From positions 1 through 58,390 of the forward strand of contig REEA01000090.1 of NCBI GenBank assembly GCA_007695305.1: DNA of 58,390 bases, read 5' to 3'. This DNA is from Bacteroidia bacterium. GTDB taxonomy: Bacteria > Bacteroidota > Bacteroidia > Bacteroidales > UBA7960. The position numbers and the translations under genes are program-made. Positions 1 through 58,390 of the stretch are shown here, piece by piece (the first letter of the stretch is position 1; each line of letters starts with the position of its first letter). The notes beneath the pieces were generated by a model, which saw only the letters and a program-made list of their open reading frames with translations, had not been told where the DNA came from and ran no database searches.

Positions 1-1
1 T

Positions 2-325
2 GCTCTTTCAGTTGTAAATGGCTCTGAAAGCAAGTTCATTTTTAAGAAAATGGACGACGAGTTTCCCTATACATATATCTATGCCGTTTGGGTAAATCCG
101 GAAAACCCTCAGCATCTGCTTTTTGGAGGAGCATTAAACCATGAGGAACAGCCCATGCAACTCTTTGAAACTTTTGATGAAGGAGAGAATATTTACCAGT
201 ATAGCGAGAAGTTTGGACTGGAAAATCCAGTTGTTGCTGACATTATTCAGGCTGGTCAATTTCCCGCTATTTTACTATACGACAAGAGGCGTGACAGGGT
301 AAAACTTTTGGTTTATACCCTATGA
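2..325 (+). CDS. C-terminal end of a truncated protein, function not recognised
   Basis: The frame is open from base 2, so this is the last ~107 codons of a gene that begins before the window; the ATG at 50 is internal. The visible part is rich in aromatic and acidic residues (YAVWVNPENPQHLLFGG, then QLFETFDEG) and alternates like beta-strands, which would suit a beta-propeller or other beta-sandwich tail, but I recognise no family. It has no T9SS sorting motif at its end. The stop codon overlaps the start of a 46-codon frame through an ATGA. Seen: the open frame and the stop. Inferred: the beta-rich fold. Confidence 0.6.
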   Translation, partial: ALSVVNGSESKFIFKKMDDEFPYTYIYAVWVNPENPQHLLFGGALNHEEQPMQLFETFDEGENIYQYSEKFGLENPVVADIIQAGQFPAILLYDKRRDRVKLLVYTL

Positions 326-462
326 GCAACTTGACAGTACATTGCTTCGAAATCGGCAACAAAAAAATAACGCCCGGCCGGCAAAACATTTTTCTCTGTG
401 AATTTGACGGTCCGCGCGACCGGCGGGAGGTGCTGGTCACCATAAGCGCTGCGGGTCAATAA
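322..462 (+). CDS. possible small ORF overlapping the previous stop (ATGA)
   Basis: A 46-codon frame starts on the ATGA that ends the preceding gene, an arrangement typical of translational coupling. The product would be basic and soluble, with two cysteines, and resembles nothing I know. No ribosome binding site is visible. The frame could equally be chance, or the eroded end of a longer gene. It is listed only because of the exact overlap. Confidence 0.2.
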   Translation: MSNLTVHCFEIGNKKITPGRQNIFLCEFDGPRDRREVLVTISAAGQ

Positions 463-508
463 CGGGAGTCCGGCAGTCACCGGACAATCGGTAATGTCTG
501 ATGGTAGA

Positions 509-2584
509 TCACTGAATCATAAAGCTGATGGCCGCACCGCCGCCCGGCGCAAGCCGTAGCCTGATCTCCGATTGATTGTTGAGGTCAAGCTCTTTGATCT
601 GATAGCCGGTGGGATAGGTTTCCCAGTGGGTGTCCTCGCCATCGGCATACAGGGTCACTTTATACTGCTTGTCCGGGTCCAGAAAGTCGGTCCGGATGGT
701 CAACTCCCGGCCCTCCTCATTGGTGATGCTTCCCAGGAACCAGTTACCCGTATCCCTTTCCTCCCTGGCGATGGTCACATATTCACCGACTTCTCCATTC
801 AATACAATGCTTTGTTCCCAATCAACCCCCACGTCCTTAATGAATTGAAATGCCGGATGGCCTTTGTAATACTTTGGCAGGTCGGCCACCATTTGCATGG
901 GGCTGTAGATCACGACATAGAGTGCCAGCTGTTGAGCCAGGGTGGTATTTACCCGGTTGTCGGGCCGGTAAGGGTCAATCTTGATATTGAAGATACCGGG
1001 GGTATAATCGATGGGGCCGGCCAGCATCCGTGTAAACGCCACAATGGGAAGATGTTCGGGCGGATTGCCGCCGTCGGTGGCCCATGCATTGAACTCTTGT
1101 CCCCTCAAACCCTCACGGGTGGCATCGTTGGGATAGGTGCGCCGCAGCCCCGTAGCCATAATGGGCTCATGGATATTGACCATTACACCGTGCTCAGCAG
1201 CCTTATCAATCACCCGTTGATAATGGTTTACCATCCACTGGCCGTGATGGTACTCCCCCCGCGGGATGATGGTCCCCACATAGCCGGTTTTTACCATGTC
1301 ATAGTTATAATGCGACATCAGTGCAAAAGCAGTGTCCAGCTGCTCTTCATAGGTTGTCACAGCCGATGAGGTTTCATGGTGCATCACCAGCCGTACACCT
1401 TTCTCCTTAGCGTAGGAAGTTACCTCGTCAAGGTCAAAATCGGGGTAGGGAGTAACGAAATCGAAAATCCCTTCCCTGTCATCATGCCCAATCCAGTTCT
1501 CCCATCCGGTATACCAGCCTTCTATCAGCAGGGCTCCCAGGTCATGTTCGGCAACAAAGTCTATGTAATATTTGGCATTTTCCGTGGTGGCACCGTGCTT
1601 TCCACCCTCCATACCCCATGTGGATTTACCGATGTGCATCTCCCACCAAATACCCATGTATTTCGTCGGTTTTAACCATGACACGTCTCCCAGCTTATTG
1701 GGCTCATTCAGGTTCACCATTAGCCTGGATTCAATAAGATCACCGGCCCTTTCGGCTACCTGGATTGTTCGCCAGGGTGTGTTGAAGGGTGTGCGTTGAA
1801 TGACCTTATAATCAGCACGCTCTGTTCCAACCAGGTTGCTTCGCATCCGAAGGTTGATGGAGTCAATTTCAAGGGTTATCCCAGCATAATCGATCAATGC
1901 CGCTTCATGAAAACTCAGGTGTAATCCCTTGTCGGTGCGCATGGTTACAGGCGTATTGACAGCATTTACAGGGATATAGGTCTGGGCAAGGTTGGGATGG
2001 TTGCGCTTGCTGATGGCATCAATTTCTGAAAAACGTGTGGTGTTGTACAGATGTTCATAAATATCCCAGTCGCCGGGTGTCCACCAAACCAAGTGATCGC
2101 CGGTGAGCTGGAAGAAAGTATTCTCTTCCGTGATCAGTACATCTGTCATATTTTCCTGTTCGGGAAACTCAAAACGAAAGCCCAAACCATCGTCATAGAC
2201 TCTGAAAACCAAATCAAAACGGCGCATTAAACCCTCTGTTTCCGCGAGTTCCACCCGCATGGCATTGTAATGGTTTTTTACATGGCGTTGTTCTCCCCAG
2301 GGCATTTCCCACACTTCGCTGAAAGAGCTGTGGCTGACACCCGTAATTTCAAGGCCAGCCTGCAGGGGAGGGGCGTCCTGAAAAGTGAACCCCATACCCG
2401 AAGTGTCTATGATCACTTGTCTCTTGTACCTTACTGAATAGGCAACCTGACCGTTGTCAAGCAGAACAACGTCCACTCTGAGATTTCTGTCGGGAGAAAC
2501 CACCCGCAATCTGTTATCCTGACTACAACCCGAAAGAAGGAGTAATATCAATCCTCCCAGGATCCATCCTTTTTTACTGTTCAT
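509..2584 (-). CDS. glycoside hydrolase family 97 lipoprotein, SusB-like alpha-glucosidase
   Basis: A 691-residue GH97 enzyme expected to release glucose from alpha-glucans or malto-oligosaccharides in the periplasm or at the outer membrane. The start at 2584 is chosen because it gives a lipoprotein signal (short basic start, hydrophobic run, SGC lipobox); an upstream in-frame ATG at 2635 would bury it. The order is N-terminal GH97 beta-sandwich (about 25-260), a catalytic barrel starting near KYMGIWWEMH, and a C-terminal beta domain. Glu404 (MHHET), Glu473 (NIHEP) and Glu497 (RGQEFNAW) are spaced 69 and 24 apart, exactly as the catalytic Glu439, Glu508 and Glu532 of Bacteroides SusB, so I infer the inverting alpha-glucosidase branch. 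It follows the T9SS beta-helix gene by 63 bases on the same strand. No SusC/SusD pair is near, which is unusual for this family. Confidence 0.93.
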   Translation of the reverse strand: MNSKKGWILGGLILLLLSGCSQDNRLRVVSPDRNLRVDVVLLDNGQVAYSVRYKRQVIIDTSGMGFTFQDAPPLQAGLEITGVSHSSFSEVWEMPWGEQRHVKNHYNAMRVELAETEGLMRRFDLVFRVYDDGLGFRFEFPEQENMTDVLITEENTFFQLTGDHLVWWTPGDWDIYEHLYNTTRFSEIDAISKRNHPNLAQTYIPVNAVNTPVTMRTDKGLHLSFHEAALIDYAGITLEIDSINLRMRSNLVGTERADYKVIQRTPFNTPWRTIQVAERAGDLIESRLMVNLNEPNKLGDVSWLKPTKYMGIWWEMHIGKSTWGMEGGKHGATTENAKYYIDFVAEHDLGALLIEGWYTGWENWIGHDDREGIFDFVTPYPDFDLDEVTSYAKEKGVRLVMHHETSSAVTTYEEQLDTAFALMSHYNYDMVKTGYVGTIIPRGEYHHGQWMVNHYQRVIDKAAEHGVMVNIHEPIMATGLRRTYPNDATREGLRGQEFNAWATDGGNPPEHLPIVAFTRMLAGPIDYTPGIFNIKIDPYRPDNRVNTTLAQQLALYVVIYSPMQMVADLPKYYKGHPAFQFIKDVGVDWEQSIVLNGEVGEYVTIAREERDTGNWFLGSITNEEGRELTIRTDFLDPDKQYKVTLYADGEDTHWETYPTGYQIKELDLNNQSEIRLRLAPGGGAAISFMIQ

Positions 2585-2647
2585 GATGTTTTTTTTTGAT
2601 GATTCAATTGATTGCTCACCCAATGGATTTTTCATTTTCCGGTGAAG

Positions 2648-4933
2648 TTATTTCCTGATAATTTGCAGGCTGCGTATTTCCATGCCGCCTGTTGTGAAAA
2701 CCTGCATAAAATAGAGACCCGGTTTGAATCCACGGCAATCTATGGAATAGGTAAAGATTTCCGGGGGGTTGGATTCGTATATCACCCGGCCAGGCAGATC
2801 AAATATGCGGATACCCTTAACCGGCAGGTTTGATTCCACCGCAACATGTGTCACTGCCGGGTTTGGAAAAACATAGATGGATGTTTTCTCCTTTGAAGAA
2901 AGACCCGTATCATCGGGATACAATGTTACGGTCAAAAATGTATGACCGGTAACCTGGATACTGTCTTCAATAGTATAATAACTCGCCTTTTCCACCATAT
3001 ATGCATAAAGCCCTGCCGTCACATAGTTGAAGGTATAATCGCCGGGGTCGTTTGTTTCTGTGCCCAGTTTTATCACAGCATCATGGATAGGCTCTCCAAG
3101 ATCATCCAGGATTTCGAAATAAACATTGTAATGCCCGGGATCGTAGACCAAATCCTCCACCGTCATGTCTCCGGTTACTTCGATCACCCGGTGGGGGTCT
3201 CCCGGCCATTCTCCGCCATCCCATCCTTCTCCAAAAAAGTCAGAAAAGTATTTGTATTCATAGGTTCCTTCTTCCAGTAAAAATGTTTTGCTATAGATCA
3301 AAGGGTCATCACTGATTTTTTCCATCTCCAGTTCCGGATCCGTGCCCGGTTCTGCCCAGTCGGTCATTGTGCCGGTGATAACCACGTAGTAGTCATCCGG
3401 GTCAAAACCAAACACTTCAAACAAAACGTTAAAAGTTACCGTGAATAACTCAGGTCCCTCTGTTTCCGCTGTTACCGTGTAGGTGCGCTCTTCACCGTGG
3501 AAAGCGGTTATGGTATAAACCAATGGCTCTGTGAGGTCAACAGCTTGTCCGCCGGGCGGGTCTGCAACGGCGTAATCGGAGAGTTGTAAGGTTGGGATTA
3601 ACCCATCTGTGCTTACTCCGGATGGCAAAAGAATGTGGATGGTCTGTTCATCCTGATCGATGGTTCCGTATACATCCTCATCGAGCTGGTCGTTGTGATC
3701 AGCCTCCAGCACAAAGGACTCCACCAGGTTTTCGGGCTCCCAGATGGGCAGAAAAGTAACAGGACCCAGGGAAGGATCATCGTCCTGATCCACGATGTAT
3801 CCGGCGGCTACATCCGGGTCGTCGGTGCCCCAATAGTTGTGCTGGGCAAAAATGGACTCTGGTGTATTGTTGTATAACCCGTAAATGGTTCCGGTATTGA
3901 TGTTGTTTTCAATGACATTGTATCCGGTAAGTTCGTTGCCATCCTGTCCCAGGTTGGGCCGCGCATTGTTCTGTATGGTCACACCCCAGAGATTGCCTTT
4001 GATGATATTGTTTTTTATGAAGGCCTGGTTGGTGGTTCCCCCCATAAAGTTCAGGCCGCTGCCTCCCAGCATGGGTTCTCCCTGTATGTTATTGTCAATA
4101 AAATGATTGTTTTGGATGATGCTGGTGATCTGGCTGCCCAGGCCGGCATAGCCGTAGCGGTTGTTTACCACATAGTTGTCTTTGATCAGCGCAAGGGTAT
4201 GACCCACCGACATCAGGTTGGCAACGGCGATGCCCCCTGCCATGGTGTATTCCCCTTCAATGTAATTCCCAATGATCTTCAGGGTGTCGGCCGCTGATGG
4301 TCCCAGATTGATCTGTGGCCTGTTGGTATTGGCCGTGCCATTGCTGATGAACTCGTTGTACAGGATTTGTGGAGACGCCTGTACATTGGCCCCGCTGCCA
4401 ATGGCCGAACCCGCATTCTCAAGGAAAAGGCAATTCTGGATCACGGGATTGGAGCCATGCAGGTTAATGGCTGCGCTGGTGTTTGACATGTCGAAATAAC
4501 GGATCGTGCAGTTTTCAAAAAGCATGTGTGTGCCAATGAGCTGAATGCCGCCGGCAAACTCAATAATGGTGTTCTTCATCATGGTGTCATCGGTCGCATC
4601 CTCGAATCGAAACCCTTTAAAACGGTTCATGGCACTGACTGAAGTGAAAGTTACCTCTTCCGGCGGATCTACCACGAGGGTCCCATGGATATTGATACGT
4701 TTGTCAAAAGCCACTTTCACGGTGAGGTCATCCAGGATTTCCAAACCATCATTTGTGGCAATGGTAAGGTCCTGGTTGATGATATAACTTGCCCCGTCGA
4801 AGATCACCACACCCCCGCTGATGCTGACAAGGTCATCCATTGTGTAGGTTTCGCCATCACCCGGAGTGATGAACTGGGCGTTTGCCATTGAACCCACAAG
4901 AAAAAAAGCAAGAATGGTAAACAGTGTCTTCAT
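2648..4933 (-). CDS. T9SS-secreted beta-helix protein with possible glucan-binding domain
   Basis: A 761-residue secreted protein. The start at 4933 gives a clean signal peptide (MKTLFTILAFFLV...ANAQ); a longer frame to 5008 adds an unlikely extension. Residues ~30-390 are a right-handed parallel beta-helix with repeated N-N/I-x-N turns (for example IIQNNHFIDNN). An Ig-like or cadherin-like stretch follows (~400-490), then at ~515-600 a module reading VVITGTMTDW and later YEYKYFSD, which resembles the starch-binding/E-set folds of CBM20/CBM48 type. A carboxypeptidase-regulatory-like sandwich (~600-675) precedes the T9SS type A sorting domain (VFPNPAV, GLYFMQV, ending IIRK). No catalytic residues of a pectate lyase are obvious, so it may bind rather than cut. 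It lies directly upstream of the GH97 gene on the same strand, which suggests joint action on a glucan. Confidence 0.85.
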   Translation of the reverse strand: MKTLFTILAFFLVGSMANAQFITPGDGETYTMDDLVSISGGVVIFDGASYIINQDLTIATNDGLEILDDLTVKVAFDKRINIHGTLVVDPPEEVTFTSVSAMNRFKGFRFEDATDDTMMKNTIIEFAGGIQLIGTHMLFENCTIRYFDMSNTSAAINLHGSNPVIQNCLFLENAGSAIGSGANVQASPQILYNEFISNGTANTNRPQINLGPSAADTLKIIGNYIEGEYTMAGGIAVANLMSVGHTLALIKDNYVVNNRYGYAGLGSQITSIIQNNHFIDNNIQGEPMLGGSGLNFMGGTTNQAFIKNNIIKGNLWGVTIQNNARPNLGQDGNELTGYNVIENNINTGTIYGLYNNTPESIFAQHNYWGTDDPDVAAGYIVDQDDDPSLGPVTFLPIWEPENLVESFVLEADHNDQLDEDVYGTIDQDEQTIHILLPSGVSTDGLIPTLQLSDYAVADPPGGQAVDLTEPLVYTITAFHGEERTYTVTAETEGPELFTVTFNVLFEVFGFDPDDYYVVITGTMTDWAEPGTDPELEMEKISDDPLIYSKTFLLEEGTYEYKYFSDFFGEGWDGGEWPGDPHRVIEVTGDMTVEDLVYDPGHYNVYFEILDDLGEPIHDAVIKLGTETNDPGDYTFNYVTAGLYAYMVEKASYYTIEDSIQVTGHTFLTVTLYPDDTGLSSKEKTSIYVFPNPAVTHVAVESNLPVKGIRIFDLPGRVIYESNPPEIFTYSIDCRGFKPGLYFMQVFTTGGMEIRSLQIIRK

Positions 4934-5124
4934 AATATATGTTTTTTGCAAGGTTATTCCTTGGTAAATAACCCTGATCAGTTTGTTGGCTATTGGAAAA
5001 TAAAACACGCCTGTCCAAAAATGGATGTAGACATAAGAACATTGAAGTCCATGTAAAATGTCTATTTATCCTGATGCAATATATGAATTTTTCCCATTAT
5101 TATGAAAAATAATCGATTCCTGTG

Positions 5125-5157
5125 CTTGTTCTTAATATGAGAAAATATATATCTTTG
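5125..5157 (+). promoter_or_regulatory. Bacteroidota-type promoter for the 5203 gene
   Basis: CTTG at 5125-5128 is followed, after 21 bases, by TATCTTTG at 5150-5157, matching the phylum's -33 TTG and -7 TAnnTTTG boxes with normal spacing. Transcription would start near 5164, leaving a leader of about 40 bases before the ATG at 5203. Confidence 0.65.
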
Positions 5158-5202
5158 CATATCGGATAATATTGTGATTCCCACAATCAAATTTAAACTA
5201 TT

Positions 5203-5946
5203 ATGATAAAATTTCTACTCCCCCTTATTCTAATCACTTTTACCGCATATTATAGTTTGGGTCAGGGTTTGATATTGTTAGATGCTGACGGCAACGACAT
5301 TACCGGAGACACGCTTTTTGTGCATGGAGATGCCCATGCGAATCTGATCAAAGGTGAAGTATTTTTTCACAACGACTCTGATGATGATATGCAGGTTATG
5401 GTCAGAAAAATTGAGATTGATATCCTGGAGGGAACAAATAATGCTTTTTGTTGGGCCAACTATTGTTTTACTCCGGATGTTTATGAAACCACTGATCCTA
5501 TTATTCTTGGGCCCGGTGAGACCTCTTCGGCTACAGATTTTTATGCAGAATATTATCCGCAGGGTCAGGTGGGCATTAGTATCATCGACTACGAGTTTTT
5601 TAGCCGGAACGAAGGGTTTGAAGAGGTCATCGTCACAGTGGTATTTGAAACGGAGGATACCACAAATATTCCTTTTATCTCTGATGAAAACCAACCCCGG
5701 GTGAGTATATATCCCAATCCGGCGTCGTCCGTTGTTGTACTTTCCCACAATTTGGATGATGTGTCCGGGCATTCCAAACTTGTGATCTACGACATTAGCG
5801 GGATATTGGTTGAGCGTTTTCCCATCGACTTGCGGAATAATTCTTTTACATTCGATATCAGTAATTATCCGGATGGACTATATCTGTACAGACTGGAAAA
5901 TGATACCGGGCAAATTTATTCCGGAAAGCTGGTGATCAGGAAATAA
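5203..5946 (+). CDS. small T9SS sorting-domain protein with a CxxxxC pair
   Basis: A 247-residue secreted protein. It has a signal peptide ending near LGQG (~21), a beta-sandwich-like domain (~25-155), and a T9SS type A sorting domain (IYPNPAS at ~170, GLYLYRL, ending VIRK). The middle contains CWANYC, two cysteines four residues apart, likely a disulfide on a surface loop, followed by a GPGET turn and a YYPQG motif. I know similar small sorting-domain proteins near Omp28-type genes but no function. The gene has its own promoter at 5125-5157 and is followed by a weak terminator, so it may be transcribed apart from the Omp28-like genes downstream. Seen: signal, cysteine pair, sorting domain. 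Inferred: link to the redox cluster. Confidence 0.85.
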   Translation: MIKFLLPLILITFTAYYSLGQGLILLDADGNDITGDTLFVHGDAHANLIKGEVFFHNDSDDDMQVMVRKIEIDILEGTNNAFCWANYCFTPDVYETTDPIILGPGETSSATDFYAEYYPQGQVGISIIDYEFFSRNEGFEEVIVTVVFETEDTTNIPFISDENQPRVSIYPNPASSVVVLSHNLDDVSGHSKLVIYDISGILVERFPIDLRNNSFTFDISNYPDGLYLYRLENDTGQIYSGKLVIRK

Positions 5947-5964
5947 CATCTTAGCGGATCACTT

Positions 5965-5983
5965 AAAGGATTATTTCCTTTTT
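5965..5983 (+). terminator. weak intrinsic terminator after the 5203 gene
   Basis: AAAGGA at 5965-5970 pairs with TCCTTT at 5976-5981 around a five-base loop and runs into a short T tract. The stem is only 6 bp, so termination may be partial, allowing read-through into the 6069 gene. Confidence 0.4.
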
Positions 5984-6068
5984 AAAATATAGTTTCTTAC
6001 GTCTTCTTTGTCTGATCCAAAACATAACTTACATTAAACGAATCATTTAAACAACAAAAAAAAGCATC

Positions 6069-8516
6069 ATGAAGAAATTTACGTTTTTGTTTGCGTTATT
6101 GCTTGCCGTATCAATGTCATTCGGACAGATTGTATTACATGAAGATTTCGGAGGCGGTCAGATGCCTCCGGACGGTTGGTCTATCAGTGCTTTTGCGACT
6201 AACTGGTCTGTTCAGTCAACAGCAAATGCCGGTGGTGTGGGACCGGAAGCCCGTTTCAACTGGAGTCCACAATTTTCCGGATCCTCAAACCTTATTTCCC
6301 CATCTCTGGACCTTTCGGGGAATGACTCAGGTGTATTGCTGTTATCGTTCAAACACATGTTAGATCATTTTGGCGGGCCTTACACGTTAGGAGTGGCTGC
6401 GAGAACCAATGGAGGTGCCTGGAATACCGTCTGGCAGATCTTGAATCCCACCGGCAATGTGCCGGCACAGGAAGTGAGTATAGATTTGGATGGTGATATG
6501 GTTACCAGCGACGACTTTCAGTTTTCCTTTTTCTTTTCAGGGAACAGCTACAATATCAATTTTTGGTACATCGATGATGTATTGGTGATGATACCACAGG
6601 AATTTGACCTGGCCGTGAATAGCATTGATGTACCTGACCTTATTGCCGGTTCCACCGTTGTGGAGGGAACGGTTTTAAATCTGGGAACCGATGTCATTGA
6701 GTCTTTTGACCTCCACTGGCAACTCGATGATGGTGACGTGCACACCACCTCTTTTAGTGGATTAAGCATAGAACTGGGTGAGCAATTTCATTTCGAAGCG
6801 GATGACTTTATGGATCCTGATTCCGGCACCTATGAGCTGCATGTTTTCATATCAAACGTTAACGGCGAAACAGAAGATAACAATCCCGACAATGATAGTT
6901 TATCAAAAACCATTTCCGTAGCTTTTGATTCAGTTGCCCGGCGGCCTCTGTTTGAAATGTTTACCAGCTCTACATGTCCGCCTTGTGCTACATTCAACAA
7001 TGGTTTTTTTAACAATTTCGCCTACAATAATGCCGATGATATGTCCCTGATCAAATACCAGATGAACTGGCCCGGAGCGGGTGATCCATATTTTACGCCC
7101 GAAGGCGGCATACGCAGAACGTATTATGGTGTATCGGGTGTACCCAATCTGTTCCTGGAGGGAAATCAATTGGCAACAAGCGGGGCTGTGGTAACAAATG
7201 CGCTCCAGCAGGCACTGCAGGTTCCGTCTTTTATGGCAATCGAAGGGTTTTATGATATTGACGGTGACATGATCAGCATTGATGGCTCGATAATGCCATT
7301 TGCCGACTTTCCCCAATCACGCCTCCATGTCGTTATCATTGAGTCTGTAACTTACGGAAATACCGGAACCAATGGTGAAACGGAATTCCACCATGTGATG
7401 CACAAAATGATGCCCAATGCGCAGGGAACCGTTGTTACCTTATCAGCATTGGAAGAATATACATTCTCCTTCTCTCATGATATGTCAACCACCAACGTGG
7501 AGGAAATGGAAGACCTGATGGTTGTAGTATTTGTTCAAAATCATGGCACAAAAGAAATTTACCAAAGTGCTTATCTGACCAGCGGTAAATTTGTCAGTTT
7601 TAATATTGCAAATGGTGAAACTGATGTTGAGCCTGACGTTACCATTGAAGCCATCTATGATGAACCGGTAACCTTCCTTGATGGTTCAGAGATAACCAAT
7701 GACAATGCCCACGAACTGTTTGTTTTTGAAACTGAGTCCGGAGATGCGGTACCTTTCAGTGTATTCGTTACAGAAGACAATAAAATCATCGGGATACAGC
7801 CTGACAACATGCTGGATTTCCTGACAACCTATGTGATCCATATTGAGGATGTGCTGGGCGCTGATACCGACAAGACCATCGGCGGTGGTTCAGTGTCGTT
7901 TACCACCAGGGATACTTACGGCACACCTGTCATTACGTTTGATCTGGATGATGGAGCCATTGAAATTCCTTTGGATCAAACATTCGTCATCACTTCCAAT
8001 CAGCCTGTCTGGCATGCCGATGGATCAGATATCACCCATGGAACCTTGCCGGATATCATTCACTTTCATACGCAGGCCGGTGGAGAAGCTGTCCCATTCG
8101 ATGCCGAAATCAATGAGGATCACACCGAAATTCACATAATGCCCCTGGAGATGCTGGTGCACAATACCACCTATGTGCTTGAACTGCAACCGGTAATGGG
8201 AATTGACGGTCAGGTTACGGATCCCGAATCCATACATTTTACCACCGAAGATCAAACGGCTGTATCTTCACCTGACCTGTCAGAAGTCAATATCTATCCA
8301 AACCCGGCCTCTTCAGCGTTGTTTGTTGAAATACCGGCCATTGAAGGCCCGGCAATGCTCAGGGTATCAGACATGGCCGGAAATCGCGTGCTTGAAATGG
8401 TGCTGCAGGATACACAAGTGAGAATCGACGTATCCGTATGGAAAGACGGTATTTATCTTGTTGAAGTGTTTAACGGTAAACAAAAAGAAATCCGTCGCGT
8501 TTCAATTGTCAGGTAA
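6069..8516 (+). CDS. Omp28-like T9SS-secreted multidomain protein with CPPC motif
   Basis: An 815-residue secreted protein. After a signal peptide (cut after SMSFGQ, ~20) comes a cleaved-adhesin/choice-of-anchor-J-like sandwich (~20-175, with NINFWYIDDV), a CARDB-like domain (~180-280), a thioredoxin-fold Omp28-like domain (~290-505) with the redox motif Cys303-Pro-Pro-Cys306 and a cis-Pro-like GVPNLFLEG, two bacterial Ig-like repeats (~510-730), and a T9SS type A sorting domain (IYPNPAS ... SIVR). The fusion puts a possible disulfide-active domain on the cell surface or in the medium. It is the first of three Omp28-like genes in a same-strand run. Family membership is known from other Bacteroidota; the enzymatic role of the CPPC motif is inferred. 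Confidence 0.87.
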   Translation: MKKFTFLFALLLAVSMSFGQIVLHEDFGGGQMPPDGWSISAFATNWSVQSTANAGGVGPEARFNWSPQFSGSSNLISPSLDLSGNDSGVLLLSFKHMLDHFGGPYTLGVAARTNGGAWNTVWQILNPTGNVPAQEVSIDLDGDMVTSDDFQFSFFFSGNSYNINFWYIDDVLVMIPQEFDLAVNSIDVPDLIAGSTVVEGTVLNLGTDVIESFDLHWQLDDGDVHTTSFSGLSIELGEQFHFEADDFMDPDSGTYELHVFISNVNGETEDNNPDNDSLSKTISVAFDSVARRPLFEMFTSSTCPPCATFNNGFFNNFAYNNADDMSLIKYQMNWPGAGDPYFTPEGGIRRTYYGVSGVPNLFLEGNQLATSGAVVTNALQQALQVPSFMAIEGFYDIDGDMISIDGSIMPFADFPQSRLHVVIIESVTYGNTGTNGETEFHHVMHKMMPNAQGTVVTLSALEEYTFSFSHDMSTTNVEEMEDLMVVVFVQNHGTKEIYQSAYLTSGKFVSFNIANGETDVEPDVTIEAIYDEPVTFLDGSEITNDNAHELFVFETESGDAVPFSVFVTEDNKIIGIQPDNMLDFLTTYVIHIEDVLGADTDKTIGGGSVSFTTRDTYGTPVITFDLDDGAIEIPLDQTFVITSNQPVWHADGSDITHGTLPDIIHFHTQAGGEAVPFDAEINEDHTEIHIMPLEMLVHNTTYVLELQPVMGIDGQVTDPESIHFTTEDQTAVSSPDLSEVNIYPNPASSALFVEIPAIEGPAMLRVSDMAGNRVLEMVLQDTQVRIDVSVWKDGIYLVEVFNGKQKEIRRVSIVR

Positions 8517-8570
8517 ATGGTTTGCGTGTGCATTTGCATGCATCCTGACATTTAGTTGTTCATCTAATTG

Positions 8571-8613
8571 GAAGTTTCGGGGATATCCAAAACGCTGATA
8601 TCCCCGAAATTTC
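8571..8613 (+). repeat. 17-bp stem hairpin between two Omp28-like genes
   Basis: GAAGTTTCGGGGATATC at 8571-8587 pairs with GATATCCCCGAAATTTC at 8597-8613 over 17 positions with a single G-T wobble, around a nine-base loop. No T tract follows, so it is not a classical terminator. It sits 22 bases before the next start codon. It could limit read-through, protect the upstream mRNA end, or mask the 8636 start. Confidence 0.75.
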
Positions 8614-8635
8614 AGCTATAAAAATCTTTGGTTTT

Positions 8636-10063
8636 ATGCTGCATATGCTAAAAAAACTTGCTGTTTATTGTACACTTTTCGTAATTCCACTTTTTGGAAT
8701 GGCCGACAAGATTCATGATATCCGTCTGGATCGTTTTTACGGTGGGCCATTTGCTCAAACCGGTCATGATTATGACATTCATGGTGAGATAACCTACCTG
8801 GGAAGTGGTACTTTTTCATCTCTGTACATGCACCATCGCGTCAATGAAGAGGAGGTGCATACGATCTTCTTTGAAGAAATAGATCTGAACCCCATGATCC
8901 CGTTTTATTACTTGTCGGAAACGCCATGGGTGCCTGCCGCAGCAGGATTGCATGAGCTTCAGGTATGGTTCAGCGGTTTAAATGGGGCACCTGTTGATGA
9001 GGGTGCCAGCGATACGCTGGTGGTTCCGGTGGATGTCTATGATTATCTGCCCGAAAGGGAAATTACCCTGCTTGAAAGCTTCTCAAGCATGAACTGTGGA
9101 AGCTGCGCCATATTAAATCCGCAACTGAGGGCAATGATCCAAAACCAGGAAGATACCTATGCCATGATCTTTTATCATCCTTTTGGATATGAGAACAGTC
9201 CGATATATCATTTCAATCCGAAAGACAACGATAGCCGGCGGGCATTCTATGAAGTGACATTTTCTCCTTTTGCTGCCATGGGTTCCTTTTACCAGGGTTC
9301 TGCAGAATGGATCACAGAGGAGCGGATGGAACTGAAGCACAGCAGGCCTGCAGCTTTCACCATAGATGGCACCTACCACATTCAGGATGGCTTGTTGTTT
9401 GCAAACATTGAAACGGAGTCGTTTGCCAACTTTTTTTCGCAAAACTTGCGGCTTATGGTGTCTCTGACAGAAGATCACATTGAATTTGATTCCCCTCCCG
9501 GCAGTAACGGAGAAAAGGATTTTTATCATGTGATGCGGTCCTTTATTCCTGACGCCAACGGAATATTTATTCAGGAACAGGAGGTGGGTAGTACTTTTTC
9601 TGTTCAATTGCCTTTTGATGTGAGCCAGGGACAAATCGACACCACACAGATCGAGTTACTGGCGTTTATCCAGGATATGGAAACGATGAATATTCACCAA
9701 ACCTCCCGCCTTGTTTACCAGGAACCCGATGATGATGACAACGGTGATGATGATAATGATGATGGTGATGATGATGGTGATGAAACCTCTGTTGATGATC
9801 CTTCAGCAGAAACCGGTATGTATATTTATCCAAATCCCGGAAACGGCTTGTTTACCATCCGTATGCTTAATGGATCTGTTGACGGATTCATCAGGATATT
9901 TGACCTCCGGGGCAGGCTGGTTCATCAAATAATTGGATACGGTGCAGAAACGATGAGCGACGAATATCAACTTGATCTGTGTCACCTGGATACCGGTTTC
10001 TATATTTTGCAAATAGAATCGGGCAATAAACTTTTTAACCAAAAGATATCCATTATTCCTTAA
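8636..10063 (+). CDS. Omp28-like T9SS-secreted protein with CGSC motif and Asp-rich linker
   Basis: A 475-residue secreted protein paralogous to the 6069 product. Translation may begin at 8636 or, giving a more usual signal peptide (MLKKLAVY), at 8645. A beta domain (~25-135) precedes the Omp28-type thioredoxin fold (~140-355), whose redox motif is Cys154-Gly-Ser-Cys157 instead of CPPC. A linker of almost only Asp with Gly and Asn (~364-382) separates it from the T9SS type A sorting domain (IYPNPGN ... GFYILQI). The Asp run may bind calcium or act as a flexible spacer. It lies 119 bases after the previous paralog, with the 8571-8613 hairpin between, and 45 bases before the TlpA gene. Confidence 0.86.
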   Translation: MLHMLKKLAVYCTLFVIPLFGMADKIHDIRLDRFYGGPFAQTGHDYDIHGEITYLGSGTFSSLYMHHRVNEEEVHTIFFEEIDLNPMIPFYYLSETPWVPAAAGLHELQVWFSGLNGAPVDEGASDTLVVPVDVYDYLPEREITLLESFSSMNCGSCAILNPQLRAMIQNQEDTYAMIFYHPFGYENSPIYHFNPKDNDSRRAFYEVTFSPFAAMGSFYQGSAEWITEERMELKHSRPAAFTIDGTYHIQDGLLFANIETESFANFFSQNLRLMVSLTEDHIEFDSPPGSNGEKDFYHVMRSFIPDANGIFIQEQEVGSTFSVQLPFDVSQGQIDTTQIELLAFIQDMETMNIHQTSRLVYQEPDDDDNGDDDNDDGDDDGDETSVDDPSAETGMYIYPNPGNGLFTIRMLNGSVDGFIRIFDLRGRLVHQIIGYGAETMSDEYQLDLCHLDTGFYILQIESGNKLFNQKISIIP

Positions 10064-10108
10064 ACCATAGTATGCATTTGTCTAATTCACCCATTTAATC
10101 ACCCTGAT

Positions 10109-10609
10109 ATGAAAAGAGTCATTTCTTTTATTGCCTGCCTGATCTTTGTTTCACTGATGCAGGCAAATGCGCAGAAGAGCGCGGACTTGCCCAATCTGAC
10201 TATTGTTACTCTGGATGGACAAGAAATCAACGCGAGCAACCTTCATAATGAAGGGAAGCCCTTTGTGATCAGTTTCTGGGCCACCTGGTGCCGCCCCTGT
10301 TTGCAGGAGCTTAATGCCATTGATGATATCTATCATGAATGGCAGGAATACGGGTTTAAACTTATAGCAGTGAGTACGGATGATGCCCGCACCCGTCCTA
10401 ATGTGTTGCCCATGGTTATGGGCCGTGGATGGGATTACGAATTTTATCTGGATGAAAACGGTGATTTTCGCCGTGCAATGGGTGTGAATATTGTGCCCCA
10501 CACATTTATCTTCAACGGCAAAGGGGAGCTTGTATATCAGCATACCTCTTTTTCGCCGGGCATGGAATGGGACATGTATGAGTTGTTAATTGAACTGCTT
10601 GAAGAATGA
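10109..10609 (+). CDS. TlpA-family thioredoxin, exported
   Basis: A 166-residue periplasmic thiol-disulfide protein. The signal peptide (MKRVISFIACLIF...ANAQ) ends near residue 22, and the thioredoxin fold carries FWATWCRPC with Cys61 and Cys64 and the later cis-proline motif VPHTFIF. Such proteins reduce or exchange disulfides of envelope proteins. The stop codon overlaps the start of the DUF6029-type gene (ATGA), so the two are almost certainly translated together. This suggests that the neighbouring barrel or the Omp28-like proteins are its partners. The electron donor (a CcdA/DsbD-like protein) is not in the window. Confidence 0.93.
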   Translation: MKRVISFIACLIFVSLMQANAQKSADLPNLTIVTLDGQEINASNLHNEGKPFVISFWATWCRPCLQELNAIDDIYHEWQEYGFKLIAVSTDDARTRPNVLPMVMGRGWDYEFYLDENGDFRRAMGVNIVPHTFIFNGKGELVYQHTSFSPGMEWDMYELLIELLEE

Positions 10610-12288
10610 GCCTGGAGAAGATAAAAAACCGATACAGTAATTTGTTGGCTATTCTCCTGATTTGCCTGTTTACAGGAATAACCTTCCAGACATACGGACA
10701 GAATTTGCTTGATGGAGCCAGGATATGGGGAAATTTCCAGCTTGATGCCCAGTATTACCTGCCCGATTCCGTAATTGATGCACCGGAAGTATCTGAAAAA
10801 ATCCGGATGAACGGTTTTGCCAACGTCAATATGTCGTACCGGGGATTTACAGTAGGCCTGCGTTACGAGAGCTATCAGAATGCCTTGCTGGGCTACGATG
10901 AAAACTACAACGGGCATGGCATTCCCTATCGTTTTATTTCCTATACCCGGGATAACCTGGAGGTTACTGTTGGCAACTATTATGAGCAATTCGGGAGCGG
11001 TTTGATTTTCCGAACCTATGAAGAGAAAAATCTGGGCATTGACAATGCCATGGAGGGTTTTCGCCTGGTTTACCGGCCTGTGGAAGGGGTTAGTCTGCGT
11101 GGCGTGATTGGCAGGCAGCGTCTGTTTTTCGACACCGGACCGGGTATTGTGAGAGGCTTTGATGCGAGAGTCAACCTAAACGCTGTGATACCGGCTTTAA
11201 CTAATCACCAAAATCGTTGGACAATCGCCGGAAGCGTGATCAGCAAATACCAGCCGGATAATAACCCCCGCTATCATTTGCCTGAGAATGTTGCCGCTTT
11301 TGCCGGTCGCCTTAATTTTGTGAGAGGCCCTCTGAACATTAGCACTGAATACGCCCATAAGGTAAATGATCCTTCTGCCGATAACAATTTCATTTATAAA
11401 GACGGTCAGGCGTTGCATATCAACGCAACTTACGCTGTAAGAGGGTTGGGGCTGCTTGTTTCTGCCAAGCGGATCGATAATATGGCTTTTCGCAGCGACC
11501 GTAATGAGACAGGTAACAATCTTAATATCAATTATTTGCCACCAGCAACAAAACAGCATTTATACAGCCTGAGTGGTATGTATCCATATGCCACCCAGCC
11601 AAACGGAGAAATTGGCTTCATGTCCGAACTAAATTTCACCATCCCCAGGGAAACAACTCTTGGAGGACCATACGGCACAACGGTGACCCTCAACTACAGC
11701 CTTGCCAATTCCATACACCGGGAAAGAATCCATGATACCATCCCCATAGGACAACGAGGCACCAAAGGGTATCGTTCCGATTTCTTCCGCCTGGGTGATG
11801 AACGCTATTTCCAGGATGTTAATATTGAATTGAACAGGCGGTTTTCAAGAACGTTGCGGGGACTATTTTCCTATGCCTACATTACTTATAACCAAAATGT
11901 GATTGAAGGATATGTGGATAAGGAAATGGTATATGCACACATACTGATTGCTGATATGACCTATCGACTGCCCAATCGAAGAAGCCTCCGGGGGGAGTTT
12001 CAACACCTGTCCACCCGGCAGGACAACCAGGATTGGGTCATGGCCATGGTGGAATACAATATAGCCCCCAATTGGTTCTTTGCTGTTAGCGACCAGTACA
12101 ATTACGGCAACAACAACAAGGACCTTCGCGTTCATTACTATACAGTGAGTACCGGATATACCCGCGGTGCAAACCGGTTTGGACTCTCTTTCGGCAAACA
12201 GAGAGAGGGCATTATTTGTGTCGGGGGTGTTTGCCGAAAAGTACCTGCATCCTATGGTTTTACCCTGAATGTAACCAGTAGTTTTTAA
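10606..12288 (+). CDS. DUF6029-type predicted outer-membrane beta-barrel protein
   Basis: A 560-residue protein with an N-terminal hydrophobic signal (~12-32, ending near TYGQ). After it come long alternating beta-strands rich in aromatic and glycine residues (for example FTVGLRYESYQN, LEVTVGNYYEQFGSGL), ending in a terminal Phe, which is the usual signature of an outer-membrane barrel. I place it in the DUF6029 family of Bacteroidota by its opening region and the QFGSGLIFR stretch. Near the C-terminus two cysteines, Cys538 and Cys543 (CVGGVC), sit in what should be a surface or periplasmic turn. It overlaps the TlpA gene by four bases and is followed after 5 bases by the Omp28 lipoprotein. 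Function unknown. Confidence 0.82.
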   Translation: MSLEKIKNRYSNLLAILLICLFTGITFQTYGQNLLDGARIWGNFQLDAQYYLPDSVIDAPEVSEKIRMNGFANVNMSYRGFTVGLRYESYQNALLGYDENYNGHGIPYRFISYTRDNLEVTVGNYYEQFGSGLIFRTYEEKNLGIDNAMEGFRLVYRPVEGVSLRGVIGRQRLFFDTGPGIVRGFDARVNLNAVIPALTNHQNRWTIAGSVISKYQPDNNPRYHLPENVAAFAGRLNFVRGPLNISTEYAHKVNDPSADNNFIYKDGQALHINATYAVRGLGLLVSAKRIDNMAFRSDRNETGNNLNINYLPPATKQHLYSLSGMYPYATQPNGEIGFMSELNFTIPRETTLGGPYGTTVTLNYSLANSIHRERIHDTIPIGQRGTKGYRSDFFRLGDERYFQDVNIELNRRFSRTLRGLFSYAYITYNQNVIEGYVDKEMVYAHILIADMTYRLPNRRSLRGEFQHLSTRQDNQDWVMAMVEYNIAPNWFFAVSDQYNYGNNNKDLRVHYYTVSTGYTRGANRFGLSFGKQREGIICVGGVCRKVPASYGFTLNVTSSF

Positions 12289-12293
12289 AGCGC

Positions 12294-13157
12294 ATGAATA
12301 TGTATATCAGAAAGATTATCCGCAATGTATTATTGATCCCTTTCATGTCATTGTTTGTTTTGATGGGATGCGACACCATTGAAGGTCCATATATGACTGA
12401 TTATGAAGGCCCCAATGGAGAACATTGGGACGTAGTTCAAAAAGTTCTGCTGGAAGAATTCACGGGGCATCAATGCCCCAATTGCCCTGAAGGTTCTGCC
12501 ATCGCCGCAGAGATCAAAGAATGGTACGGAGACCGCCTAGTGATCATGTCGATTCATGCCGGTTGGTTTGCCCGTGTTTCAGAAGGTACGTTCAGCTATG
12601 ATTTCCAGACTGACGAAGGCAATACCCTGAATAATTTTTTCGGAGTAAATCAGTATCCAATCGGCATGGTAAATCGTAAAGCGTTTAATGCCAGTAGTTT
12701 GATGGGGCCTTATGCCTGGTGGGATGCTGTGAGCCTGGCCATGGAGAAGGAACCGGCCTTTGGACTGGGATTGGACGTTTCTTATACTGAAAGTTCAGCC
12801 ACTTTAACAGCAAATATTGATGTGCATACCCTGATGCCATCATCCTGTCAATACCGGTTATCGGTGTTTCTCACCGAAAGCGGTATCATCAAGCCACAAC
12901 GTACCAATGATCCCGATTATCCATCAGGGGTGATTGAAGACTACGAGCATAAATATGTTTTGCGCACTTCATTGAACGAAGTCTGGGGAGAAATGGTCAA
13001 TGAATCTTCCATTAATGTGGGGGACAATTTCACTTTCAGTTATACCATCACCCTCGATGAGGATTGGGTCCCGGAAAATAGCTCAATTGTGTCTTTTGTG
13101 CACCATGCAGTAACCCGGGAGGTGATACAGGTTGAAGAAAAGCCGGTCATTCCATAA
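12294..13157 (+). CDS. Omp28-family outer-membrane lipoprotein with CPNC motif
   Basis: A 287-residue lipoprotein (LMGC lipobox, Cys26; the start could be 12294 or 12300). The body matches the Omp28 family first described in Porphyromonas gingivalis: a thioredoxin-like start EEFTGHQCPNCPEG with Cys61 and Cys64, then the strand-rich half with MVNRKAF. Unlike its two larger paralogs upstream it has no sorting domain, so it is anchored by lipid. It begins 5 bases after the DUF6029-type gene and closes the TlpA-barrel-Omp28 unit. A redox or adhesin role has been proposed for the family; neither is shown by the sequence alone. Confidence 0.9.
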   Translation: MNMYIRKIIRNVLLIPFMSLFVLMGCDTIEGPYMTDYEGPNGEHWDVVQKVLLEEFTGHQCPNCPEGSAIAAEIKEWYGDRLVIMSIHAGWFARVSEGTFSYDFQTDEGNTLNNFFGVNQYPIGMVNRKAFNASSLMGPYAWWDAVSLAMEKEPAFGLGLDVSYTESSATLTANIDVHTLMPSSCQYRLSVFLTESGIIKPQRTNDPDYPSGVIEDYEHKYVLRTSLNEVWGEMVNESSINVGDNFTFSYTITLDEDWVPENSSIVSFVHHAVTREVIQVEEKPVIP

Positions 13158-13207
13158 ACACAGCTTTTCGCGGCAACATTTTGCCCTTCAAAAGTTTAAC
13201 AATACAA

Positions 13208-15265
13208 TTATCTTCTGACAAACCTGTCTGTTGTGATTGTCTGGTCATCATGTATTGCTCTTAGGAAATAGATCCCTGCCGGCAGGTCTGAGATATTTAC
13301 CTCCATCTCATTTGCTGAATGGGCATCATTGCCGATTCTTGTTTGACCAAGCATGTCGAGCACTTCTACCCGGATCATTTTTTTATCGCTGATCACTTTG
13401 ATCCATTGATCCGCAGGATTTGGAACTATGCTGAACTGACCCTGTTCTCCGGTCATTGGCACAGACGTATCGTCTTGTGTGAGGACTACCTCAATCACCA
13501 GATCTTCTGCGGTGAGATTCACTGACCCTTCCTCAGGGAAAAACCCATCTTTGGTCACTTCCCATTGGAGGCTCTGATGGACACCCACCTCTTCAAAAAG
13601 AGCAAAACCCATATTGTCAGTATCTGTCTCACCATAGTTCTCAAGCCAAACCTGAGCACCTTCCAATGGATCAACTAAACTGACGCTTGTGCTGCCTGCT
13701 GCTGTGGCGCCAACCTGAAACTGCACGGATATGTATAAAGTGGGAATATCCACCGTTGCAGTGTTGGAAGGATCCGACTCACCCGCATCATAATACGCTG
13801 TCACATAATAACTGTATGTGGTATTTTGCTCAAATAATTCATCAGTATACGCTGTTTCTGTGATTTCATCGGCAAGGAGCTCATCATCTTTATAAAGATT
13901 ATAATGCATGAAGTCAGCCTCTTTGGAGGCAGGGGGATCCCACTCCAGCATTATGGCTTCCCCTGTAAATGAGGCTTGCAGGTTTTGCGGTGAGGACAAA
14001 ACAACCGGTGGCATGGCTTCGAAAAACCGTCCGTAAATGTCCGAATATTGGTTATTTACGCGTGAGTCCTGCCATAAAACAAGAAACTGGTCTCCCTGGC
14101 CGGTTACTTCAGGATCTCTCTGGTGGAACTGATTGACACCAACCGGTATTTCATTGGTATGGTAACTTCCATCCGCATTGATGATTCTTCCGTGGACTTC
14201 ATACCATACCGTTTGTTTTTCCTTGTCTACACCCGCCGCAGGATATCTGATCAGATCATGGAACCTGGCCACCGGAGCAGCTTCTTTGGTCAGGTTTTGC
14301 TGTTCCCAAACCACCATAAACTGGTTTCCGTTTGATCCCACACGCGGCCACGATCGTTCTTCGTTGTTTTGCAGGGGACTTATAGCCATATCTGTTCCAA
14401 CTGCGTTGCCGCTGCTGTCAAACATTTGACCGAAGACACCATTTTTTGATCCGTGCCGGCGATCGGCCCATACTGCGAGATAGTGTTCGCCATTGTAGGC
14501 TACCCTCACGAGCAATTGTCTCTGGGGCAGATCCGATATCACAAAGTCATCCCCAACGGGCTCCCCATCGGTGTCAAAGAACCATCCGTAAATGGAACGT
14601 TCGCCGCTGCGGTTATCGTCCCAAACGATCAGATAATTGGTGCCATCGAAGAGAATATCCGGGTATATTTGTGCATGGCTTTGCTCAAGCACTTCTGGCC
14701 TGATGATGAAATTGCCGCCTACGAGGTTATAGTCTGTGGCACAAACAAACTGGCCCAGTATCCGGGCACCTTGTGTTGGCAGCCCATCCTGCCATATCAC
14801 CAGGTAATGCTCACCGTCAAAAGCAGTGCGCATGAATGCCGGTGAGTGCTGGGCGAGATTGTCGTTAACCTGGATATTGCCCGATAAAGGTGCTCCGTTC
14901 AAACCAAGAATACGAGCCATCCCATCACGGTTATAATCAAATATGCCCCTCTGCCGCGACCAGGTGTATAAAAAGTTCTCCGTGCCCATAGCCAAGGCAG
15001 GCATGAACGACATGGCCGGATGGGCGGGAACGACCAATTGCTCCTGGGAAACAACCCCCTCAGGTGAAATAAACCTGGAGTAAAAACTGTAATCACCACC
15101 ACGCCTGTCAAGATATACAGTAAAGTAATCTTCGCCATCAAAAACCACCATGGGGTAATTTTGACTGAATCCGTCAGTGGCAACGGGAAATTCTTCAGCG
15201 GTCAATGCTACCGGTAAATAAAAAAATGTTAGAGCGAGTAATATATAAAAAGTATGTTTCAGCAT
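13208..15265 (-). CDS. T9SS-secreted repeat protein with fibronectin III domain
   Basis: A 685-residue secreted protein. The start at 15265 gives MLKHTFYILLALTFF as signal peptide; the longer frame to 15295 is unlikely. Residues ~20-415 hold six copies of a 50-70-residue repeat centred on (Y/F)LVxWxDxR followed by YGxxF (for example YLIVWDDNRSGERSIYGWFF), probably blades of a beta-propeller. A fibronectin III domain (~420-510, LEWDPP ... YYVTAY), a carboxypeptidase-regulatory-like domain (~515-600) and a T9SS type A sorting domain (IVPNPAD ... GIYFLRA, ending VRR) follow. No catalytic motif is seen; binding or adhesion is the likely role. It converges on the Omp28 operon 50 bases away. Confidence 0.83.
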   Translation of the reverse strand: MLKHTFYILLALTFFYLPVALTAEEFPVATDGFSQNYPMVVFDGEDYFTVYLDRRGGDYSFYSRFISPEGVVSQEQLVVPAHPAMSFMPALAMGTENFLYTWSRQRGIFDYNRDGMARILGLNGAPLSGNIQVNDNLAQHSPAFMRTAFDGEHYLVIWQDGLPTQGARILGQFVCATDYNLVGGNFIIRPEVLEQSHAQIYPDILFDGTNYLIVWDDNRSGERSIYGWFFDTDGEPVGDDFVISDLPQRQLLVRVAYNGEHYLAVWADRRHGSKNGVFGQMFDSSGNAVGTDMAISPLQNNEERSWPRVGSNGNQFMVVWEQQNLTKEAAPVARFHDLIRYPAAGVDKEKQTVWYEVHGRIINADGSYHTNEIPVGVNQFHQRDPEVTGQGDQFLVLWQDSRVNNQYSDIYGRFFEAMPPVVLSSPQNLQASFTGEAIMLEWDPPASKEADFMHYNLYKDDELLADEITETAYTDELFEQNTTYSYYVTAYYDAGESDPSNTATVDIPTLYISVQFQVGATAAGSTSVSLVDPLEGAQVWLENYGETDTDNMGFALFEEVGVHQSLQWEVTKDGFFPEEGSVNLTAEDLVIEVVLTQDDTSVPMTGEQGQFSIVPNPADQWIKVISDKKMIRVEVLDMLGQTRIGNDAHSANEMEVNISDLPAGIYFLRAIHDDQTITTDRFVRR

Positions 15266-15432
15266 GACTGTATAATTTTGTTCTTGAATATCCAAACCTT
15301 TGAATCTATAAAATTAAGAAAAGTTGAATATATTAGCAAGTACAATTTTTTGTATATTCGTATTGTCCGTAAATTGTAAATTGTTTTCTTATCTTGCAAC
15401 TCATTTTTCAGCTACAAACAAATACAACAATC

Positions 15433-18400
15433 ATGAAAAATCAATTATCTGTTTTTTTTCTTGCTTGCGCCTGGCTTTGCCTGCCATTTATTGTAACCGG
15501 CAGTAATACAACGCCGAGGAACGACAATGGGTGGACCATTGTCAATCAGTTTTCCATTCACAACAACGCAGGTGGCCTGGCTTCTGATGGAAATGTCCTG
15601 TTTATTGGTGGGTTATACGGCAACGTGGGTCACAAGGTCTACACTTTTGATCCGGCTACCCAGGAATTGCAGTTGCTGTTTGATGGGCCTCAGGACAATA
15701 CGCTGGGACTTACATTTGACGGTCAGCATTTGTGGACCATTGAACAAACAGGGGCTTCAACACCCGCACAGGCCTGGCAGATAGACCTGGAGGGTAATCT
15801 TGTGTCGCAGTTTGATCTTCCAGGGTCCTATATGTCGGGTATTGCCTGGGATGATGGAAATTTCTATGTGGCAACCTATTTCCCGAATCCCGGAACCATT
15901 CATTATGTGGATGATCAGGGCAATGTTATCTCCGATTTTACACCACCTTCGAACCAGCCCTGGGATCTGGCTTTGCAAGGTGATTCATTGTGGATTGTGG
16001 ATTTCTGGAATGATTTCATCCATTTGGTTGAACTGGACGGAACCTTGATCGAATCTTTTCCCTATGAGGATCACCGGGCCACCGGTATATACCATGATGG
16101 CACTTTTCTCTGGTACATCGGCAGAACGTCAACAGGAATTTCCACCCTTTACCAGGTCGATCCATGGGGCTCCGGTACACCAGTCATACAGGTTCCGCCT
16201 TCTTACCATTTCGGGAATGTTACCCTGGGTGATTCAGAAGACTGGGTGCTCACAATTTTGAATACCGGAACAGGCGACCTGGTGGTGAACGACATCACCT
16301 TTCCCGGTAAGAACAATGCCTTTTCAGTTGATGCTGACTTACCCATTACCATTGAACCGGATGCAGGCCATGCAGTAACGGTGACCTTTGCACCACAGGA
16401 TATCCATATTTATGAAACCACCATGACCATACATTCCAATGATCCGGCTTCTCCTGAGGTGGATATTATTCTTGAAGGGAACGGTTTGGCTTCAGGACCT
16501 TATCTTACTACTGTTGAAGACCTTATAGATTTTGGCGACAGGAGGATAAACTCTTCTACCCGTGGTTTCATTGAACTGAAAAACATGGGTGATTCACAAC
16601 TGCTCCTCGATGATATTACTTTTTCTGCGGAAGACTACTGGTGGGACTGGACCGTTGAGTTTCCGCTTACACTGAGCCCTGTGCAATCGATAGCTCTGCC
16701 ATTTTGGTTTCAGCCATTGACAGCCGGAGTGGTTGATGGTGATGCCATCTTGTATTTTAACAATGAGGAGCAATCACCCTATACCATTGAACTCACCGGT
16801 TACTCTGAGGATATTGATTATCCGCTGGCAACTGTTCTGTGGGATTTACATTTGCCCGGCAGTAGTTTTGATAATCCGCGGGCTATTTTACCGGTTCCTG
16901 ATGTGAATGATGATGGGGTGGATGATGTGGTGATATGTACCCGTGGATTGCGCATCATGATGTTTAACGGAAATGCTTCAGGTACGCCTGATCTCTTATG
17001 GGAAACAGAGGTGGGTACGGTAGAATATGCCAAAGGTATTGTGCTCACTGACGATTTGAATGGTGATGGCTTCCATGATATTATCATTGGAACAGCATAC
17101 GGTGATCGTGCTGTTACGGCTCTGTCGTCACGTACCGGTGAAATTATATGGCGCTTTGAAACCAATCTGTATGGCGGTGGTGGCTGGGTATATATGGTAG
17201 ATGCCTCTTATGACTATAATGGTAACGGTTATCGGGATGTCCTTGCCGCTACAGGCGATGACGGACAGGGTACGGGTCCCAGGCGGGTTTTCCTTTTGAA
17301 CGGGTTAACAGGTGAACTGATCTGGGACACCCCCATGGGCGGTGCGGCCTATTCCGTGCTGGCTGTTCAGGATTTTAACGGAGATGGTATTCCAGATGTA
17401 GTGGCCGGAGGACAAACACCAGGCCAACAGGGAAGAGTGCTGGGCTTAAGCGGTGCCAACGGTTCTATCCTTTGGGAACTCTCTACTTCAGGAAGTTCTG
17501 TATGGGCTTTGGAGCAAATCAGTGATATAACTGATAATGGTATCAATGATGTGATCATCGGAACGTTTAACGGCCATTATTATCTTGTGGATGTGACCAA
17601 TGGTGAAATCGTCTATTCCGGCAACCTGGGCAACTCTCTGATCGTTGACTTTTGGCAGGCTGGTGACCTGAACGGAGATGGCTACATGGATATTTTGCCG
17701 TCTTATTCCACGGTGAAAATGGCACGTGCCATCAGCGGCAAAGATGGCCAGATATTATGGTCAACACCCATTGCTGATCAGGGTTGGGCGGTAACTTCCT
17801 TGCGCGACATCACCGGCGACGGAATCAATGATGTGGCAGTGGGAACTTTGTTTCAGACAAACTACCTATACTTTTTGGCCGGTGCCGACGGTCAGGTGCT
17901 GGACTCTATTCCTATGCCTGACGCGGTAGATATAATACGGGCCATCCCTGACATTACCGGCGACAACTCCATGGAAGTGGTTGCCGGTGCCAGAAACAGA
18001 TATGTGGCAGCTTTCTCGGGTGGAACAAAAGTAGCCGACGAATACTACGATGTGACATTCCTCGTAACCGATGACCAAACTCCGGCCAACCCCATTGAAG
18101 GTGCAACCATCGTGATCCAAACAACCGGGTTCTCTCTCACCACTGACCAAGAAGGTTTCGCCACCGTCGAACTGGTCGAGGGTGAATATTTATTCACTGT
18201 TTCAAAAGACGGATATTTCCCTTTTGAAGACACCTTTTTACTGGAAGGAGAAGACAAAACGGTTGAGGTTGTCCTTTCAACAGATGACACCGGGATACAG
18301 GACATCTTACTGCCCCAGGTGGTCAGGGCTTATAATTATCCAAACCCGTTTTCCGACTATACCAATATCATCTTTACACTCAATTTGCCGGCACAGGCTT

Positions 18401-18591
18401 CAATTTATGTCTATGACATGTCCGGCAGAAAGTTCAACATACTTCAAAACAGGTCTTTCCCTGCCGGCGAAAACGCGATTCAGTGGAATGGCTCCGGCCC
18501 CGATGGCAGTCCGTTGGTGGATGGGATTTATATTTTCGAAGTCCGTACAAGGGATAGCATTTACAGAGACCGAATGTTTATCCTAAGATAA
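15433..18591 (+). CDS. T9SS-secreted FG-GAP/propeller protein with ASPM/HYDIN-like domains
   Basis: A 1052-residue secreted protein; the start at 15433 is preferred because it begins the signal peptide MKNQLSVFFLACAWLCLP. Order: an NHL-like propeller (~25-250), two choice-of-anchor-D (ASPM/SPD-2/HYDIN-like) sandwiches (~255-360 and ~362-460, with YHFGNVTLGD), an FG-GAP/PQQ-like propeller with Ca-binding DxNxDGxxD turns (~465-865, for example DFNGDGIPDVVAGG), a carboxypeptidase-regulatory-like domain (~868-945) and a FlgD-like T9SS sorting domain (YNYPNPFSDYT ... IYIFEVR). It is a typical large surface protein; no enzyme motif is visible. A bidirectional terminator lies just after it. Confidence 0.83.
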   Translation: MKNQLSVFFLACAWLCLPFIVTGSNTTPRNDNGWTIVNQFSIHNNAGGLASDGNVLFIGGLYGNVGHKVYTFDPATQELQLLFDGPQDNTLGLTFDGQHLWTIEQTGASTPAQAWQIDLEGNLVSQFDLPGSYMSGIAWDDGNFYVATYFPNPGTIHYVDDQGNVISDFTPPSNQPWDLALQGDSLWIVDFWNDFIHLVELDGTLIESFPYEDHRATGIYHDGTFLWYIGRTSTGISTLYQVDPWGSGTPVIQVPPSYHFGNVTLGDSEDWVLTILNTGTGDLVVNDITFPGKNNAFSVDADLPITIEPDAGHAVTVTFAPQDIHIYETTMTIHSNDPASPEVDIILEGNGLASGPYLTTVEDLIDFGDRRINSSTRGFIELKNMGDSQLLLDDITFSAEDYWWDWTVEFPLTLSPVQSIALPFWFQPLTAGVVDGDAILYFNNEEQSPYTIELTGYSEDIDYPLATVLWDLHLPGSSFDNPRAILPVPDVNDDGVDDVVICTRGLRIMMFNGNASGTPDLLWETEVGTVEYAKGIVLTDDLNGDGFHDIIIGTAYGDRAVTALSSRTGEIIWRFETNLYGGGGWVYMVDASYDYNGNGYRDVLAATGDDGQGTGPRRVFLLNGLTGELIWDTPMGGAAYSVLAVQDFNGDGIPDVVAGGQTPGQQGRVLGLSGANGSILWELSTSGSSVWALEQISDITDNGINDVIIGTFNGHYYLVDVTNGEIVYSGNLGNSLIVDFWQAGDLNGDGYMDILPSYSTVKMARAISGKDGQILWSTPIADQGWAVTSLRDITGDGINDVAVGTLFQTNYLYFLAGADGQVLDSIPMPDAVDIIRAIPDITGDNSMEVVAGARNRYVAAFSGGTKVADEYYDVTFLVTDDQTPANPIEGATIVIQTTGFSLTTDQEGFATVELVEGEYLFTVSKDGYFPFEDTFLLEGEDKTVEVVLSTDDTGIQDILLPQVVRAYNYPNPFSDYTNIIFTLNLPAQASIYVYDMSGRKFNILQNRSFPAGENAIQWNGSGPDGSPLVDGIYIFEVRTRDSIYRDRMFILR

Positions 18592-18608
18592 ACACAACCC
18601 AACAGAGC

Positions 18609-18649
18609 AAAAAAAAGCGGGGGTCAAATTTTTTGACTCCCGCTTTTTT
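18609..18649. terminator. bidirectional intrinsic terminator between convergent genes
   Basis: An A-rich arm, AGCGGGGGTCA and its near-perfect complement TGACTCCCGCT form a stem flanked by A's on one side and T's on the other, so it can end transcription from both the 15433 gene and the protease gene on the other strand. Confidence 0.9.
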
Positions 18650-18661
18650 AATGACAAAATG

Positions 18662-21600
18662 CTACTGGATTTGCAGGGTTGCTGTTTGAACACCTTGTTC
18701 AGAAACCACCCTGATAAGGTACATGCCACTTTGTAAACCGCCAATGTTCAAGGTATACTCAACATCGTTGGTCCTTACTGACCGGATCATCTGGCCGGTC
18801 ATATTGTAGAGCCTGATCTCCGACAAAGAGGTGTTCCCTGATATGGTAACCTGATTGGTTGCCGGATTGGGGTAAACATTTATCCCGGTGAGTTGATCCA
18901 ATTCATCAATACCAACAGAAAACTCAAAGATCACATGTACATCGGTATTGCCGGCTACGTTGGTGAGGATATACTGGTTATGTCCGCCAACACTTTCTCC
19001 ATTAACCAGAATATCAGCAACATGATGATCGGGATCGGGGGTTGATGTGATGATCACGCTTTCACCATGGGGAACATCGATAACCCCCATTGGATCTACC
19101 GTTCCGTTACCTTGAGCTGTTATGGTAACATCATATATGTTGATGGCAAAAACTGCGTGGATGGTATGTCCGTCTTCGGTCACATTTTCGAATGTATAAC
19201 TTTCAATGGTTCCCATACTTTCGCCATTCACCATTACATCTTCAATATGGTTACCCGGCACGGGGAGGATATTGAACTCCACATCGTCGCCATGGTTTAC
19301 AACAACTTCGCCTAATGGGCTGATTCCACCGTTACCTTCGGCGGTCGCTATGATGGTGTATGTTTTGACAGCAAACATGCCGAGCAGGTGCCGGTCGGTG
19401 GTAACAACGAAAGAATATTCTTCGTCTTCTGATACCTCCAGCGCACCTTCCATCCAGCCAAGGAATTCAAATCCTGTATTGGCTTCTGCAGTAACCAAAG
19501 CGGTTTGTCCGTAATAGTATTCTCCTCCGCCTGTAACTGTGCCGGCTTCTTCCAGGTTGATATCAACCACGACGTCAAAACGGAGATAGGTAAGGGTAAT
19601 ATCCAGAAACTGTTCATCATCGGTGGTAACGATCACCTGATCAGCAAAGGCTTCAAAACCGGTTTTTGTCACAGAATAATCGTATGTTCCCGGAACTGTT
19701 ATTAGCGAGAATTGCCCGTTTTCATCGGTAGCATATCCCCCAAAACCTTCAACAAACATGTATGCTCCTTCCACTGGATCGCCGAATTCATCATCAACGG
19801 TTACATTCAGCGTAACGGCATCGCTTGCCTCAGAAATGAGTGTGACTTCAAACACAAGGTCTTCAAAACCGACATTGACCATACCCGATGCTGTATGATA
19901 TCCGGCTTTTGCTACCTGGTATTCGTGGAGACCGACCGGGATATCATGAAATACGTAATCGCCGGGACTGTTTGTATCGCCGGCGAGGGTAATGGTTGCG
20001 TTATTTACCGGATCACCGTTTTCATCATAAACCACAAAAGTGACATCGAACTCGGCTACCAATACATTCAGGGTAACGGGGATAAACAAATCATCACCTG
20101 CATTATGCTGCAGCAGCACTTCCGCATGATACTGCCCCAGGTCGAGTTCACTTGTGTTAAATATAAAACTCACATCATGGTTTTCTCCTTCGCCTACCTG
20201 TCCGCTTTGCGGATCAAAGGTGAGCCAGTCAACTTCCGCTGTGAGATTGAGAATACCCCTGATTGTCCAGTTATAATCCCTTGTTGGGCTGATATCAGTA
20301 AGTTGTTGCCAGATATTATTAAAGAACATCCAACCTCCTTTTCCCTGGACAAGCGGACCGCTGTCTACTGATGCAGGGTGTCCTCCGGTGGTTTGTATGG
20401 AATAGCCTATCCAGTATTCCTGTCCGGGTTCCAGTTCAATGGGTTCATTGAGAATATGGACCGACCAGTCACCCGCTATGGTTTCAGCCGTTGCATCTTC
20501 TGAATAGATTACCGCACCGGGACTGGTTGCCGTACCTTCTTCCCATACTTTGACGGTTATATTTGCGAACTGGTCGGAGTTGATGTGGTATTTTACGGCA
20601 GCCAGTTGATAGATCAGGTAATACTCTGCCAGCTCTTCCGCGGTGAATCTGGCTGCGCTCATGAATGTGGTTGGGTTACCTGTTCCAACTCCTGCGTCAT
20701 ATCCGTTGTCATAATGGATTTCCACGACCTCATCCAGTTTTTTATTATCGCTTGCCTTATTTTGATTGGTTTTACCTGCAGAAGGGTAGGCATAGAGGGC
20801 ATAATGCACAAAACCGTCGCCTGCGTTGCCAATATTGAGCATTGCACTTTGTGTAGCTCCCTGTGGAACGGAGATTTGAATTTCATCCTTGTCGATAACG
20901 ATTTCCGGATAGGTTATTAATTCCATCTCAATTTCAACTATCTGACCATCTTCCGTAATGGTTATCAGTTCCTGGTATTCATGATACCCGGGTTTTTTGG
21001 CGGTGATCAGGTACTCCCCCTCAAACAGGCTAAGAAAAGCGACGCCATTATTGTCAGTGGTTGTTTCCTGTCCGGTGTATGGTGTGAATATTTCTACGTT
21101 TGCCAGAGGGTTTTCGCCGTCGGTAACGTTAAACTCGATCTCCAGAGGTGGGAATTCAACGGCTACCTTGAAGTCGTCGAGCAACCACCAGTAGTCGCGT
21201 TTGCCAATCCATTTGAACTTTATCCTGACATCGCTTTCACCCTGGGCAATATCGGTAATGTTAAATACAGAAACCACCGGGTTATCCCCGTTATGCTGGT
21301 TTGGTGGGGCGTTATGCCATCTGTACAATTCTGTCTGTGTGTTAAAATTATCGGTGCTGATATAAATACGAATGTCGGCATTGCCAAAGGTTCTTGCCCT
21401 GTGTTCAACGGAAAAGACAATATCGTTTGTAACGTCGGACAAGTCCATGGATGGACTTATGAGGTCGACTTCTTCATCCACATTTGGCTGCCCGTGTTCT
21501 ATAGAGTTCAGAACGAGATACCCGTCTGCTGCGGTGGTAGATTGCAGTTGGCCTCCGAACTGGGCTCCGGTATCAGTCCATTCCCAGCCTGGAAATCCTG

Positions 21601-22639
21601 TAGGTCCCTCTATAATGATGTTTGACCATCCATCCGGAATATCTCCGTCGCCGAAGGTTTCATAGATCACTTCCTGGAATTGGTTCGGGTCGGGTGTCTC
21701 CAGGTAGGAATTGAGCCAGTCTTCGAAATAGCTCACTCTTGCATATACACCAGGATATTGAGCCAGGCCGCAATCCACACCCCAACTGACAACACCGGCC
21801 AGTTTATACCAGCCTTGTCCATCCTGGGCAACCATAGGGCCGCCGCTGTCTCCCTGACAAGAGTCTTTTCCGGCGGCACCGGCAAGGATCATATCATCTG
21901 TGATCCAGGATGGCGGGTAGCTGGTTTGGGAAACAGCGCGGATCGGTACCTCGATGGCCTGCAAATGATTGGCAGCCGGACCGCCAAATGAGGTTGCACC
22001 CCATCCGGAGACTTTAACCATTTGACCGGGCTCGGTCATACCTGCATTTACATCATCCTCACCCACAATACCTACCTTGGCCATATTGGAGTCGTCAAGG
22101 TCGATGGGTTCTGCCAGCCGAACCAGTGCGATATCAAAACGGTGACTGTTTGTATTGTAGCTGGGATGCATAATCAGCTCTTCCACATTGAAATACTGCC
22201 CTTGGGAAGTATTGTTCATCAGGGTAAACCCGGCACGAACGCGAACATGTCCGGGTGTAAGATAAAAATCTCCGCCACTTTGCTCAAATACCAAACAGTG
22301 GGCTGCCGTTATTATCCATTCCTCATCCACGATCGTACCTCCGCAAAAGTGCGAGCCTCCAAACTGGGGTTGCAATTGCATGGACACCTGCCAGGGATAA
22401 TCTTTGATATCTACATCTTCCCCGCCTACAATTCGTCCACCCGTAAGCTGAAACTGCTCAAGGAAGCGTTCTACATTTTTGGGGTCATTGAATGGGTCAT
22501 CCGGTACCTGTTCAAGTTTTGCATCCGGAGTCCTCAAATTGGAAACATCTGCCTCGAAAAGCTGCGCTGCAACAGGAATGACCGGCAACATCAAAACAAA
22601 TACAATCAATAATAGCCTAAATGTGTCTTTTTTCTTCAT
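18662..22639 (-). CDS. T9SS-secreted trypsin-like serine protease, multidomain
   Basis: A 1325-residue secreted S1-family protease. After the signal peptide (MKKKDTFRLLLIVFVLM) and a short pro-region, RIVGG (~69) is the activation site. The triad is His114 (TAAHC), Asp169 (DIALV) and Ser265 (GDSGGP); the protease domain ends near 315. Then come a choice-of-anchor-J-like sandwich (~325-500), a carboxypeptidase-regulatory-like domain (~505-580), a long beta region (~580-890), two more regulatory-like domains (~900-1040), three InlB/Flg_new-like repeats (~1045-1245, with GGGEYYYGQ, FEFLGW and two GNGxxxPxG starts) and a T9SS type A sorting domain (VYPNPAT ... GMYLIRV). It should cut proteins outside the cell. 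Similar repeats recur in the 55754 product, suggesting shared modules. Confidence 0.92.
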   Translation of the reverse strand: MKKKDTFRLLLIVFVLMLPVIPVAAQLFEADVSNLRTPDAKLEQVPDDPFNDPKNVERFLEQFQLTGGRIVGGEDVDIKDYPWQVSMQLQPQFGGSHFCGGTIVDEEWIITAAHCLVFEQSGGDFYLTPGHVRVRAGFTLMNNTSQGQYFNVEELIMHPSYNTNSHRFDIALVRLAEPIDLDDSNMAKVGIVGEDDVNAGMTEPGQMVKVSGWGATSFGGPAANHLQAIEVPIRAVSQTSYPPSWITDDMILAGAAGKDSCQGDSGGPMVAQDGQGWYKLAGVVSWGVDCGLAQYPGVYARVSYFEDWLNSYLETPDPNQFQEVIYETFGDGDIPDGWSNIIIEGPTGFPGWEWTDTGAQFGGQLQSTTAADGYLVLNSIEHGQPNVDEEVDLISPSMDLSDVTNDIVFSVEHRARTFGNADIRIYISTDNFNTQTELYRWHNAPPNQHNGDNPVVSVFNITDIAQGESDVRIKFKWIGKRDYWWLLDDFKVAVEFPPLEIEFNVTDGENPLANVEIFTPYTGQETTTDNNGVAFLSLFEGEYLITAKKPGYHEYQELITITEDGQIVEIEMELITYPEIVIDKDEIQISVPQGATQSAMLNIGNAGDGFVHYALYAYPSAGKTNQNKASDNKKLDEVVEIHYDNGYDAGVGTGNPTTFMSAARFTAEELAEYYLIYQLAAVKYHINSDQFANITVKVWEEGTATSPGAVIYSEDATAETIAGDWSVHILNEPIELEPGQEYWIGYSIQTTGGHPASVDSGPLVQGKGGWMFFNNIWQQLTDISPTRDYNWTIRGILNLTAEVDWLTFDPQSGQVGEGENHDVSFIFNTSELDLGQYHAEVLLQHNAGDDLFIPVTLNVLVAEFDVTFVVYDENGDPVNNATITLAGDTNSPGDYVFHDIPVGLHEYQVAKAGYHTASGMVNVGFEDLVFEVTLISEASDAVTLNVTVDDEFGDPVEGAYMFVEGFGGYATDENGQFSLITVPGTYDYSVTKTGFEAFADQVIVTTDDEQFLDITLTYLRFDVVVDINLEEAGTVTGGGEYYYGQTALVTAEANTGFEFLGWMEGALEVSEDEEYSFVVTTDRHLLGMFAVKTYTIIATAEGNGGISPLGEVVVNHGDDVEFNILPVPGNHIEDVMVNGESMGTIESYTFENVTEDGHTIHAVFAINIYDVTITAQGNGTVDPMGVIDVPHGESVIITSTPDPDHHVADILVNGESVGGHNQYILTNVAGNTDVHVIFEFSVGIDELDQLTGINVYPNPATNQVTISGNTSLSEIRLYNMTGQMIRSVRTNDVEYTLNIGGLQSGMYLIRVVSEQGVQTATLQIQ

Positions 22640-22688
22640 TTGTGAAAAATTTGAAAAGTATTGGGTTTTGTTAAGTTAAGAAAACATT

Positions 22689-22733
22689 TTTCCGGCATGC
22701 CTTATCTGAGAAAGCGATAAAAAAAGCCGGAAA
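22689..22733 (-). promoter_or_regulatory. hairpin in the 5' leader of the protease gene
   Basis: TTTCCGGC at 22689-22696 pairs with GCCGGAAA at 22726-22733; inside, TTATC (22702-22706) pairs with GATAA (22716-22720). It lies between the predicted promoter and the start codon. It could also act as a weak end for the SRAP transcript, but no T tract follows on the minus strand. Confidence 0.4.
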
Positions 22734-22758
22734 GGTCTCTTGAAGATAAATCATCATG

Positions 22759-22792
22759 CAAATTTACCATTTATTCGTAAACAGTTGACAAG
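22759..22792 (-). promoter_or_regulatory. candidate promoter of the protease gene
   Basis: On the minus strand CTTG (22792-22789) is followed after 22 bases by TAAATTTG (22766-22759), close to the phylum's -33/-7 pattern. The start site would be near 22753, giving a leader of ~114 bases that contains the hairpin at 22689-22733. Confidence 0.45.
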
Positions 22793-22895
22793 CTGTTTTG
22801 ACTTTTCTGAAACTTTCACCCCCGGTGTATGCATGAAACGGTGGTTTCATGCTTTCAAAAGGCAGAAAAGCAAGGGGTTTTTGCCGGTGCCAAAG

Positions 22896-23660
22896 TTATG
22901 GATTGCCGGTCGAAAGAAATGGCAGCTCCGGATAATGGTGCTCTTTTAAAGCGGCAGGGGTATTTCTTTCCTTGTTTGCATAATTCAAATCCCTGGATAC
23001 CGGGTGCGCACACATCTCTTTTTCATCCAGAGGCTCAATCATTGAGAGGATTTGATCATTAGGGCTGGCAGGGTCAATCCAGCGGGCAATTTGTTCTGTT
23101 TTCAGGATAAAAGGCATCCGTTTTTTTCGGTTATGTATCTCTGCCATCAGCGGGTTGGCTGGTGTGGTGATGATGCTGAATGTTTTAATGATCTCGCCGG
23201 TTTGTTGATCGGTCCAGGTGTCGTACAGGCATCCCAAAGAAAACATGGAATCACCGGCAGGATAAATATAATATGGGTATTTTGCATCATTGACCGCTTT
23301 CCACTCGAAGAAACCACTTACGGGCAGCACACAGCGCTTAGAGCGAATACTTTTCCTGAAAGATGGTTTGTGGGAAACGGTTTCGCCCACCGCGTTCAAC
23401 GTTCCTTTCCGGATTTTTTCCGCCGCCGCTGTGTCTTTTGCCCAGTGGGGTATAAGTCCCCAATAGAGCATCTCCGGCCCGCTATGCTTTATCACCGGAA
23501 GCACCGGATGGGTAAATCCACTCACGAAATAGTAATGGGACAGATTTTCCGGCATGCTTTCCGTTTTGAGGTTTTCTCTCCATGACGGCGGTAAAATACC
23601 GGAATACCTTTGAATAAGCCTCAAGGCTTTTCTTTCAAGAAATGCTATAGAATAACACAT
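22896..23660 (-). CDS. SRAP (SOS response-associated peptidase, YedK/HMCES-like)
   Basis: A 254-residue SRAP protein, which binds abasic sites in single-stranded DNA through a covalent link of its Cys2 and so protects the fork. The family requires Cys directly after Met, and the start MCY at 23660 provides it, fixing the start codon. Other hallmarks: WGLIPHWAKD, the Asn of LNAVGET, the Glu of GFFEWK and the His of HNRKKRMPF. The first residues read MCYSIAF rather than the common MCGR, a variant I associate with Bacteroidota. It stands alone; no lexA-like box could be identified by eye. Confidence 0.93.
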   Translation of the reverse strand: MCYSIAFLERKALRLIQRYSGILPPSWRENLKTESMPENLSHYYFVSGFTHPVLPVIKHSGPEMLYWGLIPHWAKDTAAAEKIRKGTLNAVGETVSHKPSFRKSIRSKRCVLPVSGFFEWKAVNDAKYPYYIYPAGDSMFSLGCLYDTWTDQQTGEIIKTFSIITTPANPLMAEIHNRKKRMPFILKTEQIARWIDPASPNDQILSMIEPLDEKEMCAHPVSRDLNYANKERNTPAALKEHHYPELPFLSTGNP

Positions 23661-24145
23661 ATAATAATGACCAATAGTCCGTTAAAACCCACCCGCCATC
23701 CCTCCAACCTGTAACACGCCTCCTTCTCCTCTCATCTGCCGGTAGCAACATTCCCGTCAGGTAACCGGGCAATGCCGGGTTTATCCTGACTGCGCGTGTT
23801 GTGATTCCTGCTAATAAATCCTTCAACCGCACCGGAAAATGTTTCCCGGCAGACTGGTAACAATTGGCGATATAATCACAAATTGTATGTCAAAAATAAA
23901 AATAATTATGATATACATCCATAAAAAAACAAATAAAAATATTTTTTGTGTTGTTTTTATGTCCGCTTAAGTCTTTATTCATTCAGTTATTCTGGTGATT
24001 GCAATTCCTTTGTTTTACGACATTTTTTTCTTTTAACGCTTTTTTAATGGAACACGGATTCCGCACGTGCGAGACTGATTATCTTTGCATCAATAACTGA
24101 TGGTGGTTAATTATTTTTAATGAGCTGATCGTAATCCTGATTTTC
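23661..24145. other. 485-base gene-poor gap with a GC-rich self-complementary block
   Basis: No convincing gene. Bases 23736-23852 form a GC-rich block: CTGCCGG (23736-23742) can pair with CCGGCAG (23846-23852), and inside GTCAGGTAACCGG (23756-23768) pairs with CCGG...CCTGAC (23775-23790) with small bulges. A smaller CCGGAAA/TTTCCCGG hairpin (23832-23849) competes with the outer stem. The minus strand is open for ~80 codons across this block but has no ATG at its head, only a GTG at 23832. Bases 23860-24060 are AT-rich. A TATCTTTG box at 24080-24087 may serve the MFS gene. Confidence 0.5.
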
Positions 24146-25384
24146 GTGAACTACATTGTATTTTTCCGGAACAATCCACGAATTTTATTATACGGGGTGC
24201 TGCTGGTTTTTTTCAGCAGCTTTGGCCAGACATTTATCGTGTCGCTATATATCCCTTCTTTTCTTGAGAGTTTTGGGATAAGCAGTAGTTTTTTCAGTGC
24301 ATTGTATGCAGGTGCAACTTTGCTCAGCGCATCAACGCTTGTTTTTATAGGAAAAAAAATTGATCATATCCCTTTGAAGAGGTTCACCCTGTTCGTGATT
24401 GCCGGTATCATGGCTGCATGTTTGCTTACAGCGATTTCGGGGCATGTTGTTTTGTTGTTTTTTGGGATTTATAGTTTGCGCTTGTTTGGGCAGGGCTTAT
24501 TGAGCCACACTGCTCTTACGACCATGTCGCGGTATTTTAAGAAGGCCAGGGGTAAGGCGCTTGGTATCGCTTACCTCGGTTTTCCGCTCGGCGAGTCTAT
24601 ATTTCCCATCCTTGTGGCAGCTGGTATTGCCCTTCTGGGCTGGCGGGAAACCTTACTTGTGAGTGCCTCACTGGTGGTTCTCGTGTTGTTGCCACTTTCC
24701 CTGACCTTTCTCCGGGGATTTTCCCGTGCCAATATCAAAGAAGAACATGTACCTGATACTATGCCCGACAATGCACCCGAAGAATCTGAAAAATCCTGGA
24801 CACAGCGGTCAGTTTTAGGTTCTGCCTGGTTTTACCTGATTGCGCCCACGGTATTTCTGGTAGGTTTTCTGCAAACCGCCTTGTTCTTTTTTCAAACATT
24901 TATAGCGGAGTTTAAAACCTGGACGACCGAATGGATGGCTGGTAGCATCATTGCCTATGCCATTTCCTCATCTCTGACTTCTGTGGCCAGCGGGCCGTTG
25001 ATTGATCGTGTTGGTGCAAGGAAGATTTTCCCTTTTGTATTGATTCCTCTGGCAATGGGTGTATTGCTATTGTCGCTGGGAAGTCACCCTGTGCTAGCAC
25101 CCCTATACTGGTTGCTGGTGGGGTTTACCGGTGGTATCAACGCCCCTGTAACTTCCGCTTTGTATGCAGAAATATTCGGTACACGAAGCCTCGGCGCAGT
25201 AAGAAGTATATTTACATTTGTGATGGTTGTGAGCACAGCCCTGGGGCCTTTGGTATACAGCTTTTTCCTTGACAGGGGATTTCATTTTGATCAAATACAC
25301 TATGGTGTCATTGTGGTCATCATCATAAACATGCTGTACATCCGGTTATCTTATCAACGCCACTTTAGCCGCACCAAGCCCTGA
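24146..25384 (+). CDS. MFS transporter
   Basis: A 412-residue major facilitator protein with about twelve hydrophobic helices in two halves separated by a charged loop (~195-220). The start is taken as GTG at 24146, since no ATG lies between the upstream stop at 24098 and the first helix. The loop between helices 2 and 3 (KKIDHIPLKRF) and its counterpart in the second half (PLIDRVGARKIF) are the usual MFS A-motif positions. The substrate cannot be read from the sequence; the closest general likeness is to uncharacterised MFS_1 or oxalate/formate-type carriers. It is monocistronic and converges on the YitT-type gene. Confidence 0.85.
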   Translation: MNYIVFFRNNPRILLYGVLLVFFSSFGQTFIVSLYIPSFLESFGISSSFFSALYAGATLLSASTLVFIGKKIDHIPLKRFTLFVIAGIMAACLLTAISGHVVLLFFGIYSLRLFGQGLLSHTALTTMSRYFKKARGKALGIAYLGFPLGESIFPILVAAGIALLGWRETLLVSASLVVLVLLPLSLTFLRGFSRANIKEEHVPDTMPDNAPEESEKSWTQRSVLGSAWFYLIAPTVFLVGFLQTALFFFQTFIAEFKTWTTEWMAGSIIAYAISSSLTSVASGPLIDRVGARKIFPFVLIPLAMGVLLLSLGSHPVLAPLYWLLVGFTGGINAPVTSALYAEIFGTRSLGAVRSIFTFVMVVSTALGPLVYSFFLDRGFHFDQIHYGVIVVIIINMLYIRLSYQRHFSRTKP

Positions 25385-25530
25385 TCATTTTCCCTCTTGC
25401 GTAACAGAAGTCTCTCAGTACCTTTGAGTCAAAACTTCCATTAACGAGTCATTTACTTCGTGTCATTTTTTGTCATTTAGCACTTCCTGCTTCGCACTGC
25501 CACAATTAAATATTCACCGATGTACACAAA

Positions 25531-25594
25531 GAAATGTGGAAATGTGGAAATGTGGAAATGTGCAAGTGTGAAAATGTGTAAATGTGAGAATGTA
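25531..25594. repeat. tandem octamer repeat, eight units
   Basis: Four perfect copies of GAAATGTG (25531-25562) are followed by four degenerate ones (CAAGTGTG, AAAATGTG, TAAATGTG, AGAATGTA). It lies in the 232-base gap between two convergent genes. The graded decay suggests slipped-strand expansion. No open frame crosses it. Confidence 0.9.
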
Positions 25595-25616
25595 ATGGAA
25601 AAAATGGCTATGGTGG

Positions 25617-26507
25617 TCAGGAAACCTTTTCTCCCAGTGACCTGAACCCTTTTCCGAGAATCTCTGATGCTTCGATTACGGTGACAAAGGCATTGGGGTC
25701 TATTTGGTTGATGAAATCCTGTAAAACAGCCATTTCACGCCGGGTAACATTCACAAATATCACCTTTTTTGCATCTTGTTTGTACATTCCTTTTGCTTCA
25801 AGGTATGTACCGCCTCTGTTCATATCTTGCAGAATTCTGGCTGCAATTTCATCATATTTATCGCTGACAATAAATAATGTTTTTTCGTATGAGAATCCTT
25901 CCAGAACGATATCAATCACTTTTCCGGTGATAAAAATAACGATCAGTGAATACAGCGGGATGGTCCAGTCTCCAAATGAAAGCAGACCAAGCAGTACGAT
26001 GAGGGCGTCAATGATCATCAGGCTTTGGCCCAGGGGAATTCGGGTATATTTGGTAATCAGCATGGCGATGATACTGCTGCCTCCTGAGGTGGCCCTGGCT
26101 TTAAAGATGAGCCCCAGCCCCAAACCGATAAATACTCCCCCAAAAATGCTGGAGAGCAATGGATCATTTTCCACCAGCGGCCCGGCCCCGTAAAAGAATG
26201 TAAGGCCATCGATAAAACCCGAGGCCAGGAAGAAACCTACAACTGTTTTTACACCGAAACGCGGCCCAAGGAAACGAACCCCAATGATAGCGAGGGGAAT
26301 ATTCAGGACAAGACCGGTTAATCCTACAGGTATGCCAATCAGGTGGTATAAAATGATACCAATGCCGTACACACCACCGGGAACAATTTTATAAGGGCTG
26401 ATAAACAGCACATAACCGCCGGCCATGACGAATGCCCCTATCACTATTAAACTATAGGAGATAAACCATTTCCCGGAGAAAATTTTTTCTTTGTTTTGAA
26501 CAGCCAT
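25617..26507 (-). CDS. YitT family membrane protein (DUF161/DUF2179)
   Basis: A 296-residue inner-membrane protein. Five to six hydrophobic helices (~15-190) include the family motif PYKIVPGGVYGIGIILYH and a glycine-rich SGGSSIIAMLI; the soluble C-terminal part (~215-290) is the DUF2179 fold (LQDMNRGGTYLEAKGMY, IDPNAFVTVIEASEILG). The function is unknown; a transport role has been suggested for the family. It is divergent from purH, with start codons 65 bases apart. A -7-like TATCTTTG on its strand at 26558-26551 would place its transcription start ~37 bases ahead of the ATG. Confidence 0.9.
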   Translation of the reverse strand: MAVQNKEKIFSGKWFISYSLIVIGAFVMAGGYVLFISPYKIVPGGVYGIGIILYHLIGIPVGLTGLVLNIPLAIIGVRFLGPRFGVKTVVGFFLASGFIDGLTFFYGAGPLVENDPLLSSIFGGVFIGLGLGLIFKARATSGGSSIIAMLITKYTRIPLGQSLMIIDALIVLLGLLSFGDWTIPLYSLIVIFITGKVIDIVLEGFSYEKTLFIVSDKYDEIAARILQDMNRGGTYLEAKGMYKQDAKKVIFVNVTRREMAVLQDFINQIDPNAFVTVIEASEILGKGFRSLGEKVS

Positions 26508-26550
26508 TTCTAAAAAAAATTAAAGTAACTTCGTGGGGATTTTGAAGCCG

Positions 26551-26558
26551 CAAAGATA
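26551..26558 (-). promoter_or_regulatory. candidate -7 box of the YitT-type gene
   Basis: TATCTTTG on the minus strand fits the TAnnTTTG consensus. No clear -33 TTG is found at normal spacing, so support is partial. Confidence 0.35.
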
Positions 26559-26572
26559 ATTCGTTTTTGTCA

Positions 26573-28102
26573 ATGAAAACACAGCATCGGAAAAAGCATT
26601 TAAGGGCCTTGATTTCTGTGTATAACAAAGATGCTGTCAGGGAGTTGGTGGAGGTATTGTATGGATTTGGTGTAGAAATGATTTCCACCGGTGGTACGTA
26701 TACATTCATCAGCAATTTGGGGATACCGGTTACAGCCGTTGAGGATCTCACCGGTTATCCTTCCATATTGGGCGGACGTGTTAAGACGCTTCATCCTGCT
26801 GTATTGGGAGCCATACTTTGCAGACCCGACTTACAGGATGACCTTACAGACATGGATAGGCATGGTCTGGAGCCGGTGGATATGGTTATAACAGACCTAT
26901 ATCCTTTTGAGGAAACGCTAACCTCGGGAGCCAGTCATGATGAAATCATTGAAAAAATTGACATTGGCGGTATAACCCTGATACGTGCTGCCGCTAAAAA
27001 CTTTGCCCATGTTTTTGTTGTGCCTGGCACCGGTTACTATGATGATGCCTGTCGCATACTTATGGGAAATGAAGGATGCACCATGCTGTCTGACCGGAAA
27101 AAGATGGCATCAGCTGCCATGGATGTTTCTTCCCATTACGACACCCTGGTTTTTCGCTACCTGGATGATGATTCACAAGTGGTTTTCAAGGAAAGCATCC
27201 GGACGGCCGAAGTTTTGCGTTATGGTGAAAACCCGCATCAAAAAGGTTTCTTTTTTGGGAATATGGGGGAAGTGTTTGATCAATTAAGCGGTAAACCATT
27301 GTCATACAATAATTTACTGGATATAGATGCTGCTTTTTCGCTGATTGTCGAGTGCACGGAACCCACCTTTGTTATTGTCAAGCATACCAATGCATGTGGG
27401 GTGGCGACACGATCATCAATACATGATGCCTGTCATGCAGCACTTGCCGGTGATCCCGTATCGTCCTTCGGGGGGATTTTGATGGCAAACCGGCCCATTG
27501 ATAGCGGGATCGCGGACTCACTGCACGATCTGTTTTTTGAAGTGCTGATAGCTCCGGGGTATCATCCTGAAGCATTTCAAAAGCTTGCGCAGAAAGAAAA
27601 GCGGATTATTCTGCAAAGCAAGCAATATGCCGGGCCGTCGGTTAGATACCGTTCGGTTTTGAATGGCGTGTTGTTGCAATCGGCAGATGATGCACTGACA
27701 AAACCGGAACAATGGCATGTGGCTACCAAACAAACAGCAAATACGGAGCAGCTGGATGATCTTTTGTTTGCCAATATCATTGTAAAACATTTAAAATCCA
27801 ATGCCATTGCATTGGTTAAGAACAAGATGCTGATCGGCACGGGCATTGGTCAAAGTTCGCGTGTGGATGCCGTAAAACAGGCAATAATGAAAGCCGGGGC
27901 ATTTCATCACGACACAAAGGATGCCGTTCTTGCATCCGACGCTTTTTTCCCTTTTCCCGACTGCGTGGAAATAGCTGCCGGGCATGGGATTTCTGCCATT
28001 GTGCAACCAGGCGGATCGGTCAGGGATAAGGACTCGGTGAATTTTTGTGATCAGGCCGGAGTGGCGATGTACTTTTCCGGCTACAGACATTTTAAGCATT
28101 AA
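26573..28102 (+). CDS. purH: bifunctional AICAR transformylase/IMP cyclohydrolase PurH
   Basis: A 509-residue enzyme that performs the last two steps of purine synthesis: formyl transfer to AICAR, then ring closure to IMP. The start at ATG 26573 is preferred to an in-frame TTG two codons earlier. The N-terminal cyclohydrolase half shows STGGT, GGRVKTLHPAVLGAIL and DLYPFEE; the transformylase half shows RYGENPHQ, SYNNLLDIDAA, the catalytic Lys270-His271 (KHTNACGVA) and DPVSSFGGIL. Length is normal. It sits 25 bases before mreB, the usual arrangement in this phylum, so the two are probably cotranscribed. Confidence 0.97.
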   Translation: MKTQHRKKHLRALISVYNKDAVRELVEVLYGFGVEMISTGGTYTFISNLGIPVTAVEDLTGYPSILGGRVKTLHPAVLGAILCRPDLQDDLTDMDRHGLEPVDMVITDLYPFEETLTSGASHDEIIEKIDIGGITLIRAAAKNFAHVFVVPGTGYYDDACRILMGNEGCTMLSDRKKMASAAMDVSSHYDTLVFRYLDDDSQVVFKESIRTAEVLRYGENPHQKGFFFGNMGEVFDQLSGKPLSYNNLLDIDAAFSLIVECTEPTFVIVKHTNACGVATRSSIHDACHAALAGDPVSSFGGILMANRPIDSGIADSLHDLFFEVLIAPGYHPEAFQKLAQKEKRIILQSKQYAGPSVRYRSVLNGVLLQSADDALTKPEQWHVATKQTANTEQLDDLLFANIIVKHLKSNAIALVKNKMLIGTGIGQSSRVDAVKQAIMKAGAFHHDTKDAVLASDAFFPFPDCVEIAAGHGISAIVQPGGSVRDKDSVNFCDQAGVAMYFSGYRHFKH

Positions 28103-28127
28103 AAAAATATTAACTTTCACTCATACC

Positions 28128-29150
28128 ATGGGATTATTTTCGTTTTTAACAAAAGAGATAGCCATTGATCTGGGAACGGCCAATTCTATTATCATACATA
28201 ATGACAAAATCGTTGTGGAAGAGCCTTCCATTGTAGCTTTGAACAGGTTAACCGGGGAGTTGCTCGCTGTTGGCAAGCAGGCAATGTTGATGCATGGTAA
28301 GACCCATGAAAACATCCGGACATTACGACCTTTACGGGACGGAGTTATTGCAGACTTTAAGGCGGCAGAGGCAATGATCCGCGCAATGATAAAAATGACC
28401 GAAACTAAAAAGCCATTGTTTCCGCCTTCTTTGCGTATGGTAGTTTGCATCCCTTCCGGAATTACGGAAGTGGAAGAGAGAGCTGTCAGAGACAGCTGCG
28501 AACAAGCTGGTGCCAAAGACGTCCGCTTGATACATGAGCCCATGGCCGCAGCTATTGGAATTGGGATCGATGTGATGGAGCCGGTTGGCAATATGGTGAT
28601 AGATATTGGTGGAGGTACCACAGAAATTGCCGTGATAGCGCTCGGTGGGATAGTTTGTAATAAATCGATCCGCATAGCCGGGGATGATTTCAATACAGAC
28701 ATTATCGAGTTTATGCGCAAGCAACACAATATACTGATTGGTGAGCGCACAGCTGAAAAAATTAAAATTGAGGTTGGTTCCGCCCTTCCTGAACTGGAAA
28801 AGCCCCCTGCTGATATTGCTGTACATGGCCGCGATATTATGACCGGTATACCTAAAGAAATCAAAATATCCTATTCAGAGGTGGCAAACTGTCTTGACAA
28901 ATCCATTACTAAAATTGAGGCGGCCGTGATGAATGCACTGGAATTAACCCCACCCGAACTGGCCGCCGATATTTACCGCACCGGTATATATATGGCCGGT
29001 GGAGGAGGTCTTTTGAGAGGTTTGGATAGGCGCATAGCCGCGAAAACCAAACTAAGGGTTCATGTAGCTGAAGATCCGCTGAGAGCAGTAGCCAGAGGAA
29101 CCGGTATCGCTCTGAAAAATTTTAACAAATTCCCGTTTTTGATCAAGTGA
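28128..29150 (+). CDS. mreB: rod shape-determining protein MreB
   Basis: A 340-residue bacterial actin that guides lateral cell-wall synthesis at the inner membrane. The start at 28128 gives MGLFSFLTKEIAIDLGTANS, the standard MreB opening with a short amphipathic N-terminus; upstream in-frame codons belong to the end of purH. Phosphate-binding motifs DLGTANS and VIDIGGGTTEIAVI and the adenosine motif MAGGGGLLRGLD are all present. It is followed by mreC after a 110-base gap without a visible terminator. Confidence 0.97.
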   Translation: MGLFSFLTKEIAIDLGTANSIIIHNDKIVVEEPSIVALNRLTGELLAVGKQAMLMHGKTHENIRTLRPLRDGVIADFKAAEAMIRAMIKMTETKKPLFPPSLRMVVCIPSGITEVEERAVRDSCEQAGAKDVRLIHEPMAAAIGIGIDVMEPVGNMVIDIGGGTTEIAVIALGGIVCNKSIRIAGDDFNTDIIEFMRKQHNILIGERTAEKIKIEVGSALPELEKPPADIAVHGRDIMTGIPKEIKISYSEVANCLDKSITKIEAAVMNALELTPPELAADIYRTGIYMAGGGGLLRGLDRRIAAKTKLRVHVAEDPLRAVARGTGIALKNFNKFPFLIK

Positions 29151-29260
29151 CCAGTTCGGGAGAGCTTTTTAGTTTTGTTAAATGATACTGTTCTGCGTTC
29201 TTTTACTGTTTTGAATGCGGGATTTTGTATGGATGTGAATTATTTTGTCGTAATTTCGAA

Positions 29261-30094
29261 ATGCGCAATCTTTTTAAGTTCATAATCAGATATTATTTTT
29301 TTTTCCTGTTTCTTTTGCTGGAAACGCTGGCAATTGTTCTGACACTATCCAACCAGTATTACCACCAAACATTTTTCCTGAATTCTGCCAATCGGGTAAG
29401 CAGTGGCATTTATCAAACCTATAACAAAATCGGTTCCTATTTTCACTTAAGAACCATACACGATCACTTGCTGGAAGAGAATGTAAGACTACTTTCCAAA
29501 AAGAAAGAGAACTTTATCATTACTGATGGAAATGTTTTTATTGCAGAAGACACCCTCTTTCAACGCCGTTTTAGCTATGTGCACGCACGCGTTATCAATA
29601 ATTCAGTTAATCGGCGAAACAATTACCTGACCTTGAATAAGGGCAGGATGCACGGCATTAAACCTGACATGGGTGTAATCCATACATCGGGTGTGGTTGG
29701 TATTGTAATACAGGCTTCTGAAAGGTTCAGTGTGGTTATGTCCCTCTTGCACAGTGATATGATGATCAGCACCAAAATTAGCCACAACAACCATATTGGA
29801 TCATTGGTATGGGAAGGCAAAGATTACAGGAAGGCGCATATGCTTTATATTCCTCCCCATGTAGAACTTCTAAAGGGAGATACCATCGTGACCAGTGGTT
29901 TTTCAACTGTGTTTCCGGAAAATATTATCATTGGAACAATCGATGACTGGGAAATAAGGCGGGGAGAGAATTTTTACACCGCAATCATTAACCTGGCTTT
30001 AGATTATAATAATCTGACCCACGTGTATGTCGTACAAAATCTTCTGAAAGGAGAGCAGGAAGGTTTGGAAGAGGCTATACTACCTGATATATAA
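29261..30094 (+). CDS. mreC: rod shape-determining protein MreC
   Basis: A 277-residue bitopic membrane protein of the elongasome. The start at 29261 (MRNLFKFIIRYYFFFLFLLLE...) places one transmembrane helix at ~8-28; the longer frame from 29225 begins with a TTG and is unlikely. A helical/coiled-coil stretch follows (~45-80), then the two-barrel periplasmic domain with NNYLTLNKGRMHGIKPDMGV and GDTIVTSG. It binds MreB, MreD and the transpeptidase PBP2 in known systems. Confidence 0.95.
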   Translation: MRNLFKFIIRYYFFFLFLLLETLAIVLTLSNQYYHQTFFLNSANRVSSGIYQTYNKIGSYFHLRTIHDHLLEENVRLLSKKKENFIITDGNVFIAEDTLFQRRFSYVHARVINNSVNRRNNYLTLNKGRMHGIKPDMGVIHTSGVVGIVIQASERFSVVMSLLHSDMMISTKISHNNHIGSLVWEGKDYRKAHMLYIPPHVELLKGDTIVTSGFSTVFPENIIIGTIDDWEIRRGENFYTAIINLALDYNNLTHVYVVQNLLKGEQEGLEEAILPDI

Positions 30095-30100
30095 AAAACT

Positions 30101-30108
30101 GGAAGGAG
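30101..30108 (+). promoter_or_regulatory. Shine-Dalgarno sequence deciding the mreD start
   Basis: GGAAGGAG ends eight bases before ATG 30117. This excludes the in-frame GTG at 30108, which overlaps it. Such a site is unusual here, since most genes of the window lack one. Confidence 0.7.
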
Positions 30109-30116
30109 TGTCTGCT

Positions 30117-30623
30117 ATGTATATTCGGTATATTCTATTGTTTATCATTCTTATTCTGGTTCAGATCCTGCTACTGAATAATATTTGGGTGTCAGGGTAC
30201 CTAAACCCGCAGCTTTATTTGCTGGCCATATTGATGCTTCCGTTATATACGCCGGGCTGGGTTTTGTTAGGTTCGGCCTTTTTATTAGGGCTGATCAATG
30301 ACATGTTTACCGACTCACTTGCCATACATGCTGCGGCAACTGTTTTTATGGCATTTTGCAGGCCTGCTGTTATTCGGCTTGTATTGGGAAAGATCTATGA
30401 CAATGAAACAGAAATACCCTCTTTTTCAGCTTTCGGTGGTTTTTCACTTGTAATTTATGTTGTTTTAATGGTTTTATCGCATCATACGGTACTGTTTTTC
30501 CTGGAAATATTCCGCCTCAACGAGCTTGGCCAAACACTCTGGCGTATCATTCTTAACTCAGCCCTCACTTCATTATTTGTAATTATCTTTTTTGCCCTGC
30601 TGGAAAGAAATTTAAGAAAATAG
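30117..30623 (+). CDS. mreD: rod shape-determining protein MreD
   Basis: A 168-residue polytopic membrane protein with five to six hydrophobic helices, starting with YIRYILLFIILILVQILLL and with the family-typical GLINDMFTDSLAIHAAA. The start at ATG 30117 is set by the GGAAGGAG site. It lies 22 bases after mreC. The genes that usually follow in this phylum, mrdA (PBP2) and rodA, are absent; a TlpA lipoprotein gene comes next after 89 bases. Confidence 0.92.
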   Translation: MYIRYILLFIILILVQILLLNNIWVSGYLNPQLYLLAILMLPLYTPGWVLLGSAFLLGLINDMFTDSLAIHAAATVFMAFCRPAVIRLVLGKIYDNETEIPSFSAFGGFSLVIYVVLMVLSHHTVLFFLEIFRLNELGQTLWRIILNSALTSLFVIIFFALLERNLRK

Positions 30624-30712
30624 TTATGTTTTTTTAGGTTAAAAATTCTTAAATGACCTGAAAAACAGGCCATTTGTGATTATTTTTGTGAGTTAAAATA
30701 TTTTTCCCATAA

Positions 30713-31906
30713 ATGATGATAAAGCGTTTATTCTTTTTGCTGTCTGTTGCCGGACTGATGTTTTCTTGTCAGTTTGGTGACGAGTCAATCGAAGCGGATT
30801 ATTTTATATTGAAAGGCAAAATGGATCATGCAGAGCATCTCCTGCTATCATTGGAAGAATTAACCACCACCGACCTGATACCTGTTGACAGTTTTGAAAC
30901 GAATGCCTACGGTGAATTTTCCTACAGAGGCAACCTGCAGGAAGCAGGTTATTTTATTTTGCGTCTGGACAGGGATAATTACATCACACTTGTGGTTGAA
31001 CCGGGTGAAAATATATACATAACGGGAGATGCCAATAGTTTCCATATAAACCATACAATACAAGGTTCTGCCGGATCCGTTCTCTTATCCGATTTACAAC
31101 GTAATCTGCACCGGAATTATAAAAAAGTTGACTCTCTGACGATGGTGTTCAGGGAAAGCCAGTATCAACCAAATTTTTATGAAGTCCGGAAGGATCTTCA
31201 GCAAACTTACAGGGATATTGTTGAAGACCAGCGGGAGTTTGTTAAAAACTTTATCCGTAACAATCCCCGCTCACTGGCGTCAATTATTGCCTTGTATCAG
31301 TATTTTGGCAATACCCTGCTGTTAAATGAGCAAGATCACTTCGAGTATTTTGTGTTGCTCAGTGAATCCTTATCGGAAGAATATCCTGCCAACAGGCATG
31401 TGCTGGATCTTTCCCGCAGGGTTACCCATCAGCAGCGTCAGGAGTTCCAGCGACAATTAAACCGTGACAACCTTGCCGCCGGAAGTCCCGCACCTGAAAT
31501 AATTTTGCCGGATCCTGACGGGGAGATGGTGGCTTTGTCTTCATTAAGAGGCAATTATGTACTCATTGACTTTTGGGCTACCTGGTGCGCTCCCTGCCGA
31601 AAAGGAAACCAGTTGTTGAAGGATGTTTACGAGCGTTTCCAGCCAATGGGCTTTGAAATATATGCCATATCCCTTGACCGTACGCGTGAGCAGTGGTTAA
31701 ATGGCATTGAAAGTGACGGTGTGACCTGGACCCAGGTAAGTGACCTGAGATTTTGGAACTCCCCCGTAGTCAACCTTTACAGTGTGGAAAGAATTCCTTA
31801 TAACATCTTGATTGATCCGGAAGGTCGTATCCTTGATAAAGGGATTACACATACTGAGCTGGAAAACATTTTGTCAGAGGTATTTCAAATCGACTCCGGC
31901 TCCTGA
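30713..31906 (+). CDS. TlpA-like thioredoxin lipoprotein with DUF4369-like N-terminus
   Basis: A 397-residue lipoprotein (LMFSC lipobox; start 30713 or the next codon). The N-terminal half (~25-130) is a DUF4369-type beta domain, then a helical linker (~135-255), then a thioredoxin fold with FWATWCAPC (Cys292, Cys295) and the cis-Pro motif RIPYNILID. Such proteins reduce or isomerise disulfides in the periplasm. It follows mreD, possibly in the same transcript; a short imperfect hairpin at 30652-30672 and a TATTTTTG box at 30681 hint at a separate promoter. It converges on the cupin gene 17 bases away. Confidence 0.92.
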   Translation: MMIKRLFFLLSVAGLMFSCQFGDESIEADYFILKGKMDHAEHLLLSLEELTTTDLIPVDSFETNAYGEFSYRGNLQEAGYFILRLDRDNYITLVVEPGENIYITGDANSFHINHTIQGSAGSVLLSDLQRNLHRNYKKVDSLTMVFRESQYQPNFYEVRKDLQQTYRDIVEDQREFVKNFIRNNPRSLASIIALYQYFGNTLLLNEQDHFEYFVLLSESLSEEYPANRHVLDLSRRVTHQQRQEFQRQLNRDNLAAGSPAPEIILPDPDGEMVALSSLRGNYVLIDFWATWCAPCRKGNQLLKDVYERFQPMGFEIYAISLDRTREQWLNGIESDGVTWTQVSDLRFWNSPVVNLYSVERIPYNILIDPEGRILDKGITHTELENILSEVFQIDSGS

Positions 31907-31923
31907 CCGCCAAAAAGCCCCGC

Positions 31924-32511
31924 TTACCAGAGTTTCTCTACATCATAGGCGTCTTCCTGAATTGAATCATAATGATCCTCAGGAAGATCCCAGCTAAGCT
32001 TGCTGGCTTTTTCATTCAATACGGCCAGACGCCTGTTTTGTGCGTCAAAAATCACGGTTCCCTTATAACTATAGGAGGGGGGATAATAAATATGCAAGCT
32101 GGCGGTTGGCTCCAGCGGGGAGGTGTTTTGCAGCTTATGAATCACATTATAGGGCTCGTAAATGATCTCTCCGGTTTTGTAAGTCTTTGTGGGATGGAGA
32201 AATACTTTCTTTTTCCGGGGTGCGTAACCATAAATGGTTTCTGCAACAATCCCCTTAAGTGGAATCACAAAACCCCAGAAATTGTTATGTTGGTGAATCG
32301 GTAGCAGAAATTGTGGCGGCCATAACATCAAAAACACCTGCAAAGGTTTATCAGAAATTTTAATGCGATTGTAGGCTTCCATGTCGCAGTTTTCCAGATA
32401 CTCAAGGTAGGATAGCTTGCTGAAGTTGATTACGGACAAAACTTCGCGTACAATATTCGGTTCTATTGTTTTATCTTCCAGATCATTCAAGGCTTGTAAT
32501 AATTCTTTCAT
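31924..32511 (-). CDS. cysteine dioxygenase-like cupin protein
   Basis: A 195-residue cupin. The three metal-ligand histidines of cysteine dioxygenases are in place: His73 and His75 in PIHQHNNFWGFVIPLKG and His140 in SLHIYYPP, which echoes the SLHLYSPP of the known family. I infer an iron-dependent thiol dioxygenase that oxidises cysteine or a similar small thiol in the cytoplasm. The sequence around the first motif (Q between the histidines, an Asn pair after) differs from characterised enzymes, so the substrate may differ. It is monocistronic, divergent from lpxH. Confidence 0.8.
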   Translation of the reverse strand: MKELLQALNDLEDKTIEPNIVREVLSVINFSKLSYLEYLENCDMEAYNRIKISDKPLQVFLMLWPPQFLLPIHQHNNFWGFVIPLKGIVAETIYGYAPRKKKVFLHPTKTYKTGEIIYEPYNVIHKLQNTSPLEPTASLHIYYPPSYSYKGTVIFDAQNRRLAVLNEKASKLSWDLPEDHYDSIQEDAYDVEKLW

Positions 32512-32720
32512 CAGCAGTTCGTTTTGGTTATATTGTGGTTACACCCGGTGACATGGACACTAAGGTCCATTTTGGATTGTAAATATACGACATTATCCCG
32601 AAATAAAATATGCAGTGATGTGTTTTTCATTCAGGAAGTACCTTTGACAATAATTTTTGTCTATCTGTTAAAATAAGTGTAGGTTTGTTATGGGAAATAA
32701 TCCCGTTCAAGTTATGATTG

Positions 32721-33470
32721 ATGCACAATAGGGATAAAATTTATTTCATTTCTGACAGCCATCTGGGTATTCCCGGTGATGCTTCCGGTCAGGAACGTGA
32801 AAGAATGATGGTACGATGGTTTGATACCATACGGCATGATGCCCGCGAGGTTTATTTGTTGGGTGATATTTTTGATTTCTGGTTTGAGTATCGCACTGTT
32901 GTACCTAAGGGTTTTGTGCGTCTGTTGGGAAAAATTGCGGAGTTGACCGATCAGGGTATCCATGTACATTTTTTTACAGGCAATCATGATCTATGGGTGT
33001 ATTCCTATTTTGAAGAGGAACTGGGCGTAACGGTCCACCATAAGCCTATTTTTGTCCGACTCTTTGATCATTCATTCCATATCGGGCATGGTGACGGTCT
33101 GGGACCAGGCGACAGTGGTTATAAAATCATGAAAAAAGTTTTTTCATCGCGAATTTGTCAGCGTATGTTTGCAGCCTTGCACCCGGGGCTGGGCATTAAG
33201 CTCGCCTGGTTTATGTCGGGACGCAGCCGCAGCACCAATCATAAAAAAGATAAATCATACCTTGGGCAAGAAAATGAATGGCTTATACAATATTGCCGTG
33301 AAGTGCTTCACGAAAAACAAGTTGACTATTTCGTGTTTGGCCACCGGCATATTCCCATGAAACTCGAAATAGCCCCGGGGGCCTTTTATGTAAATACCGG
33401 CGACTGGGTCAAACACTTTTCCTATGTGGTTTTCGATGGGAAAAGCCTGCAGCTGGAATTTTTTAAGTGA
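32721..33470 (+). CDS. lpxH: UDP-2,3-diacylglucosamine diphosphatase LpxH
   Basis: A 249-residue calcineurin-like phosphoesterase of lipid A synthesis: it cleaves UMP from UDP-2,3-diacylglucosamine to give lipid X at the inner face of the inner membrane. Start ATG 32721 is preferred to an in-frame TTG one codon earlier. Metal motifs in order: SDSHLG, GDIFDFW, GNHD, HIGHGDGLG, GHRH. The helical cap (KKVFSSRICQRMFAALHPG) and the length are normal. It ends 19 bases from the convergent histidine kinase gene. Confidence 0.93.
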   Translation: MHNRDKIYFISDSHLGIPGDASGQERERMMVRWFDTIRHDAREVYLLGDIFDFWFEYRTVVPKGFVRLLGKIAELTDQGIHVHFFTGNHDLWVYSYFEEELGVTVHHKPIFVRLFDHSFHIGHGDGLGPGDSGYKIMKKVFSSRICQRMFAALHPGLGIKLAWFMSGRSRSTNHKKDKSYLGQENEWLIQYCREVLHEKQVDYFVFGHRHIPMKLEIAPGAFYVNTGDWVKHFSYVVFDGKSLQLEFFK

Positions 33471-33489
33471 TCATATGCCTCGTGGTAAG

Positions 33490-34587
33490 TTATTTCAGAG
33501 TCGGTATGGTAATGCTGAACACCGTTCCCGAATCATTTTCGGAGTGGAATGACACAGTACCTTTCAGGTATTTTTCTGTTAAAACTTTTATACTGTAAGT
33601 ACCCCAGCCACGACCTCGTCCTTTGGTTGAAAAAGATTTCTGAAACAACTTGAGTTGGTCCTTTCTGGGTATGGTTTGTGGGTTTTGTACTGAAAAAATG
33701 GCACGGCCGGCTTTTTCATTGAAGTGTCCGTGAACTTGAACCACATCATTATTCTCAGATGCCTCTAAAGCATTTTTTACCATGTTTACAAGTACACTGC
33801 GCAAAAGAGAACGTTCTGTTACAATACTGCCCGATGTGGTATGCATATTGACCGAACGATTCTTAAACTTTCGCATATTACTCAAAGACCTCACTACTTC
33901 GTTCACGATTTCCTGAAGATCAACTTCTGAGTAATTTGGACGGAGCGTTTGTGTTTCCGCATTACTAATCAACCGATAAGCCTGAACCTCGTCACTGATG
34001 TTGGTTGATACTTCGCGTAACATCAACCGGATCTGTTCATCGGGAATATCAGTATAGGCTTCACTGAGTCCGCCAAGTATGGCAGCTGTGTTTAATATGT
34101 CGTGCAGGAATATACTCTCCAGCATCTGCCTCCTTTTTTTCTCGCTGATATCTTCAAGGGCGCAGAAAATAAAGGGTTCATTGTTGTATTCAAATGGTTT
34201 TGTAGTTACGCTGAGGGTAAGAGAGGCACCATTTTTCAAGGCAATATTGCACTCATCCTGTCCATTTTTACCGGATTCACTGGTGGTAATTGCTGCATTA
34301 AAACCACAAACTCTGCAATATTCGGTTGACCCACAACCCAGCTCACCCTTTGTAATATTTATACAGCCAAGACACTCACCGGGTCTTTCACCCAATGGAT
34401 GATCAGCAACGGCATTAGCAGCAGGAACCGGGTGCCGGTTCAGGTAAACGACTTGCCTGTGCCTGTTCAATATCATTAAAACGTTGGGTGTGTTTTTCAG
34501 CAACTTTGAAAAAACGGAACTCTGCAAAATGCCTTCCGCTTGTTCTTTCACAATAGCAGGTTGACTATTTTTGTCTTCGTCAAACAT
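33490..34587 (-). CDS. orphan sensor histidine kinase with cysteine-rich PAS domain
   Basis: A 365-residue cytoplasmic kinase without transmembrane helices. The PAS domain (~25-150) carries a cysteine cluster, CLGC then GCGSTEYCRVCG, similar to a known PAS variant thought to bind a metal or Fe-S centre. His162 in FLHDILNTA is the likely phosphorylation site. The N box is VNMVKNALEAS; the G1 box is degenerate (NPQTIPRKD), but the late GRGRGWGTYSIKVL box is clear. No response regulator is adjacent. A redox or oxygen input is inferred from the cysteines. Confidence 0.87.
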   Translation of the reverse strand: MFDEDKNSQPAIVKEQAEGILQSSVFSKLLKNTPNVLMILNRHRQVVYLNRHPVPAANAVADHPLGERPGECLGCINITKGELGCGSTEYCRVCGFNAAITTSESGKNGQDECNIALKNGASLTLSVTTKPFEYNNEPFIFCALEDISEKKRRQMLESIFLHDILNTAAILGGLSEAYTDIPDEQIRLMLREVSTNISDEVQAYRLISNAETQTLRPNYSEVDLQEIVNEVVRSLSNMRKFKNRSVNMHTTSGSIVTERSLLRSVLVNMVKNALEASENNDVVQVHGHFNEKAGRAIFSVQNPQTIPRKDQLKLFQKSFSTKGRGRGWGTYSIKVLTEKYLKGTVSFHSENDSGTVFSITIPTLK

Positions 34588-34776
34588 AATTTTTTCTTGA
34601 TATGGCGGAGCTAAGTTACGAAATGTTGATGAAATATACCGGTTTCGTTAATTCCGGTTGGCCGCGAACCAAAAATACAATTCTTTGCTCAATGATTTCT
34701 TGTAAGAAAGGATGCCAGGCTCAATGATTATTTTTCTATTTTTGTATGTGTTGATCCTTAATTAAAAAGCGATTAT

Positions 34777-36312
34777 ATGTTAAACGAACAGGATATCAGA
34801 CAATTGAGTGAAAAAGGGATAAGCAAGGATGCTTTTCTTCTGCAGATTAACTATTTCAAAAAGGGTTTCCCGCCATTATCACTTGCCAGACCTGCAACCA
34901 TTGACGATGGAATAAGAAGATTTGATGAAAAATCTGCACATCAGATGGCCGCTTTTTATATGACACATCATTCAAATTATGATGTGATGAAGTTCGTGCC
35001 TGCAAGCGGTGCTGCCACACGAATGTTTAAAGACGTGTTTGTTTGGCGTGACCTGTTAATCGCCGGTGTTGATACCCATGAACTACTGGAGTCAAAACCT
35101 GAGGCGGCAAATTTCTTTAACCAAATGGAGAAATTTGCATTCTGGGAAGATTTGTGTCTGGCATTGGATAAAGAAGACCTGGATGCCCTGCATCTGCTGC
35201 GTGAAAAAAACTTCCTGCCGTTGCTGGACTACCTTCTTTTTGACCAGGGCCTTGATTATGCATCCCTGCCAAAAGCTTTGATCGCTTTTCACAAATATGA
35301 CTCAACTACCCGTACTTCCATGGAGGAGCACCTGGTTGAAGGCGCGGCTTATGCCAGCGGGGGCGACGCAGAGGTGCATATCCATTTTACCTTGTCGCCC
35401 GAACACATCAATTTATTCCGGGCAAAACTAAACAAGGTGCAGGAAAAACTTGAGCAACTCCTCGGTGTCAGCTTTGTGATTACCCATTCTGTACAAAAAC
35501 CATCAACCGATACCATTGCAGTCGGATCGGATAACCTGCCATTCAGGGAAAAAGACGGCAAGCTGTTGTTCAGGCCCGGCGGGCATGGAGCACTCATAGA
35601 AAATCTCAACGACCTTGATGCCGATATCATCTTTATCAAAAATATCGACAATGTTGTCCCTGACCATCTGCGCGGTGAAACCATATTGTACAAGAAAACA
35701 ATCGGTGGCTTATTGCTCAGCCTGAGGGAGGAGATCAATCAATGGTTGCACAAGCTGGATGAAGGTGTTTTAACCGGTGAGGAGTATCAGCAGGCGTTGA
35801 ATTTTGCCGTAAGTGCACTGAATGTTGACCCTGCAGTTTTTCCGGAAGATAGCAGGGAAGGGAGTGCTGTGCTCCGGCAGAAGTTCGACCGGCCCCTGCG
35901 TGTATGCGGAATGGTCAGAAACGAAGGTGAACCGGGCGGTGGACCTTTCTGGGTGAAAGACCCTTCTGATGGCACCCATTCGTTGCAAATTGTGGAAATG
36001 TCACAAATCGACATAAAAAACCCGGATCAGGAAGCGTGTGTAAAAAATGCCACACACTTCAACCCGGTTGACCTGGTTTGTTCTGTAAAAAACCACAAAG
36101 GGGAAAAGTATGATTTGAAGAAATATATTGACAAAAATACAGGTTTCATCAGTCAAAAGTCAAAAGACGGCCGGGATCTGAAAGCACTCGAGCGGCCGGG
36201 TTTATGGAATGGCGCGATGGCCCATTGGAATACAGTATTCGTGGAAGTTCCCCTGATCACGTTTAACCCGGTGAAAACCATCAATGACCTGTTGCGCGAG
36301 GAGCATCAGTGA
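34777..36312 (+). CDS. DUF4301 family protein
   Basis: A 511-residue soluble protein that I assign to DUF4301, a Bacteroidota family of unknown function. Visible are the phosphate-loop-like VPASGAATRMFK near residue 75, EGAAYASGGDAEVHIHFT in the middle, and FRPGGHGALIENLNDLDADI after it, which recall sugar-nucleotidyltransferase folds. That likeness is an inference, and no activity is known to me. The start follows a TATTTTTG box (34737-34744) by 32 bases. It is divergent from the histidine kinase. Confidence 0.85.
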   Translation: MLNEQDIRQLSEKGISKDAFLLQINYFKKGFPPLSLARPATIDDGIRRFDEKSAHQMAAFYMTHHSNYDVMKFVPASGAATRMFKDVFVWRDLLIAGVDTHELLESKPEAANFFNQMEKFAFWEDLCLALDKEDLDALHLLREKNFLPLLDYLLFDQGLDYASLPKALIAFHKYDSTTRTSMEEHLVEGAAYASGGDAEVHIHFTLSPEHINLFRAKLNKVQEKLEQLLGVSFVITHSVQKPSTDTIAVGSDNLPFREKDGKLLFRPGGHGALIENLNDLDADIIFIKNIDNVVPDHLRGETILYKKTIGGLLLSLREEINQWLHKLDEGVLTGEEYQQALNFAVSALNVDPAVFPEDSREGSAVLRQKFDRPLRVCGMVRNEGEPGGGPFWVKDPSDGTHSLQIVEMSQIDIKNPDQEACVKNATHFNPVDLVCSVKNHKGEKYDLKKYIDKNTGFISQKSKDGRDLKALERPGLWNGAMAHWNTVFVEVPLITFNPVKTINDLLREEHQ

Positions 36313-36342
36313 TGCCGGTGGCTTGCCGCAGGCCTGCCATGA

Positions 36343-37764
36343 TTATTTGCTGCGCATTTCCTGCCGGATAAAGCGCTCCACATGCTCCGGTCCGATATCC
36401 TTTGCAAGAATCTGCTTTTCTTTATTTAGAATGAAGATCTGCGGTATGGCGAAAATGTTATAGATATCTCTGAAGCCTGAACGGTTTGTTACATCCTGGC
36501 CGTGAACCCAGGTATCCGGATAGTCCTTCAGCGCATTAAGCCAGCGGTTTTTGTTTGTTTCGGTATTGATGGCAAATATTTGCACACCCTCGTCTCTTAA
36601 ATTCCGGTAGGCTTCTTTCAAAAGAGGTGCTGCCTGACGGCAAAACGCACATTCTGAATCCCAGAAGTACAGAATCAAATATTCGGCATCAACGGCATGT
36701 AATGAAACCGGACGGTCTTCGGTGTCAAAAATGCTTATATCAGGGGCTGTTTTGCCAATGAGCAGGCGACGCATATTGGCCGCCCTTTGCACAAGCCGCT
36801 GCCGGCGTTCCTCATCTATCCAGTAAACATCGCCGGTTGCATAATAATTATCAATGAGATAAACGAATACCTTATCCATACCCATAATTTGGGACGTTTC
36901 CGCATTGTTGGCCAGAAACCAGATGGTATACCTGAAAAAATCATCATTTGCCCGTGCCTTTTCCAGGATGCGGTCGGCTTCTTTGATGATGGTGTCAGGG
37001 TTTTGAATCAAAACATTGTTGAAATAAACCCTCAGCCGGTTGTGATAAACCGGTGAATACAAAATCCTTGAGTCAGAAAAGTCTATATTTTCAAAGAATT
37101 CTGATTTGTAAATCTTGTACATGGCATCCGTATCCTGGCTGCCATCAGGCAAGAGGGGCAATTCAGGCAACTCCGGGTCACGCTGACCTCTCAGGATTAA
37201 TGCGAGCAAGCCATCAGGGTTATCCCGGATGATTTGATCTTGCTTTTCCCTCACCAGGGAATCCATCTCCTGGAATCTGTTCTGAAGCAACAACTGCCGG
37301 TCTCTTGTGATTCCCGGCGCCCTGAGCTCTTCATCCATTTCCCGCCGCTCAAGGTTTTTCCCCGTTAAAAAATGGAGATAGTTATAAAAAATGTCATTGT
37401 CAGGCGAGCTTTCAAAACGTATGCTACCCATGATATCTTCCGCCATAACATGGACTGAAAAATGTTGGTTATCATCGATGATCACCTCAAAACTGTTGTC
37501 ATCATCAAAAACAATCAGATATAAACCGCGAGTCAGTTTTTCTGCACCCTCAAACACAGCAAAACCGTTTGCATCTATGTAAGTCGTATCCTGAATATAC
37601 TGGCGATTGCCATAATGGTAGGCCAGGTAAGATTCAGAATCGACCTTGTCAGCAACAAAAAGCTCGACTCTATGGCCTTCAACTGCCATGCTTTGGCAGG
37701 AAAGCATCCAAAACGTTAATCCAACCAGTGAAATAACACCCCTGAGAACATGCTTTATTTTCAT
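36343..37764 (-). CDS. thioredoxin-like lipoprotein with DUF4369/DUF5106-like regions
   Basis: A 473-residue lipoprotein (WMLSC lipobox at ~23). The first half has a DUF4369-like beta domain (~30-130) and a long helical region of DUF5106 type (~135-330); the C-terminal thioredoxin fold has FWDSECAFC (Cys372, Cys375), an uncommon inter-cysteine pair, and the cis-Pro motif AIPQIFIL. It is the third TlpA-like envelope protein of the window. It lies 42 bases after the DUF5063 gene on the same strand and was probably cotranscribed with it. Confidence 0.9.
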   Translation of the reverse strand: MKIKHVLRGVISLVGLTFWMLSCQSMAVEGHRVELFVADKVDSESYLAYHYGNRQYIQDTTYIDANGFAVFEGAEKLTRGLYLIVFDDDNSFEVIIDDNQHFSVHVMAEDIMGSIRFESSPDNDIFYNYLHFLTGKNLERREMDEELRAPGITRDRQLLLQNRFQEMDSLVREKQDQIIRDNPDGLLALILRGQRDPELPELPLLPDGSQDTDAMYKIYKSEFFENIDFSDSRILYSPVYHNRLRVYFNNVLIQNPDTIIKEADRILEKARANDDFFRYTIWFLANNAETSQIMGMDKVFVYLIDNYYATGDVYWIDEERRQRLVQRAANMRRLLIGKTAPDISIFDTEDRPVSLHAVDAEYLILYFWDSECAFCRQAAPLLKEAYRNLRDEGVQIFAINTETNKNRWLNALKDYPDTWVHGQDVTNRSGFRDIYNIFAIPQIFILNKEKQILAKDIGPEHVERFIRQEMRSK

Positions 37765-37806
37765 CGTTTCGTAATTTTTAATTTTGCAGAACTTCCATGT
37801 TATGAT

Positions 37807-38427
37807 TTAAACCAGCCATTCATCATCACTATCGAAAACTGCCGGATCGATGGCATCTTTATAGAGAATATGATGAACCATCTGTAATGATGTTATCAAA
37901 GCAGGTCCCCATCTGGTTTGGTAGAGCGTTCGCAAATGTGCGATGGCACTTTCCCTGGCCGGAGTAACGTTTTTTTGATACAACATGATAAAATCCTTCA
38001 GGTCCTGATAAATATCTGCCATGTTTTCCGACAAACTGGCTTCCGCTGTGTCGTTATGATGATCCAGTACGTAATAAACGTCAAGTGATTTAAATTGTTC
38101 CCTCAGGGACCGAAAAACTGTTTCCCACTGTTCTTCTGTCACAAAGCATTCGGCGACGGCATCATCGGATACCTTAACCGGGGGCAAAAGTGCACCTTTC
38201 AAATAGAGCAGGGGTGCAATTTTCTGATAATAAGAAAATATATCTTCTGCTTTATAATTTCCGGCTTTTTCAAAAAATAAACAATATTCGTTGGCCACAG
38301 TGATCATTTCAAGCACCGGTGGTGAAATGGTTGGGTCATCCGGTTTGTATTTCTGTGCATCCATTGTCGCGTCTGTCATATTTGGGGTATTTGCCTGCGC
38401 ATTGCTGTTATTTGGCGTTGCCGGCAA
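37807..38427 (-). CDS. DUF5063 family protein
   Basis: A 206-residue cytoplasmic, largely helical protein that I assign to DUF5063. The first ~25 residues are low in complexity (Asn, Ala, Thr), and three in-frame Met codons there (residues 1, 17 and 22) leave the start uncertain. The C-terminal half (AIAHLRTLYQTRWGPALITSLQMVHHIL) is the most family-like part. Function is unknown. Confidence 0.8.
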   Translation of the reverse strand: MPATPNNSNAQANTPNMTDATMDAQKYKPDDPTISPPVLEMITVANEYCLFFEKAGNYKAEDIFSYYQKIAPLLYLKGALLPPVKVSDDAVAECFVTEEQWETVFRSLREQFKSLDVYYVLDHHNDTAEASLSENMADIYQDLKDFIMLYQKNVTPARESAIAHLRTLYQTRWGPALITSLQMVHHILYKDAIDPAVFDSDDEWLV

Positions 38428-38475
38428 ACACTGTATTTCTGTGGTTCGTTGAAATTTTTCACAAAGGTTGTTTTT

Positions 38476-38509
38476 TTTGGCGAAATTGAAAAGAAATTTT
38501 GTACTTTTG
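38476..38509 (+). promoter_or_regulatory. promoter of the tRNA-Leu pair
   Basis: TTTG at 38476-38479 and TACTTTTG at 38502-38509, 22 bases apart, fit the Bacteroidota -33/-7 pattern. The start point would be near 38516, just ahead of the first tRNA. Confidence 0.7.
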
Positions 38510-38520
38510 CCACACCTTTT

Positions 38521-38604
38521 GCCCAGGTGGTGAAATTGGTAGACACGCTACTTTGAGGGGGTAGTGGCCGAAAGGCCGTGCAAGTTCGAGTCTTGTCCTG
38601 GGCA
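38521..38604 (+). tRNA. tRNA-Leu (anticodon GAG)
   Basis: An 84-base class II tRNA. The acceptor arm GCCCAGG/CCTGGGC is perfect; the anticodon arm CTACT-TTGAGGG-GGTAG reads GAG; a long variable arm (GGCCGAAAGGCC) and a GTTCGAG T-loop follow. The discriminator is A. The CCA end is not encoded (CAA follows). Confidence 0.96.
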
Positions 38605-38630
38605 CAAAACGCTCTTCCTCTTTATGACAC

Positions 38631-38717
38631 GCCCGGATGGCGAAATTGGTAGACGCGCTAGTTTCAGGGACTAGTGTTGGCAACGACGTGCAGGTTCGAG
38701 TCCTGCTCCGGGCACCA
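38631..38717 (+). tRNA. tRNA-Leu (anticodon CAG)
   Basis: A class II tRNA with acceptor arm GCCCGGA/TCCGGGC, anticodon arm CTAGT-TTCAGGG-ACTAG reading CAG, a long variable arm and a GTTCGAG T-loop. Unlike its neighbour 26 bases upstream it encodes the CCA end (38715-38717). Confidence 0.96.
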
Positions 38718-38725
38718 AACAGGTT

Positions 38726-38761
38726 AAAAGCTGACTGATTTTTTTCAGGCAGCTTTTTTTT
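38726..38761 (+). terminator. intrinsic terminator of the tRNA-Leu pair
   Basis: AAAAGCTG-A-CTGA pairs with TCAG-G-CAGCTTTT around a T loop and is followed by a run of T's. Confidence 0.9.
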
Positions 38762-38829
38762 TGAATGACTATCTTTACAGCCTGAAAAGCCCTTTATCAA
38801 AAATCACGCAAATCAAAAAGACAACCGCC

Positions 38830-40566
38830 ATGAAAAAGATTGACCCGGATATTTTGGATCGCGCCAAAATTTGGCTTACCGATGTTTTTGATGCCCAATC
38901 GCGGAAAGAAGTACAAGCACTGATCGATCATAAGCCCGAAGAACTCATGGATGCTTTTTATAAGGATCTGGAATTCGGCACGGGCGGCCTGCGTGGCATC
39001 ATGGGAGTTGGAACAAACCGAATGAATAAATATACTGTTGGAATGGCTACCCAGGGGTTGGCTGACTATGTGCTGCGATCGTTTCCTGACCTTGATCAGC
39101 CGGCGGTTGCCATAGCCCATGACTGTCGGAACAATAGTGATTTTTTCACTGAAATAACAGCAGAGGTATTGTCGGCCAACGGTATCAAGGTGTTCGTTTT
39201 CGATGCCTTGCGGCCCACACCCCTGCTTTCATACGCCGTAAGGAAACTGGAATGCCAGGCCGGCATCGTCATTACCGCATCCCACAATCCGGTTGAATAC
39301 AATGGATATAAAGTATATTGGGATGATGGTGGACAATTGGTACCGCCCCACGATAAAAACGTGATTGCGGAAGTGCAGAAAACCAGCGTTCAGGATATTC
39401 AATTTGGCCGGCGTGATGAATTGATTACCACACTGGACGCCTCATTCGATGATATATACATCCGGGAAATCAAAACCCTGTCACTGTCTCCACAATCAAT
39501 TGATAAACAAAAGGATATGCGGATTGTCTTTACACCAATTCACGGCTCTACCGTCAGAATCGTGCCCGAAGCACTTAAGGCATTTGGATTTGAAGCGGTT
39601 TACAATGTGCCTGAACAGGATGTGGTGGATGGCAATTTTCCCACCGTAGAATCACCAAATCCTGAAGAAAAAGCCGCTTTCACCATGGCCCTCCAAAGAG
39701 CCCGCGAAGTGGACGCCGACCTGGTGATGGCAACCGACCCCGACGGCGACAGGGTAGGGGTCGCAGTTAAAGATAACAAAGGTGAATACATCTTGTTGAA
39801 CGGTAATCAGTGTGCTACATTGCTCACTTATTACGTATTGGAACAAATGAAACAGCAGAAGTTGCTGAAAGGAAACGAATACATTGTAAAAACCATTGTA
39901 ACCACCGATCTGCTTGCTGAAATAGCCGCGGCATATGATGTGGAATGTGTGGATGTGCTGACCGGTTTCAAATACATCGCTGAAAAAATGCGCCTGCGGG
40001 AAGGAGAGAAGCGCTTTCTCTGCGGGGGCGAGGAGAGTTACGGATTCCTGGTTGGTGACTTTGTACGCGACAAAGATGCCGTTATCACTTGTTGTATGGT
40101 GGCCGAAGCTGCTGCCTGGGCCCGCCAAAACAATATGTCGCTGTATGATCTTTTGATCCGTATTTATACTGAATATGCTCTGTACGCAGAAACACTCATG
40201 TCAGTAACGCGCAAAGGAATGCAAGGTGCTGCCGAGATTCGTGAAATGATGGACAAATTCCGCAAGGAACCTCCCGCCGGAATTGATGGAAAAACCATTG
40301 CCAGAATCATAGATTATCAGGCGGGTATTGACAGAGACTTATACATGAATGAAGAATTTCCGGTTGACCTGCCAAAGTCCAATGTGTTGCAATTTATCCT
40401 CGAAGATGGCACCAAAATATCCATGAGACCATCGGGCACTGAACCAAAGATCAAGTATTACTTTGGATGTCGCTCCGAACTTGACAAGGCCGGCAACTAC
40501 GAAAAAAAGCGCAAGGGTTTGCTTGATCAGATTGAGCGGATTAAAAAAGACCTGCAATTGATTTGA
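38830..40566 (+). CDS. phosphoglucomutase/phosphomannomutase (alpha-D-phosphohexomutase)
   Basis: A 578-residue cytoplasmic enzyme that interconverts hexose 1- and 6-phosphates. The start at 38830 is the first ATG after the tRNA terminator that gives the family opening; a longer frame from 38761 overlaps the terminator's T tract. The phosphoserine loop is TASHNPVEYNGYKVYW (Ser151), metal binding DPDGDRVG, sugar binding GGEESYG, and the phosphate loop RPSGTEPKIKYY. Length fits the larger Pgm-like branch. TATCTTTA at 38770-38777 may be its -7 box. It ends 6 bases from a convergent gene. Confidence 0.94.
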   Translation: MKKIDPDILDRAKIWLTDVFDAQSRKEVQALIDHKPEELMDAFYKDLEFGTGGLRGIMGVGTNRMNKYTVGMATQGLADYVLRSFPDLDQPAVAIAHDCRNNSDFFTEITAEVLSANGIKVFVFDALRPTPLLSYAVRKLECQAGIVITASHNPVEYNGYKVYWDDGGQLVPPHDKNVIAEVQKTSVQDIQFGRRDELITTLDASFDDIYIREIKTLSLSPQSIDKQKDMRIVFTPIHGSTVRIVPEALKAFGFEAVYNVPEQDVVDGNFPTVESPNPEEKAAFTMALQRAREVDADLVMATDPDGDRVGVAVKDNKGEYILLNGNQCATLLTYYVLEQMKQQKLLKGNEYIVKTIVTTDLLAEIAAAYDVECVDVLTGFKYIAEKMRLREGEKRFLCGGEESYGFLVGDFVRDKDAVITCCMVAEAAAWARQNNMSLYDLLIRIYTEYALYAETLMSVTRKGMQGAAEIREMMDKFRKEPPAGIDGKTIARIIDYQAGIDRDLYMNEEFPVDLPKSNVLQFILEDGTKISMRPSGTEPKIKYYFGCRSELDKAGNYEKKRKGLLDQIERIKKDLQLI

Positions 40567-40572
40567 TGCCGC

Positions 40573-41178
40573 CTACCGGAACCGGCTTCGTTCTTCCCGC
40601 AATTTGTGGATGGCTTGCTCACATTCGGGGTTGTTCACGTATTCAATATAAGCTGCCCTGAATTCGGGATAGTCTTTATACAGGATTTCCAGCTTTGTTT
40701 CCAGCGGCAGTAACCACAGCAGCAGGAGAAAAACACCCAATATACCTGCACGAAGATAATATCGGTTGCAGTGAGGTCTGCTCTTTTTGTCAATGATTTT
40801 AATAATAATCAGAAAACCTGTGAACAGCAGGAGCGCAACAGCTGCCACGGAAATAACAGCCTGTGTGCCAGGGAAAAAATAGAATCCGAATAAAATGGCA
40901 ATCAATGTATGTGAAATGATCACCCCCATCAGTATACCGGTAATAACAGCAAATCTGTTTATGGACTGCCTGATATGCCGGTGGATCAGATCCCATGGAC
41001 GCAATTTGGTAAAAATAAAAAAGCCAAACCATAAATAATATACCGACAGCACTGTTGTTGTTACCAGCAGGGCAAAGTTAAATGCCGGACCGAACACTGC
41101 ACGTAAAAGCCAGATTACAACCACGGTAACCAGCCCGGCTTTTTCAAATTTATTGATAATTGATTCCTTACGATCCAT
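40573..41178 (-). CDS. hypothetical membrane protein
   Basis: A 201-residue inner-membrane protein with about five hydrophobic segments (~15-30, 35-55, 75-95, 102-125, 140-155) and a charged C-terminal tail (~160-201, NPECEQAIHKLREERSRF). I do not recognise a family. The ATG at 41178 is preferred to an in-frame TTG at 41187. It follows murB by 12 bases on the same strand and is probably cotranscribed with it. Confidence 0.75.
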   Translation of the reverse strand: MDRKESIINKFEKAGLVTVVVIWLLRAVFGPAFNFALLVTTTVLSVYYLWFGFFIFTKLRPWDLIHRHIRQSINRFAVITGILMGVIISHTLIAILFGFYFFPGTQAVISVAAVALLLFTGFLIIIKIIDKKSRPHCNRYYLRAGILGVFLLLLWLLPLETKLEILYKDYPEFRAAYIEYVNNPECEQAIHKLREERSRFR

Positions 41179-41190
41179 TGCAATCAATGA

Positions 41191-42204
41191 TTAAATAATG
41201 TTGACTTCTGTTTGCAGTTCCACACCATATTTTGCCTGCACGTCTTGCTGAATGGCTGATGCCAGTTTCAGTAAATCCTTGCCTGATGCGTCACCATAAT
41301 TTACAAGCACAAGCGCTTGATGTTCGTGAACACCCGCATCACCATTACGATAGCCCTTCCATCCAGCCCGGTCGATGAGCCATCCGGCTGCCAGTTTGAA
41401 ACCTGATTCTTCAGGATAGGCCACCAGATCCGGGTATTCTGTCCTCAGCCGATTGTAGGTGGCATAAGGCACTACCGGGTTTTTAAAAAAGCTGCCGGCA
41501 TTTCCAAGCACAACGGGGTCGGGAAGTTTGCGTCTCCTGATCCGGCAAACAGCTTCCCTCACATCAGCAATACCCGGCTGGACAATGCCGTGATCAGCCA
41601 GTTCGGCTGCCAGTGATCCATAGTGCTTCCTGATTATTGGTTGTTTGTCCAATACAAAAGTAACAGACAAAATGATATATTCATTACGCCCCCGGTTTTT
41701 GAAGAAGCTGTTTCTGTATCCAAAGCCGCAGGCTTCTTTGGAGAAGGTCACCGGTGTTTTATTCTTTTTATGTATGGCTTCAAGGCTGTGAAAATGTTCT
41801 TTGAGCTCCACACCGTAAGCACCGATGTTTTGAATGGGACTGCTGCCAGCCTGACCGGGGATCAGCGACAAATTCTCCAGTCCACCCCAACCCCTGGCTA
41901 CGCAATAATCTACCAGATCGTCCCAGTTTTCCCCTGCCTGTACTTTCAGGAATACTTTTTCCTCTGTTTCCCTGACCACTTCTTTGCCTTGCATATCCAT
42001 ATGAACCACCAGACCGTCATAATCTTCAGTAAACAGGATATTGCTGCCGCCTCCCATTATCAGATGGCGTCCTTTATTGAATGCGGGATGATCAAGCAAT
42101 TGCCGGACTTCATTTTCGGATTGCAAACGGGTATATTCCCTGGCATACACGGCAACACCAAAGGTGTTCAAATCTTTAAGAAAATGATTTTCAAATATTT
42201 GCAT
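41191..42204 (-). CDS. murB: UDP-N-acetylenolpyruvoylglucosamine reductase MurB
   Basis: A 337-residue FAD enzyme of peptidoglycan precursor synthesis that reduces the enolpyruvyl ether to UDP-MurNAc with NADPH. FAD motifs MGGGSNILF and GQAGSSPIQNIGAYGVEL are clear; the catalytic serine is in SFFKNPVV, the arginine in GYRNSFFK, and the glutamate in HEHQALVLVNYG. The length and the Tyr-loop match the E. coli-like type I enzyme. Confidence 0.96.
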   Translation of the reverse strand: MQIFENHFLKDLNTFGVAVYAREYTRLQSENEVRQLLDHPAFNKGRHLIMGGGSNILFTEDYDGLVVHMDMQGKEVVRETEEKVFLKVQAGENWDDLVDYCVARGWGGLENLSLIPGQAGSSPIQNIGAYGVELKEHFHSLEAIHKKNKTPVTFSKEACGFGYRNSFFKNRGRNEYIILSVTFVLDKQPIIRKHYGSLAAELADHGIVQPGIADVREAVCRIRRRKLPDPVVLGNAGSFFKNPVVPYATYNRLRTEYPDLVAYPEESGFKLAAGWLIDRAGWKGYRNGDAGVHEHQALVLVNYGDASGKDLLKLASAIQQDVQAKYGVELQTEVNII

Positions 42205-42261
42205 GAAACAACACTGGTCTGTTCAAAACAGAAGCAAAGGTAATGCAAAATATATGGTTTG

Positions 42262-42293
42262 ATAAAATAAAAATAACCGGCGAAGCCGGTTAT
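42262..42293 (-). terminator. intrinsic terminator of the sigma factor gene
   Basis: A 9-bp perfect stem (ATAACCGGC/GCCGGTTAT, 42273-42293) with a three-base loop is followed on the minus strand by TTTTATTTTATC. It lies between the sigma factor gene and murB. Confidence 0.85.
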
Positions 42294-42338
42294 ACATGCT
42301 TAAATATAGCAGGGAAACAAGCTGAAAAAAAGAATGTT

Positions 42339-42926
42339 TTATCGTGTGAGGATAATGTTATTTTCATGAATAAGCTTTCGCAAATTGATCAGGGCGTATC
42401 TCATACGACCCAAAGCGGTATTTATGCTAACATCCGTTTCATGGGCTATTTCTTTAAAGCTCATTTCTTTGTAATGACGCATTTTCAAAACTTCCTTTTG
42501 TTCTTCAGGAAGGTATTCAATCAACTTTTTAACGTCGGCATGGATCTGCCCGATGATCATTTTGTCCTCGATGGTATCTTCATAAACCTTCAGGGTTTCA
42601 AAAAGATCATATTCTTCACTATTTTCTTTAAAGGGCATTCTTTTTGATTTCCTGAAATAATCGATGATCAGGTTATGGGCAATGCGCATTGCCCATGGCA
42701 AAAATTTGCCTTCTTCATTGTAGGCACCAGCCCTAAGGGTATTGATGATCTTTATGAAGGTGTCCTGAAAGACGTCTTCGGCAAGATGTTTATCTTTCAC
42801 TATCAGCATGATATATGAAAACAACTTGCGCTGATGGCGGTTGATTAAATATTCCAATGACAGATGATCTCCGGAGATAAATTGACGAATCAACTCCTGA
42901 TCGCTAATCGCTGCGCGGTCATTCAT
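42339..42926 (-). CDS. ECF-type RNA polymerase sigma factor
   Basis: A 195-residue sigma-70 family protein with region 2 (AEDVFQDTFIKIIN, LPWAMRIAHNLIIDYFR) and region 4 (YLPEEQKEVLKMRHYKEMSFKEIA ... NTALGRMRYALINLRKL), and no region 3. No anti-sigma gene is adjacent, since murB and a divergent non-coding leader flank it, so it may be one of the constitutive ECF-like sigma factors of Bacteroidota. Its start is set by a strong AAAGGAGG site, rare in this window. Confidence 0.93.
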   Translation of the reverse strand: MNDRAAISDQELIRQFISGDHLSLEYLINRHQRKLFSYIMLIVKDKHLAEDVFQDTFIKIINTLRAGAYNEEGKFLPWAMRIAHNLIIDYFRKSKRMPFKENSEEYDLFETLKVYEDTIEDKMIIGQIHADVKKLIEYLPEEQKEVLKMRHYKEMSFKEIAHETDVSINTALGRMRYALINLRKLIHENNIILTR

Positions 42927-42934
42927 AGTAATGG

Positions 42935-42942
42935 CCTCCTTT
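42935..42942 (-). promoter_or_regulatory. strong Shine-Dalgarno sequence of the sigma factor gene
   Basis: AAAGGAGG, eight bases before the ATG. A second AAGGAGG lies 45 bases further upstream in the leader (42981-42987) without a usual start codon after it. Confidence 0.75.
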
Positions 42943-43034
42943 ATGTTAAAACCAGCGTAAGCGTCTAATCGATAATCCGTCCTCCTTCGTTTTGGTTAGT
43001 ATTATGACAATTGAAATTGCCTTATTTCGGTTCA

Positions 43035-43063
43035 CAAATATAGGTATATTTTTTCCTAACAAA
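43035..43063 (-). promoter_or_regulatory. candidate promoter of the sigma factor gene
   Basis: TTTG (43063-43060) and TATATTTG (43042-43035) on the minus strand, 17 bases apart, slightly short of the usual 19-21. The leader would be ~100 bases. Confidence 0.45.
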
Positions 43064-43085
43064 AAAAAAATTGCAAAATATTTTT

Positions 43086-44747
43086 TTAATGATTGATTGT
43101 GTAAAGAAATCTTTTGATACTTTTCTTGGGTGTTTTGGCAAATTCTTCGGGAACAATTTTTATGGAAGAAATACTCATATAGTCTGGAAATAAATTGTTT
43201 ATATCTGTTTTGTAAGTATCCAGCAGTTTTTTTAGTGCTTTTTCATCCAGTCCTTTCTGGTCAGTTTCTTCATAATCGGGATAAATCAAAGCTACCAGTT
43301 TTCCATTTTTCTCTACAACCAGTGATTCTTGAATAAAAGGCAAATTGTTCAACCGGGCTTCCAGCTCTTCCGGGTAGATATTTTGTCCGGAAGGACCCAA
43401 GATCATACTTTTGCTGCGTCCTTTAATATAAAGGTATCCATCCTCATCAAACAGGCCCAGATCTCCTGTATGAAACCAGCCATCCTGATCTATGACTTTT
43501 TCTGTGGCCTCTTTGTTTTTATAGTAACCCATCATCAGATTCTCACCACGCACAAGGATTTCTCCAACCATATTGTGAGCGTCTTCGCTGCTGATTTTTG
43601 CTTCGAGTGTATCAACAATTTTTCCTGATGCGCCAAGCCTTGTTTGATTCCGGTTAGCATAGCTGATCAGTGGTCCGCATTCCGTCATGCCGTAACCGAT
43701 GGAGTAAGGAAATCTGATTTTCTTGAGAAAATGCTCTACCTCGGCATTAAGAGGGGCACCACCGATCACCACTTCATGGAAATTACCACCAAAATTATCA
43801 GCCAGTTTTTGCTTGATTCTTTTATGGATGATTGTTTTGAGAAGCGGTGTATGCAATAAACGTTTCATTACCGGCTTATTGATGACCGGCATGATCTGTT
43901 TTTTGTAGATTTTTTCGATGATGAGGGGTACTGCAAGCACAAGCCGGGGTTTGATTTCACGGAAGGCTTTGACAATAATCTCCGGTGAAGGTGTTTTTGT
44001 CAGGAAAGTAATGTGACAACCCAAAGTAAAAGGCCAAAGGAATTCGAATGTACATCCGTAGGCATGGGCCAGCGGTAAAAACGATACAATGGCATCGCCG
44101 GAATCCAGTGGCATGTTTTTGTTGGCATACACAATGTTAGCAACCAGCGAATTATGGGGTAGCATAACCCCTTTGGTAAAACCTGTTGTACCTGAAGTAT
44201 AGCTGATCACAGCGAGATGATCATTGTGAACCGGCTTGAGGAAAAAATTGTCGGACTGGGTGCCAAATGGATATTTTTCCTGGTAAAGGTCTTCCACAGC
44301 TTCCGCTTTGTCTGACAAAGAACCTGCAACTCCATCAGCAAGAATGGAAAAATCTTTCAATGAGATACTCCCTTTTAGTTTTTCCATCTTTTCCGGGTCA
44401 AGGTTTTCAAACAAAGCGTCGGCTGCAAGCAACAACCCGGAATCAGAATGATTTACAATGTGGTGTACATCTCCCGGTTTGAAATCGGGCAGGATGGTTA
44501 CAACCACCGCACCATAGGTAATTACAGCAAGATACGAGATGGCCCAGTGCGCTGAATTTTTGCCCAGTAAGGCAATCTTATCGCCCGGCTGAATACCATA
44601 CATCTCAAAGCGGGTATGTAAATGAATAATGTATCCTGCTACATCGCCATAGGTGTAGGTTTTTCCTTGATAATCAGCCAATGCCTTGTTTTTCCAATTG
44701 TTTCTGATGGCTTTCAGAATAAAGTTTGAAAGATTCTCCTGCAGCAT
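43086..44747 (-). CDS. AMP-dependent acyl-CoA synthetase (long-chain type)
   Basis: A 553-residue adenylate-forming enzyme that activates a fatty acid with ATP and CoA. The motifs are ISYTSGTTGFTKGVMLPH, GYGMTECGPLISY, the ATP-binding WFHTGDLGLFDEDGYLYIKGR, and a C-terminal Lys in KTPKKSIKRF. Overall likeness is to the FadD/long-chain class, though at 553 residues it is shorter than the eukaryote-like forms. It is divergent from uvrA, with about 230 bases between. Confidence 0.92.
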   Translation of the reverse strand: MLQENLSNFILKAIRNNWKNKALADYQGKTYTYGDVAGYIIHLHTRFEMYGIQPGDKIALLGKNSAHWAISYLAVITYGAVVVTILPDFKPGDVHHIVNHSDSGLLLAADALFENLDPEKMEKLKGSISLKDFSILADGVAGSLSDKAEAVEDLYQEKYPFGTQSDNFFLKPVHNDHLAVISYTSGTTGFTKGVMLPHNSLVANIVYANKNMPLDSGDAIVSFLPLAHAYGCTFEFLWPFTLGCHITFLTKTPSPEIIVKAFREIKPRLVLAVPLIIEKIYKKQIMPVINKPVMKRLLHTPLLKTIIHKRIKQKLADNFGGNFHEVVIGGAPLNAEVEHFLKKIRFPYSIGYGMTECGPLISYANRNQTRLGASGKIVDTLEAKISSEDAHNMVGEILVRGENLMMGYYKNKEATEKVIDQDGWFHTGDLGLFDEDGYLYIKGRSKSMILGPSGQNIYPEELEARLNNLPFIQESLVVEKNGKLVALIYPDYEETDQKGLDEKALKKLLDTYKTDINNLFPDYMSISSIKIVPEEFAKTPKKSIKRFLYTINH

Positions 44748-44941
44748 AACCGGTTTCCTTATGATTAGTTATTGAAGCTTATCTCATGAGAGCGTACAAT
44801 ATACAAAATAAATATGCTTGCCTTACATTTATTTGTCTTGGGGCTTGACCTGTTTTAATCTTTTTTGTGTGAGGCAGCCTAGGGGTTGTTTTTTTACGCG
44901 AGTGATTGCAGGAAATGGAAATACATGCGCTGAATAAATCT

Positions 44942-44949
44942 TAACTTTG
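44942..44949 (+). promoter_or_regulatory. candidate -7 box of uvrA
   Basis: TAACTTTG fits TAnnTTTG. It would start transcription near 44956, which favours ATG 44976 over the upstream TTG 44958. No good -33 box is seen. Confidence 0.4.
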
Positions 44950-44975
44950 CCTGCAAATTGGGCACATTGGAAAAT

Positions 44976-47798
44976 ATGGTTCTAAATATTGATCAGCTTG
45001 ATCCCGGGCAATATATTTTGATAAAAGGTGCCAGGGTGCACAACCTCAAAGGGGTTGATGTTGCCATACGGCGTAATTCGCTGGTGGTGCTAACCGGTTT
45101 GTCCGGTTCGGGAAAGTCCTCACTTGCCTTTGACACACTTTACTCGGAAGGGCAAAGGCGCTATGTGGAAAGTTTGAGTGCCTATGCCCGTCAGTTTCTG
45201 GGCCGGATGAACAAACCGGAAGCTGACTACATTCGTGGTATTTCTCCTGCCATTGCCATTGAACAGCGGGTGAATACGCGCAACCCGCGCTCCACCGTTG
45301 GCACCTCCACAGAGGTTTATGAATACCTGAAGCTGCTGTTTGCCCGCATCGGAAAAACACTTTCCCCCGTTTCCGGGGAGCTTGTCAAAAGAGACCAGGT
45401 GACAGATGTGGTGGATCACTGTTTGTCCTTACCCGCCGAAACCATGGTAATGATTCTGGCTGAACCTCCCCAAAAGGCTGACAGATCTTTGAAACAGCAG
45501 CTCACGATCTTACTGCAGCAGGGTTTTACCCGTTTAATGATCGATGGAGATATAAAACGGATAGAAGAACTGGTGAAGGTAAAGGATTTGCCGGAGAAAA
45601 TTGGTGAGATGGCAGTGGTGATCGACCGCATAGTCATCGACCCCAATGATCATGATTTACGGGCACGCATAGCCGATTCGGTTCAAACGGCATTTTATGA
45701 AGGTAACGGAGAGTGTATCCTGGAGATCGGTAAAAATGATCAGCTCAACAGATTAGCCTTTTCCAATCGTTTTGAGCGCGACGGTATTACATTTGAGGAA
45801 CCATCGGTTAACCTGTTTACTTTCAACAACCCCTATGGTGCATGCCGGTCATGTGAGGGGTTTGGCAGTGTCATAGGGATTGATCCTGATCTGGTGGTGC
45901 CCAATAAACGGCTATCCATTTATGAGGATGCTGTTGCTTGCTGGCGGGGCGAAAAAATGCAATGGTGGAAAGACCAGCTGGTAGCCAATGCATACCATTT
46001 TGACTTTCCCATACACAGACCCTTTAAAGACCTTTCCGAAAAAGAAAAAGAATTGCTTTGGACAGGTAACCGCTATTTTAAGGGGTTGAACGATTTTTTC
46101 AGGATGGTGGAGGAGAACACCTACAAAATCCAATACAGGGTTATGTTGTCGAGATATCGCGGGAAAAGGATATGTGATGATTGCAGGGGAACACGCTTAC
46201 GGAAAGATGCCAATTATGTGATAGTTGCCGGCAAGTCCATCACCGATCTGGTATTGATGCCCTTGGATAAGCTGTATGAATTCTTTCTGGGTATTGACCT
46301 CACAAAGGAAGAACAATCGGTTGCCCGGCGCTTGCTGATTGAGATCAACAACCGCCTGGAATATCTCAACGACGTCGGTTTGGGTTATCTGACCCTGAAC
46401 CGCTTATCCAATACTCTATCGGGCGGTGAGTCGCAGCGTATAAATCTTGCCACCTCCCTGGGCAGCAGCCTGGTTGGCTCCATGTATATTCTGGATGAGC
46501 CCAGTATCGGATTGCATCAGCGCGATACAGATCGTCTGACAAGAGTGCTTAAGAAACTCCGCGATCTGGGCAATACGGTGATTGTTGTAGAACATGATGA
46601 AGACATGATACGCGCTGCCGACCAGGTTATTGACCTTGGCCCGCTGGCAGGCACCCATGGGGGTGAGGTGGTCTTCCAGGGATCACTGGAGGGACTGCTG
46701 CATGAAAAGAAAAGCCTCACAGCTGCTTATCTCAATCATCAAAAAAGCATTCCTTTACCTTCGCGCCGGCGCAAATGGAAGGAATTTATCCGGCTTAGTG
46801 GTGTCAGACACCATAACCTGAAAGGATTTGACATAAACATTCCGCTGCATGTGTTTACAGTTATTTCCGGTGTAAGTGGTTCGGGCAAGAGCACGCTTGT
46901 CAGAAACATCCTCTATCCCGCCCTGAAAAAGGTCTATGGAGGTTATGGCGAACGCACCGGCGAATTTGACGAGATGGAGGGTGATATGGATAGTCTGCGC
47001 GATGTGGAGTACATCGATCAGAATCCCATCGGGAAATCATCCCGGTCAAACCCTGTTACCTATCTGAAAGCCTACGATGAGGTGCGCCAGCTCTATGCCT
47101 TCCAGCCACTTGCCAAAGCGCGCGGGTATAAGCCGGGGTTTTTCTCTTTTAATGTGGAAGGGGGACGTTGCCCGGAATGTGAAGGTGAAGGTATCGTGAA
47201 AATTGAGATGCAGTTTATGGCAGACATTGTGCTTCAGTGTGAAAGCTGCAAAGGCTCAAGATACAAGGAGGAAATCCTGGATATCCGTTTCGCGGGAAAA
47301 ACCATCGCGGATATCCTTGAAATGACCGTTGATGATGCCATCGCATTTTTTTCAGATGCGAAAGAATGCGGAGCTATCTGCCGCCGCATTGCCGTCAGAT
47401 TGCAACCCCTTAAGGACGTGGGCCTCGGATACATCGGACTTGGACAACCCTCCAGTACCCTCAGTGGCGGAGAGGCACAACGTGTAAAGCTCGCTTCCTT
47501 CCTGACCAGGGGAATAACATCCGAAAAAACAATGTTTATCTTTGATGAACCCACCACAGGATTACATTTTCATGATATAGACAAGCTGTTGATATCATTC
47601 AATGCGCTTATCGAAAATGGCCATACCATTCTGGTGATCGAGCACAACCCGGAGGTGATCAAGTGCGCCGATTGGGTCATTGATTTAGGTCCCGAAGGAG
47701 GAGAAGCCGGCGGTAGCCTCGTGTATGAAGGCACACCCGAAGGGTTGGTCAAGTGCCGCGAATCCCACACGGGAAAGTTCCTGGCCGATAAGCTGTAA
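44976..47798 (+). CDS. uvrA: excinuclease ABC subunit UvrA
   Basis: A 940-residue damage-sensing ATPase of nucleotide excision repair. It has two ABC modules: Walker A GLSGSGKSSLAFDTLYSEGQ and GVSGSGKSTLVRN, and signatures LSGGESQRINLA and LSGGEAQRVKLA. There are zinc-binding pairs CRSC and CDDC in the first half and CPEC and CESC in the second. The start is taken at ATG 44976; a TTG at 44958 would add six residues. Length equals E. coli UvrA. UvrB and UvrC are not in the window. Confidence 0.96.
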   Translation: MVLNIDQLDPGQYILIKGARVHNLKGVDVAIRRNSLVVLTGLSGSGKSSLAFDTLYSEGQRRYVESLSAYARQFLGRMNKPEADYIRGISPAIAIEQRVNTRNPRSTVGTSTEVYEYLKLLFARIGKTLSPVSGELVKRDQVTDVVDHCLSLPAETMVMILAEPPQKADRSLKQQLTILLQQGFTRLMIDGDIKRIEELVKVKDLPEKIGEMAVVIDRIVIDPNDHDLRARIADSVQTAFYEGNGECILEIGKNDQLNRLAFSNRFERDGITFEEPSVNLFTFNNPYGACRSCEGFGSVIGIDPDLVVPNKRLSIYEDAVACWRGEKMQWWKDQLVANAYHFDFPIHRPFKDLSEKEKELLWTGNRYFKGLNDFFRMVEENTYKIQYRVMLSRYRGKRICDDCRGTRLRKDANYVIVAGKSITDLVLMPLDKLYEFFLGIDLTKEEQSVARRLLIEINNRLEYLNDVGLGYLTLNRLSNTLSGGESQRINLATSLGSSLVGSMYILDEPSIGLHQRDTDRLTRVLKKLRDLGNTVIVVEHDEDMIRAADQVIDLGPLAGTHGGEVVFQGSLEGLLHEKKSLTAAYLNHQKSIPLPSRRRKWKEFIRLSGVRHHNLKGFDINIPLHVFTVISGVSGSGKSTLVRNILYPALKKVYGGYGERTGEFDEMEGDMDSLRDVEYIDQNPIGKSSRSNPVTYLKAYDEVRQLYAFQPLAKARGYKPGFFSFNVEGGRCPECEGEGIVKIEMQFMADIVLQCESCKGSRYKEEILDIRFAGKTIADILEMTVDDAIAFFSDAKECGAICRRIAVRLQPLKDVGLGYIGLGQPSSTLSGGEAQRVKLASFLTRGITSEKTMFIFDEPTTGLHFHDIDKLLISFNALIENGHTILVIEHNPEVIKCADWVIDLGPEGGEAGGSLVYEGTPEGLVKCRESHTGKFLADKL

Positions 47799-47860
47799 GA
47801 TTATCACTACCAAGCCTGTTTCCTCCGTAAGCGGACTCCCGTATTATTTTTTTCAACCTG

Positions 47861-49060
47861 CTACAGTGTTCTTCCGGGGTAGGCCAATAACGCCTCTTCG
47901 ATGCATTTCATCGCTTTTTTGAGGTTTTCCACATTGAGCACGTAAGAAATCCTTACTTCCTTTTTGCCGGCACCGGGTGTTGCATAAAAGCCTGTTGCGG
48001 GGGCCAGCATCACCGTCTGGTTTTTGTAGCTGAATTCTTCCAGCAGCCACTGGCAGAATATGTCGCTGTCGTCGATGGGCAGGCTTGGTGTTACATAAAA
48101 GGCACCTTTGGGCGTTGGACAAATCACACCTTCCATCTTATTCATGGCCTCAACCACCGTATTTCGTCTTTGCAGGTATTCGCCGATCACTTCTTCAAAA
48201 TAGCTTTCGGGGGTGTCCATGGCGGCTTCGGTGGCAATTTGTCCTAAGGAGGGAGGACTCAGGCGTGCCTGTGCAAACTTCAGTGCTGTTTGCATCACTT
48301 CCTTATTACGCGACACCATGGCTCCGATACGAATGCCACAGGCACTGAACCGTTTACTTACGGAATCGAAGAGCACCACGTTCTGTTCAATGCCTTCCAG
48401 GTTCATCACCGAATGATGGGTCGTACCATCATAGCAAAACTCACGATAAACCTCATCGGCAAAAAGGAACAGGTCGTATTTCTTTACAATCTGACGCAGC
48501 ACTTCCAGTTCTTCTTTTGAATACAGGTAGCCCGTGGGATTGTTAGGATTGCAGATCATGATGGCCTTTGTCTTTTCCGTGATGGCCTTCTCAAATTCTT
48601 CGATGGGAGGGAGGGCGAAGCCGGTTTCAATACTGGATGGAATCGGTTTTACGCTGACGCCTGCACTGATGGCAAAACCATTGTAGTTTGCATAAAATGG
48701 TTCCGGGGTGATCATCTCATCACCCGGGTTCAGGCAGGTCTGCACCGCGAAGAGAATAGCCTCCGATGCCCCGGCACCGATGATGATCTCTTCCGGGCTT
48801 ACATGGATCCCATGACGGGCATAATAGTCACACATTTTCTGGCGGCACGACAGGATACCGGCAGAGTGACTGTATTCAATCACCTTGATATCCAGGTTGT
48901 GCATGGCATCGATCATCGACTGCGGAGTGGGAATATCGGGTTGCCCGATATTCAAGTGATATACCGTGGTACCTCTCTTTTTGGCCTGCTCGGCATAGGG
49001 TACCAGTTTACGAATGGGGGACTCGGGCATCATACGGCCCTTTTCTGATATTTTTGGCAT
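47861..49060 (-). CDS. PLP-dependent aminotransferase (class I/II)
   Basis: A 399-residue fold-type I aminotransferase. It has NIGQPDIPTP at the N-terminus, the PLP phosphate-side GAGASEAI, NPNNPTGYLYS, the cofactor aspartate in FADEVYREF, the Schiff-base lysine Lys236 in SVSKRFSACGIRIGAM, and a carboxylate-binding arginine near RISYVL. The likeness is to aspartate/aromatic or alanine aminotransferases of the AAT subfamily; the substrate cannot be settled by eye. It converges on uvrA. Confidence 0.93.
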   Translation of the reverse strand: MPKISEKGRMMPESPIRKLVPYAEQAKKRGTTVYHLNIGQPDIPTPQSMIDAMHNLDIKVIEYSHSAGILSCRQKMCDYYARHGIHVSPEEIIIGAGASEAILFAVQTCLNPGDEMITPEPFYANYNGFAISAGVSVKPIPSSIETGFALPPIEEFEKAITEKTKAIMICNPNNPTGYLYSKEELEVLRQIVKKYDLFLFADEVYREFCYDGTTHHSVMNLEGIEQNVVLFDSVSKRFSACGIRIGAMVSRNKEVMQTALKFAQARLSPPSLGQIATEAAMDTPESYFEEVIGEYLQRRNTVVEAMNKMEGVICPTPKGAFYVTPSLPIDDSDIFCQWLLEEFSYKNQTVMLAPATGFYATPGAGKKEVRISYVLNVENLKKAMKCIEEALLAYPGRTL

Positions 49061-49237
49061 AATATAAAAGGTTTTATAAAGATTGCGAATGTTCCACGTT
49101 GCGGTCCGGCAAAGTTGTCAATAATTTTTGTATTTCCTTTGGGAAAAATACAGCCATTCTTTCATTTTTATGGTTTTTCTCCTTATTGCAAAGCATGCCC
49201 GGCGGTTTGACCGCGTTTTCTAAGGGTTTTTGAAAAG

Positions 49238-49657
49238 TCAATCATCACTTTTAGCGGCCGGAATCACTTCACCTTTCACGGTAATTACCACTGTTTTTTG
49301 GTATGCATTGGTATGGATGACCACTTTTCGTTCAAATGGTCCCAGCCTTGATGTGTCGTAACGAAAGCGCAAGATCACCTCTTCGCCGGGAGCTACCGGT
49401 TCCGGTGGCCAGGAGGGAATCATCAGCCCGCAGGCACTCCGCACACTGCCAATGAGAAATTCGCGGGCTCCGTCATTACGAAGCCTGATTTCACCGTTCC
49501 CCCTTGCTCCCTGCTCCATGATACCCATATCTTTCACAGCCTGGTCAATCACAATGTAAGGTTGAGAATATCTCCAAAAGGATTGATCTTCTCGCTGCTT
49601 CTCAGCTGAGAAAAGCGATAACCCTGATATCAAAATGAAAATAAGAATAGTGTTCAT
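49238..49657 (-). CDS. DUF1573 domain protein, exported
   Basis: A 139-residue protein with a signal peptide (MNTILIFILISGLSLFSA) and one DUF1573 sandwich: IRLRNDGAREFLIGSVRSACG, then a Trp-Pro-Pro segment and GEEVILRFRYDTSRLGPFERKVVIHTNA. The family usually shows CGCT after the first strand; here it reads ACGLM, one cysteine fewer. Its role is unknown. It is followed by a gap whose sequence contains short ATCGAAA repeats. Confidence 0.87.
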   Translation of the reverse strand: MNTILIFILISGLSLFSAEKQREDQSFWRYSQPYIVIDQAVKDMGIMEQGARGNGEIRLRNDGAREFLIGSVRSACGLMIPSWPPEPVAPGEEVILRFRYDTSRLGPFERKVVIHTNAYQKTVVITVKGEVIPAAKSDD

Positions 49658-49661
49658 ATGC

Positions 49662-49763
49662 TTCGCGTCATTTAGCGCTTTGCGCTCTCATTATTTTCGA
49701 AAACCGGTCGCTTTTATGTGTAATCGAAAATCGAAAATTGATCATCGATAATCTTTTGCTTCC
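49662..49763. repeat. intergenic short direct repeats
   Basis: ATCGAAAATCGAAAATTGATCATCGATAAT-type sequence (49722-49752): two ATCGAAA units followed by related ATCAT/ATCGATAA. Nothing coding is seen. I note the stretch as a simple repeat only. Confidence 0.4.
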
Positions 49764-51254
49764 TCACCGCATCATCCGCTCGATCTCTTCCACCGTTTTT
49801 GGGGCATGTTCCGACAGGTTGATGTTTCCGTCTTCCGTAATCAGGATGTCATCTTCAATGCGTACGCCAATGCCTTCGTATTTTTCGTAGATCGGGCGAA
49901 CTTGTTCAACGAAAGCGTCCAGTTCTTCGGGCGAGGCCAGGTCTCCAAACATTTCATGGATACCATCCAGCAGACCGACCATGAAATACAGACCGGGTTC
50001 ATTGGTCATCACCATGCCGGGTTTGATTTCCCTGCCCCGGATTTCGGGTGTCAATATGTGTTCGTTGCGATTTTGTGTGTCATATCCGTAGTCACCCACA
50101 TCATGCACTTGCAGGCCAATATAATGGTTGATGCGGTGCTGGATAAAGAACCGTTTCTGCCACCAGGATGTGGTATCGGGTATGAGTCCCAGGTCATACA
50201 AGCCATTCACCAGTACCTCCATGGCAAGGTGGTGGCTGTCAAGCATTTTGAATCCGGGTTTCATTTTGGTGAGGGCTTTGTCACCGGCTTCCAGCACCAG
50301 TTCATATATTGTTTTTTGTTCTTCACTAAACCGGCCGTTAACAGGGATGGTGCGTGTTACATCGGCTGTATATCCACCCAGGCTGGATGCACCGATATCG
50401 ATCAATAACAGGTCACCGTCCTGCATCCGGCGGTCGTTGCGGGTGTGATGCAGCAGGCAGCTGTTAGGCCCCGATCCGATGATGGAAGGAAAGCCGATGC
50501 CCAGGCCATTTCTTCGGAAAACATATTCAACTTTGGCCTGTACTTCATATTCCTTTAGCCCTTCCCTCACGGTTTCCATGGCAAACTTGTGGGCTTTAAC
50601 GGTAACGTCAGCTGCCTGTTTGAGCTGGGCAATTTCCCAATCATCCTTGAACACCCGGTGCTCGTGCAGAATGGGTGCTATTTCCCTGATTTCTGCACTA
50701 CCGCCGGCTTTGTCCATCGACTGCCTGACCAGGTTCCTGATATTGTTATCCTGATCATGGAGGTAAATACTGTTTTTGCCTTCCAACAGACCCGGGAGCA
50801 TTTCCTCAAAGCTTTCAAGGGCGTGTGCTTTATCTGCACCAAATGTTTCCACTGCACCTTCCAGTCCATATACCTCACCTGTCCACATTACAGTATATAT
50901 CTCCCGGGGGGTGACAAACAAGTGGTAGGAGATTTCCTGCCCGGGAGTGATCACCGCGATACCCTGCCGTTCAGGGAAGCCTGTGATGTAGCGGAAATCC
51001 TGCCGCGCGGCCGATGAAACAATGATCAGGTCCGCGTCCTCCACAGATGCCAGAATATTATTTCTGCGCGCTTCAAAAACATCAGGATCAAAATCTGAGA
51101 CTACATGCTCATGGAGAAAACGTTGGGGAAGTTCGCCGAGGTCATAGCCTGTTTTTCGCATATTCATCAGTATTATGATGGCGGCAATTACAATGACCAA
51201 AACAAGGGTTCTTGAAATTACCACGTATTTCTTTAATTTATTGATTTTTGCCAT
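49764..51254 (-). CDS. membrane-anchored aminopeptidase P (M24 metallopeptidase)
   Basis: A 496-residue Xaa-Pro aminopeptidase-like enzyme. An N-terminal helix (~11-29) should anchor it in the inner membrane, an unusual trait since typical PepP proteins are cytosolic. The creatinase-like N-domain (~50-190) is followed by the pita-bread catalytic domain with its metal ligands: Asp in LLIDIGA, Asp in GYTADVTRT, His in HYIGLQVHDVG, Glu in NEPGLY and Glu in GVRIEDDILIT. It is expected to act on N-terminal X-Pro peptides, probably in the periplasm. Confidence 0.92.
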   Translation of the reverse strand: MAKINKLKKYVVISRTLVLVIVIAAIIILMNMRKTGYDLGELPQRFLHEHVVSDFDPDVFEARRNNILASVEDADLIIVSSAARQDFRYITGFPERQGIAVITPGQEISYHLFVTPREIYTVMWTGEVYGLEGAVETFGADKAHALESFEEMLPGLLEGKNSIYLHDQDNNIRNLVRQSMDKAGGSAEIREIAPILHEHRVFKDDWEIAQLKQAADVTVKAHKFAMETVREGLKEYEVQAKVEYVFRRNGLGIGFPSIIGSGPNSCLLHHTRNDRRMQDGDLLLIDIGASSLGGYTADVTRTIPVNGRFSEEQKTIYELVLEAGDKALTKMKPGFKMLDSHHLAMEVLVNGLYDLGLIPDTTSWWQKRFFIQHRINHYIGLQVHDVGDYGYDTQNRNEHILTPEIRGREIKPGMVMTNEPGLYFMVGLLDGIHEMFGDLASPEELDAFVEQVRPIYEKYEGIGVRIEDDILITEDGNINLSEHAPKTVEEIERMMR

Positions 51255-51358
51255 GGGGGTAAAGATTGGGTTGTTTTTATTGATGTGGCTAAATTACAAA
51301 AGATTGGCAAATTTGAGACGGATGCAGGCAAATGATCATTTTTATTATTTTTGCCCTC

Positions 51359-51853
51359 ATGAGAGGAGATCCCCGATTATATCAATTGTTGGATGACCTG
51401 CATATTGATTATGCTTATTATCCGCATCCTGCGGCGCCCACGGTGGAGGAAGCTGCCAAATACTGGAAGGACCTGGACGCCACCCATTGTAAAAACCTTT
51501 TTTTCAGGAATCATAAAGGAAACAAACATTACCTCGTGGTGCTTGAACACCGGCAGGCACTGAATATCCGCGATCTGGAGCAACGACTGAAGCAGGGCAA
51601 GCTGACATTTGCCTCACCCAAAAGGCTGATGAAACACCTGGGACTGACGCCCGGTTCGGTTACTCCCTTTGGTTTGATCAACGACGCGGAAAAACATGTC
51701 CATCTCTTTTTGGATGACCGATTGAAAGAGTCGGAATCCATCAGCTTTCACCCATGTATCAACACGGCTTCACTGGTGATCAAATATGCTGACTTCATCA
51801 GGTTTCTCGACCATTGCGGTAACAGCCGTGAATACATCCGGATGTATGATTAA
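51359..51853 (+). CDS. ProX/YbaK-type aminoacyl-tRNA editing domain protein
   Basis: A 164-residue free-standing editing-domain protein. The start at 51359 is preferred to a longer frame beginning at 51332 inside AT-rich DNA. Motifs of the prolyl-tRNA deacylase family are visible: KNLFFRNHKGNKHYLVVLEHR, a GLTPGSVTPFGL loop and FHPCINTASLVI. The family deacylates mischarged tRNA-Pro (for example Ala- or Cys-tRNA-Pro). It is divergent from the aminopeptidase gene. Confidence 0.88.
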   Translation: MRGDPRLYQLLDDLHIDYAYYPHPAAPTVEEAAKYWKDLDATHCKNLFFRNHKGNKHYLVVLEHRQALNIRDLEQRLKQGKLTFASPKRLMKHLGLTPGSVTPFGLINDAEKHVHLFLDDRLKESESISFHPCINTASLVIKYADFIRFLDHCGNSREYIRMYD

Positions 51854-51874
51854 ACTGTTGCCCGGGTTGGCAGA

Positions 51875-51897
51875 GGGAAGTTTTTTCCCGGATTTTT
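51875..51897. terminator. possible terminator between convergent genes
   Basis: GGGAA (51875-51879) pairs with TTCCC (51885-51889), followed by GATTTTTC. The stem is short, and an alternative CCGGG/CCCGG pairing competes. Confidence 0.35.
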
Positions 51898-51901
51898 CTG
51901 A

Positions 51902-53113
51902 TTATCCGAGGAATGCGATAAGCACACCTGCGGCTACGGCCGAGCCAATCACCCCCGATATGTTGCTGGCCATGCAGTATTGCAGGAGATGATTGCCCGA
52001 ATCGTGTTTCAGGGCAATTTCGTTGGCCACACGAGATGCCATGGGTACGGCACTCAGTCCTGTTGCCCCCACCAGCGGGTTGATTTTCTTTTTGGCAAAG
52101 AGGTTATAGATCTTCACGGCGATGATACCACCTGCCACGGATATGGCAAAGGCCACGAGTCCGCCGAAAATGATACCCAGTGTGCGGAGATCCAGGAATG
52201 TGGCTGTGGTCATGGTGGCTCCTACGGTCAGTCCCAGAAAAATGGTGGCCGTGTTCAGGATGGGGCCTGTTGCGGCTTCGGTGAGTCTGCCGGTGGCTAA
52301 ACCGATTTCCCTGATCAGGTTCCCGAACATCAGCATCCCTATCAGTGGAACAGCCGTTGGCACAAAGAATGCCACGATGATACCCAATACGATGGGGAAG
52401 GCAATTTTTACCGCCGTCATGTTTTTGATTTCACGTTTGGCCGGGAAAAGCTTATCCATGTTTTTCATATTGATGGATAATTCTTTGTTGGAGCACATCA
52501 CCCGTGTGATGGGTGGAATGATCACCGGCACCAGTGCCATGTATGAATAGGCCGCGATGGCTATGGGGCCAAGCATATGGGGGGCAAGCATGATGGATAT
52601 GTAGATTGCGGTGGGGCCATCGCCACCGCCGATGATACCAAGCGCACCGGATTCCTGCGGCGTGAAGCCAACAGCAATGGCCGCAAAAAACACGGTAAAA
52701 ATGCCCAGCTGCGCAGCTGCTCCAAACAGGGAGAGACGAAGGTTCCGCAACATGGGACCAAAATCTGTGAGTGCTCCTACACCCAGAAAAATGATGGGCG
52801 GCAGAAATCCTGTTTTAATCAGCATATAATAGAGGAAATTCATGATGCCATACTCCCCGGCGATCTCGACCAGGTTCATATAGCGCCCATCCTCAAAACG
52901 GACCATCTCCTCCGGTACAATGCCCATTCCCGCGCCTGGCAGGTTGGCCAGGATCACACCAAAACCAATGGGAACAAGCAACAAGGGCTCATACTTTTTC
53001 CTGATCCCCAGGAACAACAGAAAGATGCCAATGGCCAGCATGAGAATGGCACCGGGACCGCTCCACAGGTCGCCAAAAGCGGTAATGTTGTATAGCCTTT
53101 CCAAAGCACTCAT
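51902..53113 (-). CDS. oadB: sodium-pump decarboxylase subunit beta
   Basis: A 403-residue inner-membrane protein of the oxaloacetate/methylmalonyl-CoA decarboxylase Na+ pump, with nine or so hydrophobic helices. The family-defining GIIGGGDGPTAIYISIMLAP and the long PPITRVMCSNKE loop are present. It carries out the carboxyl-biotin decarboxylation coupled to Na+ export. Last gene of the oadG-oadA-oadB unit, 48 bases after oadA. Confidence 0.95.
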   Translation of the reverse strand: MSALERLYNITAFGDLWSGPGAILMLAIGIFLLFLGIRKKYEPLLLVPIGFGVILANLPGAGMGIVPEEMVRFEDGRYMNLVEIAGEYGIMNFLYYMLIKTGFLPPIIFLGVGALTDFGPMLRNLRLSLFGAAAQLGIFTVFFAAIAVGFTPQESGALGIIGGGDGPTAIYISIMLAPHMLGPIAIAAYSYMALVPVIIPPITRVMCSNKELSINMKNMDKLFPAKREIKNMTAVKIAFPIVLGIIVAFFVPTAVPLIGMLMFGNLIREIGLATGRLTEAATGPILNTATIFLGLTVGATMTTATFLDLRTLGIIFGGLVAFAISVAGGIIAVKIYNLFAKKKINPLVGATGLSAVPMASRVANEIALKHDSGNHLLQYCMASNISGVIGSAVAAGVLIAFLG

Positions 53114-53161
53114 CTGATTATCCTTTTAAATGACACCGTGCAGGTCCTTTGCCGACAAATG

Positions 53162-55093
53162 CTATGCTTCAATAAGGAACAGCACATCATCCTCAAACAC
53201 TTCAGCCCCGTTTTCTTTCAGAATTTTCGCGATTTTTCCGGATTTATCGCTGCGTATGGTGTTGTAGGTTTTCATGGCTTCAATATAGCCGAGCACATCT
53301 CCCTGTTTTACCTGATCACCGACGTTCAGTGGTTTTTCCGATCGCTCTTTGGTCAGGTAAAAGTTACCCGACAGGGGTGATAGGATCTCTTCAGTGTTTA
53401 TTTTTTCCTTAGCGGGAAGGGGGGGATTAGCGTCCTTCTGCGCTTGCGGTACTGTTTCCTGCGACTCACCTTGTTCATCATAGGAGATTGTTACCCGGAA
53501 GCTTTCCCCGTTTACATCCACCAGCATGGTTTGAGGCAGCGGTTCGGGTGCGGCACCTTGCAATTGTTGTTTTTCTGTCGTTTGGGGCTGCTCATCCGGC
53601 TTCACAATTATTGGTTTCTGATACAGTCCGCCCCCTTCTTCCCTGCGTTTTTCCAGATCTTTTTCGAAATCTTGCTTTGCTTTTCCTAACTTGTAATTTC
53701 TGTATTGTTCGGGATGCATGGCCAGCTGGAACAATTCTTCGTCATCCTCACCATAATCCCAGCCGTTTTCATCCATTTCCCTGCGGAATTCATCCAGCTT
53801 GTCGGGATAAAGTTCTTGTGGATTTCCGGTGAAGAATTCTTTGCCTTCCTTTTCTGCCAGTTTTTTGATTTCCGGTGCAAGTTTGCCGGGTAAACTACCC
53901 AGCTTGCCGGTGAGCATATCCCAAACGTTATCGGGGATGATTTCCCAGCGTTCTCCGCCTTTGACCATCTGTGTGACATTCAGCACGGCCATGTTTTTCA
54001 CATATTGGCTGAAAGGTGTTACCAGCGGAGGATATCCAAGCATGGGCCAGATGTGCTCCACTTCCTGGAAAAGCTTCACCAGCAACTTGTCTTCATTGAG
54101 CAGCGGTTTGTTTCTTTTGTCGAGCCAGCGGTTGAGGTCTGCCAGGTTTTTTTCCAGGTCGCTCATCAGCGATCCCATCATCCCTCCGGGGAGGCCCGAA
54201 GAGATCAGCAGGGAGTTCATCTGCCGGTTTGATGGCGTGATGAAATAGCCCAGAAAGTCTTCCATGAACTCCTGGTTCATGCTGCGCACCTTCATATATG
54301 CTTTCATGTTTACTTCGGGCACTTCAAAACCTGCATCCTTGAGCATAGCCTGCACGGCCAGCACGTCCACATGTCCTGTACCCCAGGAGAGGGGTTCCAT
54401 GCTCACATCGATGTATTCGGCCCCGGCCCGGGCCACTTCCAGGATGGAAGCCATGGCAAAACCGGGTCCTGAGTGGGAATGATACTGGACGGGGATATCA
54501 GGATGCTTTTCCCTGATGCCTTTGACAATTTTACCCAGCCACACCGGACGACCGATGCCAGCCATATCCTTCAGGCAGATTTCGTCAGCCCCGTTCTTTA
54601 TCAATTGATCGGCCAGATCAATATAGTATGCAACGGTGTGGATTTTTGAAAAAGTGATGCTGAGTGCCGCCTGCGCGATCATGCCGGCATCTTTGGTATA
54701 GCGGATGGAGTCGATGATGTTTCTCGGGTCATTCATGCCGCAGAAGATCCTTACCACATCTACTCCCTGCGCACGTTTTACACGTCCCATGAGTTTGCGC
54801 ACGTCGGCAGGAACCGGCTGCATGCGGATACCGTTGAGCGAGCGCTCCAACATCTGGCACTGTATGCCGGCCTCTCTGAAAGGCTTTGTCCATTCGCGTA
54901 CCGCCTTGTTGGGATTTTCTCCGAACAGAAGGTTGATCTGCTCGAAGCCGCCGCCATTGGTTTCAATCCTTTCGAAACAACCCATGTCGATGATGTGGGG
55001 GGCAATGGCTGTCAGCTGATCAACACGGGGCACATATTTCCCCGCCGACTGCCAAATATCCCTGTAAACCAATGAAAACTTAATCTTTTGCAT
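53162..55093 (-). CDS. oadA: sodium-pump decarboxylase subunit alpha with biotin carrier
   Basis: A 643-residue protein: carboxyltransferase TIM barrel (~1-270; metal and biotin site sequences YHSHSGPG and EICLKDMAGIG), conserved carboxylase domain (~300-465), an Asp/Glu/Gln-rich linker (~470-560) and a biotinyl domain with EAMKT, Lys608 being the biotin site (the usual motif is EAMKM). It transfers the carboxyl group from oxaloacetate to biotin. The substrate could also be pyruvate-type acids, but the family and the adjacent OadB/OadG subunits favour oxaloacetate. Confidence 0.94.
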   Translation of the reverse strand: MQKIKFSLVYRDIWQSAGKYVPRVDQLTAIAPHIIDMGCFERIETNGGGFEQINLLFGENPNKAVREWTKPFREAGIQCQMLERSLNGIRMQPVPADVRKLMGRVKRAQGVDVVRIFCGMNDPRNIIDSIRYTKDAGMIAQAALSITFSKIHTVAYYIDLADQLIKNGADEICLKDMAGIGRPVWLGKIVKGIREKHPDIPVQYHSHSGPGFAMASILEVARAGAEYIDVSMEPLSWGTGHVDVLAVQAMLKDAGFEVPEVNMKAYMKVRSMNQEFMEDFLGYFITPSNRQMNSLLISSGLPGGMMGSLMSDLEKNLADLNRWLDKRNKPLLNEDKLLVKLFQEVEHIWPMLGYPPLVTPFSQYVKNMAVLNVTQMVKGGERWEIIPDNVWDMLTGKLGSLPGKLAPEIKKLAEKEGKEFFTGNPQELYPDKLDEFRREMDENGWDYGEDDEELFQLAMHPEQYRNYKLGKAKQDFEKDLEKRREEGGGLYQKPIIVKPDEQPQTTEKQQLQGAAPEPLPQTMLVDVNGESFRVTISYDEQGESQETVPQAQKDANPPLPAKEKINTEEILSPLSGNFYLTKERSEKPLNVGDQVKQGDVLGYIEAMKTYNTIRSDKSGKIAKILKENGAEVFEDDVLFLIEA

Positions 55094-55133
55094 ATCAATG
55101 ATGGTCTTTTATGAATCTTAGGAAATTTGAATA

Positions 55134-55382
55134 TCAGAGCTTTTCAATGTTTGTTACCCTGCCACGACCTCTTGTTACCGTACTGACAGCCGCAGTAAGG
55201 GCTGCAATACGGCCGGAGTGCGACAGAAGCTGACCGCTGCCGGGCTTCCCTGGCTCTTGGGCAGGAGCACCAATGTAACGGTTTACAAACCAAATGATGG
55301 CATTGCCTGTTGCGACAACCACCAGCAATACAATAAAAACAGTCAGCAACCCAAACAAGAAAACCTGTAATGGCAAGCCCAT
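55134..55382 (-). CDS. oadG: sodium-pump decarboxylase subunit gamma
   Basis: An 82-residue protein with a single transmembrane helix (~5-28, LPLQVFLFGLLTVFIVLLVVV) and a basic tail, the size and shape of OadG, which anchors the alpha subunit to OadB. The start at 55382 fits the family; upstream ATGs at 55415 and 55445 would add unmatched residues. It lies 40 bases before oadA. Confidence 0.85.
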   Translation of the reverse strand: MGLPLQVFLFGLLTVFIVLLVVVATGNAIIWFVNRYIGAPAQEPGKPGSGQLLSHSGRIAALTAAVSTVTRGRGRVTNIEKL

Positions 55383-55502
55383 GGTAATACTTTTTGTTGA
55401 AATAAAACGGGACATACCAACAAGGGATATGCCCCAGTGTACCATCAAAGAGCCTGTTGGGAAAAGCAACCGGCTGTTAATGCTACGATATACTCAGTAT
55501 TG

Positions 55503-55510
55503 CAAATATA
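55503..55510 (-). promoter_or_regulatory. candidate -7 box of the oad operon
   Basis: TATATTTG on the minus strand fits TAnnTTTG. No TTTG/TTG lies at normal spacing. It predicts a leader of ~115 bases before oadG. Confidence 0.4.
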
Positions 55511-55753
55511 CGTCATTTTTTTCTTGTGGCATAAAAAAACGCCATCTTGAAAACGAATGATTTAACTTATCAATACCATCATCATACAACTAAATAAAGA
55601 AAAAATACAAATGTTTTAAAATGTAAAGAGGTGAAGGTGGCGATGTATGAAGCCGTTTTTCAGAAATAAAAAAAATGACTATTTTGCAAACGGGAAAACG
55701 GATAAAATCAAACAACCCTTGCTTTTTCTTACCTCACATAAAAATTTCTGACC

Positions 55754-58048
55754 ATGAAGCGATTGTTTACCTGTGCCCTGTTTTGCATGATCTCAACTTT
55801 AACATCAACAGCCGAAAAACCCCGGAGTCCGGAAACAGACCTTTCCTTTGTCAGGCTTACTGCCGGATTTCATGAGCCAACCTTTGAAGGGGGGCGGACC
55901 GATTTTGCCATGGTCGATATAAACAACAATGGTTTTGTTGATATTTTATCCATCGGTGACCATGGATCTCCTTTTATCAATTCCACCCAGCATGGTGTGA
56001 TGGTTTGGTTTAACGATGGTCAGGGAAACTTTAGTTTGCACATGGAAGGAAATTTTGGCTATGGCGGTATCGCCGTGGGAGATGTGAATAATGATGGTTT
56101 GCAGGATATTGCTTTCGGTATGCATCACAATTACGACACTGGCGACCTTGGCGGACAGCTTATCGAGGTGGCTTTGGGCGACGGGACAGGCATGAACTGG
56201 ACGGCATGGAATGAGGGGCTGGCAACCAATGGCGAAACCTGGGGCATGTTTGGCACCGATCTGGGGGATGTGAATAACAACGGATTGCTCGATCTGGTGA
56301 GCGTCTCCTTTGGCTGCTGCGCCGGTTTTCATGTTTACCTTAATCAGGGCGACGGTTCATGGACACCCAGCTTTGGAATGCTTGGAAACAATTCTGACAA
56401 CCTCATTCGGTTTGCCGACCTGAACAACAATGGACACCTGGATTTTGTCGCCGGTCATGCCCTTGGGACGGCATTCTTTGGCGATGGAGAGGGAAATTTT
56501 GTAAACAACGACAATGGCCTGCCGGCATTGGGAGAGTTTGATTACTTCATGGGTGTTTCAGTGGGAGACGTGAACAATGACGGCAGTCACGGAATAGCTT
56601 TTACTACTTTCAGCGGTGCTGTAAAAGTGTATGAGTTTGATGCCGTCACGGAGAGCTGGGTGGACTATTCGGGAAATCTGCCCACTTCCGGATCCTATGT
56701 TCTCACGCAGTTGTGGGATATGAATGCCAACGGGTTTACCGATCTGGCAGCTTTTGGCGGCGGTACTATACAGATCTGGTTTGGCGATGGTGAGGGTAAT
56801 TGGACACCGGCAGCCACTTTCAACACAGAAGGAACACCAGGTAATGCCAGGGCTTTCACGACCGGCGGCGACCTGACGGGCAACGGCCATGCAGATATCG
56901 TGCTCCTGGCAAATGAAGGTGATTTTTGGTGGAATTACATGAATGAACTCTATGTATTTGCAGAAACGACTGAACCGGAGGAACTGTGGATACAGAATTT
57001 GTATCCCAAAGGACACGAAACCTTTCATCCGGGAGCGGTCCGATTCATCCACTGGGCCTCCGCTGTTCCCGGTAATGCAGGATCCCATGTTAAAATTGAA
57101 ATATCACCCCATGGAGCGGAAGGTCCGTGGTCGACGGTGGCCGATAGCTTGCCCAACAACGGACGGCATCAGTGGCACATCCCGCAATATGGTTCAGACC
57201 AGGTACATCTAAGACTGACCGTGTTCGCCAACGACGAAAGTGCTTCCATTGTCAGTGCGGCACCATTTACCATTTTGGGTGAAACACCTGTATATAACAT
57301 AATAGCTGTACCCAACGACCCTGATTTTGGCAGCATCACCGGCAGTGGCGAGTATATGTATGGCGACGAAGTTACACTGGAAGCTTTGCCCGGGCAAGCC
57401 TATCATTTTGTTCACTGGACTGAAGATGAAGAGGTTGTAATGGATGGTGATGAGCCGATGGGCTCTGTTTACACGTTCACGGCTCAGGCAGACAGAACCC
57501 TGGTTGGACATTTTGCCTTGAATGTATACACCATCTTTGCACAGGCAGGCGAAAACGGAAGCATTTTTCCTGAAGGGGAAATTGACGTCCCCCATGCTAC
57601 CGATCAGGTGTTTGACATCCTTCCCGATGATGGTTTTCTTGTGGGTTACGTGGAAATTGACGGTGCGCCCATCGATCTTTCATCCGATGGGGGATGGGAT
57701 GCCGCGGCTTCTCAGTACACCTTTGAAGCGGTGACCGGCGACCATACCATCAGTGCAGGTTTTGTGCAGGATGAGACGTCTGTAAGCGATACCGGTCTGG
57801 CATCATGGCGTGTTTACCCCAATCCTGCCAGCGATATTTTGTGGGTGGTTTTCAACCATCACAGTCCGGGCGAAGCCTTGGTATTGATCCACGATCAGCA
57901 TGGGCGGTTGGTCAGGCAGCGGGTTGTCGCGCAACCGGGTTTGCAGCGTGTGGCCATATCCACAGATGATTTGCAGCCGGGCGTATATACGGTTAGCCTC
58001 CGAAGTGGAGAAGGCATTTTGGTGAAGAAAGTGATTGTAGGTTTATGA
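55754..58048 (+). CDS. T9SS-secreted FG-GAP repeat protein
   Basis: A 764-residue secreted protein. Signal peptide (MKRLFTCALFCMISTLTSTA), FG-GAP/VCBS propeller with DxNNxGxxD calcium turns (~25-400, for example GDVNNDGLQDIAFG), an Ig-like region (~410-500), InlB/Flg_new-like repeats (~515-680, GSGEYMYGDEVTLEALPG, FVHWTEDE) resembling those of the protease at 18662-22639, and a T9SS type A sorting domain (VYPNPAS ... GVYTVSL). No enzyme motif is seen; adhesion or binding is the likely role. Confidence 0.83.
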   Translation: MKRLFTCALFCMISTLTSTAEKPRSPETDLSFVRLTAGFHEPTFEGGRTDFAMVDINNNGFVDILSIGDHGSPFINSTQHGVMVWFNDGQGNFSLHMEGNFGYGGIAVGDVNNDGLQDIAFGMHHNYDTGDLGGQLIEVALGDGTGMNWTAWNEGLATNGETWGMFGTDLGDVNNNGLLDLVSVSFGCCAGFHVYLNQGDGSWTPSFGMLGNNSDNLIRFADLNNNGHLDFVAGHALGTAFFGDGEGNFVNNDNGLPALGEFDYFMGVSVGDVNNDGSHGIAFTTFSGAVKVYEFDAVTESWVDYSGNLPTSGSYVLTQLWDMNANGFTDLAAFGGGTIQIWFGDGEGNWTPAATFNTEGTPGNARAFTTGGDLTGNGHADIVLLANEGDFWWNYMNELYVFAETTEPEELWIQNLYPKGHETFHPGAVRFIHWASAVPGNAGSHVKIEISPHGAEGPWSTVADSLPNNGRHQWHIPQYGSDQVHLRLTVFANDESASIVSAAPFTILGETPVYNIIAVPNDPDFGSITGSGEYMYGDEVTLEALPGQAYHFVHWTEDEEVVMDGDEPMGSVYTFTAQADRTLVGHFALNVYTIFAQAGENGSIFPEGEIDVPHATDQVFDILPDDGFLVGYVEIDGAPIDLSSDGGWDAAASQYTFEAVTGDHTISAGFVQDETSVSDTGLASWRVYPNPASDILWVVFNHHSPGEALVLIHDQHGRLVRQRVVAQPGLQRVAISTDDLQPGVYTVSLRSGEGILVKKVIVGL

Positions 58049-58390
58049 ATTTGCAGTCCGCCACCAATTGTGAGGGTTGGGGTTAATTCTATGGTCATAC
58101 TTTGCCTTTCCCGGGTGAAAGTAGAATAATGTATCCTTGATTTATTTACATTTACCGCCTCCTGTTAAATATGCTTCGCATTGAACAGGATAAATTTGGC
58201 GGTCGAATTATTTTTTGTTTTGCATCTTCCCGCCCCCTTCCCACCTTTGCCAAAAACACCCGGGTAAATGTCCATCTTCACAGGATGCTTTTACGGGGTG
58301 TATTTCCAGATTTGCACATTTGCCAAAGTCGCGGCCAGGTACAACCTGTGTTTACCGGTTATTTTTTTCTTTGCGCATTTTGCGTGTTTT
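58049..58390. other. gene-free tail of the window
   Basis: No coding frame of interest. It holds one long hairpin (58154-58203) and T-rich sequence to the window end; a gene may begin outside the window. Confidence 0.5.
58154..58203 (+). terminator. long two-part hairpin, possible terminator
   Basis: ACCGCC (58154-58159) pairs with GGCGGT (58198-58203), TCCTGTT (58160-58166) with AACAGGA (58184-58190), and inside ATGC with GCAT. A T-rich stretch follows from 58207. It could terminate the 55754 gene, although it lies 106 bases after its stop. Confidence 0.45.

What the first reader, a model, noticed from the sequence alone, without database searches (positions are those of the whole stretch)
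5125..13157. Plus-strand cluster of Omp28-like proteins, a TlpA and a barrel protein: possible cell-surface redox system
Six genes in one direction, from their own promoter, include three thioredoxin-fold proteins with different redox-type motifs (CPPC, CGSC, CPNC), of which two are fused to T9SS sorting domains and one is a lipoprotein; a TlpA thioredoxin (CRPC); a predicted outer-membrane barrel with a CVGGVC pair; and a small T9SS protein with a CWANYC pair. The cysteine pairs outside the thioredoxin folds could be the substrates. A complete periplasm-to-surface disulfide relay exported by T9SS is a coherent hypothesis that I have not seen described.
Basis: partly seen in the sequence, partly recalled or inferred. 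Interest (0 to 1): 0.65.

Follow-up and report, generated by a model that had tools for sequence, protein, structure and literature searches.

The report
Conserved surface thiol-redox module of Bacteroidota
A set of genes that travels together across the Bacteroidota encodes thioredoxin-like proteins inside the envelope and (predicted) on its surface, plus a large outer-membrane barrel with an always-conserved cysteine pair facing outward, which looks like an undescribed way of sending reducing power through the outer membrane.

Summary
Six co-directional genes (5203-13157) encode a small T9SS cargo with CWANYC, two T9SS-tailed Omp28/thioredoxin proteins (CPPC, CGSC), a periplasmic TlpA (CRPC), a DUF6029 barrel (CVGGVC) and an Omp28 lipoprotein (CPNC). 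In 178 non-redundant DUF6029 loci, TlpA is directly upstream in 136/177 and Omp28 directly downstream in 145/175. In 180 loci the cysteine pairs are near-invariant (DUF6029 180/180, TlpA 134/135, Omp28 lipoprotein 149/151). DUF6029 and Omp28 co-occur in 149 genomes of the order (85 both, 2 and 6 single, 56 neither), and two congeners lacking DUF6029 also lack every Omp28. The TlpA is a dedicated clade. AlphaFold2 gives a 24-strand barrel whose cysteine hairpin lies in the last extracellular loop; the Omp28 lipoprotein matches HBP35, a T9SS-exported P. gingivalis protein with proven thioredoxin activity. DsbD sits in the same operon in two lineages. Most likely: cytosol -> DsbD -> TlpA -> DUF6029 -> surface Omp28 and cargo, in the reducing direction. 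Electron flow, lipoprotein orientation and substrates are inferred. Three genomes without SprA keep DUF6029 and Omp28.

The parts
5126..5157 (+). Bacteroidota-type promoter pattern TTG-N21-TATCTTTG upstream of gene 1
   Evidence: pattern scan, one of 11 + strand matches in the window; suggestive only
5203..5946 (+). gene 1: small T9SS cargo ('N1' family), CWANYC at 5449-5466
   Evidence: T9SS tail PF18962 2.4e-12; N-terminal family found in 74 of 180 DUF6029 loci; 71 of 76 members keep C-x3-4-C, mostly CW..C(Y)
6069..8516 (+). gene 2: 815-aa T9SS-tailed Omp28/thioredoxin-like protein with Big_5 domains, CPPC at 6975-6986
   Evidence: PF11551 36.2 bits over cut-off, PF13205, PF18962
8636..10063 (+). 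gene 3: 475-aa T9SS-tailed Omp28-like protein, CGSC at 9095-9106
   Evidence: PF18962 8e-12; PF11551 below cut-off; NF045500 Omp28_seleno 2e-9; CxxC kept in 61 of 62 upstream T9SS-Omp28 proteins
10109..10609 (+). gene 4: TlpA/ResA-type thioredoxin with signal peptide, CRPC at 10289-10300
   Evidence: PF00578 2.4e-19, PF08534, NF002854 ResA 8e-19; member of the DUF6029-linked TlpA clade, SH-aLRT 97-98
10606..12288 (+). gene 5: DUF6029 outer-membrane beta-barrel, overlaps gene 4 by 4 bp; CVGGVC(R) at 12217-12234
   Evidence: PF19494 1e-186; AF2 pLDDT 92.6, 24 strands, Cys hairpin in the last extracellular loop; C.GG.C in 180/180 homologues
12294..13157 (+). gene 6: Omp28 lipoprotein, lipobox Cys26 (codon within 12363-12374), CPNC at 12474-12485, conserved Pro122
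   Evidence: NF033782 150.2 bits over the 150 cut-off; C26, C61, C64, P122 invariant in 50 sequences; AF2 pLDDT 93.7, best PDB match 5y1a HBP35

Best explanation
The six genes form a dedicated thiol-disulfide relay at the Bacteroidota outer membrane. Core: periplasmic TlpA, the 24-strand barrel DUF6029 and an Omp28 thioredoxin-fold lipoprotein. The relay is extended to the cell surface by T9SS-exported Omp28/thioredoxin proteins and a small T9SS cargo with a CW..C pair. Proposed flow: cytosolic thioredoxin -> DsbD (inner membrane) -> TlpA (periplasm) -> the extracellular Cys538-Cys543 hairpin of DUF6029, reached by TlpA docking in the barrel -> Omp28 CxxC proteins -> disulfides of exported proteins. 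Shown here: conserved operon, co-inheritance and co-loss, dedicated TlpA clade, near-invariant cysteine pairs, predicted folds and topology, DsbD in the operon of two lineages. Inferred: direction, the crossing step, partner contacts, substrates, and outward orientation of the lipoprotein.
For: Synteny: in 178 loci (<80% identity) TlpA at -1 in 136/177, Omp28 at +1 in 145/175, both in 121/174, neither in 14; median gaps 24 and 12 bp. Phylogenetic profile in 149 order genomes, mostly one per family: both 85, DUF6029 only 2, Omp28 only 6, neither 56. The 2 exceptions carry a remote DUF6029 variant flanked by TlpA and a T9SS-tailed thioredoxin instead of Omp28. Two congeners with SprA lack DUF6029 and all Omp28; all three Omp28 regions of the own genome lie in this cluster. 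Dedicated TlpA clade excluding the 8 TlpA-like paralogue rows of the own genome. Cys conservation; 116/178 DUF6029 proteins have just two Cys after a crude signal-region correction. Folds. DsbD in the operon, at opposite ends, in L213 and L220/L221; own genome has one DsbD and no VKOR or DsbB match. HBP35 reduces insulin better than E. coli thioredoxin, needing both Cys (PMC2907840).
Against: No biochemistry. DUF6029 has one invariant cysteine pair only, so no wired path across the membrane is visible; TlpA would have to reach into the barrel. The pair is kept in the few loci where neighbours are not, so it might be a structural disulfide. DsbD is operon-linked in only 2 of 178 loci. HBP35 also complements an E. 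coli dsbA mutant (PMC2907840), so oxidation is not excluded. Whether the Omp28 lipoprotein faces outward was not testable. The host genome is a MAG, 94% complete.
Confidence: 0.5

Rival explanations
1. Same module, opposite direction: an oxidase/isomerase line that puts or shuffles disulfides into exported T9SS cargo at the surface; TlpA and Omp28 act as oxidants or isomerases.
For: HBP35 complements an E. coli dsbA mutant (PMC2907840); Omp28 motifs (CGNC, CVNC, CPNC) differ from the TlpA C.PC type; T9SS cargo lies within the module.
Against: DsbD, a reductase importer, is the membrane partner found in the operon; no DsbB or VKOR match in the host genome, although another oxidase could be missed; the TlpA is of ResA/DsbE type.
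Confidence: 0.2
2. DUF6029 is a transporter or export porin (polysaccharide, heme, metal or small thiols) and the thioredoxin proteins merely mature or regulate its extracellular cysteine hairpin.
For: HHpred similarity between Wzi-type barrels and DUF6029 led to a polysaccharide-secretion suggestion (PMC9603273); the model resembles 24-strand ushers and TonB-receptor barrels; HBP35 binds hemin (PMC2907840); the Cys pair stays even where TlpA and Omp28 are not adjacent.
Against: No polysaccharide-export genes among the flanking genes that were named, which were those of two example loci only; the recurrent direct partners are thiol-redox proteins; two or three redox proteins on both sides of the membrane is much equipment for one hairpin.
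Confidence: 0.2
3. The module forms or resets the GldK-PorG/SprF disulfides that couple T9SS and gliding motors to outer-membrane proteins.
For: Those disulfides are essential parts of the machine and the paper names no specific catalyst (PMC12635249); the translocon gene sprA lies next to the module in 23/178 loci; Bacteroidota-wide.
Against: Most genomes lacking DUF6029 have SprA, including two congeners, and three SprA-less genomes keep DUF6029; the DUF6029 Cys pair is predicted extracellular while the GldK disulfide is periplasmic.
Confidence: 0.07
4. An ordinary run of unrelated T9SS cargo genes that happen to contain CxxC motifs.
For: The flanks are also T9SS cargo genes.
Against: Conserved order over many families, co-loss, dedicated TlpA clade, near-invariant cysteines.
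Confidence: 0.03

Closest known systems
HBP35 of Porphyromonas gingivalis (PDB 5y1a)
   Same: T9SS-exported surface protein with a thioredoxin domain of the Omp28 type; best structural match of gene 6; thioredoxin activity needs both Cys
   Different: Studied as a single hemin-binding protein; the passages of the HBP35 paper that were read describe no barrel, TlpA or DsbD partner
Omp28 family (PF11551 / NF033782; PDB 2r2c)
   Same: Genes 2 and 6 score over the Pfam cut-off; gene 6 also over the NCBIfam cut-off
   Different: Known as outer-membrane lipoproteins of unclear function; here placed in a redox operon
TlpA/ResA/DsbE thioredoxins fed by DsbD/CcdA
   Same: Gene 4 fold and WCRPC site; DsbD in the operon of two lineages
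   Different: Known members serve cytochrome c, copper or sporulation targets within the periplasm or its equivalent (own knowledge); here the partner is an outer-membrane barrel
MtrCAB porin-cytochrome conduit (own knowledge; MtrB appears among the barrel matches, 6r2q_B, rank 23)
   Same: Barrel linking a periplasmic redox protein to a surface redox protein
   Different: Hemes against thiols; no sequence kinship; the structural match is generic to barrels
Neisseria surface-exposed MsrA/B (PMC6372556, seen in search results only)
   Same: A surface redox protein of a Gram-negative; its supply by DsbD is own knowledge, not checked
   Different: One lipoprotein, no barrel, no T9SS

Membership tests
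DUF6029 (PF19494) | Pfam score over cut-off along the whole model | tested here: met
   622 bits, positions 5-538 of 538
DUF6029 (PF19494) | outer-membrane beta-barrel fold | tested here: met
   AF2 pLDDT 92.6, 24 strands; the 50 best PDB matches are outer-membrane barrels, TMq up to 0.50
Omp28 lipoprotein (NF033782) | NCBIfam cut-off, lipobox, thioredoxin CxxC | tested here: met
   gene 6: 150.2 bits vs 150; C26, C61, C64 and P122 invariant in 50 sequences
Omp28 (PF11551) | Pfam cut-off for gene 3 | tested here: not met
   21.2 vs 34.9 bits; called Omp28-like only
TlpA/ResA thiol-disulfide oxidoreductase | AhpC-TSA/Redoxin fold with CxPC and signal peptide | tested here: met
   69.9 bits; CRPC; signal peptide read by eye from the sequence
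TlpA/ResA thiol-disulfide oxidoreductase | reductase activity | not testable with these tools
   needs biochemistry
T9SS type A cargo | C-terminal sorting domain (TIGR04183) | tested here: met
   genes 1, 2 and 3, E 4e-11 to 5e-10; T9SS translocon SprA in the same genome
T9SS core component | present only with T9SS and required for it | tested here: not met
   DUF6029 in 3 of 9 SprA-less genomes of the order, and most genomes without DUF6029 have SprA
Polysaccharide-export porin (Wzi-like) | recurrent neighbourhood with OPX/Wzx/Wzy genes | tested here: inconclusive
   recurrent direct neighbours are TlpA and Omp28; other flanks named in two example loci only, no export genes; no direct OPX search made
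DsbD-fed periplasmic relay | DsbD partner | tested here: inconclusive
   operon-linked in L213 and L220/L221 only; host genome has one DsbD elsewhere

The most novel reading that the evidence does not exclude
A thiol-based electron conduit through the bacterial outer membrane: TlpA docks into the 24-strand DUF6029 barrel and hands electrons to its extracellular CxGG[VI]C hairpin, which reduces Omp28 thioredoxins on the outside; the thiol counterpart of porin-cytochrome conduits, widespread in Bacteroidota.
Probability: 0.35. Interest if true: 0.9.

Novelty: new variant of a known kind. Interest (0 to 1): 0.7.

Why it matters
As far as I know, the well-studied bacterial thiol-redox systems end in the periplasm, so surface proteins lie mostly beyond their reach. 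A conserved module that carries thiol electrons to the surface would explain why Bacteroidota export thioredoxins, give a function to DUF6029 (found in 143 of 198 class genomes sampled) and to Omp28, and bear on how disulfides of T9SS machines and cargo are controlled. It makes the question directly testable in laboratory gliders such as Flavobacterium johnsoniae, if they carry the module (not checked by name here).

Tried and rejected
Selenocysteine (TGA) in the CxxC sites of TlpA, Omp28 or DUF6029: none found. Sequence relatives of DUF6029 in the PDB: none. Sigma-70 promoters and terminators: no more than in shuffles. T9SS dependence by presence with SprA: not significant in the order (p = 0.16). 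The Paraprevotella 'Omp28-related' trypsin-recruiting protein 00502 was considered as a functional lead, but the paper models it as WD40 plus Ig domains and mentions neither thioredoxin nor redox.
Full report
1. Observation. The window is the whole of contig C118 of a 2.93-Mb Bacteroidota MAG (94% complete). The nearest named relatives by DUF6029 (88, 74 and 76% identity) are Bacteroidales MAGs whose isolate names begin CSSed. Motif positions were checked. Gaps of 122, 119, 45, -4 and 5 bp make TlpA-DUF6029-Omp28 a tight translational unit.

2. Neighbourhood survey. DUF6029 is found in 143 of 198 genomes of the class, nearly always once. I read flanks of 219 DUF6029 loci and reduced them to 178 with under 80% identity. 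TlpA is directly upstream on the same strand in 136/177, Omp28 directly downstream in 145/175, both in 121/174, neither in 14. An Omp28 with a T9SS tail occurs within six genes in 57 loci, and the gene 1 family within six genes in 61, often on the opposite strand. Bias: the 80 named loci were the best hits and lean towards close relatives; the class and order samples were drawn evenly, but the loci read were chosen by hand for contig length and spread over families.

3. Co-inheritance. In 149 genomes of the order: DUF6029+Omp28 85, DUF6029 only 2, Omp28 only 6, neither 56 (Fisher p = 2e-31, not corrected for relatedness). Within families that vary in DUF6029, Omp28 varies with it in f1, f75, f85, f89, f91 and f92, and not in f76 and f100 (my reading). 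The two congeners G229 and G341 have neither DUF6029 nor any Omp28 match, but do have SprA. The three Omp28 regions of the own genome all lie in this cluster.

4. A second, remote version. Five genomes have a remote DUF6029 relative (36-70 bits) with a variant hairpin (CTSGVC, CTSGIC, CNSGVC, CQAGVC). Four of them carry TlpA upstream and a T9SS-tailed TlpA-like protein downstream; the fifth, L216, has two TlpA upstream. An Omp28 partner replaced by another thioredoxin fold with a surface tag argues that barrel plus thioredoxins is the functional unit.

5. Dedicated TlpA. In a tree of 94 TlpA-like proteins, those beside DUF6029 form one clade (SH-aLRT 97-98) together with TlpAs displaced by a few genes or divergently placed in the same loci. 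The own genome's other TlpA-like proteins fall outside. Three adjacent TlpAs from the remote version also fall outside, and many long branches make details unsure.

6. Cysteines. DUF6029 C.GG.C in 180/180; TlpA CxxC in 134/135; downstream Omp28 in 149/151; upstream T9SS-Omp28 in 61/62; gene 1 family C-x3-4-C in 71/76. In the Omp28 lipoprotein the lipobox Cys, both CxxC cysteines and Pro122 (my reading: the cis-proline of thioredoxins) are invariant in 50 sequences. 116 of 178 DUF6029 proteins have just two Cys after a crude correction for the signal region.

7. Structure. DUF6029: pLDDT 92.6, 24 strands. With both ends in the periplasm, one set of connections averages 4.4 residues and the other 15.8, the usual periplasmic/extracellular pattern. 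Best PDB matches are usher, porin and TonB-receptor barrels with TM-scores to 0.50. Omp28 lipoprotein: pLDDT 93.7; best match HBP35 (5y1a, E 1e-12); Omp28 of P. gingivalis is third and fourth (sequence).

8. Direction. DsbD follows or precedes the module in one gene string in L213 and in L220/L221, two lineages with opposite arrangements. By my rough estimate DsbD would fall somewhere within the fetched flanks about twice by chance, so the weight lies in direct, co-directional adjacency and not in mere proximity. The own genome has one DsbD and no VKOR or DsbB match. HBP35 reduces insulin and needs both cysteines, but also complements dsbA in E. coli (PMC2907840). I favour reduction at about 7:3.

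9. T9SS. sprA lies near the module in 23/178 loci (example), but three genomes without a SprA match (G032, G308, G321) keep DUF6029 with Omp28, two of them with TlpA directly upstream, and their Omp28 proteins carry lipobox-like starts and no detected T9SS tail. Many SprA+ genomes lack the module. So T9SS extends the module but is not needed for its core, which argues against a role as the general maker of GldK-PorG disulfides (PMC12635249).

10. Literature. DUF6029 appears in one paper of the library, with a speculative polysaccharide role (PMC9603273). Searches for Omp28 with T9SS or thioredoxin, and for TlpA with Bacteroidetes outer membranes, found no description of this module. Subscription journals are largely missing from the library, so novelty is not proven.

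11. Verdict. Confirmed observation; interpretation partly supported and strengthened. That these genes work together in thiol chemistry at the outer membrane I hold at about 0.85; the full trans-membrane reductive relay at about 0.5.

Noticed in passing
L214-L218: Remote DUF6029-like family (36-70 bits) with hairpin CxSG[VI]C or CQAGVC beside TlpA and, in four of five, a T9SS-tailed TlpA; seems an undescribed sister family.
   Followed up: partly
L053:1-6762: sprA-ruvA-malic enzyme next to the module; sprA found near the module in 23 of 178 loci.
   Followed up: partly
L220 and L221, L213: Operons that unite TlpA, DUF6029, Omp28 and DsbD; L220/L221 also hold the gene 1 family.
   Followed up: partly
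window 2648-5008 (-), 13208-15295 (-), 15394-18591 (+): Flanking genes are further large T9SS cargo proteins (NosD-like beta-helix; fn3; FG-GAP/choice-of-anchor D), so the region is rich in exported proteins.
   Followed up: no
L095:3390-5459: In a SprA-less genome the Omp28 lipoprotein is a tandem fusion of two Omp28 domains with an added CAGGQC stretch between them.
   Followed up: no
G057:C1:572045-573621: DUF6029 in this genome is broken by stops and frameshifts into three matches; decayed gene or sequence errors.
   Followed up: no
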